Origin: Alphaproteobacteria bacterium
GTDB taxonomy: Bacteria; Pseudomonadota; Alphaproteobacteria; Sphingomonadales; Sphingomonadaceae
Direction: 5' to 3'
Length of the DNA: 64,000 nt
Assembly: GCA_019239415.1 (NCBI GenBank)
Contig: JAFAZW010000001.1
Span: 62,001-126,000 of the forward strand
Both the position numbers and the translations under genes were made by a program. Shown here one piece after another: positions 1 to 64,000 of this stretch; the stretch's first letter is position 1; each line of letters opens with the position of its first letter. The notes under the pieces are model-generated. The model was not told the DNA's origin and made no database searches. It saw only the letters and a program-made list of their open reading frames with translations.

Positions 1-1242
1 CGCGCGGCAGGCGGCGAACAGCGCGTCGGTGATCACCTGGCTGGTCTCGACGTTCCCGGCAACGACGGCGGCGGGGTAATGGGGGCGGAGCATCGAGCCG
101 TCGGGGACGATCAGGGTGATCGGGCGGAGGCAGCCGTCGTTCATCGGGATGGCGTCGTCGACCATCGTGCGGAAGACGTAAAGGGTGGCCGCCCGACAGA
201 CGGAAAAAGGCGCATTGAAATTATTGGGCTGCTGTGGCGACGTGCCGGTGAAATCGACGGTGGCGGAGCGGCTTTCCCGATCCACCGCGACGGCGACGCA
301 GACTTCGGCCCCATTGTCCATCGCGTAGCGGAAGCTGCCGTCGGAGAGGCGGCCGATCAGCCGCCGCACCGCCTCCTCGGCATTGGCCTGGACGTGCGCC
401 ATATAGGCGTCGATCACGTCGCGGCCATATTCGCCGGCGACCCGGTGCAGCTCGGCGGCGCCGCGGGCGCAGGCCGCGATCTGCGCGCGGATGTCGGAGA
501 CGTTGCGATCGGGGTTGCGCGCGGGCCAGCGGCCCTGGCCGAGCCGGGCGCGGAACTCCGCCTCGAGGAACCGACCCGCATCGACGAGCAGCATGTTGTC
601 GAGCAGCACGCCTTCCTCGAGGATCGACGTGCTGTCGGGCGGCATCGAGCCCGGCGCGATGCCGCCGATGTCGGCATGGTGGCCGCGTGCCGCGACGTAC
701 CAGGCCGGGGCCGGATCCTCGTCCGCGGCGAACACCGGCATGATCACGGTGACGTCGGGAAGGTGGGTGCCGCCGCGATAGGGCGCGTTCAGCACATAGG
801 CATCGCCGGGCTTCATGCCGCGGCCGTCGCGTCCCGCGCCGCGGGCCTCGATCACCGTCCGGATCGAATCGCCCATCGAGCCGAGGTGGACCGGAATGTG
901 CGGCGCATTGGCGATGAGGGCGCCCTCGCGATCGAACAGGGCGCAGGAGAAGTCGAGCCGCTCCTTGATGTTGACGGAGCTCGCCGTGTTCTGGAGCGCG
1001 ACTCCCATCTCCTCGGCGATCGCCATGAAGAGGTTGTTGAACAGTTCGAGCATGACCGGATCGGCGTCCGTACCGATCGCGCGGCGGGTTTCGCGGGCGA
1101 CGGCGCGGGTGAGGATGAGGTTCGAGCGGACGTCGACTTCGGCCTGCCAGCCGGGCTCGACGACCGTGGTGGCGGAGGGGTCGACGATGAGGGCGGGGCC
1201 GGAGATGCGGGTGCCGGGAACGAGGGCGGCGCGGTCGAGCAC
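1..1242 (-). CDS. HyuB-like half of the broken oxoprolinase, possible separate restart (partial)
   Basis: The second frame of the broken oxoprolinase can start at a GTG at 1242. It is preceded three bases upstream by GGGGAGGAG, the 3' arm of the hairpin at 1244-1270, which is a near-perfect Shine-Dalgarno sequence. The frame begins [10 protein letters not shown] and contains the HyuB signatures EEMG, NIKE and DFSCALFD. It runs off the window with [20 protein letters not shown], still HyuB-like. Whether the polypeptide is made is inference; the domain assignment is firm. Confidence 0.45.
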
Positions 1243-1243
1243 T

Positions 1244-1270
1244 TGCTCCTCCCCGTTCCGGGGAGGAGCA
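1244..1270. repeat. 27-nt palindrome (GGGGAGG family) inside the oxoprolinase gene
   Basis: Twelve-base arms TGCTCCTCCCCG / CGGGGAGGAGCA surround a 3-base loop TTC. The same arm sequence ends the larger intergenic elements near 43265 and 46449. It sits exactly where the coding frame changes. Confidence 0.85.
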
Positions 1271-3007
1271 TTCAACCGCCTCGACGATCGCCGTCTCCAC
1301 CACCACCCGCGTCCCGGGAGAAGCGAAGCCGAAGCGGGTGCGGTGGGCGTCCTCGAACGCCTGCTCCATCTCCTCCCCCACCGGCACTTCCAGCGCGGTG
1401 TCGCTGCCTTCGTAGCGGAGCGCGGCGCGGCGGCGGACGTCGACCCGTTCCACCCCCTGCGCCTTCAGCGCCGCTGCCGCTTCCCCGGCAAGCGCCTCCA
1501 GCACCGTCTCCAGCGGTTCGCCGCCGAGGCTGCGCTGGCGCAGCTCGACCCGGTCGGCGAGGCCCATGCCGTAGGCCGAGAGGACGCCGGCGAGCGGGTG
1601 GATCATCACCCGCTCGATGCCGAGCGCGTCGGCGACGAGACAGGCGTGCTGGCCGCCCGCGCCGCCGAAACATTGCAGCGTGTAGCGGGTGACGTCGTGG
1701 CCGCGGGCGATCGAGATCCGCTTGATCGCCTTGGCCATGTTGTCGACGGCGATGCGGATGAAGCCCTCGGCCGCCGACTCGGCGCTCATGCCGGCGTCGC
1801 GGCCAATCTCGGCGCACAGGCGGCGCGAGGCGTCCGCATCGATCGCCTGGTCGCCGGCCGGGCCGAAGACATGCGGGAAGCGCTCGGGACGGATCTTGCC
1901 GAGGACGACGTTGCAGTCGGTGACGGTCAGCGGGCCGCCGCGCCGGTAGCAGGCGGGGCCCGGGACGGCGCCGGCGCTGTCCGGGCCGACGCGGAAGCGG
2001 GTGCCGTCGAAGTGGCAGACCGACCCGCCGCCGGCGGCGACGGTGTGGATCTCGAGCATCGGCGCGCGGACGCGCACGCCCGCCACCACCGTCTCGTTGG
2101 TCCGCTCGTAGACGCCGGCATAATGGGACACGTCGGTCGAGGTGCCGCCCATGTCGAAGCCGATGATGCGTTCGTAGCCGGCCGCTTCGGCGGTCCTGAC
2201 CATGCCGACGATGCCGCCGGCGGGCCCGGACAGGATCGCGTCCTTGCCCTGGAAAGCGGCGGCATCGGTGAGGCCGCCGGAGGATTGCATGAAGAGGAGG
2301 CGGGTATCCGCGCCGAGTGCGGCCACCACCCGGTCCACATATCTCCGCAGGACCGGCGACAGATAGGCGTCCACCACGGTCGTGTCGCCGCGGCCGACGA
2401 GCTTGATGAGCGGCCCGACCTCGTGGCTGACCGAGATCTGGGTGAAGCCGATCGCGCGGGCCGCCTGGGCGAGCGCCGCCTCGTGCGCGGTCCACCTCCA
2501 GCCGTGGATGAGGACGATGGCGACGGCGCGAAAGCCCTCGGCGAAGGCGCTCGCCAGATCGGCGCGGGCGCGCGCGAGGTCGAGCGGGCGCAGGACCTCG
2601 CCGTCCGCGGTCACTCGTTCGTCGACCTCGACGACCCGGCCGTAGAGCGCCTCCGGAAGCACGATCCGGCGCGCGAAGATGTCGGGGCGGGACTGGTAGC
2701 CGATGCGCAGCGCATCGCCGAGTCCGGCGGTGATGGCGAGGACGAGCGGCTCGCCCTTGCGCTCAAGCAGCGCGTTGGTCGCGACGGTCGTGCCCATCTT
2801 CACCGCGCCGATGGGGGCCGCGCCATGCTCTGCCATCAGCCGGCGGATGCCCTCGACCGCCGCATCCTCATATTGCTCGGGATTGTCGGAGAGCAATTTG
2901 GCGGTGTGGAGGCGCCCGCCGGGCGCGCGCGCGACGATGTCGGTAAAGGTGCCGCCGCGGTCGATCGAGAAGGACCAGCTTCCGGTCATCCGCGGCGGCG
3001 CTTCGCG

Positions 3008-3598
3008 TCAGCCGGCGATGTGCGTCTGCCCGACCATGCAATAGAGCATCGGGATCGACAGGATGAGGTTGGTGCGCGACGCCATCATCGCGATGCTCGC
3101 GGACTTCGCCTTGGCCTCGGGGCTCGCCTCGACGATCCCGAGGGCGCGCTTCTGGTTCGGCCAGATGATGAACCACACGTTCGCCGCCATGACGATGCCG
3201 AGCCACATGCCGGTGCCGATGGTGCGGTAGCCGTCGGCGAAGGTGAGCGCGTGGCCGCTATAGCCGCCCTGCGTCATCTCGGCGACGAGCAGGCCGAGGA
3301 CCACGGTCGCAAGCGCCGCGTAGCGGAACCAGAAGAGGGCCGCCGGGGCGATGTACTTGGAGACGCCGGGCTTCAGCTCGGCCGGCACCTTCGGCATCGT
3401 CGGGATCTGCACGAAGTTGAAATAATAGAGCAGGCCGATCCACAGGATGCCGGCGAAGATATGGAGGTAGCGCAGGAACTGCGCCCACGGATAATGGCCG
3501 CCCGACAGCTGGTCGTGGTGCAGGCCGAACATCGCGGCGACGAGCAGGACGACGCCGATCAGCAGCGCGAGATGGAAGTTCCCCAAGATCTTGGCCAT
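3008..3598 (-). CDS. PuuD-like integral membrane protein (urate oxidase N-terminal domain family)
   Basis: A 196-residue protein with five predicted membrane helices (about 9-25, 41-63, 93-108, 128-145, 172-190). FAGILWIGLLYYFNF and GMWLGIVMAANVWFIIWP match the membrane half of PuuD, a cytochrome-linked urate hydroxylase. Full PuuD proteins of about 400 residues also carry a C-terminal cytochrome c domain; no CxxCH motif is present here, so the electron acceptor and even the substrate are uncertain. It lies between the TIGR02117 gene (12 nt upstream) and the oxoprolinase (18 nt downstream), all on the minus strand, which suggests one transcript. Family assignment is good, function is tentative. 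Confidence 0.8.
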   Translation of the reverse strand: MAKILGNFHLALLIGVVLLVAAMFGLHHDQLSGGHYPWAQFLRYLHIFAGILWIGLLYYFNFVQIPTMPKVPAELKPGVSKYIAPAALFWFRYAALATVVLGLLVAEMTQGGYSGHALTFADGYRTIGTGMWLGIVMAANVWFIIWPNQKRALGIVEASPEAKAKSASIAMMASRTNLILSIPMLYCMVGQTHIAG

Positions 3599-3610
3599 GC
3601 CGTTTCCCCC

Positions 3611-4333
3611 TTAGTTCTTCGTGATCGGCGGCCTCTCTACCGCAGCCGAAGGCGGCGCGTCGAGCCGCCACATGACGCTCGCCGAAAGCGGGGTCCACAG
3701 GCCGGTGCGCACGCCTGCCGCGCGCAGGGCGCCGCCGGTCCATTCGTTGCATGTGCGCAGCGCGGTGTAGGTGCCGGCGGCCTCGTAAAAGGCGTCGGAG
3801 GCGCCGTAGCCGCGGCCGGCAACGGAGATCGTGCGACCCTGCGCGTCGTAGCGGAAGCTGGCGCGAATGTAGGCGACGAGGCGGCGATATTCGTCCCGGC
3901 TGAGGGTGATCGGGCGCTGCGCCGGGCCCGGCTGCGGGCGGTCGTCATGATCGGCGTGCAGCAGGCTCGACCCGGTGCCGAAGGCGGCGGCGAGCGCGTC
4001 GGCCGGCTTGAGGTCCGCCCAGGTGGGCGTGTTCAGATAGACTTCGCGGTTGCCGTAGCCGATCGCCACATAGTCGCCATTGCCCCAGCGTGGGTCCCTG
4101 AGATCCCTGCCCGGCACCAGCGGCCGCCAGTCCATGTCGGCCGACACGGTCGGCACCATGATCCAGGTGTGGACGCCGTTGGTCCGCACGAAGACCCGCA
4201 CGCCCTCGCGCGCCTCGTGCCATCCGGCGTTGGCCGGGATGGTCGCGAGGAGGAGCGCGGCGGTGAGGTAGAGGATGGGGACGGCGAGTAGCGCGAGGAG
4301 AAGCCTGAGGCCGATGCGGGCGGCGCGGCGCAT
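3611..4333 (-). CDS. TIGR02117 / DUF2459 family protein
   Basis: A 240-residue protein with an N-terminal membrane anchor or signal (LRLLLALLAVPILYLTAALL, about 9-28). The body has features of the TIGR02117/DUF2459 family, such as NGVHTWIMVP, WGNGDYVAIGYGNREVYLNT and CNEWTGGALRAAGV. The biochemical role of the family is not known. The ATG at 4333 is favoured because the signal sequence follows at once. It is the first gene of the minus-strand set 4333-1 and is divergent from mtnP, with a palindrome-rich gap between them. Confidence 0.82.
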   Translation of the reverse strand: MRRAARIGLRLLLALLAVPILYLTAALLLATIPANAGWHEAREGVRVFVRTNGVHTWIMVPTVSADMDWRPLVPGRDLRDPRWGNGDYVAIGYGNREVYLNTPTWADLKPADALAAAFGTGSSLLHADHDDRPQPGPAQRPITLSRDEYRRLVAYIRASFRYDAQGRTISVAGRGYGASDAFYEAAGTYTALRTCNEWTGGALRAAGVRTGLWTPLSASVMWRLDAPPSAAVERPPITKN

Positions 4334-4347
4334 GCCCGGATGTTTAA

Positions 4348-4378
4348 CTCAACTACCTGAGTTGAGAAAGCGCTTTCT
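4348..4378. promoter_or_regulatory. Two adjacent palindromes in the TIGR02117/mtnP divergent region
   Basis: CTCAACT (4348-4354) and AGTTGAG (4360-4366) form a perfect inverted repeat with a 5-nt spacer. It overlaps AGAAAGCGCTTTCT (4365-4378), a perfect 14-bp palindrome. The position between two divergent starts suggests a repressor operator; the regulator is unknown. Confidence 0.45.
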
Positions 4379-4429
4379 GCTACCGCCCCGGGGCTTGCGC
4401 ATGCCCGCCACCCGTCGCAGGGAGCGCGA

Positions 4430-5308
4430 ATGGGGGAATGGACGATCGGCATCATCGGCGGCTCCGGCCTCTACCGGCTCGACGCGCTCGAGGAGGTGCA
4501 GGCGCTCGCGATCGAGACACCCTGGGGGGCGCCGTCGGACCGGCTCGTCACCGGGCGGCTCGCGGGGCACCGCTTCGTCTTCCTCCCCCGCCACGGGCAG
4601 GGCCACCGCATCCCGCCGTCGCGGGTCAACTACCGCGCCAATATCGACGCGCTCAAGCGGGCCGGCTGCACCGACCTGGTGGCGATCTCGGCGATCGGGT
4701 CGCTGCGCGAGGCGCTGCCGCCGGGCCGGTTCGTCGTCGTCGACCAGTTCGTCGACCGCACCGTCGGCCGCGCACGAAGCTTCTTCGGCGAGGGTCTCGT
4801 CGGCCACGTCTCGATGGCCGACCCGGTCTGCGCCCGCCTCTCCGCCGCCGCCGCGGCGGCCGCCGAAGCTGCCGGCGCCGAGGTCGCGCGCGGCGGCACC
4901 TACGTCGCGATCGAGGGGCCGCAATTCTCGACGCGCGCGGAAAGCCGGCTCTACCGGCAATGGGGCTGCGACGTCATCGGCATGACCGCGATGCCGGAGG
5001 CGCGGCTCGCCCGCGAGGCCGAGCTCCCCTACGCGCTGGTCGGCATGGTCACCGACTATGATGGCTGGCGCGACGAGGAGGCGGGCGTCGAGGCGTCGGA
5101 CGTGCTCGCCCAGCTCGCCGCCAATGCCGGCACCGCGCGGCGGCTGGTCGAGCAGCTCGCGCTGGCGCTTCCCGCCCGTCGCACGCCGGCTCCGGCCGAC
5201 ACGGCCCTCGACGGCGCCTTCGTCACGGGCATCGAGACGCGGGACCCGGCGATGCTGGCGAAGCTCGACGCCGTCTGCCGCGGCTGGATTCAGCGCGGCC
5301 GCGCATAG
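4430..5308 (+). CDS. mtnP: S-methyl-5'-thioadenosine phosphorylase
   Basis: A 292-residue purine nucleoside phosphorylase-family protein. It begins IGIIGGSGLY, the MTAP/PNP signature, and continues with LPRHGQGHRIPPSRVNYRAN (phosphate and substrate region), AISAIGSLRE, YVAIEGPQFSTRAES and DVIGMTAMPEARLAREAELP. It splits methylthioadenosine with phosphate into adenine and methylthioribose-1-phosphate in methionine salvage; the cytosol is the expected location. Length and all key motifs agree with MtnP. The start has AGGGAGCG about 5 nt upstream. Its 3' end overlaps the convergent 2OG-oxygenase gene by 19 bp. Confidence 0.95.
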   Translation: MGEWTIGIIGGSGLYRLDALEEVQALAIETPWGAPSDRLVTGRLAGHRFVFLPRHGQGHRIPPSRVNYRANIDALKRAGCTDLVAISAIGSLREALPPGRFVVVDQFVDRTVGRARSFFGEGLVGHVSMADPVCARLSAAAAAAAEAAGAEVARGGTYVAIEGPQFSTRAESRLYRQWGCDVIGMTAMPEARLAREAELPYALVGMVTDYDGWRDEEAGVEASDVLAQLAANAGTARRLVEQLALALPARRTPAPADTALDGAFVTGIETRDPAMLAKLDAVCRGWIQRGRA

Positions 5309-6153
5309 TCGAACGGCCGGGCGCGGATCCAGCGGCTGGCGAGCCATTTCTCGCCCCGCGCCACCGGCAGGCCGGCGTGGCGCGACAGCGGATCCTGGCG
5401 GCCGTCCTCGCCGGTGTTGCGGAACAGGATCGCATCGCCGGGCTCTCCCCGCAGGGTGAGGCCGGTCAGCGGAAACTGCGTCTCGCCGCCTTCAAAGCCG
5501 TCGTTGAGCCACACCAGCATGGTCAGCACGCGCTGGTTCTGGAAGCCCGGGATGGCGTCGAGATGCGGACGATATTCGCCGCCGACGCCGTAGCGGAGCA
5601 CCTGCAGCGGCTCGCCCTGCGCGGCGGCCGTCCCGCTGGCGGCGGCGATGCGGCGGTTGAGCGCGTGGACGGCGGGCGATTCGAGCAGGACGTTGAATCC
5701 GGCGGCGTGAGACGTGCGCTCCGGATCGAGGCGCTGCGCGCCGGTGCGCGGATCGATCACCACCGAAGGCGCGAGCAGCGGCGTCGCGACGCCCCGCAGG
5801 TAGGCGCATTCGCCCGCCGTGAAGAGGCCGCGGAACCGGACGACGTGCGGCCGCTCCGACACGGCTTCCGGGGCCGGTACCGCCAGCGGCTCGCCGTCGG
5901 CCGTCAGCGCCATCCCGCCGATCGCGGCAAGCTCCTGTCCCCACCGCGCGCCCCATTCGGCCATCGCGGCGAGGCCGCTCAGGGCGCCGGCCCAATCACG
6001 CGGTCCGCCGAAGCCGGCGGCGAGGAAGTTGGTGTGGACGACCTGCGCGCGCCGGTCGCCGGCCGCGGCGGCGGCGGCGAAACCGGCGCGCGCGCCGGCG
6101 GCGTCGCCGGCATGGAGGCGGGCGAGAGAGTCGTCGAAGCCGGCAATGTTCAT
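5290..6153 (-). CDS. 2OG-Fe(II) oxygenase, prolyl 4-hydroxylase alpha-subunit type
   Basis: A 287-residue protein counted from MNIAGFDDSL; an upstream in-frame ATG at 6189 is possible but adds an arginine-rich tail unlike the family. The N-terminal ~90 residues are alanine-rich and may form a TPR/SEL1-like helical region. The C-terminal half is a P4Hc double-stranded beta-helix: iron ligands H and D in YRPHLDAIPG, the distal H in SRHAGLPV, and K in ARGEKW for 2-oxoglutarate. GDAILFRN is also typical. The substrate is unknown. The gene converges with mtnP and overlaps its last 19 bases. Confidence 0.85.
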   Translation of the reverse strand: MNIAGFDDSLARLHAGDAAGARAGFAAAAAAGDRRAQVVHTNFLAAGFGGPRDWAGALSGLAAMAEWGARWGQELAAIGGMALTADGEPLAVPAPEAVSERPHVVRFRGLFTAGECAYLRGVATPLLAPSVVIDPRTGAQRLDPERTSHAAGFNVLLESPAVHALNRRIAAASGTAAAQGEPLQVLRYGVGGEYRPHLDAIPGFQNQRVLTMLVWLNDGFEGGETQFPLTGLTLRGEPGDAILFRNTGEDGRQDPLSRHAGLPVARGEKWLASRWIRARPFDYARPR

Positions 6154-6233
6154 CGCCGCCGCTTTGCCGCGCGCTTCGCGCCGACGCAAACCCGCTTTGC
6201 GCCGCCGCCGGTGCGCGGCTATCGGAGGCGGCG

Positions 6234-6623
6234 ATGAAGCCGCTCCCTCCTTATGCCGAGCTGCTCGGCCTGCGTGCCGAGCGCCGCGGCGACGAGACCT
6301 TGTGGATCATGCCCTTCCACGACGCGGTGGTCGGCCGCCCCGGCTATCTCCATGGCGGCGCGATTGCGGGCCTGCTCGAATTCGCCGCCCTGGGCACGGT
6401 GCAGGAGGCGCTGGACGACGACGTCAGCGTGAAGCCCGTCAAGGTCAGCGTCGATTTCCTGCGCGGCGGGGCGGCGCACGACACCTTCGCCAGCGCGACG
6501 GTCGCCCGGCTCGGCAAGCGCGTCGCCCATGTCGAAGCGCATGCCTGGCAGCTCGACCGCGCCAGGCCGATCGCCGCCGCGCGCATGAACCTGGTCGTCC
6601 GGCGGCAGGTGCGCGAACGGTGA
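6234..6623 (+). CDS. PaaI-type acyl-CoA thioesterase (hotdog fold)
   Basis: A 129-residue single hotdog domain. The motif PGYLHGGAIAGLLEFAAL (about 35-53) carries the HGG loop and the following helix typical of PaaI/YdiI thioesterases, and VKVSVDFLRGG is the usual central strand. The family hydrolyses acyl-CoA thioesters in the cytosol; the preferred acyl chain cannot be read from the sequence. The stop codon overlaps the GTG start of the CDF transporter, so the two are probably translationally coupled. Confidence 0.87.
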   Translation: MKPLPPYAELLGLRAERRGDETLWIMPFHDAVVGRPGYLHGGAIAGLLEFAALGTVQEALDDDVSVKPVKVSVDFLRGGAAHDTFASATVARLGKRVAHVEAHAWQLDRARPIAAARMNLVVRRQVRER

Positions 6624-7567
6624 GCGCCGGGCACGAGAACAACCGCACCTTGCTGATCGCGCTGGCCGCGAACCTCGGCATCGCCGTCTCCAAGTTCGTG
6701 GCGGCCGCGATCACCGGTTCCTCGGCGATGCTGACCGAAGGCGTGCACAGCGTCGTCGATTCGGCGAACCAGCTGCTGCTGCTGTGGGGACGCAAGCAGT
6801 CGAAGAAGCCGCCCGACCGCAAGCATCCCTTCGGCTACGGGCGCGAGCTCTATTTCTGGAGCTTCGTCGTCGCGCTGCTCGTCTTCGCGCTCGGCGCGGG
6901 CGTGTCGGTCTACGAGGGCGTCGTCCACATCCGCCACCCCGAGCCGGCGGTGTCGCCGCTCATCGCCTACTCGGTGCTGCTCATCGCCTTCCTGCTCGAG
7001 GGCGGCTCGACCGTCTCGGCGTTCAAGGAATTCCGCGCCGCCAAGGGCGAGCTCGGCTGGATCGCGGCGGTCCGCGAATCGAAGGACCCGCCGACCTTCA
7101 TCGTGCTGCTCGAGAACGGCGCGGCGATGGCCGGCATCGTCGCCGCGGCGATCGGGCTGGCGCTGAGCCAGGCGACGGGCAATCCGGTCTTCGACGGCGC
7201 CGCCTCGATCGTCATCGGCATCATCCTCGGCGTCACCGCAACCCTGCTCGCCAAGGAATCGAAGGCGCTGCTGATCGGCGAGGCGGCGGATCCGGAGCTG
7301 GTCGAGTGCATCCGCGGGGTCGCCGCGGCGCATGCCGGGATCGCCGGCGTCGGCGTCGTGCTCACCGTCCACTCGGCGCCCGACCAGATCACCGCCATGT
7401 TGAGCGCCGATTTCGTCGACACGATCAGCGCCGGCGAGGTCGAGCGGATCGTCGCGGAGATCGAGGCCGAGGTGGCGGCGCGTTGGCCGCAGGTCAGGCG
7501 CATGTTCATCCGCCCCGAGCAGGGCGCCGCCGAACGCCTCGCCGCCATCCGCGCCGATGAAGCTTAG
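6620..7567 (+). CDS. Cation diffusion facilitator (CDF) family transporter
   Basis: A 315-residue protein starting at a GTG that overlaps the thioesterase stop (GTGA). Membrane segments occur around NRTLLIALAANLGIAVSKF, LYFWSFVVALLVFALGAGV, IAYSVLLIAFLLEGG, GIVAAAIGLALS and the following helix. SSAMLTEGVHSVVDSANQ is the metal-binding motif in the second helix region, with a second site around NPVFDGAASIVIG. The C-terminal cytosolic domain includes VVLTVHSAPDQ. CDF proteins export Zn, Co, Fe or Mn by proton antiport; the metal is not predictable here. No better start exists because the frame upstream is a shadow of the previous gene. Confidence 0.9.
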   Translation: MSAGHENNRTLLIALAANLGIAVSKFVAAAITGSSAMLTEGVHSVVDSANQLLLLWGRKQSKKPPDRKHPFGYGRELYFWSFVVALLVFALGAGVSVYEGVVHIRHPEPAVSPLIAYSVLLIAFLLEGGSTVSAFKEFRAAKGELGWIAAVRESKDPPTFIVLLENGAAMAGIVAAAIGLALSQATGNPVFDGAASIVIGIILGVTATLLAKESKALLIGEAADPELVECIRGVAAAHAGIAGVGVVLTVHSAPDQITAMLSADFVDTISAGEVERIVAEIEAEVAARWPQVRRMFIRPEQGAAERLAAIRADEA

Positions 7568-8960
7568 CGGCGCCGCGCCGGCCGCCGCGGCGGCGGCGGG
7601 GTTCACCGCCTCGACCGCCTTGTTCTGGCCCGGCATCGCGCTGTTCGACAGCGTCGAGCAGTACCGCCAGGCGATCACCGGCGACGTTACCGACTGGCAC
7701 CCGCCGGCGATGGCGCGGCTGTGGGGCCTGCTTGCCCAGGTCTGGCCGGGAACCGCGCCGATGCTTCTCCTCCAGCTCGGCCTCTACTGGCTCGGCCTCG
7801 GCCTCCTCGCCGCGGCTCTCGCGAGGCGCGAGCGGCGCCTCGCCGCCTGGGCCGTGCTGCTCGTCGGCTGCGGACCGATCCTCTCCTGCTGGATGGGCGC
7901 GGTCCTCAAAGACGCGCAGATGCTGGGCGCGCTCTCCGCCGCGACGGGGATCGGCGCCTGGCATCCGCTCGCCGAGAGGAAGCGCCCCGTCGCCGTCACC
8001 GGCCTGCTGATCATTTTCCTCGCCTACGCCACCCTGGTGCGCGCGAATGCGGTATTCGCAACTGCGCCGCTCGGCCTCGCGCTGCTCGGCTGGCCGGGGC
8101 TTTGGAGCAAGTGGGCCCGCGCCGCGGCCTGCCTCGGCCTCGTCGCCGCCGTCCTGGTCCTGGCGCCGCCGCTCAACCGCGGCGTCTTCGGCGCGGCGCG
8201 GGAGGGGCCGGAGAACAGCCTCCTCCTCTACGACATCGCCGGCACGTCGATCCGCGCGGGCGCCGACTCGGCCGGCGTGCCCGCCGCGCGCTGGACCGCG
8301 CTCGCCGACGCGGGCTGCTATTCCGCGGAAGGCTGGGACGCTTTGTCCGAGCATGGCCGCTGCACGATCGCGCCGGGGCTCGCGGCGGACCCGGACACGC
8401 CGCCGCTCTACGCCGCTTGGGTCCGCACTATCGCCGCGCACCCGCTCGCTTATGCGGCGCACCGCCTCGCCCATTTCAACGCGACAATGCGCTGGCTGAT
8501 CGCGAACGGCGAATATGGCGCGGTGGGTCCGGTCGATTCCGAGCCCAACCGGCTCGGTCTCGGCGCACCGGCGAAAGCGGCCGAGCTGCTGGTCCACGTC
8601 TGCGGAGAAGCCTGGACCTCATCGCCGATCGGATGGCCGGTCCTCTGGCTGGCCTTCGCCGCGGCCGGCCTGTGGCTGTCGCGGCGCGCACCGCCCGGGC
8701 CGGCGACGCGACTCGCCCAGGCCCTGCTCCTTTCCGCCGTGGCCGGAGGCCTCAGCTACGCCGTGGTCAGCGTCGCGTCCGACCTGCGCTATCACCTCTG
8801 GACGGTCCTCGCCGGCGGGCTCGGCCTCGTCCTGCTCGCGAGCGCAGGCGGGATCCGACGCCGCGGGGCGGTGGTCCTGCTCGCGGTCGCGCTGGTCGTC
8901 GTGACCGGCGGGACGCTGTCCCGGCTCCTCCTCCCGCCGCTGCCGGCGCACGTCGATTGA
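7557..8960 (+). CDS. Polytopic membrane protein of unknown function
   Basis: A 467-residue protein with about nine or ten hydrophobic segments, for example TAPMLLLQLGLYWLGLGLL, VAVTGLLIIFLAYATLV, AACLGLVAAVLVLAPP and LWTVLAGGLGLVLLASAG. A large extracytoplasmic loop (about 200-320) separates the two membrane halves. The layout, with a conserved-looking acidic segment DSVEQYRQA after the first helix and DWHPP soon after, resembles GT-C type lipid-linked glycosyltransferases, but no diagnostic motif is certain. It overlaps the CDF gene by 11 bp. Real gene: high confidence; function: unknown. Confidence 0.75.
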   Translation: MKLSGAAPAAAAAAGFTASTALFWPGIALFDSVEQYRQAITGDVTDWHPPAMARLWGLLAQVWPGTAPMLLLQLGLYWLGLGLLAAALARRERRLAAWAVLLVGCGPILSCWMGAVLKDAQMLGALSAATGIGAWHPLAERKRPVAVTGLLIIFLAYATLVRANAVFATAPLGLALLGWPGLWSKWARAAACLGLVAAVLVLAPPLNRGVFGAAREGPENSLLLYDIAGTSIRAGADSAGVPAARWTALADAGCYSAEGWDALSEHGRCTIAPGLAADPDTPPLYAAWVRTIAAHPLAYAAHRLAHFNATMRWLIANGEYGAVGPVDSEPNRLGLGAPAKAAELLVHVCGEAWTSSPIGWPVLWLAFAAAGLWLSRRAPPGPATRLAQALLLSAVAGGLSYAVVSVASDLRYHLWTVLAGGLGLVLLASAGGIRRRGAVVLLAVALVVVTGGTLSRLLLPPLPAHVD

Positions 8961-9016
8961 AACGGGCGCGGCGGCGGGGCATGACGCAGGGCGCCAGTCC
9001 AAGGGGTTTGCCGTCC

Positions 9017-10288
9017 ATGAAATTCGCCTTCGCCGCCGCCGCCGCCTTCGTCGCCGCGCCGGCCGCCGCCGACACCGTCGTCGTCACCGCCGACCGGATG
9101 GTCGACGTCCTCGCCGGTTCGACGGTCGAGCAACCGGTGGTCGTCATCACCGACGGCCGCATCGTCTCGGTCACCGGCCGCGGGGCGGCTCGTCCGAACA
9201 TCCCCGCCGGTGCACGCCGCATCGACCTCCCCGGCCGCACGATCCTGCCCGGCCTCATCGACATGCATGTCCACCTGACCTCGCTGGCCGAGATCGGCGG
9301 CTATCGCGGCTTCGAATATACGGACAGCTTCTGGAGCGCGGTCGGATCGGCCAATGCCGCCAAGACCCTGCGCGCCGGCTTCACCACGGTACGCAACGTC
9401 GGCGCCGACGGCTTCCAGGACGTGGGGCTGAGGCAGGCCATCGACGGCGGCTGGCTGCAGGGACCCCGTATCGTCACCGCCGGCTATGCGATCGGCGCCA
9501 CCGGCGGCCATTGCGACGAGAGCAAGCTTCCGCCCTCCTACGACCGCAAGGAGGTGAACATCGTCAACAGCCCCGAGGAGGCGCGGGCGAAGGTCCGCTG
9601 GCTCCACAAATACGGGGCGCAGGTGATCAAGATCTGCGCGACCGGCGGCGTCTTCTCTCACGGCGACGCGGTCGGCGCGCAGCAATTGACCTTCGACGAG
9701 ATGAAGGCGATCGCGGAGGAAGCGCACATGCTGGGCCTGCGCGTCGCCGCCCACGCCCATGGCGACGAGGGCATCCGCGCCGCCATCCTCGCCGGCATCG
9801 ACACGATCGAGCATTGCAGCCTGGCCAGCGACGCGACCATCGCGCTCGCCGCGCAGAAGCGCACCTGGTTCGACATGGACATCTACAATGACGACTACAT
9901 CCTCGCGACCGGCACCGCGAACGGCACCGAGCAGGCGAGCATCGACAAGGAGAAGATGATCGGCCGGCTGCAGCGCGAGACCTTCCGCAAGGCGGTGCGC
10001 GCCGGCGTGCCGATGCTGTTCGGCACCGATGCCGGGGTCTATCCCCACGGCGACAACGGGCGGCAGTTCGCCAAGATGGTCGAATGGGGGATGACGCCGA
10101 TGCAGGCGATCCAGGCGGCGACGAAGAGCGCGGCCATCGCCCTCAACCGCGAGAGCGACGTCGGCGCGATCGCGCCGGGCCGTTACGGCGACATCGTCGC
10201 GGTCGCCGGCGATCCTTTGAAGGACGTGCGGCTGCTCGAGCATCCCGACACCGTCATCAAGGGCGGCGAGGTGGTGAAGCGCGACTGA
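9017..10288 (+). CDS. Secreted amidohydrolase-family metal-dependent hydrolase
   Basis: A 423-residue protein with a signal peptide (MKFAFAAAAAFVAAPAAA). The fold is the amidohydrolase TIM barrel: HVH in LIDMHVHLT, a lysine in AQVIKICATGG, histidines in AAHAHGDEG and IEHCSLA, and the catalytic Asp in MLFGTDAGVYPHG. The C-terminal strand domain includes RYGDIVAVAGDPL. This type covers imidazolonepropionase-like enzymes and Xaa-Pro dipeptidases; a periplasmic cyclic amide or peptide substrate is plausible. The start at 9017 gives the clean signal peptide; an ATG 36 nt upstream is less likely. The stop overlaps the next start by one base (TGATG). Confidence 0.88.
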   Translation: MKFAFAAAAAFVAAPAAADTVVVTADRMVDVLAGSTVEQPVVVITDGRIVSVTGRGAARPNIPAGARRIDLPGRTILPGLIDMHVHLTSLAEIGGYRGFEYTDSFWSAVGSANAAKTLRAGFTTVRNVGADGFQDVGLRQAIDGGWLQGPRIVTAGYAIGATGGHCDESKLPPSYDRKEVNIVNSPEEARAKVRWLHKYGAQVIKICATGGVFSHGDAVGAQQLTFDEMKAIAEEAHMLGLRVAAHAHGDEGIRAAILAGIDTIEHCSLASDATIALAAQKRTWFDMDIYNDDYILATGTANGTEQASIDKEKMIGRLQRETFRKAVRAGVPMLFGTDAGVYPHGDNGRQFAKMVEWGMTPMQAIQAATKSAAIALNRESDVGAIAPGRYGDIVAVAGDPLKDVRLLEHPDTVIKGGEVVKRD

Positions 10289-11364
10289 TGCGGTCCGCGG
10301 TCGCCTTGGCAGCCTTGGCCCTGAGCCAGGGCGCGGCCGCGACGCCGCCGCCCTGCCCCGGCCCGCGCACCGACCCCGCCGTGCCGGGCCCGCGCCTCGT
10401 CCTCGACGCGAACTTCCCGGACCCGTTCGTCGCCCGCTTCGGCCGCACTTATTATGCCTATGCGACCGGCGCCCAGCTCGGCGAACGGCGGCGCAACGTC
10501 CAGGTGATCCGTTCCTTGGACCTGCGCAACTGGTCCGCGCCCGCCGAGGCGCTGCCCGACGCGAACCTCCCCCGATGGGCGGATGCCAGGGACGTGCAGG
10601 TGTGGGCGCCGGAAGCGGCCCGGATCGGCGGCCGCTACGTCCTCTACTTCAATGCGCGCCACCGGACCCTGACGCGGACCGAGACGCCGCCGTCCGGTCC
10701 GCAGGTGCTCAAGCGCCATTGCATCGGCGCCGCCGTCGCCGCACGCCCGGAAGGGCCGTATCGCGGGGCGGCAAAGCCCCTCGCCTGCGCCGCGTTCCGC
10801 GACGGCACCATCGACCCGAGCCCGTTCCGCGACTTCGGCGGGCGGCGCTACCTCTACTTCAAGGACGACGGCAATTGCTGCGGCCGTAAGTCGGCGATCT
10901 GGGGCGTGCGCCTCCGCCCCGACGGCCTCGCCCCGGCCGGTGCGCCGGTGAGGCTGTTCGAGAACGACCAATCGCCGGCCAAGTATGACGACTGGGAATG
11001 GCGGGTGGTCGAGGCGCCGACGATGGTGCGGCGCGGCGGCGCTTACATCCTGCTCTATTCCGGCAATTATTTTGGCAACAAGAACTATTCGGTCGGCTAC
11101 CGCGTCTGCGCCGGCCCGCTCGGCCCCTGCCGCGACCCCGGGGACAATCCGATCCTCTGGTCCCACCGCGCCTCGCCGCTGATCGGCCCCGGCAGCCAGT
11201 CGGTGCTCGCAGCGCGGACGGGCGACCTCATCTTCTTCCACGGCTGGAACCGCGACCCCGACGCGCACGAGGTCGCCGGCGTCCACAAACGCTGCCTCTA
11301 CGTCGCCCCGCTCGAGTGGGTTCGCGGCCGCCCCCGCGTCGCCGGCGGCACCCCGCAGCCCTGA
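10288..11364 (+). CDS. Glycoside hydrolase family 43-like protein, secreted
   Basis: A 358-residue protein with a short signal peptide (SAVALAALALSQGAAA). The five-bladed propeller features of GH43/GH117-type enzymes are present: the base Asp in DANFPDPFVARF, VWAPEAARIGGRYVLYF, the middle Asp in DGTIDPSPFRDF, and the acid Glu in VVEAPTMVRRGG. This family removes arabinose or xylose from plant polysaccharides. Note WAPEA where WAPD is more usual. It is co-transcribed with the amidohydrolase (one-base overlap). Fold assignment is good, substrate unknown. Confidence 0.85.
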   Translation: MRSAVALAALALSQGAAATPPPCPGPRTDPAVPGPRLVLDANFPDPFVARFGRTYYAYATGAQLGERRRNVQVIRSLDLRNWSAPAEALPDANLPRWADARDVQVWAPEAARIGGRYVLYFNARHRTLTRTETPPSGPQVLKRHCIGAAVAARPEGPYRGAAKPLACAAFRDGTIDPSPFRDFGGRRYLYFKDDGNCCGRKSAIWGVRLRPDGLAPAGAPVRLFENDQSPAKYDDWEWRVVEAPTMVRRGGAYILLYSGNYFGNKNYSVGYRVCAGPLGPCRDPGDNPILWSHRASPLIGPGSQSVLAARTGDLIFFHGWNRDPDAHEVAGVHKRCLYVAPLEWVRGRPRVAGGTPQP

Positions 11365-11367
11365 CGG

Positions 11368-11853
11368 CTAGGACTCCGTCGTCGCCGCATAGGCCCGCAT
11401 CAGCGGCTCCCAGTCCGCCAGCGGCGGATCGCGCTCGTAGCGGTGCGGGGCGCGCGTTTCGGCCCAGGGAAGCTGCTCCGATGTCCACAGTTCGACGAAC
11501 GGCGCGAACCAGCCATGATCGTCGAGCATGGTCGGGCGCAAGTTGACGAACCAGTCGAACCCGTCGGCGCGGGTGAACAGCCAGCTCTTGCAGCGGGGGC
11601 AGTGGAAATGGTGCTGCTGCGGATGGTGGGTGCCGCCGATGACGGGTTCGCCCGCGGTCAGTTCGAACCCGTCGGCCGGCAAGGTCAGGGTCAACGAGAA
11701 GGCGCTGGCGCTCATCCGCTGGCAGCCGCTGCAGTGGCAGGCGCCGGCGAGGAGCGGCGGCTTGGTCACGCGCAGGCGGACCGCGCCGCAGCGGCAGCCG
11801 CCTTCCCACGGCAGCGGCGGCGGCCTCGAGGGCGTCGGGTCGATCTCAGTCAT
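11368..11853 (-). CDS. GFA / CENP-V family zinc protein
   Basis: A 161-residue protein with the GFA zinc pattern: CRCGAVR (about 21-27), CHCSGCQRMSASAF (about 39-52) and CPRCKSWLF further on. Proteins of this fold were named for glutathione-dependent formaldehyde activation, but that activity is doubtful for most members. It converges with the GH43 gene, with a 3-nt gap. Two conserved zinc sites are intact. Confidence 0.88.
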   Translation of the reverse strand: MTEIDPTPSRPPPLPWEGGCRCGAVRLRVTKPPLLAGACHCSGCQRMSASAFSLTLTLPADGFELTAGEPVIGGTHHPQQHHFHCPRCKSWLFTRADGFDWFVNLRPTMLDDHGWFAPFVELWTSEQLPWAETRAPHRYERDPPLADWEPLMRAYAATTES

Positions 11854-11902
11854 CGGCCTTTTTCATTACGCCGGCGGGTCAGGCGCGGCTAGGGCGGAGG
11901 CG

Positions 11903-12241
11903 ATGCCGCTCGACGATCCCCAGGCCATCGCCCGCGCCTTCGCCGACGCGGTGAACATGACCGCGGACGAGATCGACGCGTGGCTGGAGACGCCGGAGAG
12001 CCGCAAGGTCGGCTTCCGGCGCGAGGGCGCGGCGGAGTCGGTCGGCCACGCTTCCGGCCGTCGCATCGCGGCGATCCTCCGCACGCCGGAACCCGAACGG
12101 ACGGCGGAGGATTACGCCCACATGCGCAAGGTCGTCGGCTTCGTCCGCCGCCACCGCGCGCAGGAGCCGGCCAACCCCGTCACCTCGCGCTGGCGCTGGT
12201 CGCTGATGAACTGGGGCTGCGACCCGTTGAAGGATATCTAG
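11903..12241 (+). CDS. DUF3140 domain protein
   Basis: A 112-residue protein. The pattern ADEIDAWLETPESRKVGF, then ESVGHASGRRIAAIL, DYAHMRKVVGFVRRHRAQ and SRWRWSLMNWGCDPLK matches the DUF3140 family, a small probably DNA-associated family of unknown function. The ATG at 11903 is the only start that leaves the domain complete. It is followed 12 nt later by the cupin gene, preceded by GGGAGCGAGAGCG, so they are likely one operon. Confidence 0.82.
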   Translation: MPLDDPQAIARAFADAVNMTADEIDAWLETPESRKVGFRREGAAESVGHASGRRIAAILRTPEPERTAEDYAHMRKVVGFVRRHRAQEPANPVTSRWRWSLMNWGCDPLKDI

Positions 12242-12253
12242 GGAGCGAGAGCG

Positions 12254-12664
12254 ATGAAGGGCTATTGCGACAATATCGAACGGCGCACCGTCGAGAACGA
12301 CGATTTCCGCCGCGTCCTCTACACCGGCAAGCACCTCCAGCTGGTGCTGATGACGCTGAAGCCCGGCGAGGAGATCGGCGAGGAGGTGCATGAGGATCGC
12401 GACCAGTTCTTCCGCATCGAGGAGGGCCAGGGCACCGTCTATATCGACGGGATGGGGAACGAGGTGGAGGACGACTTTGCGGTGATCGTCCCCGCGGGCG
12501 CGCGCCACAACGTCGTCAATACCGGCGACGAGCCGCTCCGCCTCTACACGCTGTACGGGCCGCCCGAGCACAAGGACGGCGTCGTCCACAAGGACAAGGC
12601 CCAGGCCGAGCGCGACCACGACAACGACCATTGGGACGGCGAGACCAGCGAGAAGGCCGGCTAG
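12254..12664 (+). CDS. Cupin-domain protein
   Basis: A 136-residue single-domain cupin. EVHEDRDQFFRIEEGQGTV contains the first cupin motif (H, D/E, E) and VPAGARHNVVNTGDEPLRLYT the second (H, N). The tail from about residue 108 is unusually rich in D, K, E and H (HKDGVVHKDKAQAERDHDND). Metal-dependent stabilising or isomerase roles are known for the fold; no specific function can be given. Second gene after DUF3140. Confidence 0.85.
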   Translation: MKGYCDNIERRTVENDDFRRVLYTGKHLQLVLMTLKPGEEIGEEVHEDRDQFFRIEEGQGTVYIDGMGNEVEDDFAVIVPAGARHNVVNTGDEPLRLYTLYGPPEHKDGVVHKDKAQAERDHDNDHWDGETSEKAG

Positions 12665-12714
12665 GACGTTCGCCCCTGCGGCCGAGCCCGGTTCGTCATG
12701 CCGGACGGAGGGAC

Positions 12715-12739
12715 CCCATCAAAGTATTACTTTGATGGG
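12715..12739. terminator. Perfect 11-bp hairpin between convergent cupin and EVE genes
   Basis: CCCATCAAAGT, loop ATT, ACTTTGATGGG. It lies within a larger inverted element (ATGCCGGA near 12698 and TCCGGCAT near 12747) in the gap 12665-12860. There is no T-run, so it could equally be a REP core. Further on, ACCCCGG/CCGGGGT at 12796-12817 makes another short inverted repeat. Confidence 0.45.
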
Positions 12740-12860
12740 AACCCTGATCCGGCATCCACCTTCTGCCTTCAATGTCCGTTGCTTGGGGAAGGCGGACCCC
12801 GGCCCAAGACCGGGGTCACGATCCCATCTGGGGGTTCGACGCTGTAGCACCGAACTGGGC

Positions 12861-13262
12861 TCAGGCGCCGGCAAGCTCCAGGATCGCCGCCCATTCCCCG
12901 TCGCGGACCGGCGAGACCGAGAGGCGCGACTGGCGGAGCATCTCGAGGGCGGCGAGGCGGGGCTCGGCCTTCATCGCTTTCAGCGTCACCGCGTGCGCCA
13001 GCGCGCGCACCGGCTCGACCCGCACCGAGACCCAGTCGGCGTCCTTCGGGTCGGGCGCCGCCGCGCGGGCGATGCGCATGATGCCGACCGCCGCCTTGTC
13101 GGCGCCGCTATGGTAGAAGAGCGCCGCGTCCCCGACGCGCATCGCCCTGAGGTGGAGCCGCGCGGCGGGGTTACGGACCCCGTCCCATTCGGTGCCGCCG
13201 TCGCGCAGCAGGTCGTCCCAGCCGTAGCTGCCGGGCTCCGACTTCATCAGCCAGTGCGCCAT
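12861..13262 (-). CDS. EVE domain protein
   Basis: A 133-residue protein that begins MAHWLMKSEPGSYGWDDLL, the classic EVE-domain opening. VRNPAARLHLRAMRVGDAAL and LFYHSGADKAAVGIMRIA complete the PUA-like fold. EVE domains bind modified bases in RNA or DNA. The start at 13262 is preceded by GAGGAGAAGCGG; a longer start at 13349 would add an arginine-rich tail unlike the family. Convergent with the cupin gene. Confidence 0.92.
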   Translation of the reverse strand: MAHWLMKSEPGSYGWDDLLRDGGTEWDGVRNPAARLHLRAMRVGDAALFYHSGADKAAVGIMRIARAAAPDPKDADWVSVRVEPVRALAHAVTLKAMKAEPRLAALEMLRQSRLSVSPVRDGEWAAILELAGA

Positions 13263-13601
13263 CCGCTTCTCCTCCTCGTGCCGCGATTCGGCTGAGTTCC
13301 CGTCGATACGGCGGCGACCAACCGTGCGCAAAAGTGGCCGGAAAACCACGCCCGCTCAAAAAGTTCCGCGCCGCTCAACTTTTTTCTTCGGCGTATCCCT
13401 GCGGCCACACGGTTCGTCGCGCGAATCGGGGCCGGATGTTGCACGACGGCCCCGGTTCCACCATTTGCCGCTCAGCCACAGAGCGAGAGCGGGGGCCCGC
13501 GGCGCGAGACGCGCCGGCCGGCGGCACGCGAGACGGGGGGCGATCGGGGATGCGGTTCTCGCATCCGGGGGATCGGGCACCCGCATACGAAAAGAGAGTC
13601 G
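13263..13601. other. Divergent intergenic region between EVE and SleB-like genes
   Basis: No gene is supported. It contains a T-rich stretch (CTTTTTTCTTC near 13380) and a 7-bp hairpin GGATGCG / CGCATCC at 13548-13566 about 36 nt before the SleB start. Promoters for both genes should lie here; no clear -35/-10 pair was found. Confidence 0.5.
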
Positions 13602-14240
13602 ATGACCCGGACCCTTCGGGCGGCGGAGCTTTCCGCCGCGACGGTCGCGCTGTTCGCGGCCGTGAGCTTTGCCGCGCCCTCCCTCGCCGACACCGGCGCG
13701 CCGCAGCCCGGCCACACCGCGACGGCCGCCGCGCCGCAGGGCTATCTGGCGGCGATCTACGCGAAGGCCGTGGCGGTGCTCGGGCTCGACGAAGCGTCCC
13801 CGCCGGCCGCCCCCGCGGTCCAGAAAAGCCTCGACGAGCTCGTCGGCGAGCATGAGGCGACCGCCGCCACGGACGGCGAGCAGGACTGCCTCGCCAAGGC
13901 CGTCTATTTCGAGAGCCGCGGCGAGCCGATCGAGGGCCAGCTCGCCGTCGCCGAGGTGGTGATGAACCGCGCCGCCTCGGGCCGCTACCCGACCAGCCTG
14001 TGCGACGTCATCACCCAGAAGGCGCAATTCTCCTTCATCCGCCACGGCCGCTTCCCGACGCCGGACGAGACCTCCCAGGCGTGGCGCAAGGCGGTGGCGA
14101 TCGCCACCATCGCCCGCGACAAGCTGGTCTCCACCTTGCCGTCTGACGTGCTCTGGTACCATGCCGACTATGTCGCCCCGGCCTGGGGCAAGCGCCTCAC
14201 CCGCACCGCCCAGATCGGCCTCCACATCTTCTATAGCTGA
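13602..14240 (+). CDS. SleB-type cell wall hydrolase
   Basis: A 212-residue protein with a signal peptide (VALFAAVSFAAPSLA, about 15-29). A Pro/Ala-rich linker leads to a Hydrolase_2 (SleB) domain from about residue 95: CLAKAVYFESRGEPIEGQLA with the catalytic Glu, VVMNRAASGRYP, and SDVLWYHADYVAPAWGKRL. SleB-like enzymes are peptidoglycan lytic transglycosylases or amidases of the envelope. In alphaproteobacteria, which do not sporulate, they act in wall remodelling. GAGAG precedes the ATG. Confidence 0.9.
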   Translation: MTRTLRAAELSAATVALFAAVSFAAPSLADTGAPQPGHTATAAAPQGYLAAIYAKAVAVLGLDEASPPAAPAVQKSLDELVGEHEATAATDGEQDCLAKAVYFESRGEPIEGQLAVAEVVMNRAASGRYPTSLCDVITQKAQFSFIRHGRFPTPDETSQAWRKAVAIATIARDKLVSTLPSDVLWYHADYVAPAWGKRLTRTAQIGLHIFYS

Positions 14241-14272
14241 GCTGATTGCTCCTCGCCGGAAACGGGGAGAAG

Positions 14273-14839
14273 CTATTTCATCGTCCGGAACGTCACCGAG
14301 TAACGGAGCGCCTCGGCCGGCGGGATCGAATGCTCCCACTCGGTACGCGCCGGGCCGCTGAGGAGGTAGGCGCTGCGCGGTGCGACGACGAGGGCGCGGC
14401 GCTCCCACCTGGCGCCGGCCTTGCGGCGGAAGCGCAGCCGCGCCGGCGACAGGAGCGAGACGCCGACGACGTCGCCGAACACCGCGCGGTCGCGATGCCA
14501 GCCGATCGCCGCGCCCGGCGCATATTCGGTCAGCAGGACATGCTCCAGCCGCTCCGGCGCGAGGCCCGCCCAGCGCGCCGCCTTGTCGCGCAGCGGCAGG
14601 AGCCAGTCCGGGATCGGCTCGGCCGCCTGCAGGCCGCTGCCGTCGAAGACGTAGTGCCAGCCGTAGCTGTGGGTGCGCCGCTTGCCCTCGAAGCCGTGGA
14701 AGGCGAAGGCCGCGAACGGCACCTCCCGCATCCGCCGGACGAGCGCCTCCTCCCCGCCGGCATCGAGCAGCGCGGTGGCGTAGCGCAGGCCCTCCGGCAA
14801 CGCGGGATCATTGTCGAACAGGCGGGGTGCGCTCATCAT
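14273..14839 (-). CDS. AlkB-like 2-oxoglutarate-dependent dioxygenase
   Basis: A 188-residue protein. The iron ligands H and D are in IGWHRDRAVFG, the distal H in TEWEHSIPP, and the 2OG-binding arginines in LRYSVTFR. YGWHYVF and LLTEYAPGAAIGWH are typical of the short AlkB group. These enzymes remove alkyl groups from DNA, RNA or protein. It is shorter than E. coli AlkB (216), matching the ABH-type homologues. It converges with the SleB-like gene (32-nt gap). Confidence 0.88.
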   Translation of the reverse strand: MMSAPRLFDNDPALPEGLRYATALLDAGGEEALVRRMREVPFAAFAFHGFEGKRRTHSYGWHYVFDGSGLQAAEPIPDWLLPLRDKAARWAGLAPERLEHVLLTEYAPGAAIGWHRDRAVFGDVVGVSLLSPARLRFRRKAGARWERRALVVAPRSAYLLSGPARTEWEHSIPPAEALRYSVTFRTMK

Positions 14840-14930
14840 CGCTGATCAACCAAGCATCTGGCTTCGGCTAACAATTCGGCAACCCTTTCTGTGCCATAGG
14901 CCTCGCGACATTTCTCCGGGTGGGGCTGCA

Positions 14931-15785
14931 ATGCACGAAATCCGTTCCACGATCCTCGGCGACGCCAAGGCCAATCTCGTCGCCCACAAGGCCAAGAAGG
15001 GCGAGGCGGGGACGGCCGGCCTCAGCCGCATCGCCATCAAGCGCCAGGAAACCCGGATCACCAACCAGCGGCTCGAGGACCGTCACCGCGACGTCGTCGA
15101 GGCGGCGACCATCGTCTTCCGCCGGAAGCGACTGTCCGTCGGCGTCGTCAACGTCTCGTCCCGCGGGGCCATGCTCGTGACCGACATCGAGCCCAAGATC
15201 GGCGAGAAGCTCGACATCCTGTTCACGCCCGACAACAAGACCAAGTCCGCGGTGCGGTGGGTGCGCGCGGGGCGGATCGGCATCGAGTTCCTCGACGAGA
15301 CGATCTTTTGGGAGACCGGCGCCACCTTTCGCTACGAGCCGGCCGCGCCGGAGCACGCGGCGGATGAGGAAGCCGAAGCGGGGCGCGTCTACCAGCTGCG
15401 TGAGCCGCGCCAGCGCCTGCTCCGTTCCGGCACGCTGCACTGGGGCAAGATCTCGATCCCGGTGCGGCTACGCAACATCTCCGGCGGCGGCGCCCAGCTG
15501 GAAAGCGACCGCCAGCTTCAGCCCGGCTCGGAGGTCGAGCTCGACCTCGGCGAAGGGGGGTGCAAGGCCGCCGAGATCCGCTGGTCGAGCGACGGCCAGG
15601 TGGGGCTTCGCTTCTTCGAGGATTTCGACTTCGAAGCGCTGGCCGCGCAGGCCCAGCCGGCCGAGCGGCCGGCCGAAATGCTTAAGCCGGCTTGGCTGGA
15701 GACCGAGCTCGATCCGGACTCGCCGTGGGCGGCGCGCTTTGAGCGGCTGACGCTCACCGAGCTGCGCGCCCTCGACAAGGACTGA
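14931..15785 (+). CDS. Protein with two PilZ domains
   Basis: A 284-residue protein. Two similar beta-barrel modules are visible: the first around RLSVGVVNVSSRGAMLVTDI with VRWVRAGRIGIEF, the second around IPVRLRNISGGGAQLESDR with IRWSSDGQVGLRF. These match PilZ cores, which often bind cyclic di-GMP through an RxxxR and D/NxSxxG pattern; NVSSRG and NISGGG are the second half of that pattern. Upstream arginines (RRKR in module 1) could give the first half. The start at 14931 follows a REP-free gap; an earlier in-frame start overlaps the alkB promoter. Confidence 0.82.
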   Translation: MHEIRSTILGDAKANLVAHKAKKGEAGTAGLSRIAIKRQETRITNQRLEDRHRDVVEAATIVFRRKRLSVGVVNVSSRGAMLVTDIEPKIGEKLDILFTPDNKTKSAVRWVRAGRIGIEFLDETIFWETGATFRYEPAAPEHAADEEAEAGRVYQLREPRQRLLRSGTLHWGKISIPVRLRNISGGGAQLESDRQLQPGSEVELDLGEGGCKAAEIRWSSDGQVGLRFFEDFDFEALAAQAQPAERPAEMLKPAWLETELDPDSPWAARFERLTLTELRALDKD

Positions 15786-15792
15786 GCTCCCC

Positions 15793-15870
15793 CGTCATTG
15801 CGAAGCGAAGCAATCCCTGGTGGCTGGATTGCTTCATCCCCCGGCTGCGCCGGGCTCCTCGCATTGACGG
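15793..15870. repeat. REP-like inverted element at a convergent junction
   Basis: CGTCATTGCGAAGCG... with internal CAATCC / GGATTG arms and closing ...CTCGCATTGACGG. This is the pattern of sphingomonad intergenic REPs. It separates the ends of the PilZ and DUF3592 genes. Confidence 0.75.
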
Positions 15871-15880
15871 CTGAGGGCGG

Positions 15881-16345
15881 TCACTTCGCCATGGCGATGA
15901 AGATGCCGACGACGATGAAGATGAGGCCGGCCGCCGCCATGAACAGATAGGCCGGACCCGGCTTCCTGGTCTCGAGCACACACTCCTCCGGCTTCTCCGG
16001 ATTGTAGCGCACCAGCGGCGCCGTCCCTTCCGTGTAAGGCGCCAGCGCCGCTTCGGCCTTCCTGCGGCTCGAGCTGCGGTAATTGCCGAAGCGCAGCCGC
16101 GTCCCCTGCAGCTCGCGCCCCGCCACCGCATAGCCGTAGGTGACGACCGGGTTGTACCAGGTCGTCGTGTTGCCGTCATTGTCCTCGGATTCCTCGACGT
16201 CGACGCGGCACGAGACGACCCGCCCCGGCGCGGTCGGCCAGGTCTCGGCGGCCTTGGCCTTGCCGACGGCGCGGAAGTGCGCCCAGGCGAATGCCGCGAC
16301 CCAGATCAGGCCGATGAGGATGATCGCGACGGGTACCATGTCCAT
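15881..16345 (-). CDS. DUF3592 family membrane protein
   Basis: A 154-residue protein. An N-terminal helix (VAIILIGLIWVAAFAWAHF) and a C-terminal helix (LFMAAAGLIFIVVGIFIAM) enclose a beta-rich domain with WYNPVVTYGYAVAGRELQG and VRYNPEKPEECVLE. This is the DUF3592 layout, function unknown. The ATG at 16345 has AAGGAGGCGTACAGA upstream, an ideal ribosome-binding site; longer starts are shadows of the divergent hydrolase. Confidence 0.85.
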   Translation of the reverse strand: MDMVPVAIILIGLIWVAAFAWAHFRAVGKAKAAETWPTAPGRVVSCRVDVEESEDNDGNTTTWYNPVVTYGYAVAGRELQGTRLRFGNYRSSSRRKAEAALAPYTEGTAPLVRYNPEKPEECVLETRKPGPAYLFMAAAGLIFIVVGIFIAMAK

Positions 16346-16427
16346 TCTGTACGCCTCCTTGTTTCGGCTTATTGAGCATTGCGAGGACGGCCGAGTAAAG
16401 GGCTGAATCCGCACGGAGGACCCTTGC

Positions 16428-17513
16428 ATGCGCGCCATGTCCGGACTGCTCGTCGCCGCCGCCGCGGCCCTCGCCTCCCCTGCCCCGGCGCAGGCGCCCG
16501 ACTACGGCGCGCAGCTGCGCGACGCGGACGTCGTGCTCAAGGACTTCCGCTTTGCCGACGGGGAGCGGATGGCCGAGCTCAGGATCCACTACGCGACGCT
16601 CGGCACGCCGCACCGCGGCGCCGACGGCGAGATCGACAATGCGGTGATGGTGCTGCACGGCACCGGCGGCACCGGGCGCCAGTTCCTGGCGCCGCAGTTC
16701 GCGGGCGAGCTGTACGGGCCGGGCCAGCCGCTCGACGTGCGCCGCACCTTCGTGATCCTCCCCGACGGGATCGGCCACGGCAAGTCGTCCAAGCCCTCCG
16801 ACGGCCTGCGCATGCGCTTTCCGAAATACGATTATGCGGACATGGTCGAGGCGCAGCGGCGGATGCTGGCCGAGGGGCTCGGCGTCAAACGGCTGCGGCT
16901 GCTGATGGGCACGTCGATGGGCTGCATGCACGGCTTCGTCTGGGCCGAGACGCACCCGGACTTCGCCCGCGCGATCATGCCGATGGCGTGCCTGCCGACC
17001 GAGATCGCCGGGCACAACCGGATGTGGCGCGACGCGGCGATCAAGGGGATCGAGGCCGATCCGGCGTGGCTGGGCGGCGCGTATCGGGCCGAGCCGCTGC
17101 AGGGGCTGCGCACCGCCGTCAGCCTGCTCCAGGTGGCCGGCTTCGCGCCGCTCTACCTGCAGAAGGCGTACCCGACGCGGGCGGCGGCCGAGGCCTATAT
17201 CGAGGACCGCATCGCCAAGGACCTGCCGACCCGCGACGCCAACGACCTCATCTACCAGCTCGACGCGTCGCGGACCTACAATCCGTGGCCGGCCCTCGAG
17301 CGAATCCGGGCGCCGATCGTCTGGGTCAACAGCGAGGACGACTTCATCAACCCGCCGGGCTACGGCATCGCCGAGGAGGCGGCGCGGCGGATGAAGACGG
17401 CCCGCTACATCCTCGTGCGCGCAACCAGCGACACGCGCGGGCATGGCACGCATACGTGGGCGAAGTTCTGGCGGCAGGAGCTGGTGGACTTGCTGCAGAG
17501 GACCGAGCGGTAG
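16428..17513 (+). CDS. MetX-like alpha/beta hydrolase, secreted
   Basis: A 361-residue protein with a signal peptide (SGLLVAAAAALASPAPAQA). The alpha/beta fold resembles homoserine O-acetyltransferase: LHGTGGTGRQF (oxyanion), ILPDGIGHGKSSKPSDGLR, nucleophile Ser in LMGTSMGCMHGF, Asp in VNSEDDFINPPG, and His in TRGHGTHTW. MetX itself is cytosolic, so the signal peptide argues for an exported esterase rather than methionine synthesis. GCACGGAGGACC lies before the ATG. Divergent from the DUF3592 gene. Confidence 0.87.
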   Translation: MRAMSGLLVAAAAALASPAPAQAPDYGAQLRDADVVLKDFRFADGERMAELRIHYATLGTPHRGADGEIDNAVMVLHGTGGTGRQFLAPQFAGELYGPGQPLDVRRTFVILPDGIGHGKSSKPSDGLRMRFPKYDYADMVEAQRRMLAEGLGVKRLRLLMGTSMGCMHGFVWAETHPDFARAIMPMACLPTEIAGHNRMWRDAAIKGIEADPAWLGGAYRAEPLQGLRTAVSLLQVAGFAPLYLQKAYPTRAAAEAYIEDRIAKDLPTRDANDLIYQLDASRTYNPWPALERIRAPIVWVNSEDDFINPPGYGIAEEAARRMKTARYILVRATSDTRGHGTHTWAKFWRQELVDLLQRTER

Positions 17514-17599
17514 GGGGACATGTTCCTTTCCCCCTGGGAAAGGTACGTGTCCCCTGACTGTGGGGACACGTACCTTCCTTCGGAAGGAACATGTCCCCT
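17514..17599. repeat. GGGGACA-type palindromes (two hairpins) at a convergent junction
   Basis: GGGGACATGTTCCTTTCCCC ... GGTACGTGTCCCC and then GGGGACACGTACCTTCC ... GGAAGGAACATGTCCCC. Two related inverted repeats head to tail fill the gap between convergent genes. They resemble copies near 48277 and 49010. Confidence 0.85.
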
Positions 17600-17603
17600 G
17601 TGC

Positions 17604-18095
17604 CTACTCCGCCGAGCTGACGTGGTTGAGGGCGATGACCCATCGGCCGGCAACCTTGCGCATCAGGCGGGTGTTGATGCCGTCCTGGGGCTTGCCGCCG
17701 CCTTCGAGCCGGTAGCGGCTGATGAGCTGGGCGGCGTCGGCGGAGAACAGCTCCACCTTCACGTCCCAGAAGTGGAGACGGCCGCGGCGGGCGGGATCGC
17801 CGCCATAGTCGCGAACATAATGGTCGAGCGTGCCCTGCCAGCCCTGCTGGAACCGGCCCTTCGAGACGAACACGACGTCGGGCTTGCTGAAGGCGGCCAT
17901 GTAGCCGGCGAAGTCGCCGCGGTTCCAGGCGGCTTCCATGTGCGCGACGACGGCGCGAATCGCCGCTTCGTCGCGCGCGGCGGCGGCGCCGTGGGGCGGC
18001 GGACAGGCGGCGGCGAGCAGCAGCGCCGCGGGCAGGAGACGCGCCGCATGCCGGCTGGGGCGCGGCAGGCTGTTGAACAGGCTTGGCTTTCGCAC
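17604..18095 (-). CDS. NTF2-like (SnoaL/DUF4440) protein, putative lipoprotein
   Basis: A 163-residue protein from the GTG at 18095 (GAGGGG seven bases upstream). The N-terminus RLLPAALLLAAACPPPHG looks like a lipoprotein signal with Cys near residue 31. The NTF2-like domain follows: AIRAVVAHMEAAWNRGDFAG, YMAAFSKPDVVFVS and a C-terminal RKVAGRWVIALNHVSS. Such domains are often steroid-delta-isomerase-like scaffolds without enzymatic activity. An in-frame extension to 18242 would overlap the divergent gene and is rejected. Confidence 0.8.
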   Translation of the reverse strand: MRKPSLFNSLPRPSRHAARLLPAALLLAAACPPPHGAAAARDEAAIRAVVAHMEAAWNRGDFAGYMAAFSKPDVVFVSKGRFQQGWQGTLDHYVRDYGGDPARRGRLHFWDVKVELFSADAAQLISRYRLEGGGKPQDGINTRLMRKVAGRWVIALNHVSSAE

Positions 18096-18134
18096 GTTTA
18101 ACCCCTCGAGCGGAGCAGGACAGGAGTATTTGTC

Positions 18135-18524
18135 ATGACCAGCGTTCTGAAGAAAGCGGTGCTCGGCACCGCGCTGGCGGCGATGGCGGCGACGACCGCG
18201 ACCCCCGCCGACGCGCAATATCGATACCGTCACTACCGGCACTATCGCGACAATACCGGCGTCGCCATCGGCGCCGGTATCCTCGGCCTCGGCATCGGCG
18301 CCGCGATCGCGTCGAGCAGCCGCGGCTATTACTCGCCTTACAGCAGCTACTATAGCGGATACGGGTACGATCCCTATTATAGCGGCTACGGCAGCTACGG
18401 CGGCTACAGCGGCTATTACGATCCCTATTACGGGAACGGCTACGGCTATTACGGCTACCGCTGCACGACCACGCGGCAGTGGGATCCGTACTGGCGCCGC
18501 TGGGTCCGCGTCCGCACCTGCTGA
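18135..18524 (+). CDS. Secreted tyrosine/glycine-rich protein
   Basis: A 129-residue protein with a signal peptide (LGTALAAMAATTATPADAQ) and a glycine-zipper helix GVAIGAGILGLGIGAAIAS. Repeated Y-G-S-rich units (YYSGYGYDPYYSGYG and similar) end in a cysteine-containing C-terminus TTRQWDPYWRRWVRVRTC. This resembles small alphaproteobacterial surface proteins of unknown role. GAGCAGGACAGGAG precedes the ATG. Confidence 0.78.
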   Translation: MTSVLKKAVLGTALAAMAATTATPADAQYRYRHYRHYRDNTGVAIGAGILGLGIGAAIASSSRGYYSPYSSYYSGYGYDPYYSGYGSYGGYSGYYDPYYGNGYGYYGYRCTTTRQWDPYWRRWVRVRTC

Positions 18525-18538
18525 GGTCGCGGCTGAAC

Positions 18539-18680
18539 GGGGACAGTCTAGCTGAACGAGGACAGTCTATCTGACTGTCCCCGCTCCGGCGGTGGTACTG
18601 GGACAGTCAGATAGACTGTCCCCGGCTTACTGTTCCCGCTGCGGAGTGCGTGAGCGGGGACACTCAATAGAGTGTCCCCG
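18539..18680. repeat. Cluster of GGGGACAGTC / GACTGTCCCC palindromes
   Basis: Four partial or full hairpins in 140 bp: GGGGACAGTCTAGC, AGGACAGTCTATCTGACTGT, GGGACAGTCAGATAGACTGT and GGGGACACTCAATAGAGTGT followed by CCCC. It separates the convergent Tyr-rich and FadJ genes. Confidence 0.85.
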
Positions 18681-18683
18681 GCG

Positions 18684-20741
<2,058 letters not shown>

Positions 20742-21962
20742 GTCGCTCTCCCCGGAAGATGGTCCGGGCTCCGATAGGCCTTGCTTTACGTAAACGTCAA
20801 CCGGCGGTTCCTTAGGCGGCGCTTCGGAAGAGGGTTCACGCGGAGACGCGGAGACGCGGAGGGAGTCCGGGTCCCACTTCCCGTCATCCCGGCGGAGGCC
20901 GGGATCTCCCTCAAGACTCGCGCCGGGGTCGGTGCCGGGCGAGGAATCGCCGCCGTGCCTTTCGCCGGGGAGATCCCGGCTTTCGCCGGGATGACGGACT
21001 TCCTCCGCGTCTCCGCGTCTCCGCGTGGCATCTAACGCCGCGGCGATCGCGGCTTCCGCTTCCTCGAGGCGGTGCAGGGGGTGGCGGGGCGGGTCGCGGT
21101 CGTTGGAAGGTTCGGAAGGTGCGGAAGGTGCGGAAGGTGCGGCTTGCATGGGAGAGGAGTGGGGGTTGCCCTGGAACTCGAAATAGTCGTCGCGCTCCGC
21201 GCGGGCCTTGGCGAGTTCGAAGCCGCGGATGCGCCTGGTGTCCTCCTCGACCTTGCGCTCCTCCTCAGGGCTCAACCTTCGGGAATACCCCTCATCGCCC
21301 CAGCAACCATCCTCCTCGCCGTCGAAGCCCTCCGGCGGCGGGTAGGAGGTCCAGATGTTGCCGTCCTCGCCGGTCCACAACTCGGTTCCGGTGTACGGCA
21401 GCCTCTCCCGCGCCGGCCGGCCGGGAAGCGGGGCGCCCGCCGCGACGGCCTCCATCCACCCGTCCCAATCCTCCTCCACCGTAAGGCTCTCCGGCCGCGG
21501 TTCGAGAAGGGGACCGACCTTGCCCAGCAGATAGGTGAGGAGGCGGTTGTCGTAGACCCGCTCCTCGCTCTTCAATTCGCCGCGCCAGTAATGGCCCTTC
21601 ACCGTGCCCTCGATGGCGCGGTCGTAGGCGGTGGCGAGGATGCGGTTCTTCGCGCCGATGCGCTGCGCGCCCTCGCAGGCGAGATCGAAGCTCCAGGCCT
21701 CAGGGCGGCGGCGCAGGCGGTTGACGCTGTGCTCGCTCATGCCGACCATCGCGGCGGCCTTGCGGATGATGCCGGTGTCGGCGAGCGCCTCGAGGAATTC
21801 GACCTGGCGCGCCGGCGTCCAGCCGTCGCGGCGATGGCGCAGCGCGACGGGCTCGTAATCGGCGAAGGCGCCGGCGGCGCCCGTCGCGGGCGCGGTGGAG
21901 CGAGAGGAAGCGCGCTCATAGGTCGACGCTTCGGGGGCGGCTCGGTTCGTGCTCTGTTCCAT
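20742..21962 (-). CDS. Terminase-small-subunit-like HTH protein lacking its own stop codon
   Basis: From the ATG at 21962 ([13 protein letters not shown]) the protein has a conserved-looking N-terminal region. [20 protein letters not shown], then [20 protein letters not shown], is a helix-turn-helix, followed by [21 protein letters not shown]. This recalls sphingomonad hypothetical proteins related to phage terminase small subunits. After about 300 residues the frame enters low-complexity [12 protein letters not shown] (a 9-bp tandem repeat at 21113-21140) and then an inserted repeat at 20835-21031. No stop codon occurs before the FadJ start; the frame simply continues into it. Probably the native 3' end was replaced by the repeat. 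The true end is unknown. Confidence 0.6.
20785..20801 (-). promoter_or_regulatory. Operator-like site GTTGACGTTTACGTAAA upstream of the FadJ gene
   Basis: The same 17 bases occur at 34326-34342 just before an acyl-CoA dehydrogenase. The sequence contains the TTTACGTAAA core. It resembles sites reported for LiuR-type (MerR family) regulators of acyl-CoA catabolism, from memory; the regulator is inferred. Confidence 0.6.
20835..21031. repeat. Nested inverted repeat: CGGAGACGCGGAG arms around a CCCGGC-type REP pair
   Basis: The outer arms are ACGCGGAGACGCGGAGACGC at the left and its complement at the right (21003-21027). Inside, GTCATCCCGGCGGAGGCCGG at 20883 and GATCCCGGCTTTCGCCGGGA ending near 20998 form an inverted pair. 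It occupies the open frame between the HTH-like gene and FadJ. Confidence 0.85.
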
Positions 21963-22015
21963 CCGTGAGGATAAAGCACAAACAGGGGGGTGTAGGAAAA
22001 TGTTTTTTTGTTCTC

Positions 22016-22078
22016 GGGGGACAGTCACAGTGACTGTCCCCCACACAGAGGCTGGGGACAGTCACTGTGACTGTCCCC
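22016..22078. repeat. Two GGGGACAGTCACTGTGACTGTCCCC-type palindromes
   Basis: GGGGGACAGTCACAGTGACT continues to GTCCCCC, and a second copy GGGGACAGTCACTGTGACTG continues to TCCCC. They lie in the divergent gap upstream of the HTH-like gene. Confidence 0.88.
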
Positions 22079-22131
22079 GCCCCGCATCACGCGTGCCGGA
22101 CACGGCATCACGGATCTGATAAGAAGCGGCG

Positions 22132-22701
22132 ATGATCCTCGCCGCGCTGCTGCTTCAGTCCTACGTCCATCGCGTGCCGCAGGTGACGCCGGTGGCGCGG
22201 TTCGGGGCGATCGCGGTCGAGCGGGAGGACCCGGTCGCGACCGGCCAGGCGGTGCTCCACGAGATGCCGCTCCTTCCCAAGGCGCGGCTGGTCTGGTCGT
22301 CCGCCGACGGGCTGGTGCGGGCGCTGTACGAGGATGACGGCCTCTGGCTCAACCACGGCGTGATGATCCGCCGCAAGCCGGGCGCGGGACCGGACGTCGA
22401 CTGCTCGATGTGGGACGGGAGCACCTTGTACGGCGCGCGCGCCGGCGGCGCGGAGGCGTGGCGCGAGGGGATTGTGGCGCTGCGCCGGCAGCTGGCCCAG
22501 TGCGGCGGCATCGACGCGGAACGGGCGGCCGGGTACGAGCGCGAATATCGCGCCGCCGCCCCCCAGGCCGCCGCCGCCGGCAAGGCGCTGCGGTCGCTCG
22601 CCCGCACCATGTTCGGCGGCCTCAGGCGCTGCGCGGCGGCGAAGACGCGCTATGGTCCCGCCTGGGACGTGCGGTGCGCGCGGCGAGAGGGGCCGGACTG
22701 A
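22132..22701 (+). CDS. Hypothetical protein with a short hydrophobic N-terminus
   Basis: A 189-residue protein, not recognised. It begins MILAALLLQSYVHRVPQVTP, a possible weak signal sequence. The middle has VWSSADGLVRALYEDDGLWLNHGVM and a pair of cysteines (DVDCSMWDGS and LAQCGGID); the C-terminal part is Ala/Arg-rich and helical with two more cysteines. Codon use is like the neighbours (G/C at third positions), which supports a real gene. No operon partner is evident. Confidence 0.6.
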   Translation: MILAALLLQSYVHRVPQVTPVARFGAIAVEREDPVATGQAVLHEMPLLPKARLVWSSADGLVRALYEDDGLWLNHGVMIRRKPGAGPDVDCSMWDGSTLYGARAGGAEAWREGIVALRRQLAQCGGIDAERAAGYEREYRAAAPQAAAAGKALRSLARTMFGGLRRCAAAKTRYGPAWDVRCARREGPD

Positions 22702-22742
22702 CGCATATCGCCAGGACGTTGCATCCCGGTCGCCGACAGCCC

Positions 22743-23207
22743 CTAGGCGCCGCACCTGCCACGTGGCCTATCCCACGTGCCGAAGGAGATTTCGACGCGG
22801 CGATTCTTTTCATCCCGTCGCCCGTCGGGGGTCTCGACGTACCGATGGGCCTCGCCGAATGCGCCGATCGTGACGAGGGCGTCTGCGATGCCGTGGCGCG
22901 TGAGATAGGCTTTGGCCTGCTCCGCACGGCGACAGGAGAGGCGGAGATTGGCCGCGGCGGAACCGGAGCGGTCCGTATGGCCGGTGATAAGGATGCGCGT
23001 GCCGGGGATCGTGCGGTAGATGGAGATTACGTAATCGAGGACCTCCGCGGACCGGGGCGAGATTTCGGAGCTGTCCCAGTCGAAGAAAAGCATGAAGGGA
23101 CCGGGGATGATATGCGCAGCGGGCGGCGTCTCCGGCGGCGCGGGCGCAGATGACTGTGCGGCGAGGAGGAGGGCGGCTGCGGCGATGAAGGGCATGCGCT
23201 GGAGCAT
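22743..23207 (-). CDS. OmpA-family peptidoglycan-associated protein
   Basis: A 154-residue protein with an N-terminal signal (MPFIAAAALLLAAQSS; ATG at 23207 or five codons in). The OmpA C-terminal domain spans about 38-145: FFDWDSSEISPRSAEVLDYV, TRILITGHTDRSGSAAANLR, LSCRRAEQAKAYLTRHGI and NRRVEISF. The D and R residues that hold diaminopimelate are present (TDRSG, SCRRA). There is no beta-barrel, so it is a periplasmic wall-binding protein. Function beyond wall binding is unknown. Confidence 0.87.
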   Translation of the reverse strand: MLQRMPFIAAAALLLAAQSSAPAPPETPPAAHIIPGPFMLFFDWDSSEISPRSAEVLDYVISIYRTIPGTRILITGHTDRSGSAAANLRLSCRRAEQAKAYLTRHGIADALVTIGAFGEAHRYVETPDGRRDEKNRRVEISFGTWDRPRGRCGA

Positions 23208-23260
23208 CGCAGCGGCAGAGCCGTTGGTCTAGAGCGCGTCCGAACCCGGAGGAACGATCG

Positions 23261-23932
23261 TTGATACCGCGCGAGCAGCTGGGGACGGCGAAGGTGCCGG
23301 GCGGGGCGGAGCTCAGGCTCTACCGGCGCGGCGGCGACTTCATGATCGTGCTCGAGCGCAACGAGCTGATGAACAGCCGGATGCGCGGCTCCGAGGAAGC
23401 GCTGGCGACGCGGACGATCGCGCGGCTGCGCGACGCGGCCGCGGCGCGGCTGCTGGTCGGCGGCTACGGCATGGGGTTCACGCTGAGGGCGGCGCTCGGC
23501 GCGCTGGGGCCGCGGGCGGAGCTGGTCGTCGCCGAGCTGGTGCCCGAGATCCTCGCCTGGGCCCGCGGGCCGATGGCGGCGCTGACCGCCGGCTGCCTCG
23601 ACGACCCGCGGGTGCGGGTGGTCGCGGCCGACGTGGCGGACGCGATCGCCGGCGCGGCCGCGGCGTGGGACGCGATCCTGCTCGACGTCGACAACGGCCC
23701 GGACGGGCTGGTCCGCGCCGCGAACGACCGGCTCTATTCGCGCGAAGGGCTGGCGGCGGCGAAGGCGGCGCTCAGGCCCGGCGGCGTGCTGGCGATCTGG
23801 TCGGCGGCGCCGGATGCCGCCTTCGCGCGGCGGCTCGCGCAGGCGGGCTTCGCCGTCGAGGAGGAAGCGGTGCGGGCGCGGGAGAACGGCAAGGGGCCGC
23901 GGCACGTCCTGTGGTTCGCACGGCGGCGATGA
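23261..23932 (+). CDS. Spermidine synthase-like methyltransferase-fold protein
   Basis: A 223-residue protein starting at a TTG with GGAGGAACGATCG upstream, a strong site that decides the start. The fold shows a nucleotide-binding strand (RLLVGGYGMGFTLRAALGAL), then ELVVAELVPEILAWARG, DPRVRVVAADVADAI and WDAILLDVDNGPDGLV, as in PolyAmine-synthase-like proteins. The N-terminal tetramer domain is short. Whether it makes polyamines is doubtful; the acidic DVDNGP replaces the usual DxxD. It could be a related methyltransferase. Confidence 0.8.
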   Translation: MIPREQLGTAKVPGGAELRLYRRGGDFMIVLERNELMNSRMRGSEEALATRTIARLRDAAAARLLVGGYGMGFTLRAALGALGPRAELVVAELVPEILAWARGPMAALTAGCLDDPRVRVVAADVADAIAGAAAAWDAILLDVDNGPDGLVRAANDRLYSREGLAAAKAALRPGGVLAIWSAAPDAAFARRLAQAGFAVEEEAVRARENGKGPRHVLWFARRR

Positions 23933-24086
23933 GGCGCGCGCGCAATCACCAATAGATCGCAGAATGGCGGTCCGCCGGGCGGCAGCCGTACTGTACAGGA
24001 TAACATGACCACGATCATTGAAAAGTGACCAGAGGGATGATCCATGATAGAGTGTCACGGCCGACAAGGAAAAAGGAGTCGCAGCC

Positions 24087-25898
24087 GTGGAAGAGTCTGG
24101 CTTTATGGAAACTGCCGGTTTTTTTCTGTCGCTTTTGGGAGAAGGTCAATCCCTTTCGGATATTTTCCACGGCGGGCCTGATTTTCATGACATGTTGGTG
24201 CAATTGGAAACCGATCTCATGAACATATTCAACCAGATTTTAGCTAATGACGCAGTGAGGCAGGCCACTTCTGCGGCACAATCCAGTTCGGATTGGCTAC
24301 GGATCGAGTATATAGATGCTATTAATGCGGGAGAGACGAAGGAAGAACTCTGGTCGCTTTTGACAGACTCTTCCGATAATCCGGGACTAAACGGCCTGAA
24401 GCAACAGGCCTTCGATATGGAAAGCTGGGCGAGCGAGAATCCCACCGACATTGCTCAGCAGACCGCGCCGCTGGCGCTGATGATCCACGGCCTCATCGTC
24501 GCCATTTTTCGGGAGCGCGCGCGCCAGGCGCCGGACCCCGCCACCGCGGCGGCCGAGACGAGCAACCAGATCCGCTATGCGCAGGAGGGATTCTCGCGCG
24601 TCGCGCCGCTCTTCGCGCGGTTCAGGCAGGGCCGCTTCGGCGGCATCTCCGCTCCGAGCGAATTCATCGTTGGGAGCGGCTTCGTGGAGTGGAACGTGGA
24701 GGACCCGTGGCCGGGTGCCCCAGTGCTGACGGCCTTCGGGAGGTGGAACGCGACCCCGAGCATCAAGTCGCAGTGCCAGCAGGCCTGGCGCGCCTACCTG
24801 CGCGTGCTTCAAACGGGATCCGACAGCGCGGCCGCGGACTTCACCAACGCCGTCTCCCAGGGCGCTTTTTCCGGAGACGGGGGGGCGCCGGATGGCGGCG
24901 CCCTGATCGCCAACTATCTTCCGGCATTGCAGGCGACGGGAAAATGGATGGCGTCGGCTCCCGCGGGCTTGCGGGGGCTGTGGGCGGTCGCGGGAGGACC
25001 GCCTGAATATGAGGTCGCCTATCAGGGGCAGACGAACCGCAGCCTGTGCACGTTCGGCAATGGCGGGCCCAACGACTGGCTGGAGGGCTTCGCGGACGGA
25101 ACGGTGCCGAGCATCATCGCCACCCCTGACGGAGGCTATTTCATCTCCTTCCAGGACAGCAACGGCAGGCTTCGCCATGCGGGAAGCGGAGGCTCCCATG
25201 ACGACGTCATGGCGCTGGCACCAGGCACCAGCCCCAGCGTCGCGAGGCTCGACGACGGTAGCTTCCGCTCGTGGTATCAGGAGCAAGGGACCAACATCCT
25301 CGCCGCGGCGACCGCCGGGCCGGACTGGAATGTGCAGGAATATGAGCTCGGCATGATGCCGGGCACGAGCCCGAGCGTCGCGCTGGTCGGCGGCGACGTC
25401 TCCTACGCGTTCCAGGCGAATACGGGGGCCTTGTGGGTCAACGGCGCCGGCACGCCGTGTTTGATGGCCGCGGGCTCCAGCCCAAGCATCGCCGCGTTTC
25501 CCAACGGCACGTGGCTGGTCGCGTTCGCGGACCGCGACGGCACCCTGACCACGTGGGACGGCACCGATGCCAACCCGTTCCAGGCCCAGGTCGCACCGGG
25601 CACCAATCCCGTGCTCGCCGCCGCCGGCGATGCGAGCTTCCAGATCGCCTTCCACGCGGCCGACGGCACGCTGCAGCTGGCCGGGCCGGACGGCGTCGCC
25701 GCGACGGGCAAGGCGATGATGGCCGGCACCGGTCCGGGCATCGCGGCGCTCTATGTCGGCGGCTACCAGCGGACTTTCCAGGCCGCCGACGGGTCGCTCG
25801 TCGCCGCGGGCGACGCGGGGAGCGCGACCGCCACGCTTCCCATCTACAACGAGGCCAGTCCCGCCATCGCCGGGATCAGCCTCGCGCCTCAGCCCTGA
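24087..25898 (+). CDS. Protein with helical N-terminal domain and seven-bladed beta-propeller
   Basis: A 603-residue protein from GTG 24087 (AAAAAGGAGTCGCAGCC upstream). Residues 1-~270 are helical, of unknown family, without a signal peptide. From about 310 there are seven repeats of 40-46 residues, each with a G-T/S-x-P-S-I/V turn (GTVPSI, GTSPSV twice, GSSPSI, GTNPVL, GTGPGI, EASPAI) followed by a strand such as VSYAFQANTGALWVNG. The last motif lacks its strand and the first strand lacks its motif, so the ring probably closes by velcro. This recalls lectin-like propellers of actinobacterial proteins. The first ~125 codons are visibly AT-richer than the rest. Function unknown; a carbohydrate-binding effector is one idea. 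Confidence 0.8.
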   Translation: MEESGFMETAGFFLSLLGEGQSLSDIFHGGPDFHDMLVQLETDLMNIFNQILANDAVRQATSAAQSSSDWLRIEYIDAINAGETKEELWSLLTDSSDNPGLNGLKQQAFDMESWASENPTDIAQQTAPLALMIHGLIVAIFRERARQAPDPATAAAETSNQIRYAQEGFSRVAPLFARFRQGRFGGISAPSEFIVGSGFVEWNVEDPWPGAPVLTAFGRWNATPSIKSQCQQAWRAYLRVLQTGSDSAAADFTNAVSQGAFSGDGGAPDGGALIANYLPALQATGKWMASAPAGLRGLWAVAGGPPEYEVAYQGQTNRSLCTFGNGGPNDWLEGFADGTVPSIIATPDGGYFISFQDSNGRLRHAGSGGSHDDVMALAPGTSPSVARLDDGSFRSWYQEQGTNILAAATAGPDWNVQEYELGMMPGTSPSVALVGGDVSYAFQANTGALWVNGAGTPCLMAAGSSPSIAAFPNGTWLVAFADRDGTLTTWDGTDANPFQAQVAPGTNPVLAAAGDASFQIAFHAADGTLQLAGPDGVAATGKAMMAGTGPGIAALYVGGYQRTFQAADGSLVAAGDAGSATATLPIYNEASPAIAGISLAPQP

Positions 25899-25984
25899 GC
25901 GTTGAGCGGCCCCTCCGCGGACGGCAGGAGCGAGCGTCGCCGAAAGGTCGGCGCGACGGCCGGGCACGTACCGGCAGGCCGCCG

Positions 25985-26740
25985 TCAGAACGACGTGCGG
26001 CCGTAGTCCTGGCGGTAGAAGGGGTGGGAGGCGCTGAGGCCGCCGTCGACGACGAGGGCGTGGCCGTTGACGTAGCTCGATTCGTCGGAGGCGAGGTAGA
26101 GGGCGGCGCGGGCGATCTCGTCGGGGACGCCGCCGCGCTTCAGCGGGTTCAAATGGCCGATCAGATCCTCGCGGCCGGCGGCGCGGGCATTGTCGTAAAG
26201 GGGGCGGGTCATGCCGGTCTCGATGAGGCCGGGGCAGATGGCGTTGACGCGGATGTTGGCGCCGGCGAGCTGGGTCGCGGCGACCTTGACGAGGTTGATG
26301 ACGCCGGCCTTCGACGCCGAATAAGCCGGGCCGCCGGCGCCGGCGCGGATCCCGGCGACGGACGCGGTGCAGATGATCGAACCGCCGCCCCGCTCCTTCA
26401 TGTGCGGCGCGGCATGCTTGATGGCGAGGAACGGGCCGATGAGGTTGACCCTCAGGATCGCCTCCCAGTCGTCGGGCGACTGCTCGAAGAGCGAGGCGAG
26501 GCCGCCCGAAATGCCGGCGTTGGCGAAGACGATGTCGAGGCCGCCATGGGTGGCGACGGCGGTGGCGACGAGGCGCTTCACGTCCTCCTCGGAGCCGGCG
26601 TCGGCGGCGACCACCCCCTCCCCTTCGGTCCTGTCGGCGGCGATGACCTGGGCGCCTTCGGCGCGGAACAGCGCGGCCGTGGCCTTGCCGATGCCCGACG
26701 CGGCGCCGGTCACGATCGCGACTTTTCCTTCGAGTCTCAT
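25985..26740 (-). CDS. SDR-family oxidoreductase
   Basis: A 251-residue classical short-chain dehydrogenase. [11 protein letters not shown] (about 10-20) binds NAD(P), FANAGIS is the NAG motif, and the catalytic pair is Y-K in [12 protein letters not shown] with Ser in [18 protein letters not shown] follows. The acidic residue AADRTEG after strand 2 suggests NAD preference. It is the distal gene of a minus-strand group (alcohol dehydrogenase, second SDR, this one) separated by repeats. Substrate unknown, likely a hydroxyl intermediate of the local acyl-CoA pathway. Confidence 0.9.
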
Positions 26741-26756
26741 GTCTCCGCTCCTCTTG

Positions 26757-26879
26757 CTCCCCTCCCTGCAAGGGAGGGGTTGGGGGTGGGTGCGCCGCAG
26801 GCCGGCTAAACTCCGCAGCTGGAATAGTCTCGCTGCGCTCGCCTACCCACCTCCGGCCCCTCCCTTCCAGGGAGGGGAG
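26757..26879. repeat. Repeat with CCCCTCCCT / AGGGAGGGG hairpins at both ends
   Basis: CTCCCCTCCCTGCAAGGGAG at the left and CCCCTCCCTTCCAGGGAGGG at the right. The middle contains TGGGTGCGCCGCAGGC...GCCTACCCACC. A sister copy lies at 36744-36867. Confidence 0.85.
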
Positions 26880-26880
26880 A

Positions 26881-27654
26881 TCACAGCCCCACCCCCGTCG
26901 TCGAGCCGCCGTCGACGACGATGGCCTGGCCGGTGACGAAGGTCGAGGCGTCGCTGGCGAGGAACACGGCGGCGCCGGCGATTTCGTGGGGCTCGCCGAT
27001 GCGCTGGAGGGGGGTGTGGGCGGTGACGGCCTTCAGCGTCTCGGGGTTTTCCCACAGGGCCCGGGCGAAATCGGTGCGGATGAGGCCGGGGGCGATGCAG
27101 TTGACCCGCACCTGCGACGGGCCGAACTCGGCGGCGAGGTTGCGGGCGAGCTGGAAGTCGGCGGCCTTCGAGATGTTGTAGGCGCCGATCACCGCCGACG
27201 CCTTCAAGCCGCCGATCGAGCTGACGATGACGATCGAGCCGGCGCGGCGCTCCAGCATCTCCGGGGCGACCATCTGGATCAGCCAGTGGTTGGCGATGAC
27301 GTTGTTCTCGAGGATCTTCCTGAACTGGTCGTCGCTGATCCCGCCCATCGGCCCGTAATAGGGATTGGAGGCGGCATTGCAGACGAGGACGTCGATGCGG
27401 CCGAGTTGGCGGCGGGTCTCGTCGACGAGGTGCTGGAGCTGCTCCTTCGACGAGATCGACGCGGCGACCACGATGGCGCTGCCGGGGTGCTTGGCGTTGA
27501 TCGCATCGGCGACCTCCTGGCAGGCCTCGGCCTTGCGGCTGGAGATGACGACCTTCGCGCCCTGGTCGGCGAAGGCTTCCGCGATGGCCCGGCCGATGCC
27601 GCGCGACGAGCCGGTGACGATGGCGACCTTGCCGGTCAAGTCGAAGAGGGACAT
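26881..27654 (-). CDS. SDR-family oxidoreductase (second)
   Basis: A 257-residue protein from [15 protein letters not shown]. The NAD(P) motif is TGSSRGIGRA, the NAG-type motif VCNAASNP, catalytic Ser in VSSIGGL and Tyr-Lys in AYNISKAADF, then IAPGLIRTDFA. SSRKAEACQ after strand 2 favours NADP. An alternative ATG six codons upstream is less likely because CGAAGGAGAAGCG just precedes the chosen one. It lies between the zinc alcohol dehydrogenase and the first SDR, all on the minus strand with repeats in the gaps. Confidence 0.9.
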   Translation of the reverse strand: MSLFDLTGKVAIVTGSSRGIGRAIAEAFADQGAKVVISSRKAEACQEVADAINAKHPGSAIVVAASISSKEQLQHLVDETRRQLGRIDVLVCNAASNPYYGPMGGISDDQFRKILENNVIANHWLIQMVAPEMLERRAGSIVIVSSIGGLKASAVIGAYNISKAADFQLARNLAAEFGPSQVRVNCIAPGLIRTDFARALWENPETLKAVTAHTPLQRIGEPHEIAGAAVFLASDASTFVTGQAIVVDGGSTTGVGL

Positions 27655-27667
27655 TCGCTTCTCCTTC

Positions 27668-27753
27668 GTCATCCCGGCGAAAGCCGGGATCTCCTGTCGC
27701 TACAAACGCGGCGCCTCTCACCCGACGAGATCCCGGCCTTCGCCGGGATGACG
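27668..27753. repeat. CCCGGC-type inverted REP pair
   Basis: CGTCATCCCGGCGAAAGCCG at the left and GATCCCGGCCTTCGCCGGGA ending in TGACG at the right, 35 bp apart. Confidence 0.88.
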
Positions 27754-27755
27754 GG

Positions 27756-28838
27756 CTAATCGAACACGATCACCGACCGCGCCGCCTCGCCGGTGCGCAG
27801 CGTGTCGATGGCGCAGTTGACATCGGCGAGCGGGATGCGTTCGGCGATCAGCGCGTCGAGGTCGAGGCGGCCGGCCAGGTAGAAATCGGCGAGGCGGGGA
27901 ATGTCGAGCGGGAAGCGGTTGGAGCCCATGAGGCAGCCCTGGACGCGCTTCTCGGCGAGCAGGTCGATCGCACCGATCGACAGGCGCTCGGTAAGCGGCA
28001 TCATCCCGACGATGGTGGCGGTGCCGCCGCGGCGCAGCAGCGACAGCGCGAGCTCCCCGGCGGAGATGCGGCCCACCGCCTCGATGGCGTGGTGGACGCC
28101 GCCTTTGGTGAGCTCGACGACCGCTTCCCTCAGGCGTTCGGAGTCGGGCGCGAAGGTGGCGGTGGCGCCGAGCCGCTCGGCGAGCGCGCGCTTGGCGGGG
28201 ACCGGATCGATGGCGACGATGTGCCGCGCGCCGGCGATGCGGGCGCCATTGACCGCGGCGAGGCCGATGCCGCCGCAGCCGATTACCGCCACGTCCTCGC
28301 CGGCGGCCAGCTTCGCGGTGTTGAGGACGGCGCCCGCGCCCGTCACCACCGCGCAGCCCATCAAGGCGGCGCGGTCGAACGGCATGTCGGGGGAGATGGC
28401 GACGCAGCCATTCTCATGGACGAGCAATTGCTCGGCATAGCCGCCGACGTTGAGGAGCTGGTGGATGGGGGCGCCCTCCAGCGCGACGCGCGGCGCCTCG
28501 CCCTTGCGGCGCTTCGTCGCGGCGTCGGTGCAGAGCGAGAGGCGGCCGGTGACGCAATATTCGCAGCGCCCGCAATAGGCCGAAAAGCAGGTGACGACAT
28601 GGTCGCCCGGCTTCACCGCCGTCACGTCCTCGCCCACCGCCTCGACCACGCCCGCCGCCTCGTGGCCCGGGATGGCGGGAAGCGGAGTCGGATAGGCGCC
28701 GTCGATGAAGTGGAGGTCCGAGTGGCACGCCCCGCAGGCACGGGTGCGGATCAGCACCTCGCGGGGACCGGGCTTGGAGACCTGCACCTGCTCGATGGAC
28801 AGGGGGGTGCCGGGCGCGTGGAGAAGCGCGGCTTTCAT
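27756..28838 (-). CDS. Zinc-dependent alcohol dehydrogenase (MDR superfamily)
   Basis: A 360-residue medium-chain dehydrogenase. The catalytic zinc ligands are Cys in RACGACHSDLHF and His-Glu in IPGHEAAGVV. The structural zinc cysteines are in CGRCEYCVTGRLSLC. The NAD-binding motif is VIGCGGIGLAAVNGA, followed by HIVAIDPVPAKRALA (Asp favours NAD). It resembles the class III / aryl-alcohol group and oxidises alcohols to aldehydes. The ribosome-binding site GGGGAGGC is the end of the repeat at 28841-28970, four bases upstream of the ATG. Confidence 0.92.
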   Translation of the reverse strand: MKAALLHAPGTPLSIEQVQVSKPGPREVLIRTRACGACHSDLHFIDGAYPTPLPAIPGHEAAGVVEAVGEDVTAVKPGDHVVTCFSAYCGRCEYCVTGRLSLCTDAATKRRKGEAPRVALEGAPIHQLLNVGGYAEQLLVHENGCVAISPDMPFDRAALMGCAVVTGAGAVLNTAKLAAGEDVAVIGCGGIGLAAVNGARIAGARHIVAIDPVPAKRALAERLGATATFAPDSERLREAVVELTKGGVHHAIEAVGRISAGELALSLLRRGGTATIVGMMPLTERLSIGAIDLLAEKRVQGCLMGSNRFPLDIPRLADFYLAGRLDLDALIAERIPLADVNCAIDTLRTGEAARSVIVFD

Positions 28839-28840
28839 TC

Positions 28841-28970
28841 TGCCTCCCCATGCCTCGGCATGGGGAGGGGGACCACCCGGAGGGTGGTGGAGGGGTAAGT
28901 TCGCGGGCCTGCGCCAGTTACCCCTCCACCACCTTCGGTGGTCCCCCTCCCCATCTTCGATGGGGAGGCA
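28841..28970. repeat. 130-bp MITE-like inverted element ending TGCCTCCCCA / TGGGGAGGCA
   Basis: Perfect 10-bp end repeats. Inside the ends are GGGGACCACC / GGTGGTCCCC and then GGTGGAGGGGTAA / TTACCCCTCCACC arms, with a short core. It spans the gap between an acyl-CoA dehydrogenase and the alcohol dehydrogenase. It is related to the copies at 43264 and 46449. Confidence 0.9.
28843..28849 (-). promoter_or_regulatory. Shine-Dalgarno of the alcohol dehydrogenase inside the repeat arm
   Basis: GGGGAGG on the minus strand, followed by CAGA and the ATG. Its complement CCTCCCC... lies in the same hairpin, so pairing could hide the site. Confidence 0.6.
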
Positions 28971-28979
28971 CTTCCAACC

Positions 28980-30215
28980 TCACCCATGTTTGGCGAACTC
29001 CAGCCTCGCGATGGCGCGGTTGTGCACCTCGTCGGGGCCGTCGGCGAGGCGGAGAGTACGGATGCCGGCCCAGCTCGCGGCGAGCGCGAAGTCCTGGCTG
29101 ACGCCGGCGCCGCCATGGGCCTGGACGGCGTCGTCGATGATGCGCAGCGCCATGTTGGGCGCCTGGACCTTGATCATCGCGATCTCGGCCTGCGCCGCCT
29201 TGTTGCCGGCCTTGTCCATGAGGTCCGCGGCCTTGAGACAGAGCAGGCGCGACATGTCGATGTCGATGCGGGCGCGGGCGACGCGCTGCTCCCAGATCGA
29301 ATGCTCCATCAGCCGCTTGCCGAAGGCGACACGCGACTGGAGGCGCCTCACCATGGCTTTCAAGGCCTCCTCGGCGGCGCCGATCGTGCGCATGCAATGG
29401 TGGATGCGGCCGGGGCCGAGGCGGCCCTGGGCGATCTCGAACCCCCTGCCCTCGCCGAGCAGCATGGCGGACGCGGGGATGCGCACGTCCTCGAGCGCGA
29501 TCTCCATATGGCCATGGGGAGCGTCGTCATAGCCGTAGACGGTGAGGGCGCGCTCGACGGTGACGCCGGGCGCGTCGAGCGGCATCAGCACCATCGACTG
29601 CTGCCGGTGCCTGGGCCCGTCGGGATCGGTCTTGCCCATGACGATGGCGACCTTGCAGCGCGGGTCGCCGGCACCCGACGACCACCATTTGCGGCCGTTC
29701 AGCACGTAGGAATCGCCGTCGCGCCGGATCTCGCACTGGATGTTGGTGGCGTCGGAGGAGGCGACGGCGGGCTCGGTCATCAGGAAGGCGGAGCGGATCT
29801 CGCCGTTCATCAGCGGGCGCAGCCACGCGTCCTTCTGCGCGCGCGTGCCGTAGCGGTGGAGCACCTCCATGTTGCCGGTGTCGGGCGCGGAGCAGTTGAA
29901 CACCTCGCTCGCCCAGGGGACCCGTCCCATCTCCTCGGCGCAGAGGGCATATTCGAGGTTGGTGAGCTGGGTGCCCTCGAATTCGAAGCTCTCGTCGACA
30001 TGAGCGAGCGCCTGGCCGGGGGGCATGAACAGGTTCCACAGGCCCGCCGCCTTCGCCTCCGGCTTCAGTTCCTCGATGACCGGGATCGGCTGCCAGCGAT
30101 CGCCCTTAGCGAGCTGCGATTTGTAGTCGGGCGTGCGCGGCCGAATCCGAGTCTCGACGAACTCGCGGACCCGGTCGCGGTAGAAAGCCTGCCTTTCCGT
30201 AAGGTCGAAATCCAT
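28980..30215 (-). CDS. Acyl-CoA dehydrogenase (ACAD10/11-like group)
   Basis: A 411-residue FAD flavoprotein. [16 protein letters not shown] and [12 protein letters not shown] are the FAD/substrate loops of the long ACAD group. [14 protein letters not shown] and [12 protein letters not shown] follow, and the C-terminal [14 protein letters not shown] is characteristic of ACAD10/11-type enzymes. It oxidises an acyl-CoA to the enoyl-CoA and passes electrons to [15 protein letters not shown] precedes the ATG. It belongs to the minus-strand catabolic group upstream of the alcohol dehydrogenase. Confidence 0.93.
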
Positions 30216-30279
30216 GGCTCCCCTCCCGTGCTATCCGGCGCGGTTCACCTGTGCCGGAAAGGAGACTTTCGCGCCAGTC

Positions 30280-30407
30280 CGTCATCCCGGCGGAAGCCGG
30301 GATCTCCACGAGGGAAGGGCGCAGTGTTCTTCACCCGACGAGAACCCGGCTTTCGCCGGGATGAGGCGAGGTTCGCCGGGATGACGCGAGGTTCGCCGGG
30401 ATGACGG
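30280..30407. repeat. CCCGGC-type REP pair with a triplicated right end
   Basis: GTCATCCCGGCGGAAGCCGG at the left. At the right, TTCGCCGGGATGA appears three times at 20-bp spacing (near 30352, 30372, 30392). Confidence 0.85.
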
Positions 30408-32342
30408 CTACCTTTTCCCGCGTTGCGCCGGCGCTGCCTCCAGGAAGGCGGCGTCGCCCCAGGCGATTGAGGCGGGAGCGAGGGGTTCGTTCTTCTCGGG
30501 CCGGGCGACGAGCTCGACGAGGGCGACATTGGTGACGTCGGCGTCGATCCGCTGGGCGGGTTCGCCAAAGGCCATCGCCTTGGTCTTCGCCAGCAGCCTG
30601 CCGTCGCCGTAGACGAAGAAGCGGACCTTCGCGCCGGTGTTCCGCGTGTTGTCGTCGACGCCGACGAGGGCGGCGAAGCCGCGCCAGCGGCCGGTGTTGC
30701 GCACCTCGAGGCGCGAGCCGGCGAGGATGCCGATGCCGGCGCCGAAGACGCGGCCGGCGACTTCGAGGTTGGTGCCGTAGGGGGCGGCGTCGGCCTGGGC
30801 GCCGCCATAGCCGCCATAAGCCGGGCGCTCGCCGGGACCGCGGGTGCCGGCCCAAGGGTTGACCATGCGGTGGACGAGCGGGTCGACCTCGGGGCGCGTG
30901 ACGCCGTCGACGGCGACGTTCACGGCGCCCGGGAGCTCGGAGAGGTACATGCCGGCGGGGAGGAGGCGCCGGCCCTTGGCGATGAAGAGGCGCGTCTCGC
31001 GCGGGGCGAGGACGAAGCTCGTTTCGCCGGTGAAGCTCATGTCCTCCTTCGACCACAGGTCGTGGAGGGCGATCGGGGCGCCCCGCGCCATCTTGAGATG
31101 ATCGGCGGTGAGGATCGCCTTCATCGGCGCGAGGCCGCGGTTGAAGAGGAGGACGGCCTTGTCGCCGGTCGAGAGGGTCTTGACGAGGATCTCGAAATCC
31201 TCGGACGTGTAGGCGCGCACCGCCTGGTGGCCGGCCGGATCCTGGTTCAGCGCGATGACGTCGGCATTGCCGAGGATGTCGAGCAGCGGCCTGGGCGTCT
31301 TCGCCAGGTCCGTGCCGATGAGGAGCGGCGCGTCGAGCATCGCCCAGAGCGAGAAATGGCTGCGCGCCTCGACGAGGTGGTTCTCGTCGAAATCGCCGAG
31401 GCCGATTTCAAGCATGTCGGGATCGTTCCACGCATAAGGCTGGGCGTAGAGCGGGCGGCCGGCGGCGCTGTCGTAGGTGTGGAGCATGCGCGTCCAGGAC
31501 GGCGTGATGTCGTCGCTGGTCCGCCAGAGATTGCCGACCTCCTTGCCCCAGCGCCGCACGTCCGCCTGCCCCCAGGCGCAGATCGAGAAAACATAGTCGC
31601 CGTTCGGGCGGTGCTTCTGCAGCGCTTCGGCGACCGCGACGTAGAGGCCGCGCAAGCCGGCGATGTCGGTGCGGTTGAGGACGCCGCGCTCCATCAGCGG
31701 CTCGAGCGGCAGATATTGCTGCTGGGCGACGAGGTCGCTCTTGCCGGCATAATCGGCGAGGCCGCAGGCATCGACCTTGACGTAGTCGAAGTTCCAGTCG
31801 CCGAAGAACAAGCCGATATCCTGGTCGACATGGCCGTAGAGGCCGACCGCTCGCTCCTCGGGCGTGCCGACAGGGAGATTGGGAGACTTGAGGTCGAAGG
31901 CCTGCGAGCAGGCGTAGCGGCCGGCGTCGGTGTAGATGCCGGCCTTGAGGCCGAGGGCGTGGAGGCGGTCGGTGAAGGGGCGGAAGCTGGTCTCCTCCGG
32001 ACCGCCGGTGGCGGCGCTCGGGAAGATCGCCGTGCGGATCTGGAGGCGTCCGTCGGTGGCGCGCCGCTTCAGCCACCAGCCGTCGTCGATGTTGACGTAG
32101 GTGTAGCCGAGCCTGGCGAGGCCGGTGTCGACGAGCGCCTGCGCCGCGCCCATCACCTTGTCCTCGGTGATGCGGGTGCCGAAGGCGTTCCAGCTGTTCC
32201 AGCCCATCGGCGGCGTCCGCGCCGCGCCGCGCTCGTTGGCGCTCCAGCGGCCGGTGGGGGCGAGCGGGTCTTTGGCGGCGGCGGGGGGAGCGGCGAGCAA
32301 CAGCGCCAGCGCGACGCCCAGCAAGCTCAAGTTCCGACGCAT
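30408..32342 (-). CDS. GH27 alpha-galactosidase with C-terminal NPCBM-like domain, secreted
   Basis: A 644-residue protein with a signal peptide (SLLGVALALLLAAPPAAA). The GH27 barrel starts PPMGWNSWNAFG (about 45); YTYVNIDDGWW follows, the nucleophile Asp lies in DYVKVDACG and the acid Asp in LWRTSDDITPSW. A beta-sandwich domain follows. The last ~130 residues (YGTNLEVAGRVFGAGIG, LEVRNTGRWRGFAALVGVDD) look like an NPCBM carbohydrate-binding domain. It should release terminal alpha-galactose in the periplasm or outside. The start at 32342 gives the signal peptide; the open frame continues upstream only by chance. It is out of place among acyl-CoA genes. Confidence 0.93.
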   Translation of the reverse strand: MRRNLSLLGVALALLLAAPPAAAKDPLAPTGRWSANERGAARTPPMGWNSWNAFGTRITEDKVMGAAQALVDTGLARLGYTYVNIDDGWWLKRRATDGRLQIRTAIFPSAATGGPEETSFRPFTDRLHALGLKAGIYTDAGRYACSQAFDLKSPNLPVGTPEERAVGLYGHVDQDIGLFFGDWNFDYVKVDACGLADYAGKSDLVAQQQYLPLEPLMERGVLNRTDIAGLRGLYVAVAEALQKHRPNGDYVFSICAWGQADVRRWGKEVGNLWRTSDDITPSWTRMLHTYDSAAGRPLYAQPYAWNDPDMLEIGLGDFDENHLVEARSHFSLWAMLDAPLLIGTDLAKTPRPLLDILGNADVIALNQDPAGHQAVRAYTSEDFEILVKTLSTGDKAVLLFNRGLAPMKAILTADHLKMARGAPIALHDLWSKEDMSFTGETSFVLAPRETRLFIAKGRRLLPAGMYLSELPGAVNVAVDGVTRPEVDPLVHRMVNPWAGTRGPGERPAYGGYGGAQADAAPYGTNLEVAGRVFGAGIGILAGSRLEVRNTGRWRGFAALVGVDDNTRNTGAKVRFFVYGDGRLLAKTKAMAFGEPAQRIDADVTNVALVELVARPEKNEPLAPASIAWGDAAFLEAAPAQRGKR

Positions 32343-32855
32343 ACCCACTCCCTCGCTCGAGGCGCCGTGAGTAGCTCCGCTGTCACCGACGCGGAAGGGG
32401 AAAGGCAACCGGACGAGCCTCGGGGAGATCCCGGCTTTCGCCGGGATGACGCGAGCAGCCCTTTCATCGTCATCCCGGCGGAAGCCGGGATCTCTTCGAT
32501 GAAGTCCATCGGCGCGCGGTTCCCTTCGGAACGGGGGCGTTCGGATCGCGTTGTTGCGGGCAAAGGAGACGAAAAGATGCTCCAGCGTAAGCACTTGCGT
32601 ACCATTGACGGGTCTCTCGCCACGGCTCGCATCCAGACGTTTCAACTCAACTATCCCAAGCGCCGCGTCCACAGGCATTGAGAGCGGCGCGGTCCGGGCC
32701 TCCAGGCCTCTCGAAGGATAGACCGAGCGACATCTACCGCCCGCCGGCTGCGGCGGGCCCAGAAGAAGCCGGCGAGCCTGCCCTTCGGCGCGCCGGCTTC
32801 GCCGCGTCGGCGCCCTCCCCTTCCCTGCCCGGCCGGCCGCTGCCATGGTAGGCGC
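32343..32855. other. Gene-poor region between GH27 and the flavin monooxygenase
   Basis: It contains a CCCGGC-type REP pair at 32425-32494. An AT-richer stretch at 32560-32690 holds a possible 34-codon reading frame, 32577-32681, with AAAGGAGACGAAAAG before its ATG; it has no recognisable family. The rest is GC-rich and non-coding in appearance. Confidence 0.5.
32425..32494. repeat. CCCGGC-type REP pair, reversed order of arms
   Basis: GATCCCGGCTTTCGCCGGGA then, 27 bp later, GTCATCCCGGCGGAAGCCGG. The two arms are in the opposite order to the other seven copies. Confidence 0.85.
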
Positions 32856-34304
32856 ATGGCGGATGCGGGGATGAGGCCGGAGGCGGAGGCGCTCGACGTG
32901 GTCATCGTCGGCGCCGGCCTGTCGGGGATCGACGCCGCCTGGCGGCTCCGGGAGCGGCTGCCGAAGCAGCGTTACGTCCTCCTCGAGGGACGCGCGCGGA
33001 TCGGCGGGACGTGGGACCTGTTCCGCTATCCGGGGGTGCGCTCGGACAGCGACATGTACACTTTGGGCTTCCCGTTCCGGCCGTGGCGCGGCGACCGGTC
33101 GATCGTCGAGGGGCCGGCGATCCGCGACTATATCGAGGAGACGGCGCGGGAGGCGGGGATCGACCGGCACATCCGCTTCGGCCACCGCGTGGTGCGCGCG
33201 GACTGGTCGTCCGCCGAGGCCCGCTGGACGATCGAGGCGGAGACGGCGGACGGGGTGCGGCGCTTCGCCGCGCGCTTCCTCTATCTGGGCAGCGGCTATT
33301 ATCGCTACGATCAGGGCTATCGGCCGCAATGGCCCGGCGAGGCGGCGTTCCGCGGCACGATCGTCCATCCGCAGCACTGGCCGGACGGTCTCGATCATGC
33401 CGGCAAGAGGGTGGTCGTGATCGGCAGCGGCGCGACGGCGGTGACGTTGGTGCCGGCGATGACCGACAAAGCGGCGAAGGTGACGATGCTGCAGCGCTCG
33501 CCGACCTACATCGTGTCGCTGCCGGCGCGGGACCGGATCGCCCGGGCGCTGGGGCCCCGGCTGGCGCGGCTCAAGAACGTGCTGCTCGGCCTGTTCTTCT
33601 TCAACCTGGCGCGGCGCAAGCCGGCGAAGGTGCGCGACAACATCCTCAAGATGGCGCGCGCGGCGCTGCCGGACGGCTATGACGTCGAGCGGCACCTTGC
33701 GCCGCGCTACGATCCCTGGGACCAGAGGCTGTGCCTGATCCCGGACGGCGACCTGTTCGAGGCGATAAGCGCCGGCAAGGCGGAGATCGTCACCGACGAG
33801 ATCGCGCGGTTCACGGCCGACGGGCTGTGGCTCAAGTCGGGGGCCGAGCTGCCCGCCGAAATCGTCGTCACCGCGACCGGGCTCGACATGCGGCTGCTCG
33901 GCGGGATCGCCCTCAGCGTCGACGGCGCGCCCGTCAACCCCGCGGAACGCTTCGCCTACAAGGGCATGATGCTCGACGGCGTGCCGAACCTCGTCCTCGC
34001 CTTCGGCTACACCAATGCCTCCTGGACGCTGAAATGCGACCTCACCGCCCGCTGGTTCTGCCGGCTGCTGCGGCACATGGCGCGGCGTCGGCTCGCCGTT
34101 GCCGTCCCGCGCCTCCCCGACCCGCCGCCCGAGCGGGTGCCGATGCTCGACTTCACCTCCGGCTACGTCCAGCGCGCCGCCGGGCTGCTGCCGGCGCAGG
34201 GGCCGGAGGCGCCGTGGCGGGTGCACCAGAATTACCTCAAGGATCTCGCGGCGCTGCGCTTCCAGCGACTGGAGGACGGGGTGCTGGCCTTCGTGGCCGG
34301 TTGA
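32856..34304 (+). CDS. Flavin-containing monooxygenase / Baeyer-Villiger type
   Basis: A 482-residue protein. FAD motif VVIVGAGLSGIDAAWRLRER (about 15-34) and second Rossmann motif VIGSGATAVTLVPAM (about 187). FRGTIVHPQHWPD approximates the FxGxxxHxxxWP fingerprint of Baeyer-Villiger monooxygenases. IGGTWDLFRYPGVRSDSDMY is also typical. It inserts oxygen into a ketone, or oxygenates N/S, using NADPH. It is followed by acyl-CoA dehydrogenases, so ring opening of a cyclic ketone before beta-oxidation is a reasonable inference, not proven. Confidence 0.9.
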   Translation: MADAGMRPEAEALDVVIVGAGLSGIDAAWRLRERLPKQRYVLLEGRARIGGTWDLFRYPGVRSDSDMYTLGFPFRPWRGDRSIVEGPAIRDYIEETAREAGIDRHIRFGHRVVRADWSSAEARWTIEAETADGVRRFAARFLYLGSGYYRYDQGYRPQWPGEAAFRGTIVHPQHWPDGLDHAGKRVVVIGSGATAVTLVPAMTDKAAKVTMLQRSPTYIVSLPARDRIARALGPRLARLKNVLLGLFFFNLARRKPAKVRDNILKMARAALPDGYDVERHLAPRYDPWDQRLCLIPDGDLFEAISAGKAEIVTDEIARFTADGLWLKSGAELPAEIVVTATGLDMRLLGGIALSVDGAPVNPAERFAYKGMMLDGVPNLVLAFGYTNASWTLKCDLTARWFCRLLRHMARRRLAVAVPRLPDPPPERVPMLDFTSGYVQRAAGLLPAQGPEAPWRVHQNYLKDLAALRFQRLEDGVLAFVAG

Positions 34305-34325
34305 CTCGTCCGGCGCGGCGCGGCA

Positions 34326-34342
34326 GTTGACGTTTACGTAAA
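34326..34342 (+). promoter_or_regulatory. Operator-like site GTTGACGTTTACGTAAA before an acyl-CoA dehydrogenase
   Basis: Identical over 17 bases to 20785-20801 (opposite strand). It overlaps the AAAGGAG ribosome-binding site, with the ATG at 34357. Confidence 0.6.
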
Positions 34343-34356
34343 GGAGAGGGCTCCCG

Positions 34357-35520
34357 ATGGCCGACCTTGATCAGTTCAGGACCGAGACCCGCGCCTGGCT
34401 GGAGGCGAACTGCCCGCCCGAGATGCGCGAGCCGATGCGCGACGAGAGCGACGCCTGCTGGGGCGGGCGCAATCCGGTGTTCAAGAGCGAGGCGCAGAGG
34501 CTGTGGATGGAGCGGATGGCGGCGCGCGGCTGGACCGTGCCCGACTGGCCGCGCGATTATGGCGGCGGCGGGCTGTCGCCGGCGGAGACGAAGGTCCTGA
34601 AGCAGGAGATGGCGCGGATCGGCGCCCGCAATCCGCTGATGAGCTTCGGCATCTCGATGCTCGGGCCGGCGCTGCTCAAGTACGGCACCGAGGCGCAGAA
34701 GAAGCGGTTCCTGCCCGAGATCGCGCGCGGCGAGATACGCTGGTGCCAGGGCTATTCGGAGCCGAATGCCGGCTCCGATCTCGCGAGCCTGCAGACGAAG
34801 TGCGAGGACAAGGGGGACCACTGGCTGGTCAACGGCCAGAAGGTCTGGACGAGCTATGCCGACAAGGCCGACTGGATCTTCTGCCTCGTGCGCACCGATT
34901 TCCAGGCGCCCAAGCACAAGGGGATCAGCTTCCTGCTGTTCGACATGAAGACGCCGGGCGTGTCGACCAAGCCGATCCTGCTCATCTCCGGCACGTCGCC
35001 CTTCTGCGAGACCTTCTTCGACGACGTGAAGGTGCCCAAGGACCAGGTCGTGGGCGAGGTGAACAAGGGCTGGGACGTCGCCAAATACCTGCTCGGCCAC
35101 GAGCGCGAGATGATCAGCGGCATGGGGCTGGGCGGCCAGGGCGAGAGCCTCGGCGCGGCGCTCCGCGAGCGGCTGGCGGACGATCCGGTGCTGCGGGCGG
35201 AGGTCGCCGAGTTCGACGTCGACGCGATGGCGTTCCGGGCGATGTCGGAGCGGTTCATCGACGAGCTGAAGGCGGGGATGGCGCATCCCGCCCAGCCGTC
35301 GATGATGAAATATGCCGGGACCGAGCTCAACAAGCGGCGCCACGAGCTGGTGATGGCGGCCGGGGGTTCCGACGCGCTCGAATGGGAGAGCGAGCGCTCG
35401 CGCGGCGGCAAGGCGGCGCGCGAGTGGCTGCGCACCAAGGCCAACTCGATCGAGGGCGGGACCAGCGAGGTGCAGCTCGGGATTGTCGCCAAGCGGATCC
35501 TGGATTTGCCGGGGGCGTGA
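34357..35520 (+). CDS. Acyl-CoA dehydrogenase (FadE-type)
   Basis: A 387-residue protein. GYSEPNAGSDLASLQT and KVWTSYADKADWIF are the FAD/substrate loops; the C-terminus NSIEGGTSEVQLGIVAKRIL is the usual FAD-contact region. It resembles the alpha half of heteromeric acyl-CoA dehydrogenases used on steroid-like or bulky acyl chains, and the next gene resembles the other half. It oxidises acyl-CoA with ETF. AAAGGAGAGGGCTCCCG lies before the ATG, overlapping the operator-like site. Confidence 0.92.
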   Translation: MADLDQFRTETRAWLEANCPPEMREPMRDESDACWGGRNPVFKSEAQRLWMERMAARGWTVPDWPRDYGGGGLSPAETKVLKQEMARIGARNPLMSFGISMLGPALLKYGTEAQKKRFLPEIARGEIRWCQGYSEPNAGSDLASLQTKCEDKGDHWLVNGQKVWTSYADKADWIFCLVRTDFQAPKHKGISFLLFDMKTPGVSTKPILLISGTSPFCETFFDDVKVPKDQVVGEVNKGWDVAKYLLGHEREMISGMGLGGQGESLGAALRERLADDPVLRAEVAEFDVDAMAFRAMSERFIDELKAGMAHPAQPSMMKYAGTELNKRRHELVMAAGGSDALEWESERSRGGKAAREWLRTKANSIEGGTSEVQLGIVAKRILDLPGA

Positions 35521-35528
35521 GCAAGATG

Positions 35529-35616
35529 CGTCATCCCGGCGGAAGCCGGGATCTCGACGCGGACACGCGCCTGCGCCTTTCACCCCACGAGATCCCGGCT
35601 TTCGCCGGGATGACGG
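35529..35616. repeat. CCCGGC-type inverted REP pair
   Basis: CGTCATCCCGGCGGAAGCCG ... GATCCCGGCTTTCGCCGGGA then TGACGG, between two acyl-CoA dehydrogenase genes. Confidence 0.88.
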
Positions 35617-35624
35617 AGTAGACG

Positions 35625-36737
35625 ATGCCTCTGTACCTGACCGAAGATCAAACCATGCTGCGCGATACGGCGCGGGCGTTCATGGCGGCGGAAGGATCGA
35701 TCGCGACGCAGCTTCGGCACTGGCGCGACATCGGCTGCAAGGACGGGTTCGGGCACGCCCTCTGGAAGCAGTTCGCGGAGCTGGGCTTCACCGGCATCCT
35801 CATCCCCGAGGCGCAGGGCGGGCTCGGGCTCGGCCATGTCGAGGCGGGGATCGTGCTCGAGGAGATCGGGCGCAACCTCACCCCCTCCCCATTCCTGGTG
35901 ACCGCCGTCGCAGCGGTCGAGGCGCTGAAGGGGACGCCGCACGCGGACCGCTGGTATCCCGGCATCCTCGCCGGCGAGACGGTGGCGGCGCTGGCGGTGG
36001 ACGAGGCGCCGAAGCACCGGCCCGAGCGGATCGCGATGACGGCGGAGCGGGCGGGGAACGGCTTCCGCTTGTCGGGGAACAAGCAGTTCGTCGTGCAGGG
36101 GGCTTCGGCGGACGTCGTCGTCGTCGCGGCGCGGGCCGAGGAGGGCGTCACCCTGTTCGCGGTCGAGAAGGGCGCGGCCGGGCTGGACGTCGAGGGCGTC
36201 CGGCTCGCGGACGGCAGCATCGGCGCGCGGATGCGGTTCGATGGCGTCGTGGACGCCGACGCGGTGATCGGCGAGGTCGGCGGCGGCGAGGCGGTGCTGG
36301 CGCGGGTGCTCGGCGCCGGCCGCGCCGGCGCGGCGGCGGAGCTGGTCGGGCTGGGGACGCAGGCGATGGGCATGACCGTCGACTATCTCAAGCAGAGGAA
36401 GCAGTTCGGGCGCCTCATCGGCGAGTTCCAGGCGCTGCAGCACCGCGCCGCGCATCTCTATGCCGAACTGGAGATCGCCCGCGCGGCGACGCTCAAGGCG
36501 CAGCAGCTGCTCGACGAGGCGAGCCCGGAAGCCGAGGCGATGGTCAGCGTCGCCAAGGCCAAGGCGGGCGCGGCGTCGCGGCTGGCGGTGCAGGAAGGCG
36601 TGCAGATGCACGGCGGCATCGGCATGACCGACGAATATGATATCGGCCTCTACATGAAGCGCGACCGCGTGCTCGCCGAGCTGTTCGGCGACGGCGCGTA
36701 TCATGCCGACAAGGTGGCGCGGATGCGGGGCTATTGA
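35625..36737 (+). CDS. Acyl-CoA dehydrogenase (partner-type, shorter)
   Basis: A 370-residue protein. It starts LTEDQTMLRDTARAFMAAEG; middle RLSGNKQFVVQGASADVVVV; later KQFGRLIGEFQALQHRAAHL. The C-terminus is MHGGIGMTDEYDIGLYMKRD then GDGAYHADKVARMRGY, a form seen in the second subunit of heteromeric acyl-CoA dehydrogenases. EPxAGSD is not present in the normal place (DEAPKHRPERI instead), so FAD contacts may come from the partner. Pairing with the upstream enzyme is inference from order and family. Confidence 0.9.
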   Translation: MPLYLTEDQTMLRDTARAFMAAEGSIATQLRHWRDIGCKDGFGHALWKQFAELGFTGILIPEAQGGLGLGHVEAGIVLEEIGRNLTPSPFLVTAVAAVEALKGTPHADRWYPGILAGETVAALAVDEAPKHRPERIAMTAERAGNGFRLSGNKQFVVQGASADVVVVAARAEEGVTLFAVEKGAAGLDVEGVRLADGSIGARMRFDGVVDADAVIGEVGGGEAVLARVLGAGRAGAAAELVGLGTQAMGMTVDYLKQRKQFGRLIGEFQALQHRAAHLYAELEIARAATLKAQQLLDEASPEAEAMVSVAKAKAGAASRLAVQEGVQMHGGIGMTDEYDIGLYMKRDRVLAELFGDGAYHADKVARMRGY

Positions 36738-36743
36738 GCAGCC

Positions 36744-36867
36744 TTCCCCTCCCTGGAAGGGAGGGGCTAGGGGTGGGTCCGCCGCAGGCGGGCCGAACCT
36801 CGGACTCAGCAAGAAGTCTCGCTCTGCTCGCCTACCCACCCCTGCCCCTCCCTTCCAGGGAGGGGGG
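36744..36867. repeat. Repeat with CCCCTCCCT / AGGGAGGGG hairpins (sister of 26757-26879)
   Basis: Left hairpin CCCCTCCCTGGAAGGGAGGG; right hairpin CCCCTCCCTTCCAGGGAGGG. Shared core GGTGGGTCCGCCGCAGGCGG...GCCTACCCACC. Confidence 0.87.
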
Positions 36868-36869
36868 AG
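36858..36869 (+). promoter_or_regulatory. Shine-Dalgarno of the acyl-CoA dehydrogenase in the repeat end
   Basis: GGGAGGGGGGAG, 7 nt before the ATG at 36877. It is the 3' arm of the right-hand hairpin. Confidence 0.55.
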
Positions 36870-36876
36870 CTTAGCC

Positions 36877-38019
36877 ATGCCCCTCGACCCGGACTCGTTC
36901 GACCTCCTCCTCGACACCGTCCGCCGCTACGTGCGCGAGCGGCTGCGCCCGCTGGAGGAGCGCGTGGAGCGCGACGACGCGGTGCCGGAGGAGGTGATCG
37001 CCGAGATGCGGGAGATGGGGCTGTTCGGGCTGTCCATCCCCGAGGAATATGGCGGCCTCGGCCTCACCATGACCGAGGAGGTTCGGGTCGCGCTCGAGCT
37101 CGGCGGGACCACGCCGGCCTTTCGCTCGGTGTTCGGCACCAATGTCGGGATCGGCAGCCAGGGCCTCGTCATGGCGGGCTCGGACGCGCAGAAGCGCCAC
37201 TGGCTGCCGCGCATCGCCAGCGGCGAGGTCATCACCAGCTTCGCGCTGACCGAGCCGGGCGCGGGCTCCGACGGGGCGTCGGTGCAGACGAAGGCGGTGC
37301 GCGAGGGCGAGACCTACCGACTGTCCGGCGCCAAGCGCTACATCACCAATGCGGACAAGGCCTCGCTGTTCACGGTGATGGCGCGGACCGGCGGGCCGGG
37401 CGCGGCGGGCGTTTCCGCCTTCCTGGTGCCCGCCGACCTTCCGGGCGTGGCGGTCGGCAAGCCCGAGCGCAAGATGGGCCAGCAGGGCGCCCACGTCTGC
37501 GACGTGACGTTCGACGCCGTGCCCGTGCCGGCGGCGAACCGGCTCGGCGAGGAAGGCGAAGGGTTCAAGATCGCGATGCGGGTGCTCGACCGCGGGCGGC
37601 TGCACATCGCCGCGGTCTGCGTGGGCGTCGCCGAGCGGCTGATCGCCGACGCGGTCGGCTACGCCTCGGAGCGCAAGCAGTTCGGCAAGGCGATCGCCGA
37701 GTTCCAGCTCATCCAGGCGATGATCGCCGATGCCAAGACCGAAACGCTGGCGGCGAAGGCACTGGTGCTCGAGGCGGCGCGGCTGAAGGACGCCGGCGCG
37801 CCGATCACGCTCGAGGCCGCCGCGGCGAAATATTTCGCCAGCGAGACGGTCGGCCGGGTGGCCGACCGGACGGTGCAGATCTTCGGCGGCGCCGGCTACA
37901 TCGCCGACTACGGCATCGAGCGCCTCTACCGCGACGTCCGCCTGTTCCGCATCTACGAGGGCACCAGCCAGATCCAGCAACTCGTCATCGCCCGAGAGAC
38001 ACTGAAGCGGGGCGGGTGA
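36877..38019 (+). CDS. Acyl-CoA dehydrogenase (short-chain type)
   Basis: A 380-residue typical member. SFALTEPGAGSDGASVQT and AKRYITNADKASLF are the FAD loops; ERKQFGKAIAEFQLIQAM and IFGGAGYIADYGIERLYRDV follow. The catalytic Glu is in RIYEGTSQIQQLVIAR. It should oxidise short or branched acyl-CoA with ETF. The start at 36877 gives the canonical N-terminus; upstream in-frame sequence is repeat. Last gene of the plus-strand acyl-CoA group. Confidence 0.94.
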   Translation: MPLDPDSFDLLLDTVRRYVRERLRPLEERVERDDAVPEEVIAEMREMGLFGLSIPEEYGGLGLTMTEEVRVALELGGTTPAFRSVFGTNVGIGSQGLVMAGSDAQKRHWLPRIASGEVITSFALTEPGAGSDGASVQTKAVREGETYRLSGAKRYITNADKASLFTVMARTGGPGAAGVSAFLVPADLPGVAVGKPERKMGQQGAHVCDVTFDAVPVPAANRLGEEGEGFKIAMRVLDRGRLHIAAVCVGVAERLIADAVGYASERKQFGKAIAEFQLIQAMIADAKTETLAAKALVLEAARLKDAGAPITLEAAAAKYFASETVGRVADRTVQIFGGAGYIADYGIERLYRDVRLFRIYEGTSQIQQLVIARETLKRGG

Positions 38020-38043
38020 CGGCTTCGGCGACGGCGCGGTCCG

Positions 38044-40170
38044 TCACGGAGCGCGGGGGCGGGTGGGGCCGGCGACCTGGAGGCGCCGGACCTCGCGGAT
38101 GGCGCCGGCCTCGACGCGGCCTTCGACGATCTCCGCACCGGTCAGCGCGAAGACGCGGCCGTCGGTGAAGATCGGCCGGGTGTTGCCGTACCAGTCGATG
38201 CAGGAGACTTCGCACGCATAGCCCGGGATCGCCTGGTCGGCGATGCCGTAGCGGCCCCGCATCGGCTTGACGCTGGTCGCCAGGGGCCCGAGCGAGCGCA
38301 GCGCGCCGGCCGGATCGACGGCGAGGAAGCTGACGTCGGAGGCGCCGCTGCGGAACCACCAGCGGCCGGAATCGGCCTCCTGCCGCACCGTCGGGATGCC
38401 CATGATTCCCGCCCCCCCGGGCTCGACCAGGCTGTTGAAGGCATGCGAGCGTCCTTCGCTCTCGAAGCGGCCTTCGAGCTTCACCGTCGAGGCGACGTGC
38501 GGCGCGGCCTTCAGGCCGAGATAGCTCAGCTGAAGCCCCGAAGCGTCGCGATAGCCGCTCATCACCACGTCGTCGCCGACCCGCTCGACGCGGTTGATCG
38601 TGTGGGGAATTGTGAGCGCACTCGTCGCGGCCGGCCGGCGCAGCGGAACCGCGAAGACCTTGCCGTCCGGCCGCCGCTCCCGCTCCTCGGCGTCCGGCGG
38701 CCACGACCCCCACCGGCCCATGCCGCCGTAGACGAGATAGCGATCGGTGAAGCGGTCGGCGACGAGCGCGGAGCCCGGATCCGGCAGGGCCGTATAGGCG
38801 CCGACGGGGGCTTCCTCGACGAGGGGCCCGAACGAGTCGAGCCCGGCGGCGAAGAAGCTGAGATGCGGGTCCGGAGGCGTCTCCTCGCTCCACCAGCGCC
38901 GCCGGCGCGCATCGGCCTCGTCCCCGCACGCCCCCGGCGGTTTGAACAGGAGGGCGTGGAGGGTCTTGCCGTGCGCTTCGATGGCGAAATGGTCGACCGG
39001 CTCGCCGCGCGCGCCGAGCACGCCCGGATCGCCGCCGGCGAGCGGCAGCCGGTAGACGGCGGCGGGAATGCCGTCGGCCCAAGGCTTGGGCGAGCATCCC
39101 GGGGCGCGGGCGAAATCCTCCGCATCGCCGTCCCCCATCGAGGTCCACAAATAGGCGTCGGTCGGCGAGACGTAGAGCTCGCGCGCGGTCGGGCCGACGA
39201 AGCCGGTCGTGCGGCAGCTCAGCTCACGCTCGCTCGCCACCTCGGACAGCGGGCACACCGAAATCGCGTGGATCACCGGATAGAGGGTGGGGAGGACCGG
39301 CCGATACACGTCGCGCACGGAGAAGAGCAGCTTGTGCGCCGACTTTTCGGGCTCGCCGCGGGTCCGCGGCGTCCAGCGCCACACGATCGGCCATTGGAGG
39401 GGGTGCTTCGCGTCGACGTCGCCGATGTCCACCGGCGTGTAGACGACGAGCCGGTCGCCGACGATCCGGGTCGCGTAATTGTCGCTGCTGTAATAATCGT
39501 AGGAGCGCCGGTAGAAGGTGCCCAGCGAGGTCAGACGGCCCTTCGGATCGACCCGGAAGACCGAGAATTCGGTGGCGCGGTGCTCGTAGGAATAGCCGGT
39601 GACGAGGACGCGATCGCCGGCGACCAGCATCTCGTCATACCACATGTCCTCGGCGGCATCGCGGTAGACGTTTACGCGATCGGCGACGGCGAGGCCGGGG
39701 GCGCCGCCCGGCCGGGTGTCGACCGAGAAGATCCGGCCGTCCTGCAGGATGAGCAGAAACTGGCCGACCTGCTTGACGATGTCGCCTTCGTCGACGCCGA
39801 TCGTCTGGTTGTTGGTGATCGAGCTGTTGTGCGGCGGCACGCGGCTGCCGGTGACGATGATCGATTCGGCGGCGGGACGGCAATCGGGCCGCTCGGGCGG
39901 ACAGGGATCGGGCGGCGGCGCGTCGCTCTGGGTTCCCGTCGCCGGCTGCGCCTGCGCGAACCGCAGCCCGGTCGCCCGCGCCGACCAGCGCTCGCGCGCC
40001 CGCTGCGCGCCCGCCACGTCGGCGATATAGCGCCGCAGCGCCGCTTCGCTCTCGAAGCGCTCGAGGCGCGGGCTCGGCCGCGGCGGGTCGGTGGGCCCGG
40101 CCAGCGCCCGCGCACTGGCAAAGGCGAGCAGCGCCAAGGCCGCCGCACCGCCCAGACGATTTGCACGCAT
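38044..40170 (-). CDS. Secreted beta-propeller-domain protein (PF09826-like)
   Basis: A 708-residue protein with a signal peptide (GGAAALALLAFASARALA). NNQTIGVDEGDIVKQVGQFL (about 110-130) is the signature of the Beta_propel family, then LLILQDGRIFSVDTRPG. Several cysteines (CPPERPDC, CRTTGF, CGDEAD, CEVSCIDW) suggest disulfides in an exported protein. Repeated strand pairs such as DRVLVTGYSYEH and DRYLVYGGMGRW fit blades. The function is unknown. The ATG at 40170 is the one that opens the signal peptide. Convergent with the acyl-CoA dehydrogenase. Confidence 0.85.
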   Translation of the reverse strand: MRANRLGGAAALALLAFASARALAGPTDPPRPSPRLERFESEAALRRYIADVAGAQRARERWSARATGLRFAQAQPATGTQSDAPPPDPCPPERPDCRPAAESIIVTGSRVPPHNSSITNNQTIGVDEGDIVKQVGQFLLILQDGRIFSVDTRPGGAPGLAVADRVNVYRDAAEDMWYDEMLVAGDRVLVTGYSYEHRATEFSVFRVDPKGRLTSLGTFYRRSYDYYSSDNYATRIVGDRLVVYTPVDIGDVDAKHPLQWPIVWRWTPRTRGEPEKSAHKLLFSVRDVYRPVLPTLYPVIHAISVCPLSEVASERELSCRTTGFVGPTARELYVSPTDAYLWTSMGDGDAEDFARAPGCSPKPWADGIPAAVYRLPLAGGDPGVLGARGEPVDHFAIEAHGKTLHALLFKPPGACGDEADARRRRWWSEETPPDPHLSFFAAGLDSFGPLVEEAPVGAYTALPDPGSALVADRFTDRYLVYGGMGRWGSWPPDAEERERRPDGKVFAVPLRRPAATSALTIPHTINRVERVGDDVVMSGYRDASGLQLSYLGLKAAPHVASTVKLEGRFESEGRSHAFNSLVEPGGAGIMGIPTVRQEADSGRWWFRSGASDVSFLAVDPAGALRSLGPLATSVKPMRGRYGIADQAIPGYACEVSCIDWYGNTRPIFTDGRVFALTGAEIVEGRVEAGAIREVRRLQVAGPTRPRAP

Positions 40171-40410
40171 CGGCCCCTCCCCCTGCTGCCTGCGCCAGGC
40201 TATGCGGGTTCGCGGCCGCTGCCAAGGCGGGGCGGACGACGGGATGGGTGACGCACCGGGCGGTCCGGATCTCCGGCGGCGGCGCCGATATCGCCGATTA
40301 CTGGTCCGGCGATCCAACATCGCCGCCAGGCGTCGAGCGCGGCGGGTGACGGGGGTGGCCCGGCGCGCAGCCGCCGGTTACGGTGCGCCCGAAACCGTGG
40401 GAGATCGAGA

Positions 40411-41130
40411 ATGCAGGTCGGGGCGATGGCGGCGCTCGCCCTCGCGGGAGCGGCGCCGGCGAAGGGCGATCTCACCGCCACCTACCGTGCCCACGACGGC
40501 GGCATGAACATGGCGATCCGAGTCGAGGTGTCCGCCAATGGCGACATCCGCGCCGACCTGAATGTGCCGGGCCTCACCATGATCCGGAAGGCGGGGCGCA
40601 GCTACTTCATCACGCATGGCGAGTCGGGGCCGCTGGTCGAAGACCTCGAGGACATGGGCGCGGTACTGCAGGAGGAGATGCAGAGGTCCGATCCGCACTT
40701 CTGCGACAAGTTCCGCACGCCCGAATCGGCGGCGACGCTGAAGCCGGCGGGGACCGTCACCATCGCCGGCTTTCGCGGCGAGGCCTACGCCCTGGTGCCC
40801 CGCGCCGGCGGGCGCCCCGACCTCGTCATCAGCCGGGATCCCGCGCTCGCGGCTCTCGGCGGGGCACTGGCGGCGCAATTCAGGCTGAGCAAGATGATCC
40901 TCGGCGAATGCGCGTCGCGGATGCCGATGATGGGCCAGATGGACGCGCTCCTGGAAAGCGGGACCGCGCTGCAGCTCGGAGCCACCATCCTCGAGAAGGT
41001 CGAACCGGGGCCGATCGACCCCGCGCGCTTCGACCTTCCCGCCCCACCCGCGACGCGCGAGCAGGTCCGCGAGACCATGATGCGCAAGCAGGGGCCCGTC
41101 GTGACGCTCGCGCCGCGCGGTACCAAGTAG
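40411..41130 (+). CDS. Secreted hypothetical protein (DUF4412-like)
   Basis: A 239-residue protein with a short signal (AMAALALAGAAPAKG). It has a beta-rich N-terminal half (DLTATYRAHDGGMNMAIRVE, DIRADLNVPGLTMIRKAGR) resembling LolA/DUF4412-like lipid-binding scaffolds, two cysteines (FCDKF, GECAS) and a charged C-terminal tail. No family can be assigned with confidence. Codon use fits a real gene. Divergent from the beta-propeller gene. Confidence 0.65.
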   Translation: MQVGAMAALALAGAAPAKGDLTATYRAHDGGMNMAIRVEVSANGDIRADLNVPGLTMIRKAGRSYFITHGESGPLVEDLEDMGAVLQEEMQRSDPHFCDKFRTPESAATLKPAGTVTIAGFRGEAYALVPRAGGRPDLVISRDPALAALGGALAAQFRLSKMILGECASRMPMMGQMDALLESGTALQLGATILEKVEPGPIDPARFDLPAPPATREQVRETMMRKQGPVVTLAPRGTK

Positions 41131-41189
41131 ACGCCCGGAGCGGCGGAGACGGCATGACGCTGAAGCGGGCGGCGAGGCCGACGCGGGGC

Positions 41190-42062
41190 TCAGCGGACGT
41201 CGAAGGTGATCACGATCTGGTAAGCGGTGCTGAAGGTCAGCACCGACCGCACCGGCTTGCCCGCGGCGTCCTTCGCCGGCTCGTAGCGGCCATGGGCGAT
41301 CAGCGACTTGCAGCCGTTGGCGCGCAGACCGGAATTGGGACTCGCCTCGAGCACGTCGCACTTTTCGACCTTGCCGTCCGGCCCGACGGTGAGGCGGAAG
41401 GCGGCGCCGGCGCCGAAATCGCGCCACGTGTTGACGGCGCCGAGATCGCGCTCGTCGAGCCACTTGCTGGTGTTGCCGATCGGCTTGGGCAATGTGCCCC
41501 CAGGGCCGAACGCGGCGGGATCGGCGCCCCAGTCGACGGCCTTCACCTCCTCGCAACGGCGCAGCGCCTCGACCGCGCTCTTCGCGGACGCCGGGACGGG
41601 AAGCTCGACGAACTGCTTTCCGCCCGCGCCGACCGCCAGCGTCTTCGCCGCCCCGAAGGCGGTGAGGAATTGCGGCGGAAGGCCGCTGAATGCGACCGCC
41701 TTGCCCAGCTCCCCGCCGAGCGCCACCATCGCGCCGCGCCGCTTGAAGCCGTCGACCTGCGGGAACAGGACGATGTCGGCCCCGTCGGCGACGCGCGCCG
41801 TCCCGGCCGGCCAATCGGCCCTCGCCAGCATCAGCTCATAGTCTCCCGACAGCGGCAGGACGCGCAGGATGACGGTGGTCGCCGGGTCGAGCGGACGCGT
41901 CAGGATGCAACGGTCGCCGCTCCCGTCGACGTGCCAGCGGGGCGCGGCGGCCGACGGCGGCGTCGGGACGGGCGGTTCGGCGGCCGCGTTGCCCGCGGCA
42001 AGACCGAACAGGCCAAGCACCATCGACAATGCGCCCACGACGACGACTCCTCCCCATGGCAC
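41190..42062 (-). CDS. Exported protein with TonB C-terminal-like domain
   Basis: A 290-residue protein with an N-terminal signal (VVVVGALSMVLGLFGLAAG). The last ~85 residues (AAFRLTVGPDGKVEKCDVLE, GCKSLIAHGRYEPAKDAAG, FSTAYQIVITFDV) match the C-terminal domain of TonB-like energy transducers. There is no Pro-rich rod or cytoplasmic anchor of a true TonB, so a free periplasmic relative is more likely. The middle (50-200) is unassigned; VAFSGLPPQFLTAFG hints at a small-molecule fold. Confidence 0.75.
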   Translation of the reverse strand: MPWGGVVVVGALSMVLGLFGLAAGNAAAEPPVPTPPSAAAPRWHVDGSGDRCILTRPLDPATTVILRVLPLSGDYELMLARADWPAGTARVADGADIVLFPQVDGFKRRGAMVALGGELGKAVAFSGLPPQFLTAFGAAKTLAVGAGGKQFVELPVPASAKSAVEALRRCEEVKAVDWGADPAAFGPGGTLPKPIGNTSKWLDERDLGAVNTWRDFGAGAAFRLTVGPDGKVEKCDVLEASPNSGLRANGCKSLIAHGRYEPAKDAAGKPVRSVLTFSTAYQIVITFDVR

Positions 42063-42209
42063 CCGACCGGTGCCGACTGCATGAAGTAGAAGAGCCCGAG
42101 TGTTTGGAAAAGAAGGAAAATTCCGCCTCGCGCGCGCTCGCCGGAACGGTTCGGGCGGTGGATGCGTAGGGGGGCCGGGCGGAGTTGATCCAGGTCAGCG
42201 GCAGGACAG

Positions 42210-42236
42210 TTGCATAATTATGCAGTTTTCTGCATG
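42210..42236 (+). promoter_or_regulatory. ARG-box-like palindromes upstream of argC
   Basis: TGCATAATTATGCA (42211-42224) is a perfect 14-bp palindrome and closely resembles the ArgR operator (TGAATAATTATTCA in E. coli). It overlaps ATGCAG-TTTT-CTGCAT (42220-42235), a second inverted repeat. The argC ATG is at 42245, so bound ArgR would block initiation. Confidence 0.65.
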
Positions 42237-42244
42237 CGCCTCGT

Positions 42245-43246
42245 ATGATTCGGGTCGCGATCCTCGGTGCGTCGGGCTTTGTCGGCGCGGAGCTGCTGCG
42301 GCTGCTGGCGCTGCACCCGGCGCTGGAGCCGGTGGCGGCGTTCGGCGACAGCCAGGCGGGCCAGCGGCTCGCCGACGTCCACCCGCACCTGGCGCTCGCC
42401 TATCCGGAGCTGACGGTCGAACGTTATGCGGCCGGCGCGCTCGCCGGCGCGGAGCTGGTGTTCGCCGCCCTCCCCCACGGCCATTCGCAGGCGCTGGCGG
42501 CGGAGATCCTCGCGACCGGCGCGAAATTCGTCGACCTCGGCGCCGACTTCCGCCTCGACAGCGCCGAGGCGTATGAGCGCTGGTACAAGGAGCCGCACCA
42601 GGCGCCGGAGCTGCTCTCCACCTTCGTCTACGGCATTCCGGAGCTCCACCGGGAACGCATCGCCGGCGCGCGGGCGGTGGCGGCGGCGGGCTGCTATCCG
42701 ACCTCCGCGATCCTCGCGCTGAAGCCGCTGATCGGGCTGGTCGACCCGGAGACGATCGTCGTCGACGCCGCCTCGGGCGTCTCCGGCGCGGGCAAGGGGC
42801 TGAAGGAGGAGACGCATTTCAACAGCGTCGACGAGAATTTCTCCGCCTACGGGCTGCTCGGCCACCGCCATACGGCGGAGATGGAGATGGGCCTCGGCGC
42901 CCGGGTGCTGTTCACGCCGCACCTCGCGCCGATGAACCGCGGCATCCTCGCCACCTGCTACGGCGTGGCGAAGGGCGCCTGCGATCCGCTCGCGGCGTTG
43001 CGGGAGGCCTATGCCGGCGAGCCGTTCGTCCACGTTTCGGAACGGCCGCCCTCGACCAAGTGGACTTATGGGTCGAACGCCGTCCACCTCACCGCCCGCT
43101 ACGACCCGCGCACCGGCCGCGTCCTCGCGATCGCCGCGCTCGACAATCTCGTGAAAGGAGCCGCCGGCCAGATGATCCAGTGCGCCAACCTGATGCTCGG
43201 GCTCGAGGAGAGCGCCGGCCTGCCGCGGGTGGGGGTGTGGCCGTGA
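42245..43246 (+). CDS. argC: N-acetyl-gamma-glutamyl-phosphate reductase
   Basis: A 333-residue protein. It begins IRVAILGASGFVGAELLRLL (NADP binding), carries LPHGHSQAL and VDLGADFRL, and has the catalytic Cys in AAAGCYPTSAIL. SGVSGAGKGLKEETHFN and HLAPMNRGILATCY are also typical. Third step of arginine synthesis: reduces acetylglutamyl phosphate to the semialdehyde. Length fits the type 1 enzyme. First gene of the arg cluster, directly after the ARG-box-like sequence. Confidence 0.96.
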   Translation: MIRVAILGASGFVGAELLRLLALHPALEPVAAFGDSQAGQRLADVHPHLALAYPELTVERYAAGALAGAELVFAALPHGHSQALAAEILATGAKFVDLGADFRLDSAEAYERWYKEPHQAPELLSTFVYGIPELHRERIAGARAVAAAGCYPTSAILALKPLIGLVDPETIVVDAASGVSGAGKGLKEETHFNSVDENFSAYGLLGHRHTAEMEMGLGARVLFTPHLAPMNRGILATCYGVAKGACDPLAALREAYAGEPFVHVSERPPSTKWTYGSNAVHLTARYDPRTGRVLAIAALDNLVKGAAGQMIQCANLMLGLEESAGLPRVGVWP

Positions 43247-43263
43247 GCGCCGCCTTCGGTAGC

Positions 43264-43393
43264 GCCTCCCCGGCACGGGGAGGGGGACCGCGGCGCGTAG
43301 CGTCGTGGTGGAGGGGGCCCGCCTCCTCGCCGCTCCTGCCCGGGGCCCCCTCCACCATGCTTCGCATGGTCCCCCTCCCCGTTCCGGGGAGGT
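43264..43393. repeat. MITE-like inverted element between argC and argJ
   Basis: CCTCCCCGGCACGGGGAGGG at the left, CCCCCTCCCCGTTCCGGGGA ending in GG at the right. Internal GGTGGAGGGGGCCC / GGGGCCCCCTCCACC arms. Same family as 46449-46578 and 28841-28970. Confidence 0.9.
43386..43392 (+). promoter_or_regulatory. Shine-Dalgarno of argJ supplied by the repeat end
   Basis: GGGGAGG, 8 nt before the argJ ATG; the complementary CCTCCCC-type arm is in the same hairpin (CTCCCCGTTCCGGGGAG). Confidence 0.65.
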
Positions 43394-43400
43394 GCAAGAA

Positions 43401-44561
43401 ATGAGCGTCACCGCGGCGGAAGGGTTCGTGGCCGCCGGCTGCCACGCGGGCGTCAAGCGCAAGCGCTACGACATGGCGCTGGTCGCGACCGAGGACCGCA
43501 GGGCCGTGACCGCGGCCGCCGTGTTCACCCAGAACAAGTTCGCGGCGCCGCCGGTGATCCTCGACCGGCGCATTCTCGCCACCAACGGCGGGCGCGCCGC
43601 AGGCGTGATCGTCAATTCGGGCAACGCCAATGCCGGCACCGGCGCGGCGGGACTCGCCGATGCGGAGGCGATGGGCAAGGCGGCGGCCGAGGCCCTCGGC
43701 GTCGCGGCGGGCGACGTGCTGGTCTGCTCGACCGGGATCATCGGCACGCCGCTGCCCATGGACAAGATCCTCGCGGCGACGCCGAAGCTCGCGAAGAAGC
43801 TGTCAAAGGCCGGCGGCGAGGACGCGGCGCGCGGGATCCTGACGACCGACCACAAGCAGAAGGAGGCGGTCGTCCGCGGGGCGACCTTCACCTTGGGCGG
43901 CATGGCCAAGGGCTGCGGCATGATCGCGCCGAACATGGCGACGATGCTCGCCTTCCTCACCACCGACGCGGAGGTGGACCAGGGCGCGCTGCAGGCGATC
44001 CTGCGCGACGCGGCCGACCGGACCTTCAACACGCTGAACGTCGACGGCGCGACCTCGACCAACGATACCGTCATCGTCCTCGCCAACGGCCGGCGCGGCA
44101 AGCCGGACATGGCCGAGTTCGCGGACGCGCTGCACAAGGTGTGCGAGGAGCTGACCTACCAGATGGCACGCGACGCCGAGGGCATGACCAAGATGGCCCT
44201 GCTGCGCGTCACCGGCGCGGCTTCGGACGCGGAGGCGCGGATCGCGGCGAAGAACATCGCCGAGAACAACCTCGTCAAATGCTCCTGGTATGGCGGCGAT
44301 CCCTATTGGGGCCGGTTGCTCGGCGCGGCGGGCTCGGCCGGCATCGCCTTCGAGCCGGAGAAGACGAGCGTTTCGTACGGGGGCATCGTCGTCTCGCGGG
44401 GCGGCACCAATGCCGAGCACGACCATGAGGCCGTCAGGGCGCACATGGCGAACGAGAAGATCGACATCGAGGTGGCGCTCGGGCTCGGCACGGGCTCCGC
44501 GCAGGTGATCGGCATCGACCTGGGGCCGGGATATATCAAAGAGAACAGCAAGACATCATGA
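43401..44561 (+). CDS. argJ: Bifunctional ornithine acetyltransferase / N-acetylglutamate synthase
   Basis: A 386-residue protein. The self-cleavage region is GGMAKGCGMIAPNMATMLAF, where the Thr of ATM becomes the new N-terminus of the beta chain. VIVNSGNANAGTG and NTLNVDGATSTNDTVIVLAN are also conserved. It recycles the acetyl group from acetylornithine to glutamate; whether it also uses acetyl-CoA cannot be read. The N-terminus SVTAAEGFVAAGCHAGVK fits this start. Confidence 0.96.
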   Translation: MSVTAAEGFVAAGCHAGVKRKRYDMALVATEDRRAVTAAAVFTQNKFAAPPVILDRRILATNGGRAAGVIVNSGNANAGTGAAGLADAEAMGKAAAEALGVAAGDVLVCSTGIIGTPLPMDKILAATPKLAKKLSKAGGEDAARGILTTDHKQKEAVVRGATFTLGGMAKGCGMIAPNMATMLAFLTTDAEVDQGALQAILRDAADRTFNTLNVDGATSTNDTVIVLANGRRGKPDMAEFADALHKVCEELTYQMARDAEGMTKMALLRVTGAASDAEARIAAKNIAENNLVKCSWYGGDPYWGRLLGAAGSAGIAFEPEKTSVSYGGIVVSRGGTNAEHDHEAVRAHMANEKIDIEVALGLGTGSAQVIGIDLGPGYIKENSKTS

Positions 44562-44571
44562 GCACAGTCTT

Positions 44572-44659
44572 CGTCACCCCGGCGAAAGCCGGGGCCTCCC
44601 TGCGGGTTCGCACCGCCGCGCGTACTCTCCACGAGATCCCGGCTTTCGCCGGGATGACG
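44572..44659. repeat. CCCGGC-type inverted REP pair between argJ and argB
   Basis: CGTCACCCCGGCGAAAGCCG ... GATCCCGGCTTTCGCCGGGA then TGACG. Confidence 0.87.
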
Positions 44660-44688
44660 CGGTACGCTGTGCCCGCCGGAGCCACGGC

Positions 44689-45558
44689 ATGATCGACGCG
44701 ACGCATACCGCGAACGTCCTCGTCCAGGCGCTGCCCTACATCCAGCGCTTCGCAGGGCGCTCCGTCGTCGTGAAGCTCGGCGGGGCCGCGCTCGACGCCG
44801 AGCTCGACCGGGCGCTGGCGCAGGACGTGCTGCTGCTCCGCTCGGTCGGCATGCGGGTCGTGCTCGTCCATGGCGGCGGCCCGCAGGTCGACGAGATGAT
44901 GCGGCGGCTCGACATGACGCCGGTGTTCAAGGACGGCCTGCGCGTCACCGACGCCGCGACGCTCGAGATCGTCCGCATGGTGCTGGTCGGGAAGATCAAT
45001 CGCGACCTCGTCGGCACGATCAACCGCGAGGCGGCCGAGGAGCCGGTCGCGGTCGGCGTCTCGGGCGAGGACGGCGGCCTGCTGACGGTGACGCCGCGCG
45101 ATTCCGGGCTCGGCTATGTCGGCGACGTCAGCTTCGTGCGCGCGTCGGTGCTCAATCGCCTGCTCGACGAGGGGCTGACCCCGGTCGTCTCGACGGTCGG
45201 CGCGGACGAGGGCGGCCAGCCCTACAATATCAACGCCGACGAGGCGGCGCGGGCGATCGCGGTGGCGATGGCGGCGGAGAAGATCGTCTACCTGACCGCC
45301 GCGCCGGGCCTGCTCGAGGATCCGACCGACGAGGACAGCCTGATCCACCGCCTGACGTCCGCCGAGCTCTACGCGCGGATCGAGCACGAAAGCGTGTCGA
45401 AGGGCATGATCCCGAAGCTGCGCGCCTGCGCCGAGGCGGTCGACGCCGGCGTCGGCACCGCCCACATCATCGACGGCCGCGTGCCGCACGCTCTGCTCAT
45501 CGAGCTGCTCACCGACGAGGGGATCGGCACGATGATCCGCCGGGAGAAGAACTGGTGA
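44689..45558 (+). CDS. argB: Acetylglutamate kinase
   Basis: A 289-residue amino-acid kinase. [11 protein letters not shown] is the phosphate lysine motif, [19 protein letters not shown] binds N-acetylglutamate, and [20 protein letters not shown] binds the nucleotide. [20 protein letters not shown] is typical of the arginine-sensitive hexameric class, which also has an N-terminal helix (residues 1-20 here). Second step of the pathway. The 3' end overlaps argF by 4 bp. Confidence 0.96.
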
Positions 45559-46427
45559 CGGGGCACCTGCTGTCCATCGCCGACCTCGGACGCGACGGGG
45601 TCGCGGAGATATTGCGACTGTCCGAGAGCGCGGACCTCGGCCGGCCGCTCGCGGGCAAGGGCGTGGCGCTGGTCTTCCAGAAGCCGTCGGCGCGGACGCG
45701 CAATTCGATGGAGATGGCGGTGGTCCAGCTGGGCGGCCACCCGGTCTACATCCAGGGCCACGAAGTCGGCCTCGGCGCCCGCGAAACGGCCGAGGACGTG
45801 GCGCGCACCCTCGCCTGCTTTCATTCGGTGCTCGCGGCGCGGGTGATGGACCATGGCGATCTGGAGAAGATGGCGGCGGTGTCGCCGCGGCCGATCCTCA
45901 ACATGCTCTCGGACCGCGACCACCCGCTGCAGGCCCTCGCGGACCTGCTGACGGTGAAGCAGCTGCTCGGCCGCGTCGAGGGCGCGCGGATCGCCTATGT
46001 CGGCGACGGCGACAACAATGTCGCCCGGTCGCTGGCCGAGGCGGCGAGCTTCGCGGGCGCCGAGCTCGTCATCGCCAGCCCCGAAGGATATCGGCTGGGC
46101 CAGGCGCCGGAAGGCGTGCGGCAGGTCGAAGACCCGGTGGAGGCGGTCGAAGGCGCGGACGTCGTCTACACCGACGTCTGGGTATCGATGGGCCAGGAGG
46201 CGGAGCGCGGGCGCCGGCTCGCGGACCTGGCACGCTACCGCGTCGACGAAGGGCTGATGGCCGCGGCGCCGGACGCGCATTTCCTCCACTGCCTGCCCGC
46301 CCATCGCGGCGAGGAGGTGACGGATGCGGTGATGGAGAGCCCGCGCAGCGCCGTCTGGCGGCAGGCCGAGAACCGCATGCACACGGCGCGCGGCGCGCTG
46401 GCGTGGCTGATGGGGGTGCGGGCGTGA
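45555..46427 (+). CDS. argF: Ornithine carbamoyltransferase
   Basis: A 290-residue protein starting at a GTG inside the argB stop (GTGA). [13 protein letters not shown] holds the carbamoyl phosphate motif Sx[16 protein letters not shown] has HPx[12 protein letters not shown] has the ornithine-site HCLP. It makes citrulline from ornithine and carbamoyl phosphate. It is about 15-20 residues shorter than many homologues because the N-terminus is compact. Translationally coupled to argB. Confidence 0.94.
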
Positions 46428-46448
46428 GCCTGAGGTGCGACCTTTCGC

Positions 46449-46578
46449 TCCTCCCCGGCACGGGGAGGGGGACCGCGCCCGTCAGGGCGTGGTGGAGGGG
46501 GCCCGCCTCTTCGCCGCACCGTACGCTGGGCCCCCTCCACCAGCCTTCGGCTGGTCCCCCTCCCCGTCCCGGGGAGGA
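46449..46578. repeat. MITE-like inverted element between argF and argR
   Basis: CTCCTCCCCGGCACGGGGAG at the left and TCCCCGTCCCGGGGAGGA at the right. Internal GTGGAGGGGGCCC / GGGCCCCCTCCAC arms. Confidence 0.9.
46571..46577 (+). promoter_or_regulatory. Shine-Dalgarno of argR supplied by the repeat end
   Basis: GGGGAGG then ATTT and the argR ATG at 46582. It is the 3' arm of the terminal hairpin. Confidence 0.65.
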
Positions 46579-46581
46579 TTT

Positions 46582-47052
46582 ATGACCGACGCGCGTCTTC
46601 GCCGGCAGCGCGCCATCGCGGATCTGCTGCGCCGCGAGCCGATCGGGAGCCAGGAGGAGGTGACGGCGCGCCTTGCCGACGCCGGCTATGAGGTGACGCA
46701 GGCGACGGTGTCGCGCGACCTCGAGCAGCTGGGCGCGGTCAAGGTGAAGCGCGGCGGCACGCTCCGCTACCGCCTCCCCGAGGAGATCGGCGACAGCGAC
46801 TGGGCCGCCTCGCGCCTCGGCCGCATCCTCGCCGAATGGGTGCTGTCGATCGAGACGTCGGGCCACATGCTCGTCCTCAAGACGCCGCCCGGCTCCGCCC
46901 ATATCGTCGGCGTCGCGCTCGACCAGGCGAAGCTGCCCGAAGTCGCCGGTACGATCTGCGGCGACGACACATTGTTCGTCGCCCTCGCCGACGAGGTCGT
47001 GCCGGGCATGATGGCCCGCGATTTCCGCAAGCTGATCCAGGAACCCAAATGA
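46582..47052 (+). CDS. argR: Arginine repressor
   Basis: A 156-residue protein. The N-terminal winged helix has [20 protein letters not shown] and [16 protein letters not shown], the classic ArgR recognition segment (ATVSRDL). The C-terminal hexamerisation and arginine-binding domain has [20 protein letters not shown] and [13 protein letters not shown] with the conserved GDDT. It binds ARG boxes when arginine is high, so it probably regulates this cluster through the palindrome at 42211. The stop overlaps the argG start (ATGA). Confidence 0.95.
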
Positions 47053-48266
47053 CCCAGACTCCGCCGAAGAAGGTGGTGCTCGCTTATTCCGGCGGGCTCG
47101 ACACCTCGATCATCCTCAAATGGCTGCAGACCGAATATGGCGCCGAGGTGGTGACCTTCACCGCCGACCTCGGCCAGGGCGAGGAGGTCGAGCCGGCGCG
47201 GCGCAAGGCGGAGATGCTCGGCATCAGGCCCGAGAACATCTTCATCGAGGACCTCAGGGAGGAGTTCGTCCGCGACTACGTCTTCCCGATGTTCCGGGCG
47301 AACACCGTCTACGAGGGCCAATACCTCCTCGGCACCTCGATCGCGCGGCCGCTCATCGCCAAGAAGCAGATCGAGATCGCGCGGAACGTGGGCGCCGACG
47401 CGGTCTGCCACGGCGCGACCGGCAAGGGGAACGACCAGGTCCGCTTCGAGCTCGGTTATTATGCGCTCGAGCCCGACATCCGCGTCGTGGCCCCGTGGCG
47501 CGAATGGGAGTTCGGGAGCCGCGAGGCCTTGCTCGACTTCGCCGAGAAGAACCAGATCCCCATCGCCAAGGACAAGAGAGGCGAGGCGCCCTTCTCGATC
47601 GACGCCAACCTGCTGCACTCCTCGTCCGAGGGGAAGGTGCTGGAGGACCCGGCGATCGAGGCGCCGGAATATGTCCACCAGCGCACCATTTCGCCGGAGG
47701 AAGCGCCGGACAAGGCGACGGTGATCACGATCGGCTTCGAGCGGGGCGATGCGGTGTCGATCGACGGCGCGGCGCTGTCGCCGGCGGCCCTGCTGACCAG
47801 GCTCAACCAGCTCGGCCACGACAACGGGATCGGCCGGCTCGACCTCGTCGAGAACCGCTTCGTCGGCATGAAGTCGCGCGGGGTCTACGAGACGCCGGGG
47901 GGGACGATCCTGCTGGCGGCGCACCGCGGCATCGAGTCGATCACGCTCGACCGCGGCGCGATGCACCTCAAGGACGAGCTGATGCCGCGCTATGCCGAGC
48001 TCATCTACAATGGCTTCTGGTTCGCGCCCGAGCGCGAGATGCTGCAGGCGGCGATCGACCATTCGCAGGCCAATGTGACGGGCATCGTGCGGGTCAAGCT
48101 CTACAAGGGCAATGCGACGGTGATCGGGCGCGAGAGCGGGCAAGCGCTGTACGACCAGGACCTGGTGACGTTCGAGGAGGGCTCCGGCTCCTACGACCAG
48201 CGCGACGCGGCGGGGTTCATCAAGCTGAACGCGCTGCGGCTGAGGATCGGCGCGCGGCGACGCTGA
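47049..48266 (+). CDS. argG: Argininosuccinate synthase
   Basis: A 405-residue protein. [18 protein letters not shown] is the ATP-pyrophosphatase motif; [19 protein letters not shown] and [19 protein letters not shown] are also diagnostic. It joins citrulline and aspartate to argininosuccinate with ATP. The expected length is about 400-410. The 4-bp overlap with argR indicates a single transcript for argR-argG. argH is not in the window. Confidence 0.97.
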
Positions 48267-48276
48267 TCGGCGGATT

Positions 48277-48313
48277 GGGGACACGTACCTTTCGCCGAAA
48301 GGTTCGTGTCCCC
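48277..48313. repeat. GGGGACACG palindrome between convergent argG and lolD
   Basis: GGGGACACGTACCTTTCG, then CGAAAGGTTCGTGTCCCC. The stem is strong and could terminate both transcripts. Confidence 0.85.
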
Positions 48314-48316
48314 TTC

Positions 48317-48991
48317 TTACTCCAGCCTCCCCTCGTGGAGGCGCAGGACGCGGTCCATGCGGGCGGCGATGCGCTCGTTGTGGGTGGCGACGAGGGCGGC
48401 GCTGCCTTCGCCGCGGACGAGCTGGAGGAACTCGGCGAAGACGATGTCGGCGGTGGCTTCGTCGAGATTGCCGGTCGGCTCGTCGGCAAGCACGAGGAGC
48501 GGACGGTTGGCGATGGCCCGGGCGACGGCGACCCGCTGCTGCTCCCCGCCGGACAGCTTGGACGGGCGGTGGGTCAGTCGTTCGCCGAGGCCGAGCGCCC
48601 CGAGCAGCTCGGCGGCGCGAGCGCGCGCCGCGGCGGTCTCGGCGCCGCGGATGAGCTGCGGGATGACGACATTCTCCTGCGCCGAGAAATCGGGCAGCAG
48701 GTGGTGGAACTGGTAGACGAAGCCCAAGGCATCGCGGCGCAGGCGCGTGCGGCCGTCATTGTCGAGGCTGGCCGCTTCCTCGCCGGCGATGCGGATCGAC
48801 CCTTCGAAGCCGCCTTCGAGGAGGCCGACCGCCTGGAGCAGGGTCGACTTGCCCGAGCCCGAGGGGCCGAGCAGCGCGACGATCTCGCCGGCCCCGACGT
48901 CGAGGTCGATGCCGCGTAGCACGTCGATGCGCACCCCGCCCTGCTCGAAGCTGCGCTCGAGGCCGCGGACGGCGAGGATGGGGGACGTCAT
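48317..48991 (-). CDS. lolD: Lipoprotein-releasing ABC transporter ATPase LolD
   Basis: A 224-residue ATPase. Walker [14 protein letters not shown]-loop [16 protein letters not shown] (LolD-type 'HHLLP'), signature [14 protein letters not shown], Walker [14 protein letters not shown] and the switch His in VATHNERIA. It powers release of outer-membrane lipoproteins from the inner membrane to LolA. It follows the permease gene on the minus strand, with a 99-nt gap that contains a palindrome. Confidence 0.94.
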
Positions 48992-49009
48992 GGGCGTGCG
49001 CTCCCCACG

Positions 49010-49047
49010 GGGGACACGTACTTTTTCGCGAAAAAGTACGTGTCCCC
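49010..49047. repeat. GGGGACACGTAC palindrome between lolC/E and lolD
   Basis: GGGGACACGTACTTTTTC then GCGAAAAAGTACGTGTCCCC, a nearly perfect 18-bp inverted repeat, within the lol operon. Confidence 0.87.
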
Positions 49048-49090
49048 GATCCAGTCCCCCTCCCCGTTCCGGGGAGGAGCTTCGGCGCCG

Positions 49091-50341
49091 CTACTCATAG
49101 CGCAGCACCTGGACCGGGTCGGTGCTGGCCGCCTTCCACGCCGGGTAGAGGGTGGCGAGGAAGCTGAACGCGAGGGCCATGACGACGATGATCGCGACCT
49201 CGACCGGATCGGGCTTGGACGGGAGCTCGGTCAGGAAGCGGACCGACGGGTCCCACAGGTTCTGGCCGCTCACCGCCTGGATCGCGTCGACCAGGCCCTG
49301 GCGGAAATAGAGGAAGACGGCGCCGAGGATCAGGCCGGCGACGATGCCGAGCACGCCGATCGTCACCCCCACCGTCATGAACACCTTGAGCAACGCGCGG
49401 CGGCTCGCGCCCATCGTGCGCAGGATGGCGATGTCGCGGGTCTTGGCGCGCACCAGCATGATCAGCGAGGAGAGGATGTTGAACACGGCGACGAGGATGA
49501 TGATCGAGAGGATGACGAACATCACGACCCGCTCGACCTCCAGCGCCTGGAAGAGCGAGCTGTTCTGCGAGCGCCAGTCGCTGAGGAAGGCGCGGCCCTG
49601 GAGGCGCGCGGCGAGCGGGTGGAGGATCTCGCCGACGCGATCGGCATCGACGGTCTGCAGCTCGACGACCGAGACGTCGTCGCCCATCATCAGCAGGGTC
49701 TGGGCGTCCTGCATCGGCATGATCACGAATGCCTTGTCGTAATCGTAGACGCCGACCTCGAAGATCGCGCCGATCCGGTAGGAGACGATGCGCGGGACGG
49801 TGCCGAACGGCGTCGCCGGCCCTTCCGGGCTGATCAGGCTGATCTGGCCGCCGACGCTGGCGCCCAGCGCCTCCGCGAGGCGGGCGCCGATGGCGACATT
49901 GCCCGAGCCGGGCGTGACCGAGGCGAGCGCGCCCTGCGTCACCTTGCCCTGCAGGACGGGATTGTGGGCGATGTCGCGCGGCAGCATGCCGCGGATCAGC
50001 ACGCCTTCGACGCGGCCGTTGTAGCTCCCCATCAGCGGCTGCTCGACGAGCGGCGTGGCGGAGACGACGCCTTGGGTGCGCTGCGCCTCGGCGAGCACCT
50101 GCCGCCAGTCGGCGAGGCGGCCGCCATAGCTCTGGACGACGGCGTGGCCGTTCAAGCCGATGATCTTGTCGAACAGCTCGGCGCGGAAGCCGTTCATCAC
50201 GCTCATCACGACGATGAGCGCGGCGACGCCGAGCATCACCGCGGCGAGGCTGATCGCCGCGACGAGGAAGATGAACCCCTCGCCCTTGCCCGGCAGCAGA
50301 TAGCGCCGCGCGATCATCCGCTCGTAGCGGTTGAGGATCAT
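49091..50341 (-). CDS. Lipoprotein-releasing ABC transporter permease (LolC/LolE family)
   Basis: A 416-residue MacB/FtsX-type permease. Helix 1 (FIFLVAAISLAAVMLGVAALIVV, about 24-46) precedes VMSVMNGFRAELFDKIIGLN. A large periplasmic domain follows (50-260). Three C-terminal helices include VVMFVILSIIILVAVFNILS, VGVTIGVLGIVAGLILGAVF and VAIIVVMALAFSFLATLYPA. It works with LolD. Whether it is LolC, LolE or a single LolF-like protein cannot be told from the sequence; only one permease gene is present here. Confidence 0.92.
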   Translation of the reverse strand: MILNRYERMIARRYLLPGKGEGFIFLVAAISLAAVMLGVAALIVVMSVMNGFRAELFDKIIGLNGHAVVQSYGGRLADWRQVLAEAQRTQGVVSATPLVEQPLMGSYNGRVEGVLIRGMLPRDIAHNPVLQGKVTQGALASVTPGSGNVAIGARLAEALGASVGGQISLISPEGPATPFGTVPRIVSYRIGAIFEVGVYDYDKAFVIMPMQDAQTLLMMGDDVSVVELQTVDADRVGEILHPLAARLQGRAFLSDWRSQNSSLFQALEVERVVMFVILSIIILVAVFNILSSLIMLVRAKTRDIAILRTMGASRRALLKVFMTVGVTIGVLGIVAGLILGAVFLYFRQGLVDAIQAVSGQNLWDPSVRFLTELPSKPDPVEVAIIVVMALAFSFLATLYPAWKAASTDPVQVLRYE

Positions 50342-50358
50342 GACGGCCCCAACAGGCC

Positions 50359-50441
50359 GTCACCCCGGCGGAGGCCGGGGTCCCAGCTCATCTGGCAGAG
50401 CCTATTTCTCGCTGGGATCCCGGCCTTCGCCGGGATGACGG
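50359..50441. repeat. CCCGGC-type inverted REP pair between proS and lolC/E
   Basis: CGTCACCCCGGCGGAGGCCG ... GATCCCGGCCTTCGCCGGGA then TGACGG. Confidence 0.87.
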
Positions 50442-50447
50442 AGATGT

Positions 50448-51770
50448 TCATCCCGCCAGCCTCGCCAGCGCGCTTTCGGCGCTGAGCTCCTCGCGTTCGC
50501 CGGTGGCGCGGCGCTTCAGCTCGACGACGCCGCGCTCCAGCCCCTTGGGACCGACGATGAGCTGCCAGGGGAGACCGATCAGGTCCATGGTCGCGAACTT
50601 GGCGCCGCCGCGCTCGTCGCGGTCGTCGTAGAGCGTGTCGATTCCCGCGATCCCGAGCTTGCCATAGAGTTCGTCCGCCGCGGCGGCGCAGCGGGGATCG
50701 TCGGCGCGCATGTTGATGAGGCCGACCTTGAACGGCGCCACCGCCTCGGGCCAGACGATGCCTGCCGCATCGTGGCTCGCCTCGATGAGGGCGCCGACGA
50801 GGCGGGAGACGCCGATGCCGTAGCTCCCCATTTCGGGGTGGACCTGGCCGCCGTCCGGCATCTGGACGATCATGTTCATCGCCTTGGTATATTTGGTGCC
50901 GAAGTAGAAGATGTGGCCGACCTCGATGCCCCGGGACGTTCGGAGGTCGGCGCCGGCGGCCTGCTCCCGCGCGTCGTCGCGCTTCTCGTCGGTGGCGGCG
51001 TAATCGTTCGTCAGGCCGGCGACGAAGGCCTGCAGCGCCGCCGCATCGTTCGCATCGACCCCTTCCGCCTCGGCCGCGCGGTCCGCCTCCCATGCCTTGT
51101 GGTAGAAGACCTCGCTCTCGCCGGACGGCGCGAGGATGATGAATTCGTGGCTCAAGTCGCCACCGATCGGACCGGTGTCGGCCTGCATCGGGATGGCGGT
51201 GAGGCCCATCCGCGCGAAGGTTCTCAAGTAGGCGATGAACATGCGGTTGTAGCTGTGGCGGGCGCCCGCCTCGTCGAGGTCGAACGAGTAGGCGTCCTTC
51301 ATCAGGAACTCGCGGCCGCGCATCACGCCGAAGCGGGGACGGACCTCGTCGCGGAACTTCCACTGAATGTGGTAGAGGATGCGCGGCAGGTCGCGGTAGC
51401 TCTTGACCGCGTCGCGGAACAGCGCGGTGATCATCTCCTCGTTGGTCGGGCCGTAGAGCATCTCGCGGCCGTGCCGGTCGGCGATGCGCAGCATCTCGGG
51501 GCCGTAGGCGTCGTAGCGCTCGCTCTCGCGCCACAGGTCGGCCGACTGGATGGTCGGCATCAGCATCTCGAGTGCGCCGGCGCGGTCCTGCTCCTCGCGC
51601 ACGATCCGCTCGATATTGGCGAGGACGCGCTTGCCCAGCGGCAGCCAGGCGTAGATGCCGGCGGCGGTCTGGCGGACGAGACCGGCGCGCAGCATGAGCT
51701 GGTGGCTCACGATCTGGGCGTCGGCCGGCGTCTCCTTGGTGACGGGGAGGAAGTAGCGGGTAAGGCGCAT
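50448..51770 (-). CDS. proS: Prolyl-tRNA synthetase (short alphaproteobacterial form)
   Basis: A 440-residue class II synthetase. Motif 2 is [20 protein letters not shown] and motif 3 [29 protein letters not shown] is the TNEE segment. The cis-editing insertion domain of E. coli ProS (572 aa) is missing, as in other alphaproteobacteria. It charges tRNA-Pro. The start [20 protein letters not shown] is the normal N-terminus; in-frame sequence upstream runs into an inverted-repeat region and is rejected. Confidence 0.95.
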
Positions 51771-51850
51771 AGGGGCGGCGGAGTTCCTCAGGCGGGGCGG
51801 TCGTGCTGAGCCTCTACGGAGCGGGCGCGGGCGTGGCAACTGTGGGGGCC

Positions 51851-51950
51851 GGGGACTGGGGACTGGGGACTGGGGACTGAATGGCCGTAGGGGCTCCGAT
51901 GCAGCGCACACCGCGACGCCCCAGTCCCCAGTCCCCAGTCCCCAGTCCCC
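51851..51950. repeat. Inverted array of 7-bp units (4 x GGGGACT facing 4 x AGTCCCC)
   Basis: Four tandem GGGGACT at 51851-51878 and four tandem AGTCCCC at 51923-51950, separated by 44 bp. They could pair over 28 bases. Confidence 0.9.
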
Positions 51951-52170
51951 GTCTGTGTCTCCGCCGCCACAGGGTGGGAGCAAAAGGGCACAAGTCCTTG
52001 ATTAGGCCGTGACAGGCGGCGCCGCGCGGTCCTAGCACAGGGCCCACGAAGCGAGGGTTCAAGCCCCGGTTCGGGGAGGCTTCACGCCCCGCGCCGCCAA
52101 GCGAGGTGGCGGCGCGCGCGGGCGGAAGACTCATACAAGGGGGTTGACGGCTGCAAAGCGCGTCACACGG

Positions 52171-52204
52171 GTGCCCGGGCAGCAATGCCCGGGCACTTGG
52201 CTTT
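52171..52204 (+). terminator. Rho-independent terminator-like hairpin with GCAA loop
   Basis: GTGCCCGGGCA, loop GCAA, TGCCCGGGCAC: 11 perfect base pairs, then TTGGCTTTT. No plus-strand gene lies just upstream, so the transcript it would end is unknown. Confidence 0.55.
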
Positions 52205-52468
52205 TCAGGGCAGGCGAACGCGGTGGGTCGGCGTGGACCGCGGAGGCGGGGCGGTACCGGGCGACCGGGCGTGCTCGCCGGGCCGCTGCGCGGCGACTGT
52301 CGGGCCAGCCGGCAAGTGGAGCGTTCCTTACCGGCGGCCCGAACCGGTCTGCGCGGCGCCAAGCCCGCGCAATTCCCCCTCATGAACGACGGGTGCGGGA
52401 AGATCCTTTCGTGTCCCTTCCTCGCGCCGATCTGCTAAGAGACCCGACGTGGACGGAAAGACCCGAAG

Positions 52469-52834
52469 ATGAGCAGCGATGCCCTGCTCGCCCGCTACCC
52501 CCCGGCGGTCGCCGAGACGGCGGCCGCGGTGCGCCGCACGCTGCTCGACGTCTTCCCCGCCATCGAGGAAACGCCCGACGAGAGCGCGGGAGTCATCGGC
52601 TATGGCGACGGCCCGGGCTACAAGGGCCTCGTCGCGACCATCATCCTGTCGAAGAAGGGCGTGAAGCTCGGCCTCTCGGGCGGCGCCTCTCTCCCCGACC
52701 CGGACGGCCTCCTCGCCGGCAGCGGCAAGGTCCACCGCTATGTCGAGATGGCATGCCCCGCCGACGCCGACCGCCCGGCGCTGCGCCGGCTGATCGAGGC
52801 GGCAAGGGCGGTGCGCGCGGCGCGCGGCGGGTGA
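52469..52834 (+). CDS. DUF1801 (YdhG-like) domain protein
   Basis: A 121-residue protein. GVIGYGDGPGYKGLVATIIL and SKKGVKLGLSGGASLPDPDG with GSGKVHRYVEM fit the DUF1801 fold, a small family of unknown function. ACGGAAAGACCCGAAG precedes the ATG. It stands alone between a long non-coding region and a GC-rich gap. Confidence 0.82.
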   Translation: MSSDALLARYPPAVAETAAAVRRTLLDVFPAIEETPDESAGVIGYGDGPGYKGLVATIILSKKGVKLGLSGGASLPDPDGLLAGSGKVHRYVEMACPADADRPALRRLIEAARAVRAARGG

Positions 52835-53216
52835 GGAGCCGCGGCGCCGCAAAGGCCGTCCAGCGGCGCGTCAGGCCGGGGCGGGTGTCTTGGCGGGAGC
52901 GCACGGCGCCGCCGACCCTGGACTTCGCGCCGGCGCGCCGCGGGATCGTCGAGGGCGGCGGCACGGCGGCGGGGCGCTGCCGTCAGAGCCTGGCGCCGGA
53001 GGCGCTGAGCCTGGCGCGGCTGGCGGCGCGGACGGAGGCGTGCCGCACGGCGCACGGCGCCTCCCCTCCCCGCCCCGGACCGCATGATACGCGCGCCCCG
53101 GCCACGCCATTCGCATCGGCGAGGCCGGCGGCCCGCGCGCTCCTGTCGGGTGCGTGGTCCGCTTTGCGGTGGAGGTGCGGCGGCAGCGCCGACCGGCGCC
53201 GGCGGCCGCGGGGCGC
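52835..53216. other. Very GC-rich region without a convincing gene
   Basis: About 380 bases, well over 75% G+C by eye. Frames are open on both strands (for example minus-strand frames reaching 53610), but none gives a recognisable domain or a good ribosome-binding site. Confidence 0.45.
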
Positions 53217-53618
53217 TCAGGTCGCGCAGCGCGCCGGGCGGGCGGGGCGCGGGAGGGGCCACACGCCCTCGCAGGTCCACAGATAGGAGCGGAGCGCCTC
53301 GTGCGTCTCGGCGGTGAGGCCGATGTAGCGCAGGCGGCAGTCGTCGGGATCGGACGAGCGCGCGGCGAGCCCGCGTTCGAGCAGGGCCAGGATCCAGCGG
53401 TGGGCGGTGGTGGCGGGCACCGGCGCCTCGGAGCAGAGCGTCGAGACGGTGACGCGCCGCCCCTCCTCCTCGGCGACGAACAGCAGCAGCAGCAGGTCCC
53501 AGGCCGGATCGGAAAACAGCGTCTCCCCGAAGATCCGCTCCCGCTGCCGCCGCTGCGCGATCCGCTGCCGCGCCAGCGCCCCCTCGAGCGAGAGGCTGCG
53601 GGAGGCGCAATGCTTCAC
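53217..53618 (-). CDS. MarR-like winged-helix protein flanking the quorum-sensing genes
   Basis: A 133-residue protein from a GTG at 53618 (site weak). FSDPAWDLLLLLFVAEEEGR, VTVSTLCSEAPVPATTAHRW and LRYIGLTAETHEALRSYL make a winged helix of the MarR type. It is clearly related to the protein at 55385-55936 (FADPSWDLLLEVYAAQ, LSACVPPSIAQRRSRDL). It lies 21 nt after the dioxygenase stop, so it may be the last gene of the luxI transcript. GC content is back to the chromosomal level here. Confidence 0.75.
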   Translation of the reverse strand: MKHCASRSLSLEGALARQRIAQRRQRERIFGETLFSDPAWDLLLLLFVAEEEGRRVTVSTLCSEAPVPATTAHRWILALLERGLAARSSDPDDCRLRYIGLTAETHEALRSYLWTCEGVWPLPRPARPARCAT

Positions 53619-53639
53619 GGGCGGGCGGGCATGCCGGCG

Positions 53640-54548
53640 CTAGACCAGGCGCGGCTTACGGTGTTCGAAATAATAGTCGATCGCCTCGACCTGGTCGGGA
53701 CGGAAGGCGTCGACAAATCCGAAATAGTCGGGGACGTGCTCATCGAGGAGCACAGAGGGGCTTTGCCCATCAAAATTGTTGAGGTTTGAGGGAAGCTGCT
53801 TGTAACCGACCAACTCCGCCAGCTCCTGCGAGAATTCCCGTGCGATGTGTGGTGGGTATGAGAGCATTTGGTTCTCGTACGGCTTCAACCAGCTCAAGCT
53901 ATAGCCCACGGCGAGCGCGCGTCGGATCTCCTCGCTCTCGTTCGCGCCTTGCCCATGAAGCGTCGAGCCGAGAAAGATCAGCACATCGCCTACCTCCATC
54001 TCGACAGCAATGGCGCGATCATCGGAAACGTATTCACCTATGTTCGCACGATGACTACCCTTCCATACTAGCGTCGCGCCGTTCTCGCGCGAGAAACGAC
54101 TCAGAGGCCAAATGGCATTGACCATATACTCCACCTCACCCTTTGCACCGTTCCACATGTCCTGGTCCCGATGCGGCAGCTGGGCAGGAGCCCCAGGGTG
54201 TACGGCGATCCCTTGGGTGAGATTCAACTGGATACTATCGCACCAAGGAAGCAGCACGCGCTCCGCGATGCCGAGCACGGTCGGACTCTGGATCAAGGTC
54301 CTCGCGTGATCGGACCGGAGGAGCACTCGGCCAAAGCGAACGGTTCGCTCTCCCGAAAAATTCCCCCGGCTAAACGGTGTCTGCGCAAAGCAATTGGCGA
54401 AGTCGCCATCGAGCGAGTGGATAAGGTCGGGGTCCGCGGCGCTCGGTACTACGACGAAGCCTTGGTCGAGTAGCAGAGCGGAATAGCGCTCGACGTTCGC
54501 TTCCATCGTTAGCGGATTAGGCTGGGTGGCCAAGTCTCGTCCCCTCAC
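53640..54548 (-). CDS. Phytanoyl-CoA dioxygenase (PhyH) family protein coupled to luxI
   Basis: A 302-residue Fe(II)/2-oxoglutarate oxygenase. Iron ligands: H and D in QLPHRDQDMW (about 137-146) and the distal His in STLHGQGANESE; the 2OG arginine is in RRALAVGYSLSW. The GTG start overlaps the luxI stop (GTGA), so translation is coupled; an ATG 14 codons in is an alternative. A phyH gene next to luxI is known from Sphingomonadaceae. Modification of the acyl-homoserine lactone or its precursor is an attractive inference, with no direct proof. Base composition is distinctly lower in GC than neighbours. Confidence 0.88.
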   Translation of the reverse strand: MRGRDLATQPNPLTMEANVERYSALLLDQGFVVVPSAADPDLIHSLDGDFANCFAQTPFSRGNFSGERTVRFGRVLLRSDHARTLIQSPTVLGIAERVLLPWCDSIQLNLTQGIAVHPGAPAQLPHRDQDMWNGAKGEVEYMVNAIWPLSRFSRENGATLVWKGSHRANIGEYVSDDRAIAVEMEVGDVLIFLGSTLHGQGANESEEIRRALAVGYSLSWLKPYENQMLSYPPHIAREFSQELAELVGYKQLPSNLNNFDGQSPSVLLDEHVPDYFGFVDAFRPDQVEAIDYYFEHRKPRLV

Positions 54549-55168
54549 GCAGCAAGATCTTCCCGTTCCACCATGCGAAGTACACCCGAGTGGTATTTGC
54601 CTGACGCCTGGAGGCGCCGTATCGTATCGGGCTCGATATGAACCACCAACGCGCCGACCATTGAGCCGCCCAGCATGCGCGGCATTCCCAGTGGCTCACA
54701 CCGCCAACCGGCTGACAGAACTCGGCCTAGCCAGCCGATCTCCGCCACCCCCGTGTAGGCGCGAATACCCGTCAGAAGCGCGTACTCCGTCATCGCGCTC
54801 GCGAGCAGGTTTCGATACACTATCCGCTCCGACCCCCGGTGCCGCGGTGAGAGACACATCCGAGAGATTTCACGAATGTCAGGTCCCGACGGAACAGGAC
54901 CGTCGCACAATTCTGGGAAAAGCGATCCGAGAATGTGCGTTTGATCGGTTCGGAGCAGCCGGAGCGAGGCTAAATGCTCCGACGTTTCTAGGTCCGTGAC
55001 TATGAGGTATTCGGCGGAAGCGTCGTCAAACTGGTCCCGTTCGCGGCGCCCATCGTGCGCAAGGTCCCATTTCAACAAGTCTACGAAAACGGCTTTCCGG
55101 TCCTCGTACATCCTCTGCAACAGCCGCTCATGACTGTTACGATTGCGAGCGGTAACCAGCTCGACCAT
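54545..55168 (-). CDS. LuxI-family acyl-homoserine lactone synthase
   Basis: A 207-residue protein from the ATG at 55168 (AGGGAGGGGCTCCC upstream; an ATG ten codons earlier lacks a site). The residues invariant in LuxI are present: R, F and W in DRKAVFVDLLKWDL, the acidic pair in ERDQFDD, R in ASLRLLRT, F in ILGSLFPELC, and E and R in DIREISRMCLSP. It should join S-adenosylmethionine with an acyl carrier thioester to make an AHL. Substrate chain length is not predictable. Operon with phyH. Confidence 0.94.
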   Translation of the reverse strand: MVELVTARNRNSHERLLQRMYEDRKAVFVDLLKWDLAHDGRRERDQFDDASAEYLIVTDLETSEHLASLRLLRTDQTHILGSLFPELCDGPVPSGPDIREISRMCLSPRHRGSERIVYRNLLASAMTEYALLTGIRAYTGVAEIGWLGRVLSAGWRCEPLGMPRMLGGSMVGALVVHIEPDTIRRLQASGKYHSGVLRMVEREDLAA

Positions 55169-55265
55169 GGGAGCCCCTCCCTGATTGGCCCCAATCATTA
55201 AGATGACGTCGCCGCCGCACCATCCCTCTTAAGCAGGGGGTGGGGTGGCGCTCGTAGTCCGATGT

Positions 55266-55287
55266 CACTCCCCCAATGAGGGGAGTG
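55266..55287. promoter_or_regulatory. Inverted repeat CACTCCCC-N6-GGGGAGTG in the luxI / winged-helix divergent region
   Basis: Perfect 8-bp arms, 98 bp before luxI and 97 bp before the divergent winged-helix gene. It does not look like the Vibrio lux box (ACCTGT-type). It may be an operator for either regulator, or a relative of the GGGGAG repeat arms. Confidence 0.4.
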
Positions 55288-55384
55288 CGGGAGTTGGTGT
55301 TTCAAGGTTCCTTAGTTGAAGGGTCAAAGGGAGTGGCAGCGTGGTCAAGCATGCCGTTTCAAAGCCGCCGCAAAGGGGCTGGGC

Positions 55385-55936
55385 GTGAGCCGGTCCGTAG
55401 GCGTCGTGCCGAGTGAGGCACCCCCCTCGGGCTCGGGAAGCGCGCTTGCCGACTTCGCTCGTCAACTGTGGTGGGAAAGGAGGCTGCGCAGCCGCTATTT
55501 CCCCATTGAAATATTCGCGGATCCGAGCTGGGACCTTCTTCTCGAAGTGTATGCGGCACAGATTGCAGACAAGCCAATCCGGCTGAACAAAGCACATCTC
55601 AGCGCTTGTGTCCCACCATCGATTGCACAGAGGCGATCGCGGGACCTCGTGCAGCTGGGAATCTTGGTCACAGAGCGCGCGCGAACTGATCGCCGCGGCG
55701 TCCAACTTACCCTCTCTCCGGCGGCGAGGTCGCGCCTTGAGCATCTTTTGCAATCTATCCTAGCACAACGCTACGTGCAACCACCTAAGATGATCAACGG
55801 CCGTTCTGCAAGGAAAGCAGAGTTCACTATATTACTCACTGCCCTCAAGGCAATCCGGGAAGAGATGGACAGCATGGAGCTTTGGATAGCCGGCGCATAC
55901 ATTAGTCAAGCAATAACAACCCTAGAAGAAGGCTAG
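55385..55936 (+). CDS. MarR-like winged-helix protein inside the quorum-sensing island
   Basis: A 183-residue protein counted from a GTG at 55385 (AAAGGGGC upstream); a TTG at 55316 would lengthen it. FADPSWDLLLEVYAAQIADK, LNKAHLSACVPPSIAQRRSR, LVQLGILVTERARTDRRGVQ and LTLSPAARSRLEHLLQSIL form a winged helix. The C-terminal ~45 residues (ALKAIREEMDSMELWIAG) are probably helical. It is a paralogue of the protein at 53217-53618. It is divergent from luxI and convergent with luxR. Probably a transcription regulator. Confidence 0.78.
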   Translation: MSRSVGVVPSEAPPSGSGSALADFARQLWWERRLRSRYFPIEIFADPSWDLLLEVYAAQIADKPIRLNKAHLSACVPPSIAQRRSRDLVQLGILVTERARTDRRGVQLTLSPAARSRLEHLLQSILAQRYVQPPKMINGRSARKAEFTILLTALKAIREEMDSMELWIAGAYISQAITTLEEG

Positions 55937-55945
55937 CGTCGTTGC

Positions 55946-56701
55946 TCATTTCAAAATGTCATAAAAGGTGATATCTCCATTGTAAAGAGCGTGAACCACG
56001 AGTTCGGTGCGCCGACTTACTCCACATCGTGTTCGAGCCGCATCTACATGGTCGCTAACGGTCTGCTCTTGAACGCCAAGGATTTTGGCAATTTCCCAGT
56101 CGGTTTTTCCGCGGGCGATCAGAACGACGCATTCGAGCTGTCGCATCGTCAGCTTGTGCCTGGGAGTAGCTCTCACAATCGGTTGACCCGACAGTTGGAT
56201 CTGACGGGCCGCTTCATAGGCGAAGCTGCCGACTAGTTGAGCCATAGGCAAGTTAGCCTCAGGAAGAGGCGCAGAGTCACGAACTACGAATGTGCAAGTA
56301 CCATTCGTTTCTCCGGGAATGTGCGCAGGAACACAGAAGCCATCCGTCATCCCGTCGCGACGTGTGGCCGCAAGTATCTCGCGCTGCCGGTCATTCAGCG
56401 AGATCATGTGGGGAATTTGGCTGAACCGGAAACCGACCGAGGTTCGATAACTTGCTATGTGCACAGGATCATCGCTCGTAAATTTTTGCTCAAAGAAATA
56501 TTGAAGCCACGCTCGCGAGTAATTAGAGATGGCTAGCAGTCCCTTGTTGGTCCAGCTGAAATGGTGAACGTGCTGAAATAGCGCGTAGGAGTGGAAGCCC
56601 ATCTCCAGAGTGATCGCCTCCATAATCCGGCGCAGATCATCAGCCGTACGGCATTGCCGCGACCTTTCGATGAAGACGTTAACGTCGCTCAGGCGGGACA
56701 T
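55946..56701 (-). CDS. LuxR-family regulator with autoinducer-binding domain (copy 1)
   Basis: A 251-residue protein. The N-terminal Autoind_bind domain has NYSRAWLQYFFEQKFTSDDP, where DP is the conserved pair; the Trp/Tyr positions are shifted (WLQYFF) compared with the usual W-x3-Y, and the usual distal Trp is replaced in GFRFSQIP. The C-terminal GerE helix-turn-helix is MRQLECVVLIARGKTDWEIA and ILGVQEQTVSDHVDAARTRC. It is paralogous to the gene 109 nt upstream. The start at 56701 matches the start of its paralogue. Confidence 0.92.
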   Translation of the reverse strand: MSRLSDVNVFIERSRQCRTADDLRRIMEAITLEMGFHSYALFQHVHHFSWTNKGLLAISNYSRAWLQYFFEQKFTSDDPVHIASYRTSVGFRFSQIPHMISLNDRQREILAATRRDGMTDGFCVPAHIPGETNGTCTFVVRDSAPLPEANLPMAQLVGSFAYEAARQIQLSGQPIVRATPRHKLTMRQLECVVLIARGKTDWEIAKILGVQEQTVSDHVDAARTRCGVSRRTELVVHALYNGDITFYDILK

Positions 56702-56810
56702 GGCTTTACCGTTAGAGACTGGGCAGAAACCCGACACAAACCGCGCGAGTACCCCGAGACATAGACGCGGAGAATTCGCTTTTCTTGGACATGAAAGGGC
56801 GAGTCGAGAG

Positions 56811-57590
56811 TCATCGGATGACGTCGTAAATGGTGAGCTGACCGTCAGCGATTGCGTGAATCGCGGCCTGCACACGCGTTCCTACGTCGTAGCGCTCACG
56901 GGCCGACCGGATGTGATGCTTAACCGTCTCCTGTCCGATGCCAAGAATTCGAGAAATCTCCCAGTCGCTTTTTCCCTTGGCGACCAGTGCAAGGCACTGG
57001 AGCTGCCTTGTCGTAATTGTCGGGCTCGCAACCGCAGAATTCGTAGGGTTTCCTCCCACTCTAGAAGGCGGACTCGCCGCCAGCTGAATGCGGCGCGCCG
57101 CCTCGTAGGCAAAGTTCCCAACGAGCTGCGCCATTGGAAAATTTGCCTCTGGCAGCGTAGATGTTGACCCAACGGTAAAGGTACACGAGCCGTTTATCTC
57201 TCCTGGGATGTGAGCAGGAACGCAGAAGGCGTCCACTATTCCTGCGCTCCGGGCAGCACTGAGTATCTTCTGGTGCCGCTCCGTCATGGTGATAAGAGAA
57301 GGGATCTCCGCCAGTCGAAAGCCAACTGATGTCCGATAGCTGGCCACCATGGCTGGGTCATCCTTCCCAAAATCGTTCTCAAAGAAATATTCTAGCCAGC
57401 CTCGAGAGTAGTTGGAAATCGCAAGCAGCCTGTTATTAGTCCAGCTGAAATTCTTCACATGCTGGAACAGAGCATAGGACTCGAACCCCATCTCCCGCGT
57501 GATGGCCTCCATGAGGCGGCGCAGGTCGTCGGCCGTGCGGCAGGCGCGCGATTGCGTGATGAAGGCATTCACGTCGTCCAGGCGGGACAT
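56811..57590 (-). CDS. LuxR-family regulator with autoinducer-binding domain (copy 2)
   Basis: A 259-residue protein. MSRLDDVNAFITQSRACRTA and LRRLMEAITREMGFESYALF align without gaps to copy 1. NYSRGWLEYFFENDFGKDDP and GFRLAEIPSL carry the same variant pocket. The HTH is TRQLQCLALVAKGKSDWEIS, then ILGIGQETVKHHIRSARERY. It has an 8-residue insert-rich linker (SPPSRVGGNPTNSAVASP) compared with copy 1. An upstream in-frame extension to 57644 is not supported. It follows the pyrG end by 112 nt. Confidence 0.92.
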   Translation of the reverse strand: MSRLDDVNAFITQSRACRTADDLRRLMEAITREMGFESYALFQHVKNFSWTNNRLLAISNYSRGWLEYFFENDFGKDDPAMVASYRTSVGFRLAEIPSLITMTERHQKILSAARSAGIVDAFCVPAHIPGEINGSCTFTVGSTSTLPEANFPMAQLVGNFAYEAARRIQLAASPPSRVGGNPTNSAVASPTITTRQLQCLALVAKGKSDWEISRILGIGQETVKHHIRSARERYDVGTRVQAAIHAIADGQLTIYDVIR

Positions 57591-57702
57591 GGGCACCCCT
57601 CGGCCGGTGCCGCCAATTAGCTTCGCATGCCCCGCGAGAGTCAAGCCATGTATAGCTGGATATCGCCGCCCAGTCTCGAAATAGACGGAGCCGAGCCTAT
57701 TA

Positions 57703-59346
57703 TCACACCAGCCGACTCTGCTTCACCGCCGCCTCGATGAAACTGGCAAATAATGGGTGGGGGTCGAAGGGCTTGCTCTTCAGCTCCGGGTGGAACTGCA
57801 CGCCCACGAACCACGGATGGTCCGGGCGCTCGACGATCTCCGGGAGCGCGCCGTCGGGGCTCATGCCGGTGAAGAGGAGGCCTCCTTCCTCCAGCGCGCC
57901 CTTGTAATGGATGTTGACTTCGTAGCGGTGGCGGTGGCGTTCGCTGATGTGGGTGCCGCCGTAGATGCTGGCGACGTGGCTGTTGCCGGCCAGCACGGCT
58001 TCGTAGGCGCCGAGGCGCATCGTGCCGCCGAGGTCGCCATTGGCTTCGCGGCGTTGCTTCAGCCCTTCCGCGTCCATCCATTCGGTGATGAGGCCGACGA
58101 CGGGCTCGGCCGTCTCGCCGAATTCGGTGGTGCCGGCGCCGGCCAGGCCCGCCTGGTTCCGCGCCGCCTCGATGCAGGCCATCTGCATGCCGAGGCAGAT
58201 GCCGAAGAAGGGGACGCCGCGCTCGCGCGCGAACTGGACGGAGGCGATCTTGCCCTCGCTGCCGCGCTCGCCGAAGCCGCCGGGGACGAGGATGCCGTGG
58301 AGGGGCTCGAGCTGGGCGGGAATGTCGGCTTCGGGGTGCTCGAAGAGCTCGGCGTCGAGCCAGCGTATCCCGACCTTGACGCGGTTGGCCATGCCGCCGT
58401 GCACCAGCGCTTCGGTGAGGCTCTTATAGGCGTCCTGGAGGCCGACATACTTGCCGACGACGCCGATCGTCACCTCGCTCTCCCAGTTGAACAGGCGGTC
58501 GGTGACGTCGTCCCAGCGGCGCATGTCGAGAGCCGGGGCGCGGTCGAGCTCGCCAAAGGCGCGCAGCACCTCGGCGTCGAGGCCGGCCTCCGAATATTGC
58601 TGGGGGACGGCGTAGATGCTCTTGGCGTCGAGGGCGGGGATGACCGCTTCCTTGCGGACGTTGCAGAACAGGGCGATCTTCGCGCGCTCGTTGTCGGGGA
58701 GCGGGTGCTCGCAGCGGCAGACGATGATCTCGGGCTGGATGCCGAGGCTGGTCAGCTCGCGCACCGAATGCTGGGTCGGCTTGGTCTTCAGCTCGCCGGC
58801 GGCGGCGATGTAGGGGACGAGAGTGGTGTGCACGCTGAGCGTCCGTTCCCGCCCCTCCTCGTTGCGGAACTGGCGGATCGCTTCGATGAACGGGAGCGAT
58901 TCGATGTCGCCGACGGTGCCGCCGATCTCGCAGATGAGGAAATCGAGGTCCGGGTCGAGATCGGCGCGGATGAAGTCCTTGATCGCGTTGGTGACGTGGG
59001 GGACGACCTGGACGGTGGCGCCCAGATAGTCGCCCTTGCGCTCCTTGGCGATGATGCCCTGGTAGATGCGCCCGGAAGTGACGTTGTCGCTCTGGCGGGC
59101 GGGGACGCCGGTGAAGCGCTCGTAATGGCCGAGGCCGAGATCGGTCTCGGCGCCGTCGTCGGTGACGTAGACCTCGCCGTGCTGGTAGGGCGACATCGTC
59201 CCCGGATCGACATTGAGATAGGGGTCGAGCTTGCGGATGCGGACCTTGTAGCCGCGCGCCTGGAGGAGGGCCGCCAGGGAGGCCGCCATCAGGCCCTTGC
59301 CGAGGCTGGAGACCACGCCGCCGGTGATGAATATGAACCGCGCCAT
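57703..59346 (-). CDS. pyrG: CTP synthase
   Basis: A 547-residue protein. The synthetase domain starts [40 protein letters not shown] and [18 protein letters not shown] are diagnostic. The glutamine amidotransferase domain has PGGFGERG, the nucleophile Cys in [11 protein letters not shown], and the His-Glu pair in [11 protein letters not shown]. It makes CTP from UTP with glutamine and ATP. Length and motifs are fully normal. Confidence 0.98.
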
Positions 59347-59415
59347 GGGAGCCCCGGATAAGCGGGGCGAGGGTGCCGGGGCAAGGGCGGCAAGGGAATA
59401 ATTTCGCGTACTTTC

Positions 59416-59500
59416 GTCATCCCGGCGAAAGCCGGGATCTCAAGGGGTGAAGAACGCTGCGTGCGTTCTCGCGAGATCCCGGCTTTCGCCGGGATGACGG
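59416..59500. repeat. CCCGGC-type inverted REP pair upstream of the FAD protein gene
   Basis: CGTCATCCCGGCGAAAGCCG ... GATCCCGGCTTTCGCCGGGA then TGACGG, in the pyrG / FAD-protein divergent gap. Confidence 0.88.
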
Positions 59501-59549
59501 TATCGGCTTGGGGTGACGGCGAGCGGCATGGCCGCTACGGCCAGACCCC

Positions 59550-60821
59550 ATGAAGATCGTCATCGTCGGGGCGGGCTATTCGGGGAGCATGGCGGCGGTG
59601 GAGGCCGCGCGGGCCGTGGCGAACGCGGAGGTGACCCTGATCGACCGCCGCGGGACGTTCGCGGCGGGGGCGGCCTATTCGACGACGAACGCGTCGCACC
59701 TGCTCAACGTGCGGGCGCGGGGGATGAGTGCGTTTGCCGACGAGCCCGATCATTTCGCGCGGTGGGTGGAGGCGGCGGGGCTGGGCGGGCCGGACACGTT
59801 CGTGCCGCGGCGGGACTACCGGCGCTATCTGGAGGGCGTGTTGGCCGGCGCGGCGGTGGCGCGCGTGCCCGGCGAGGCGGTGGCGGTAGAGGACCGGACG
59901 CTGGTGCTGGCGGACGGCGCGCGCATCGCCTCCGATGCGCTGGTGCTGGCGGGCGGCAATTATGGCGGACGGCTGCCGGCGCGGATCGCGGTGCCGACGG
60001 TCGACGATCCGTGGAGCGCCGAGGGGCTGGCGGCGATCGCCGGCCTGGCGCGGCAGGAGAAGGACGTGCTGCTCGTCGGCACCGGCCTGACGATGGTCGA
60101 CGTCGCGCTGAGCCTGGTCGACGCAGGGTTCGAGGGCCGGATGGTGGCGGTGTCGCGGCGTGGACTGCTGCCGCGGCCCCACGAGGAGCCGGCGTCGCCG
60201 CCGGCCGAGATCGAACCGCCGGCGCGCTTGGGGGCGCTCGTGCGGGCGGTGCGGAACATGGAGGCGCCGTGGCGGGCGGCCGTCGATTCGCTGCGGCCGC
60301 ACACGCAGGCGCTGTGGCAGGGGCTGAGCCTGGCGGAGAAGCGGCGATTCCTGCGGCACCTGAGGCCCTGGTGGGACGTGCACAGGCACCGCATCGCGCC
60401 GCCGGTGGCGCGGCGGATCGAGGCGCTCATCGCGATGGGCCGGCTCGAGGTGCTGGCCGGGCGGCTGCGCGGCGGCGAGGGGGGCGCGATCACGGTGGCG
60501 GTGCGCGGCGGCGGCACGCGGCCCTTCGACATCGCCGGCGCGGTCAATTGCACCGGACCGGAAGGCGCGATCGCGCGGGTCGAGGACAAGCTGATCCGCC
60601 AGCTCCTCGCCAGCGGCCGGGCGCGGCCGGACGCGCTCGGCATCGGGCTCGACGTCGATGCGGGGAACCGGGTGATCGGCGCCGACGGCGCGCCCTCTCC
60701 CGGCCTCTATGCGGTGGGGCCGCTGACCCGCGGCGCCTTGTGGGAGATCGTCGCGGTGCCGGATATCCGCCACCAGGTGCGGGACCTCGCCCGGGCCCTC
60801 GACCGAGAGTCGAGAGCCTGA
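59550..60821 (+). CDS. FAD/NAD(P)-binding protein (HpyO-like / NAD_binding_9)
   Basis: A 423-residue protein. KIVIVGAGYSGSMAAVEAAR binds FAD; AAYSTTNASHLLNVRARGMS and DEPDHFARWV are typical of the FAD-NAD(P)-binding group related to HpyO urate hydroxylase. A second Rossmann motif is VLLVGTGLTMVDVALSLVDA, and LVLAGGNYGG and GLYAVGPLTRGALWEI close the flavin site. The substrate is unknown. It is divergent from pyrG and convergent with secG; its stop lies in a hairpin arm. Confidence 0.87.
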   Translation: MKIVIVGAGYSGSMAAVEAARAVANAEVTLIDRRGTFAAGAAYSTTNASHLLNVRARGMSAFADEPDHFARWVEAAGLGGPDTFVPRRDYRRYLEGVLAGAAVARVPGEAVAVEDRTLVLADGARIASDALVLAGGNYGGRLPARIAVPTVDDPWSAEGLAAIAGLARQEKDVLLVGTGLTMVDVALSLVDAGFEGRMVAVSRRGLLPRPHEEPASPPAEIEPPARLGALVRAVRNMEAPWRAAVDSLRPHTQALWQGLSLAEKRRFLRHLRPWWDVHRHRIAPPVARRIEALIAMGRLEVLAGRLRGGEGGAITVAVRGGGTRPFDIAGAVNCTGPEGAIARVEDKLIRQLLASGRARPDALGIGLDVDAGNRVIGADGAPSPGLYAVGPLTRGALWEIVAVPDIRHQVRDLARALDRESRA

Positions 60822-60873
60822 TTCACGCCATCGGCCGAAGCGCGACGCGCTTCGTCTCAGACGATCAGGCTCT
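60813..60873. terminator. Nested hairpins between the FAD-protein gene and secG
   Basis: Outer arms AGAGCCTGAT (60813-60822) and ATCAGGCTCT (60864-60873); inner CGAAGCGCG-A-CGCGCTTCG (60836-60854). Convergent genes meet here, so a bidirectional terminator is likely. Confidence 0.55.
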
Positions 60874-60888
60874 TGCCGGCTGAGCCGC

Positions 60889-61278
60889 CTACTGGGCGAG
60901 CGGGACGCCGCCCTTTGCCGGCGGAGCCTTGGCCGGCGGCGTCTGGCCCGCCGCGCCGGCGAGCGGGTCGGCGACCGGCGGACGCGCGGACCCGAGCGGC
61001 GTGCTGCTCGCCGGCGCCTTGGGGACCGCGTTCGGATCGACCTGGACCGGCGCCCGCTGGAAGGTGGCGAGGCCCGCCAGCACGATCGCGAGGATCACGA
61101 ACAGGGTCGCGAGGATCGAGGTGGCGCGGGTGAGGAAGTCCGCCGCGCCGCGCGCCGACATGAGCCCGGAGGGGCTGCCGCCGACGCCGAGACCGCCGCC
61201 TTCCGACCGCTGCATCAGGATCACCGCGACCATCGCGGCGGCGATCAGCGTCTGGACGATCAGAAGGAAGGTATACAT
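60889..61278 (-). CDS. secG: Preprotein translocase subunit SecG
   Basis: A 129-residue protein. Two membrane helices, FLLIVQTLIAAAMVAVILMQ (about 3-22) and SILATLFVILAIVLAGLATF (about 53-72), flank the conserved cytosolic loop RSEGGGLGVGGSPSGLMSAR. The tail (75-129) is Pro/Ala-rich, as in other sphingomonads. It assists SecYE in protein export. It follows tpiA on the minus strand, with a repeat in the gap. Confidence 0.95.
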   Translation of the reverse strand: MYTFLLIVQTLIAAAMVAVILMQRSEGGGLGVGGSPSGLMSARGAADFLTRATSILATLFVILAIVLAGLATFQRAPVQVDPNAVPKAPASSTPLGSARPPVADPLAGAAGQTPPAKAPPAKGGVPLAQ

Positions 61279-61389
61279 CGAAAGCCTCGAAGGAGATGGA
61301 AAGCGCGCGGCCCGGAGCGGCGCGCGGTTGCGCCGGGACTTAGGGGAAGAGGCGCCGAGGTTCAACCGGTGAAGAGCCTCGCGTCGCTG

Positions 61390-61496
61390 GCCCCTCCCCT
61401 TGATGGGGAGGGGTTGGGGAGGGGTGGAGGCTCCGGAGAAGCCGGGCGCTTCATCGCCTCCACCCCCACCCTGCCCTCGCCCATCCAGGGGGAGGA
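61390..61496. repeat. Inverted element with GGGGAGGGG hairpins between tpiA and secG
   Basis: CCCCTCCCCTTGATGGGGAG at the left, CCCTCGCCCATCCAGGGGGA ending in GG at the right, and GGGGTGGAGGC / GCCTCCACCCC inside. Confidence 0.85.
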
Positions 61497-61519
61497 AAGA
61501 AGAAGATCGGCTCTTACCC

Positions 61520-62269
61520 TCAGCTCTTTGCGGCGGCCTCGACGATCGGGACGAACGCCTCGGCGGTGAGGCTGGCGCCGCCGACGAGAGCGCCGTCGAC
61601 ATTGTCGCAGGCGAACAGGGCGGCGGCGTTGCTGGCGTTGACCGAGCCGCCGTAGAGGATGCGGATGCGGCCGCCGGTATCCCCGAAGCGGGCGAGGAGA
61701 TGCTCGCGGATGACGCCGTGCATCTCGATCGCGTCGTCGGGCGTGGCGGTGCGGCCGGTGCCGATCGCCCAGACCGGCTCGTAGGCGACGACCAGCTCGG
61801 CCTCGCCGCCGAGTTCCGGAAGCGAATGTTCGAGCTGGTAGAGCACCTTCTCGCAATGCGTGCCGGCGACCCTCTCCTCCTCGACCTCGCCGACGCACAG
61901 GATGGTCTGCAAGCCCGCGGCGAGCGCCGTCACGGCTTTGCCCCTTACCACGGCGTCGCTCTCGCACTGATCGGCGCGGCGCTCGGAGTGGCCGACGATG
62001 ACCAGCTTCGCCCCCGCTTCGACCAGCATGCCGGCCGAGACATTGCCGGTGTGGGGGCCGGACGCTGCCGCATGGCAATCCTGCGCCCCGATGGCGATGC
62101 CGCCGGCGCGGGCGACGGCGAGGCTGATGAGGGTGAAGGGCGGGCAGACGGCAACGTCGACCCCGGCCGCCGCGCGCGCGGCGGCGGCGATCGGCCCGAG
62201 CTCGGCCAGGGCGGCGCGGCTGCCGTTCATCTTCCAGTTGCCGGCGACGAGCTTGCGGCGGACGTGCAT
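61520..62269 (-). CDS. tpiA: Triosephosphate isomerase
   Basis: A 249-residue TIM barrel. The catalytic Lys is in AGNWKMNGS, the His in VIVGHSERR, and the Glu in VAYEPVWAIGTGRTA; loop residues YGGSVN and DGALVGGASL complete the site. It interconverts DHAP and glyceraldehyde 3-phosphate. Length is normal. It lies between secG and the divergent PpiD-like gene, a conserved neighbourhood in this order. Confidence 0.97.
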   Translation of the reverse strand: MHVRRKLVAGNWKMNGSRAALAELGPIAAAARAAAGVDVAVCPPFTLISLAVARAGGIAIGAQDCHAAASGPHTGNVSAGMLVEAGAKLVIVGHSERRADQCESDAVVRGKAVTALAAGLQTILCVGEVEEERVAGTHCEKVLYQLEHSLPELGGEAELVVAYEPVWAIGTGRTATPDDAIEMHGVIREHLLARFGDTGGRIRILYGGSVNASNAAALFACDNVDGALVGGASLTAEAFVPIVEAAAKS

Positions 62270-62392
62270 GGGACTTGGCTCCTCGGTTGGCGCGAGCGCC
62301 TAGCAACGGCTCCGGCGGCTGCCAAGCTTGCCGGGCGGGCGCACGGCTTCTATGAACCGGCCTGACCTTCTCACCTCAGCACAAGGCGCTCC

Positions 62393-64000
62393 ATGCTCTC
62401 CTTCTTCCGCCGCGGCGTCATGGCCAAGGCCGCGCTCGGCATCCTCTTCCTGACCCTCGTCGCGATGGTCGTCACCGGCTTCGGCACGGGCGGCATGGGC
62501 GGCCTCGGCGAGCTCGGCGGCGGGCTCGGCGCGTCGACGGTGGCCAAGGTCGGCGGCCAGGCGATCACCAGCGACGAACTGCGCGACAATGTCCAGCGCC
62601 AGCTCGAGCGGCTGCGCCAGCAGCAGCCCGAGCTCGACATGGCCCAGTTCGTCCGCCAGGGCGGCGTCGACGAGGTGCTGGAGCAGATGATCAGCGGCGC
62701 CGCGGCGACCGACTTCGCCGGCTCCTCGGGAATCGTCGCCTCCAAGAAGATGGTCGACGCCCAGATCGCCGCCATCCCCGCCTTCCAGAATGCCGCCGGC
62801 AAGTTCGACCAGGCCGTGTTCCAGGCGGCGCTGCAGCGCGAGCGGATCACCGAGGACCAGCTCAGGAAGGACATCGCCCAGCGGCTGATCGAGCGGCAGG
62901 TGGCGCTGCCCGCCGGCGGCTCCGCGGTGGTGCCGCGCGCCATGGCCTTCCAATATGCCTCGCTGCTGCTCGAATCGCGCAGCGGCACGCTGGGCGCCGT
63001 GCCGGCGAGCGCGATGGGCGGCGGCAACGAGCCGACCGACCAGGAAGTCGCCGACTTCTACAAGAAGAATATCGGCCGCTACACGATCCCGGAGCGCCGG
63101 GTGATCCGCTACGCCTTGTTCGGCACGGACACGCTCGGCGCCGCCGCCAAGGCGAGCGACGCCGAGATCGAGGCGGTCTACAACCGCGACACGGCGAGCT
63201 ACGGACCGCGCGAGATCCGCACCCTCTCGCAGGTGGTGCTGACCAGCGAGGCGGCGGCCAAGGCGTTCCAGCAGAAGCTCGCCGCCGGAACGCCCTTCGC
63301 CCAGGCCGCGCAGCAGGCCGGATTCGCCGCCGGCGACATCGCCCTCGGCGCCAAGAACAAGGACGAGCTGACCCGGCTGAGCTCGGCGGCCGTCGCCAAC
63401 GCCGTGTTCGCGGCGCAGAAGGGGGCGACGGTGGGGCCGGTCCGCGATGCCCTGGGCTGGCATGTCCTGAAGGTCGAGGACGTCAAGACGATCCCGGGCA
63501 AGCCGCCCACGGCCGTGCGCGCCGAGATCGCCGCCGTGATCGAGGCGCAGAAGGCGCAGCGGATGCTCGCCGACCTGGCCGGCCGCATCGAGAACAAGGT
63601 CGGCGACGGCGCCAGCTTCGAGCAGGTGACGAAAGACGAGAAGCTGGCGGTCACGGAAACCCCGCCGGTGACCGGGGCCGGCGCCGCGCCGGACAATCCC
63701 GACTGGAAGGTGCCGCCGGAATTCGCCGCCGTGCTGAAGGGCGCCGCGCTGCTCGGCGCGAACGAGCCGCCGCAGGTCGCGCAGGTCGTGCCGAACCAGA
63801 AATATGCCCTGGTCAGCGTCTCGCAGGTGGTCGCCGCGGCGCCCCCGCCCTTCGCCAAGATCCAGGCGCAGGTGAAGGCGGACCTCGTCGCCCAGCGCGC
63901 CGCCGACCGGGCGCGGGCCGTCGCCCAGTCGATCGTCTCGAAGATCAATGCCGGCGTCGCGCCGGCCGAGGCGTTCAAGCAGGCCAGTGTCGGCCTCCCG
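62393..64000 (+). CDS. PpiD-like peptidylprolyl isomerase / SurA_N-type chaperone (3' end outside the window)
   Basis: The first 536 codons of a membrane-anchored periplasmic folding factor. The N-terminus LSFFRRGVMAKAALGILFL and the following LVAMVVTGFG make one membrane helix. A SurA_N-like domain follows (VAKVGGQAITSDELRDNVQR, then FDQAVFQAALQRERITEDQL). The parvulin domain is around PREIRTLSQVVLTSEAAAKA, FAQAAQQAGFAAGDIALGAK and VGPVRDALGWHVLKVEDVK. It helps fold outer-membrane proteins. The frame is still open at base 64000, ending ...FKQASVGLP. Divergent from tpiA. Confidence 0.93.
   Translation, partial: MLSFFRRGVMAKAALGILFLTLVAMVVTGFGTGGMGGLGELGGGLGASTVAKVGGQAITSDELRDNVQRQLERLRQQQPELDMAQFVRQGGVDEVLEQMISGAAATDFAGSSGIVASKKMVDAQIAAIPAFQNAAGKFDQAVFQAALQRERITEDQLRKDIAQRLIERQVALPAGGSAVVPRAMAFQYASLLLESRSGTLGAVPASAMGGGNEPTDQEVADFYKKNIGRYTIPERRVIRYALFGTDTLGAAAKASDAEIEAVYNRDTASYGPREIRTLSQVVLTSEAAAKAFQQKLAAGTPFAQAAQQAGFAAGDIALGAKNKDELTRLSSAAVANAVFAAQKGATVGPVRDALGWHVLKVEDVKTIPGKPPTAVRAEIAAVIEAQKAQRMLADLAGRIENKVGDGASFEQVTKDEKLAVTETPPVTGAGAAPDNPDWKVPPEFAAVLKGAALLGANEPPQVAQVVPNQKYALVSVSQVVAAAPPPFAKIQAQVKADLVAQRAADRARAVAQSIVSKINAGVAPAEAFKQASVGLP

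Follow-up and report, generated by a model that had tools for sequence, protein, structure and literature searches.

Pairing of luxI with a PhyH-type oxygenase gene in nearly all close relatives examined suggests that these bacteria oxidize their own quorum-sensing signal

Why would a bacterium keep an oxygenase gene directly behind the gene for its quorum-sensing synthase? The question is raised by a 64,000-nucleotide stretch of DNA from a member of the Sphingomonadaceae (the whole stretch analyzed, hereafter the window), in which luxI (54545-55168) and phyH (53640-54548) both lie on the minus strand, their open reading frames (ORFs) located as originally predicted. The luxI product is an acyl-homoserine lactone (AHL) synthase by family membership, with AHL synthesis predicted (PF00765, 49.9 bits; cut-off 24; start ATG 55168). 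Counted from 55168, it has by eye R24, F28, and W34 at those numbers, residues given as absolutely conserved in the relevant section of PMC3704786. It falls under the NCBIfam cut-offs, among them that of the TraI-type AHL synthase NF052393 (55.6 bits; equivalog cut-off 250). The phyH product is a putative 2-oxoglutarate (2OG)-Fe(II) oxygenase (PF05721, 79.6 bits; cut-off 22). In the 3.49-Mb genome, luxI is the sole PF00765 match, and phyH is among three matches to PF05721.

An ORF for a small winged-helix (MarR-like) regulator (53217-53618, minus; MarR_2 24.8 bits, slightly below the cut-off of 27) begins 21 nt past phyH and is a probable third operon gene; a comparable ORF stands directly behind phyH in three relatives (L003, L054, and L079), which the LuxI tree groups with the window. 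Upstream of luxI, two luxR-type receptor genes lie in tandem on the minus strand, the nearer copy at 55946-56875 (Autoind_bind 89 bits, GerE 41.5 bits) and the second at 56811-57644 (78.2 and 46.3 bits). Between luxR and luxI is a divergent winged-helix-like ORF (55316-55936, plus), for which a Pfam scan returned nothing at E ≤ 1. This ORF and the one at 53217-53618 flank luxI-phyH and are distant relatives (BLASTP E = 6e-9 over 70 aa).

Are luxI and phyH expressed as one unit? The original prediction derived translational coupling from a GTGA overlap between the luxI stop and the phyH start. That sequence is present at 54545-54548, but GTG as the true phyH start is less secure: the Shine-Dalgarno score for GTG 54548 is -4.0 kcal/mol, compared with -6.3 for an in-frame TTG at 54533 and none for ATG 54506, and the better site at TTG 54533 weakens the case for translation beginning within the 4-nt overlap. 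For luxI, ATG 55168 scores -10.2 and an upstream in-frame ATG at 55198 scores -5.0, making the latter the less likely start. Coupling in the form of a single operon is nevertheless borne out. Among 78 relatives, the phyH start with the best score shares bases with the luxI stop in 21 cases and lies 1-25 nt beyond it in the other 57, an arrangement that makes one operon very likely.

A lux-box-like site is conserved upstream of part of these operons. The palindrome TCCCC-N6-GGGGA, at 55269-55284 in the window, is a candidate lux box: of 80 regions upstream of luxI, 22 contain the exact pattern, which lies between -71 and -81 in 21 relatives and at -119 in the window, and 58 do not. In total, 29 copies occur in the 1,248,679 bases of the 79 loci. 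The window's own genome contains 11 such sites versus 4 for a reversed control pattern, and the motif alone is therefore weak evidence beyond its position upstream of luxI. A perfect inverted repeat, TGATTGG-CC-CCAATCA (55182-55197), the sole copy within the window, lies immediately 5' of the luxI ribosome site. One operon under a candidate lux box would also suit a regulatory explanation, in which PhyH belongs to ordinary metabolism (acting, for example, on fatty acids, terpenoids, or aromatics), is controlled by quorum sensing, and owes its place behind luxI solely to that control; quorum-sensing regulation of PhyH was indeed proposed by Hao and co-workers, as cited in the relevant part of PMC5012321. 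We consider this explanation unlikely, on grounds that come from linkage, mobility, and the recurrence of other oxygenases.

How strong is the linkage? In a search of genome contigs, luxI stands directly upstream of phyH in 78 of the best 80 of 170 relatives; in one of the other two, luxI is about 2.4-2.8 kb upstream (L020), and in the second a contig end cuts the locus (L073). As these 80 were the best-scoring relatives only, we surveyed 147 genomes across the order, in which 48 PhyH matches were found at E ≤ 1e-10, divided into strong (at least 168 bits) and weaker (at most 162 bits) ones. Strong matches lie downstream of luxI on the same strand in 31 of 32 cases (the window counted), and weaker matches are linked to luxI in 0 of 16, a difference that rules out chance adjacency. 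In all but one of the 31 linked cases, no more than 463 nt separate PhyH from the LuxI match, the remaining PhyH (G021) lying behind a P450. The exception among the 32 is a phyH that follows luxR where luxI is absent (G033). A mere regulatory target should often stand alone, and the strong matches, with one exception, do not, which argues against the metabolic-enzyme explanation. Pairing in nearly all close relatives examined suggests instead that these bacteria oxidize their own quorum-sensing signal.

Seen from the synthase, the association is narrower. Among LuxI matches of at least 40 bits, a PhyH partner is present for 19 of 24 in the window's own family and for 12 of 50 in other families of the order, leaving 5 of 24 and 38 of 50, respectively, without one. 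Across 289 genomes of the class, PhyH of the same profile adjoins, by eye, 2 of 59 LuxI matches besides the window (G149 and G221). The wider PhyH family often occurs without luxI: among the 25 class-level loci listed, 22 have neither a LuxI nor a LuxR match.

Several loci depart from the common arrangement. For four of the five unpaired own-family LuxI proteins (L099-L102), the stretches fetched contain no match to LuxR; a thymidylate synthase gene (Pfam) adjoins L099, and a gene of the same cluster adjoins L100 and L102. These four look like a different LuxI type and are possibly acyltransferases of another kind. In L097, luxR is followed by phyH with no luxI, and a lone luxI (L098) lies 86 kb off in the same genome. 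Outside the order, L148 has the arrangement luxI-phyH-luxR-luxI. The PhyH ORF at L081:7941-9464 encodes 508 aa, about 200 aa beyond the length of its relatives. ORFs of about 70-116 aa come right after luxI in L084, L088, L089, L103, L107, and L111, some of them before the oxygenase; the one scanned, in L089, had no Pfam match. A helicase-like AAA/UvrD gene (Pfam) stands behind luxI at L172:1988-3511 (minus), and in L172, L174, and L179, all of one family, such a gene or one of like size is found 40-67 nt behind luxI.

Have the two proteins diverged together? LuxI and PhyH distances correlate with a Spearman coefficient of 0.84 over 92 pairs (L095, L096, L097, and L122 omitted), the top of 999 shuffles reaching 0.28; within the own-family set of 80 members, the coefficient is 0.66 versus a highest shuffle of 0.22. 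Nearest neighbors in LuxI and PhyH agree in 46 of the 92 pairs and disagree for the window, so partners have sometimes been exchanged. On the LuxI tree, the PhyH label takes 9 changes and the P450 label 5, counts that do not distinguish among gains, losses, and transfers; bootstrap support of the first tree was unsettled, and several branches are long.

The pair is also found on mobile elements. Plasmid records with matches numbered 62, of which 51 had at least 80% query coverage, and 36 were predicted to be conjugative. In the four plasmids opened, luxI adjoins phyH in three, and a luxI remnant precedes phyH in one. Sphingobium SYK-6 pSLPG and EP60837 pEP2 have luxR-luxR-luxI-phyH ahead of virB-type genes, the order that PMC4288048, in the part concerned with gene arrangement, describes as topology T, and Variovorax PBS-H4 plasmid 3 has luxR-luxI-phyH. 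SYK-6 carries luxI-phyH on both its chromosome and its plasmid. In the Methylocystis iwaonis plasmid (L209), the luxI remnant (33 bits) lies between an IS21 element and phyH. The luxI-phyH unit travels on plasmids, into Betaproteobacteria as well, and this joint movement of the two genes again speaks against a metabolic enzyme placed behind luxI for its regulation.

Is PhyH likely to be a working oxygenase? The original prediction that it retains its Fe and 2OG ligands stands: the HxD...H triad and the 2OG-binding Arg (H126, D128, H198, and R209) are invariant across 64 aligned sequences, H126 and D128 are present in 94 of 94 family members, and the site is apparently intact. These and the following 94-member counts include the window itself, L097 although it has no luxI, and L073 although its contig ends there; L095, L096, and L122 are not among the 94. 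An NCBIfam scan of PhyH named no specific family. In SyrB2-type 2OG halogenases the iron-binding Asp is replaced; since D128 is kept in all 94 members, a halogenase is ruled out.

Outside the ligands, the window protein is unusual. The motif HRPNLG at residues 252-257 is near-universal in the luxI-linked PhyH group (H252 in 93 of 94 members), and P254, G257, and G219 are likewise each found in 93 of 94. Aligned relatives unlinked to luxI also have G219 and differ at HRPNLG, with the exception of L095, an HRPNLG protein that is unlinked on its own contig in a genome where another LuxI exists; in L124, the motif reads ERPNVG. The window PhyH alone has LPSNLN in place of HRPNLG (L252, S254, and N257), together with S219. 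By overall similarity it falls inside the LuxI-linked PhyH subfamily as defined here, and its gene lies, like the others, downstream of luxI on the same strand, but it lacks HRPNLG and G219 and is therefore an aberrant member. Given the changes from HRPNLG to LPSNLN and G219S, its activity or substrate may differ from that of the family.

What kinds of molecule might such an enzyme accept? The structure model of PhyH has a pLDDT of 88.6 overall and 63 for residues 221-230 and 251-260, a low-confidence stretch that may form a lid above the active site. The nearest folds are AndA, AusE, PrhA, SptF, and AsqJ (PDB 5zm4, 5ybl, 5ybm, 7eys, and 5oa4). AndA resembles PhyH in fold (Foldseek E = 1.8e-23, TM 0.71 by query), and all five have the iron-site motif in common with it, although identity is only about 26%. 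Their substrates, we take it, are fungal meroterpenoids and alkaloids, free small molecules that they tailor. Phytanoyl-CoA hydroxylase (2a1x) belongs to the same Pfam family as PhyH, yet its phmmer E value is 0.098 versus 2.7e-20 for AndA; PhyH is thus not a close relative of it, and we saw no sign of a CoA substrate. That the fold family handles many small molecules also leaves room for a metabolic role.

Is PhyH the only oxygenase found behind luxI? In 96 LuxI loci (36, of which 12 had been picked for PhyH, plus 60), a P450 is present in 15, representing 12 families. Every one of the 15 is on the strand of LuxI and either downstream of it or fused with it, and 13 are the next large gene on that strand, at spacings of -11 to 303 nt. 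Unfused P450s downstream of luxI account for 14 of these loci, from 11 families (L092, L103, L106, L109, L117, L151, L153, L155, L167, L171, L176, L187, L189, and L207), two of which also have PhyH, in the order LuxI, PhyH, then P450 in L207 and luxI, P450, PhyH in L092. The heme cysteine is kept in the 12 unfused P450s that were aligned at full length; a contig end cuts that of L171. The 15 genomes hold 29 P450 matches, including the 15 linked to luxI, and in 8 of these genomes the linked P450 is the only one. At an average of about two P450 genes in each genome, we estimate chance adjacency to luxI at far below 1%.

In one case synthase and oxygenase are a single protein. The P450-LuxI fusion at L186:3667-5727 (minus) is one ORF of 686 aa with both Pfam domains. 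Fusions were observed in two species of one genus (L186 and L251), with a divergent luxR alongside L186:3667-5727. The second-species copy, a single open frame, shows 96% identity to it across 685 residues, and the fusion is present in 2 of the 17 genomes available for the family. Between the two species, dN is 0.025 and dS 0.50, for a dN/dS of about 0.05. A second PhyH type also lies directly behind luxI, at L188:2221-3183 (minus) and L207:4244-5260 (plus); these two proteins are 37% identical to each other and hardly alignable to the window PhyH. The luxI-linked PhyH of G221 falls outside the HRPNLG group. In a phylum-wide sample of 30 LuxI loci (from 80 matches; the downstream stretch covered was about 1.3-1.5 kb in 29 loci and 2 bases in L246), there was no P450, and PhyH occurred only in three genomes of the window's own family, so the habit is lineage-bound.

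That unrelated oxygenases recur in this position, in one case as part of the LuxI protein itself, speaks against PhyH as a metabolic target. The same observations bear on a further explanation, that PhyH oxidizes the AHL to silence the signal or shorten its half-life, as a built-in attenuator. Co-production with LuxI would then yield delayed negative feedback, and P450 oxidation of AHL chains is cited by the authors of PMC5479921 in the passage on that subject; a P450 fused to the synthase, however, sits badly with destruction of its product, and chain oxidation by itself need not inactivate an AHL. We regard attenuation as highly improbable.

What, then, would PhyH do? Taken together, fold, linkage, recurrent oxygenases, and the P450-LuxI fusion make oxidation of the acyl chain the simplest reading, and PhyH somewhat probably acts on this chain, either in the finished AHL or in the precursor. 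The original prediction of a role in the AHL signal thus gains from the tightness of pairing among strong matches. LuxI would couple an acyl chain to homoserine lactone (its relatives make mostly 3-OH-C8, C8, and 3-OH-C10), and PhyH would oxidize that chain on the AHL, or the acyl precursor prior to transfer, to give a signal with an additional hydroxyl, double bond, or epoxide. This altered signal would be recognized by the neighboring LuxR proteins, which would in turn activate luxI-phyH through the lux box. The operon, the intact ligands, the linkage, and the conserved lux-box-like site can be seen in the sequences; what PhyH acts on, what it makes, in which order the two enzymes work, and what the receptors prefer are what we infer here.

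Published AHL profiles constrain what the product could be. A hydroxylated AHL (+16 Da) had been proposed as the reporter of PhyH activity, an idea that is not supported, because NovI yields 3-OH AHLs in hosts given luxI alone. As reported in the relevant sections of each paper, the products are 3-OH-C8, C8, and 3-OH-C10-HSL in Agrobacterium NTL4 (PMC5012321) and 3-OH AHLs from a luxI-sized insert in Escherichia coli (PMC11674143). The usual 3-OH group therefore needs no PhyH, and PhyH is rejected as its source; a product telling of PhyH would instead carry a second oxidation (dihydroxy, 2-OH, omega-1-OH, double bond, or epoxide). The NovI results also bear on the proposal that LuxI makes a non-classical N-acyl product (e.g., aryl- or amino-acid-derived) and that PhyH completes the molecule. 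In its favor, the PF00765 score of the window LuxI is low and its NCBIfam scores lie below the cut-offs, and one plasmid LuxI is annotated, by automatic label, as a 4-coumaroyl-HSL synthase; the related NovI proteins, however, make fatty AHLs, and a ligase or aryl gene is absent beside the window luxI. We think there is only a slim chance that this proposal is right.

Acyl-chain oxidation, our preferred reading, has points against it as well. Strain Rr2-17 overexpressing novI produced two uncharacterized TraR-active signals (PMC11674143, in the section on that strain), which are compatible with tailoring by PhyH without counting as evidence. The AHLs reported for SYK-6 in the corresponding part of PMC11024222 (C14, 3-OH-C6, 3-OH-C8, and trace C8) include none that requires PhyH, which counts against tailoring. 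So does, provided that PQ-2 carries phyH, the similarity of the TLC patterns given by wild-type Croceicoccus PQ-2 and by E. coli expressing only its luxI (PMC7432010). Further points against are the unpaired LuxI proteins, the common luxI-free PhyH, and the motif lost in the window.

How does the locus compare with known systems? As the original prediction stated, a luxI-phyH neighborhood is known in Sphingomonadaceae, with synteny shown in the pertinent sections of PMC3704786, PMC4288048, and PMC5012321. The window resembles this luxR-luxI-phyH synteny in gene order, bacterial family, and upstream tandem luxR, and one case in the published portion considered has a regulator gene after phyH, as here; it differs in lying on a long chromosomal-type contig with no virB among the ORFs listed and in a PhyH without HRPNLG. 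Its remark that the reaction is not established also agrees with the literature: PMC5012321, in the section concerned, calls PhyH yet to be described, and we found no reaction for a luxI-linked PhyH in open-licence literature. In Mesorhizobium japonicum, an enzyme gene likewise stands right behind luxI, 8 bp apart, in the R1-I1-crotonase circuit, where the crotonase is required for 2E,4E-C12:2-HSL (PMC10470506, in the part on this circuit). The window gene order fits such a three-gene AHL circuit; there the enzyme is a crotonase with a role tested by deletion, whereas the window has a putative oxygenase. Rhodobacteraceae strain MOLA 401 makes AHLs with two or three hydroxyls, for which the authors suggest a P450 (PMC5479921); that account, as far as its relevant section goes, draws no link between the P450 gene and luxI, and no PhyH is involved.

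We found no report of a P450 beside luxI in open-licence literature, and, as far as that literature shows, three findings are new: the quantified luxI-phyH linkage, the parallel placement of P450s, and the fusion of a P450 with LuxI. More broadly, it is possible, and we put it forward tentatively, that part of the alphaproteobacterial AHL synthases are synthase-oxygenase cassettes, in which at least two 2OG/PhyH types and P450s were recruited several times behind luxI and yield chain-oxidized AHLs, a channel apart from users of plain 3-OH-AHLs. If so, AHL profiles of sphingomonads and several other families of Alphaproteobacteria, mostly obtained against plain, 3-oxo, and 3-OH standards, would miss the real signal, and there would be an explanation for two genes whose pairing has been on record from 2013 or earlier with no reaction assigned to it. 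The P450-LuxI fusion would offer a single-protein test of oxidized signal synthesis. Oxidation would give these bacteria a route to signal privacy, and, as luxI-phyH lies ahead of conjugation genes on two of the opened plasmids, the signal may time plasmid transfer.
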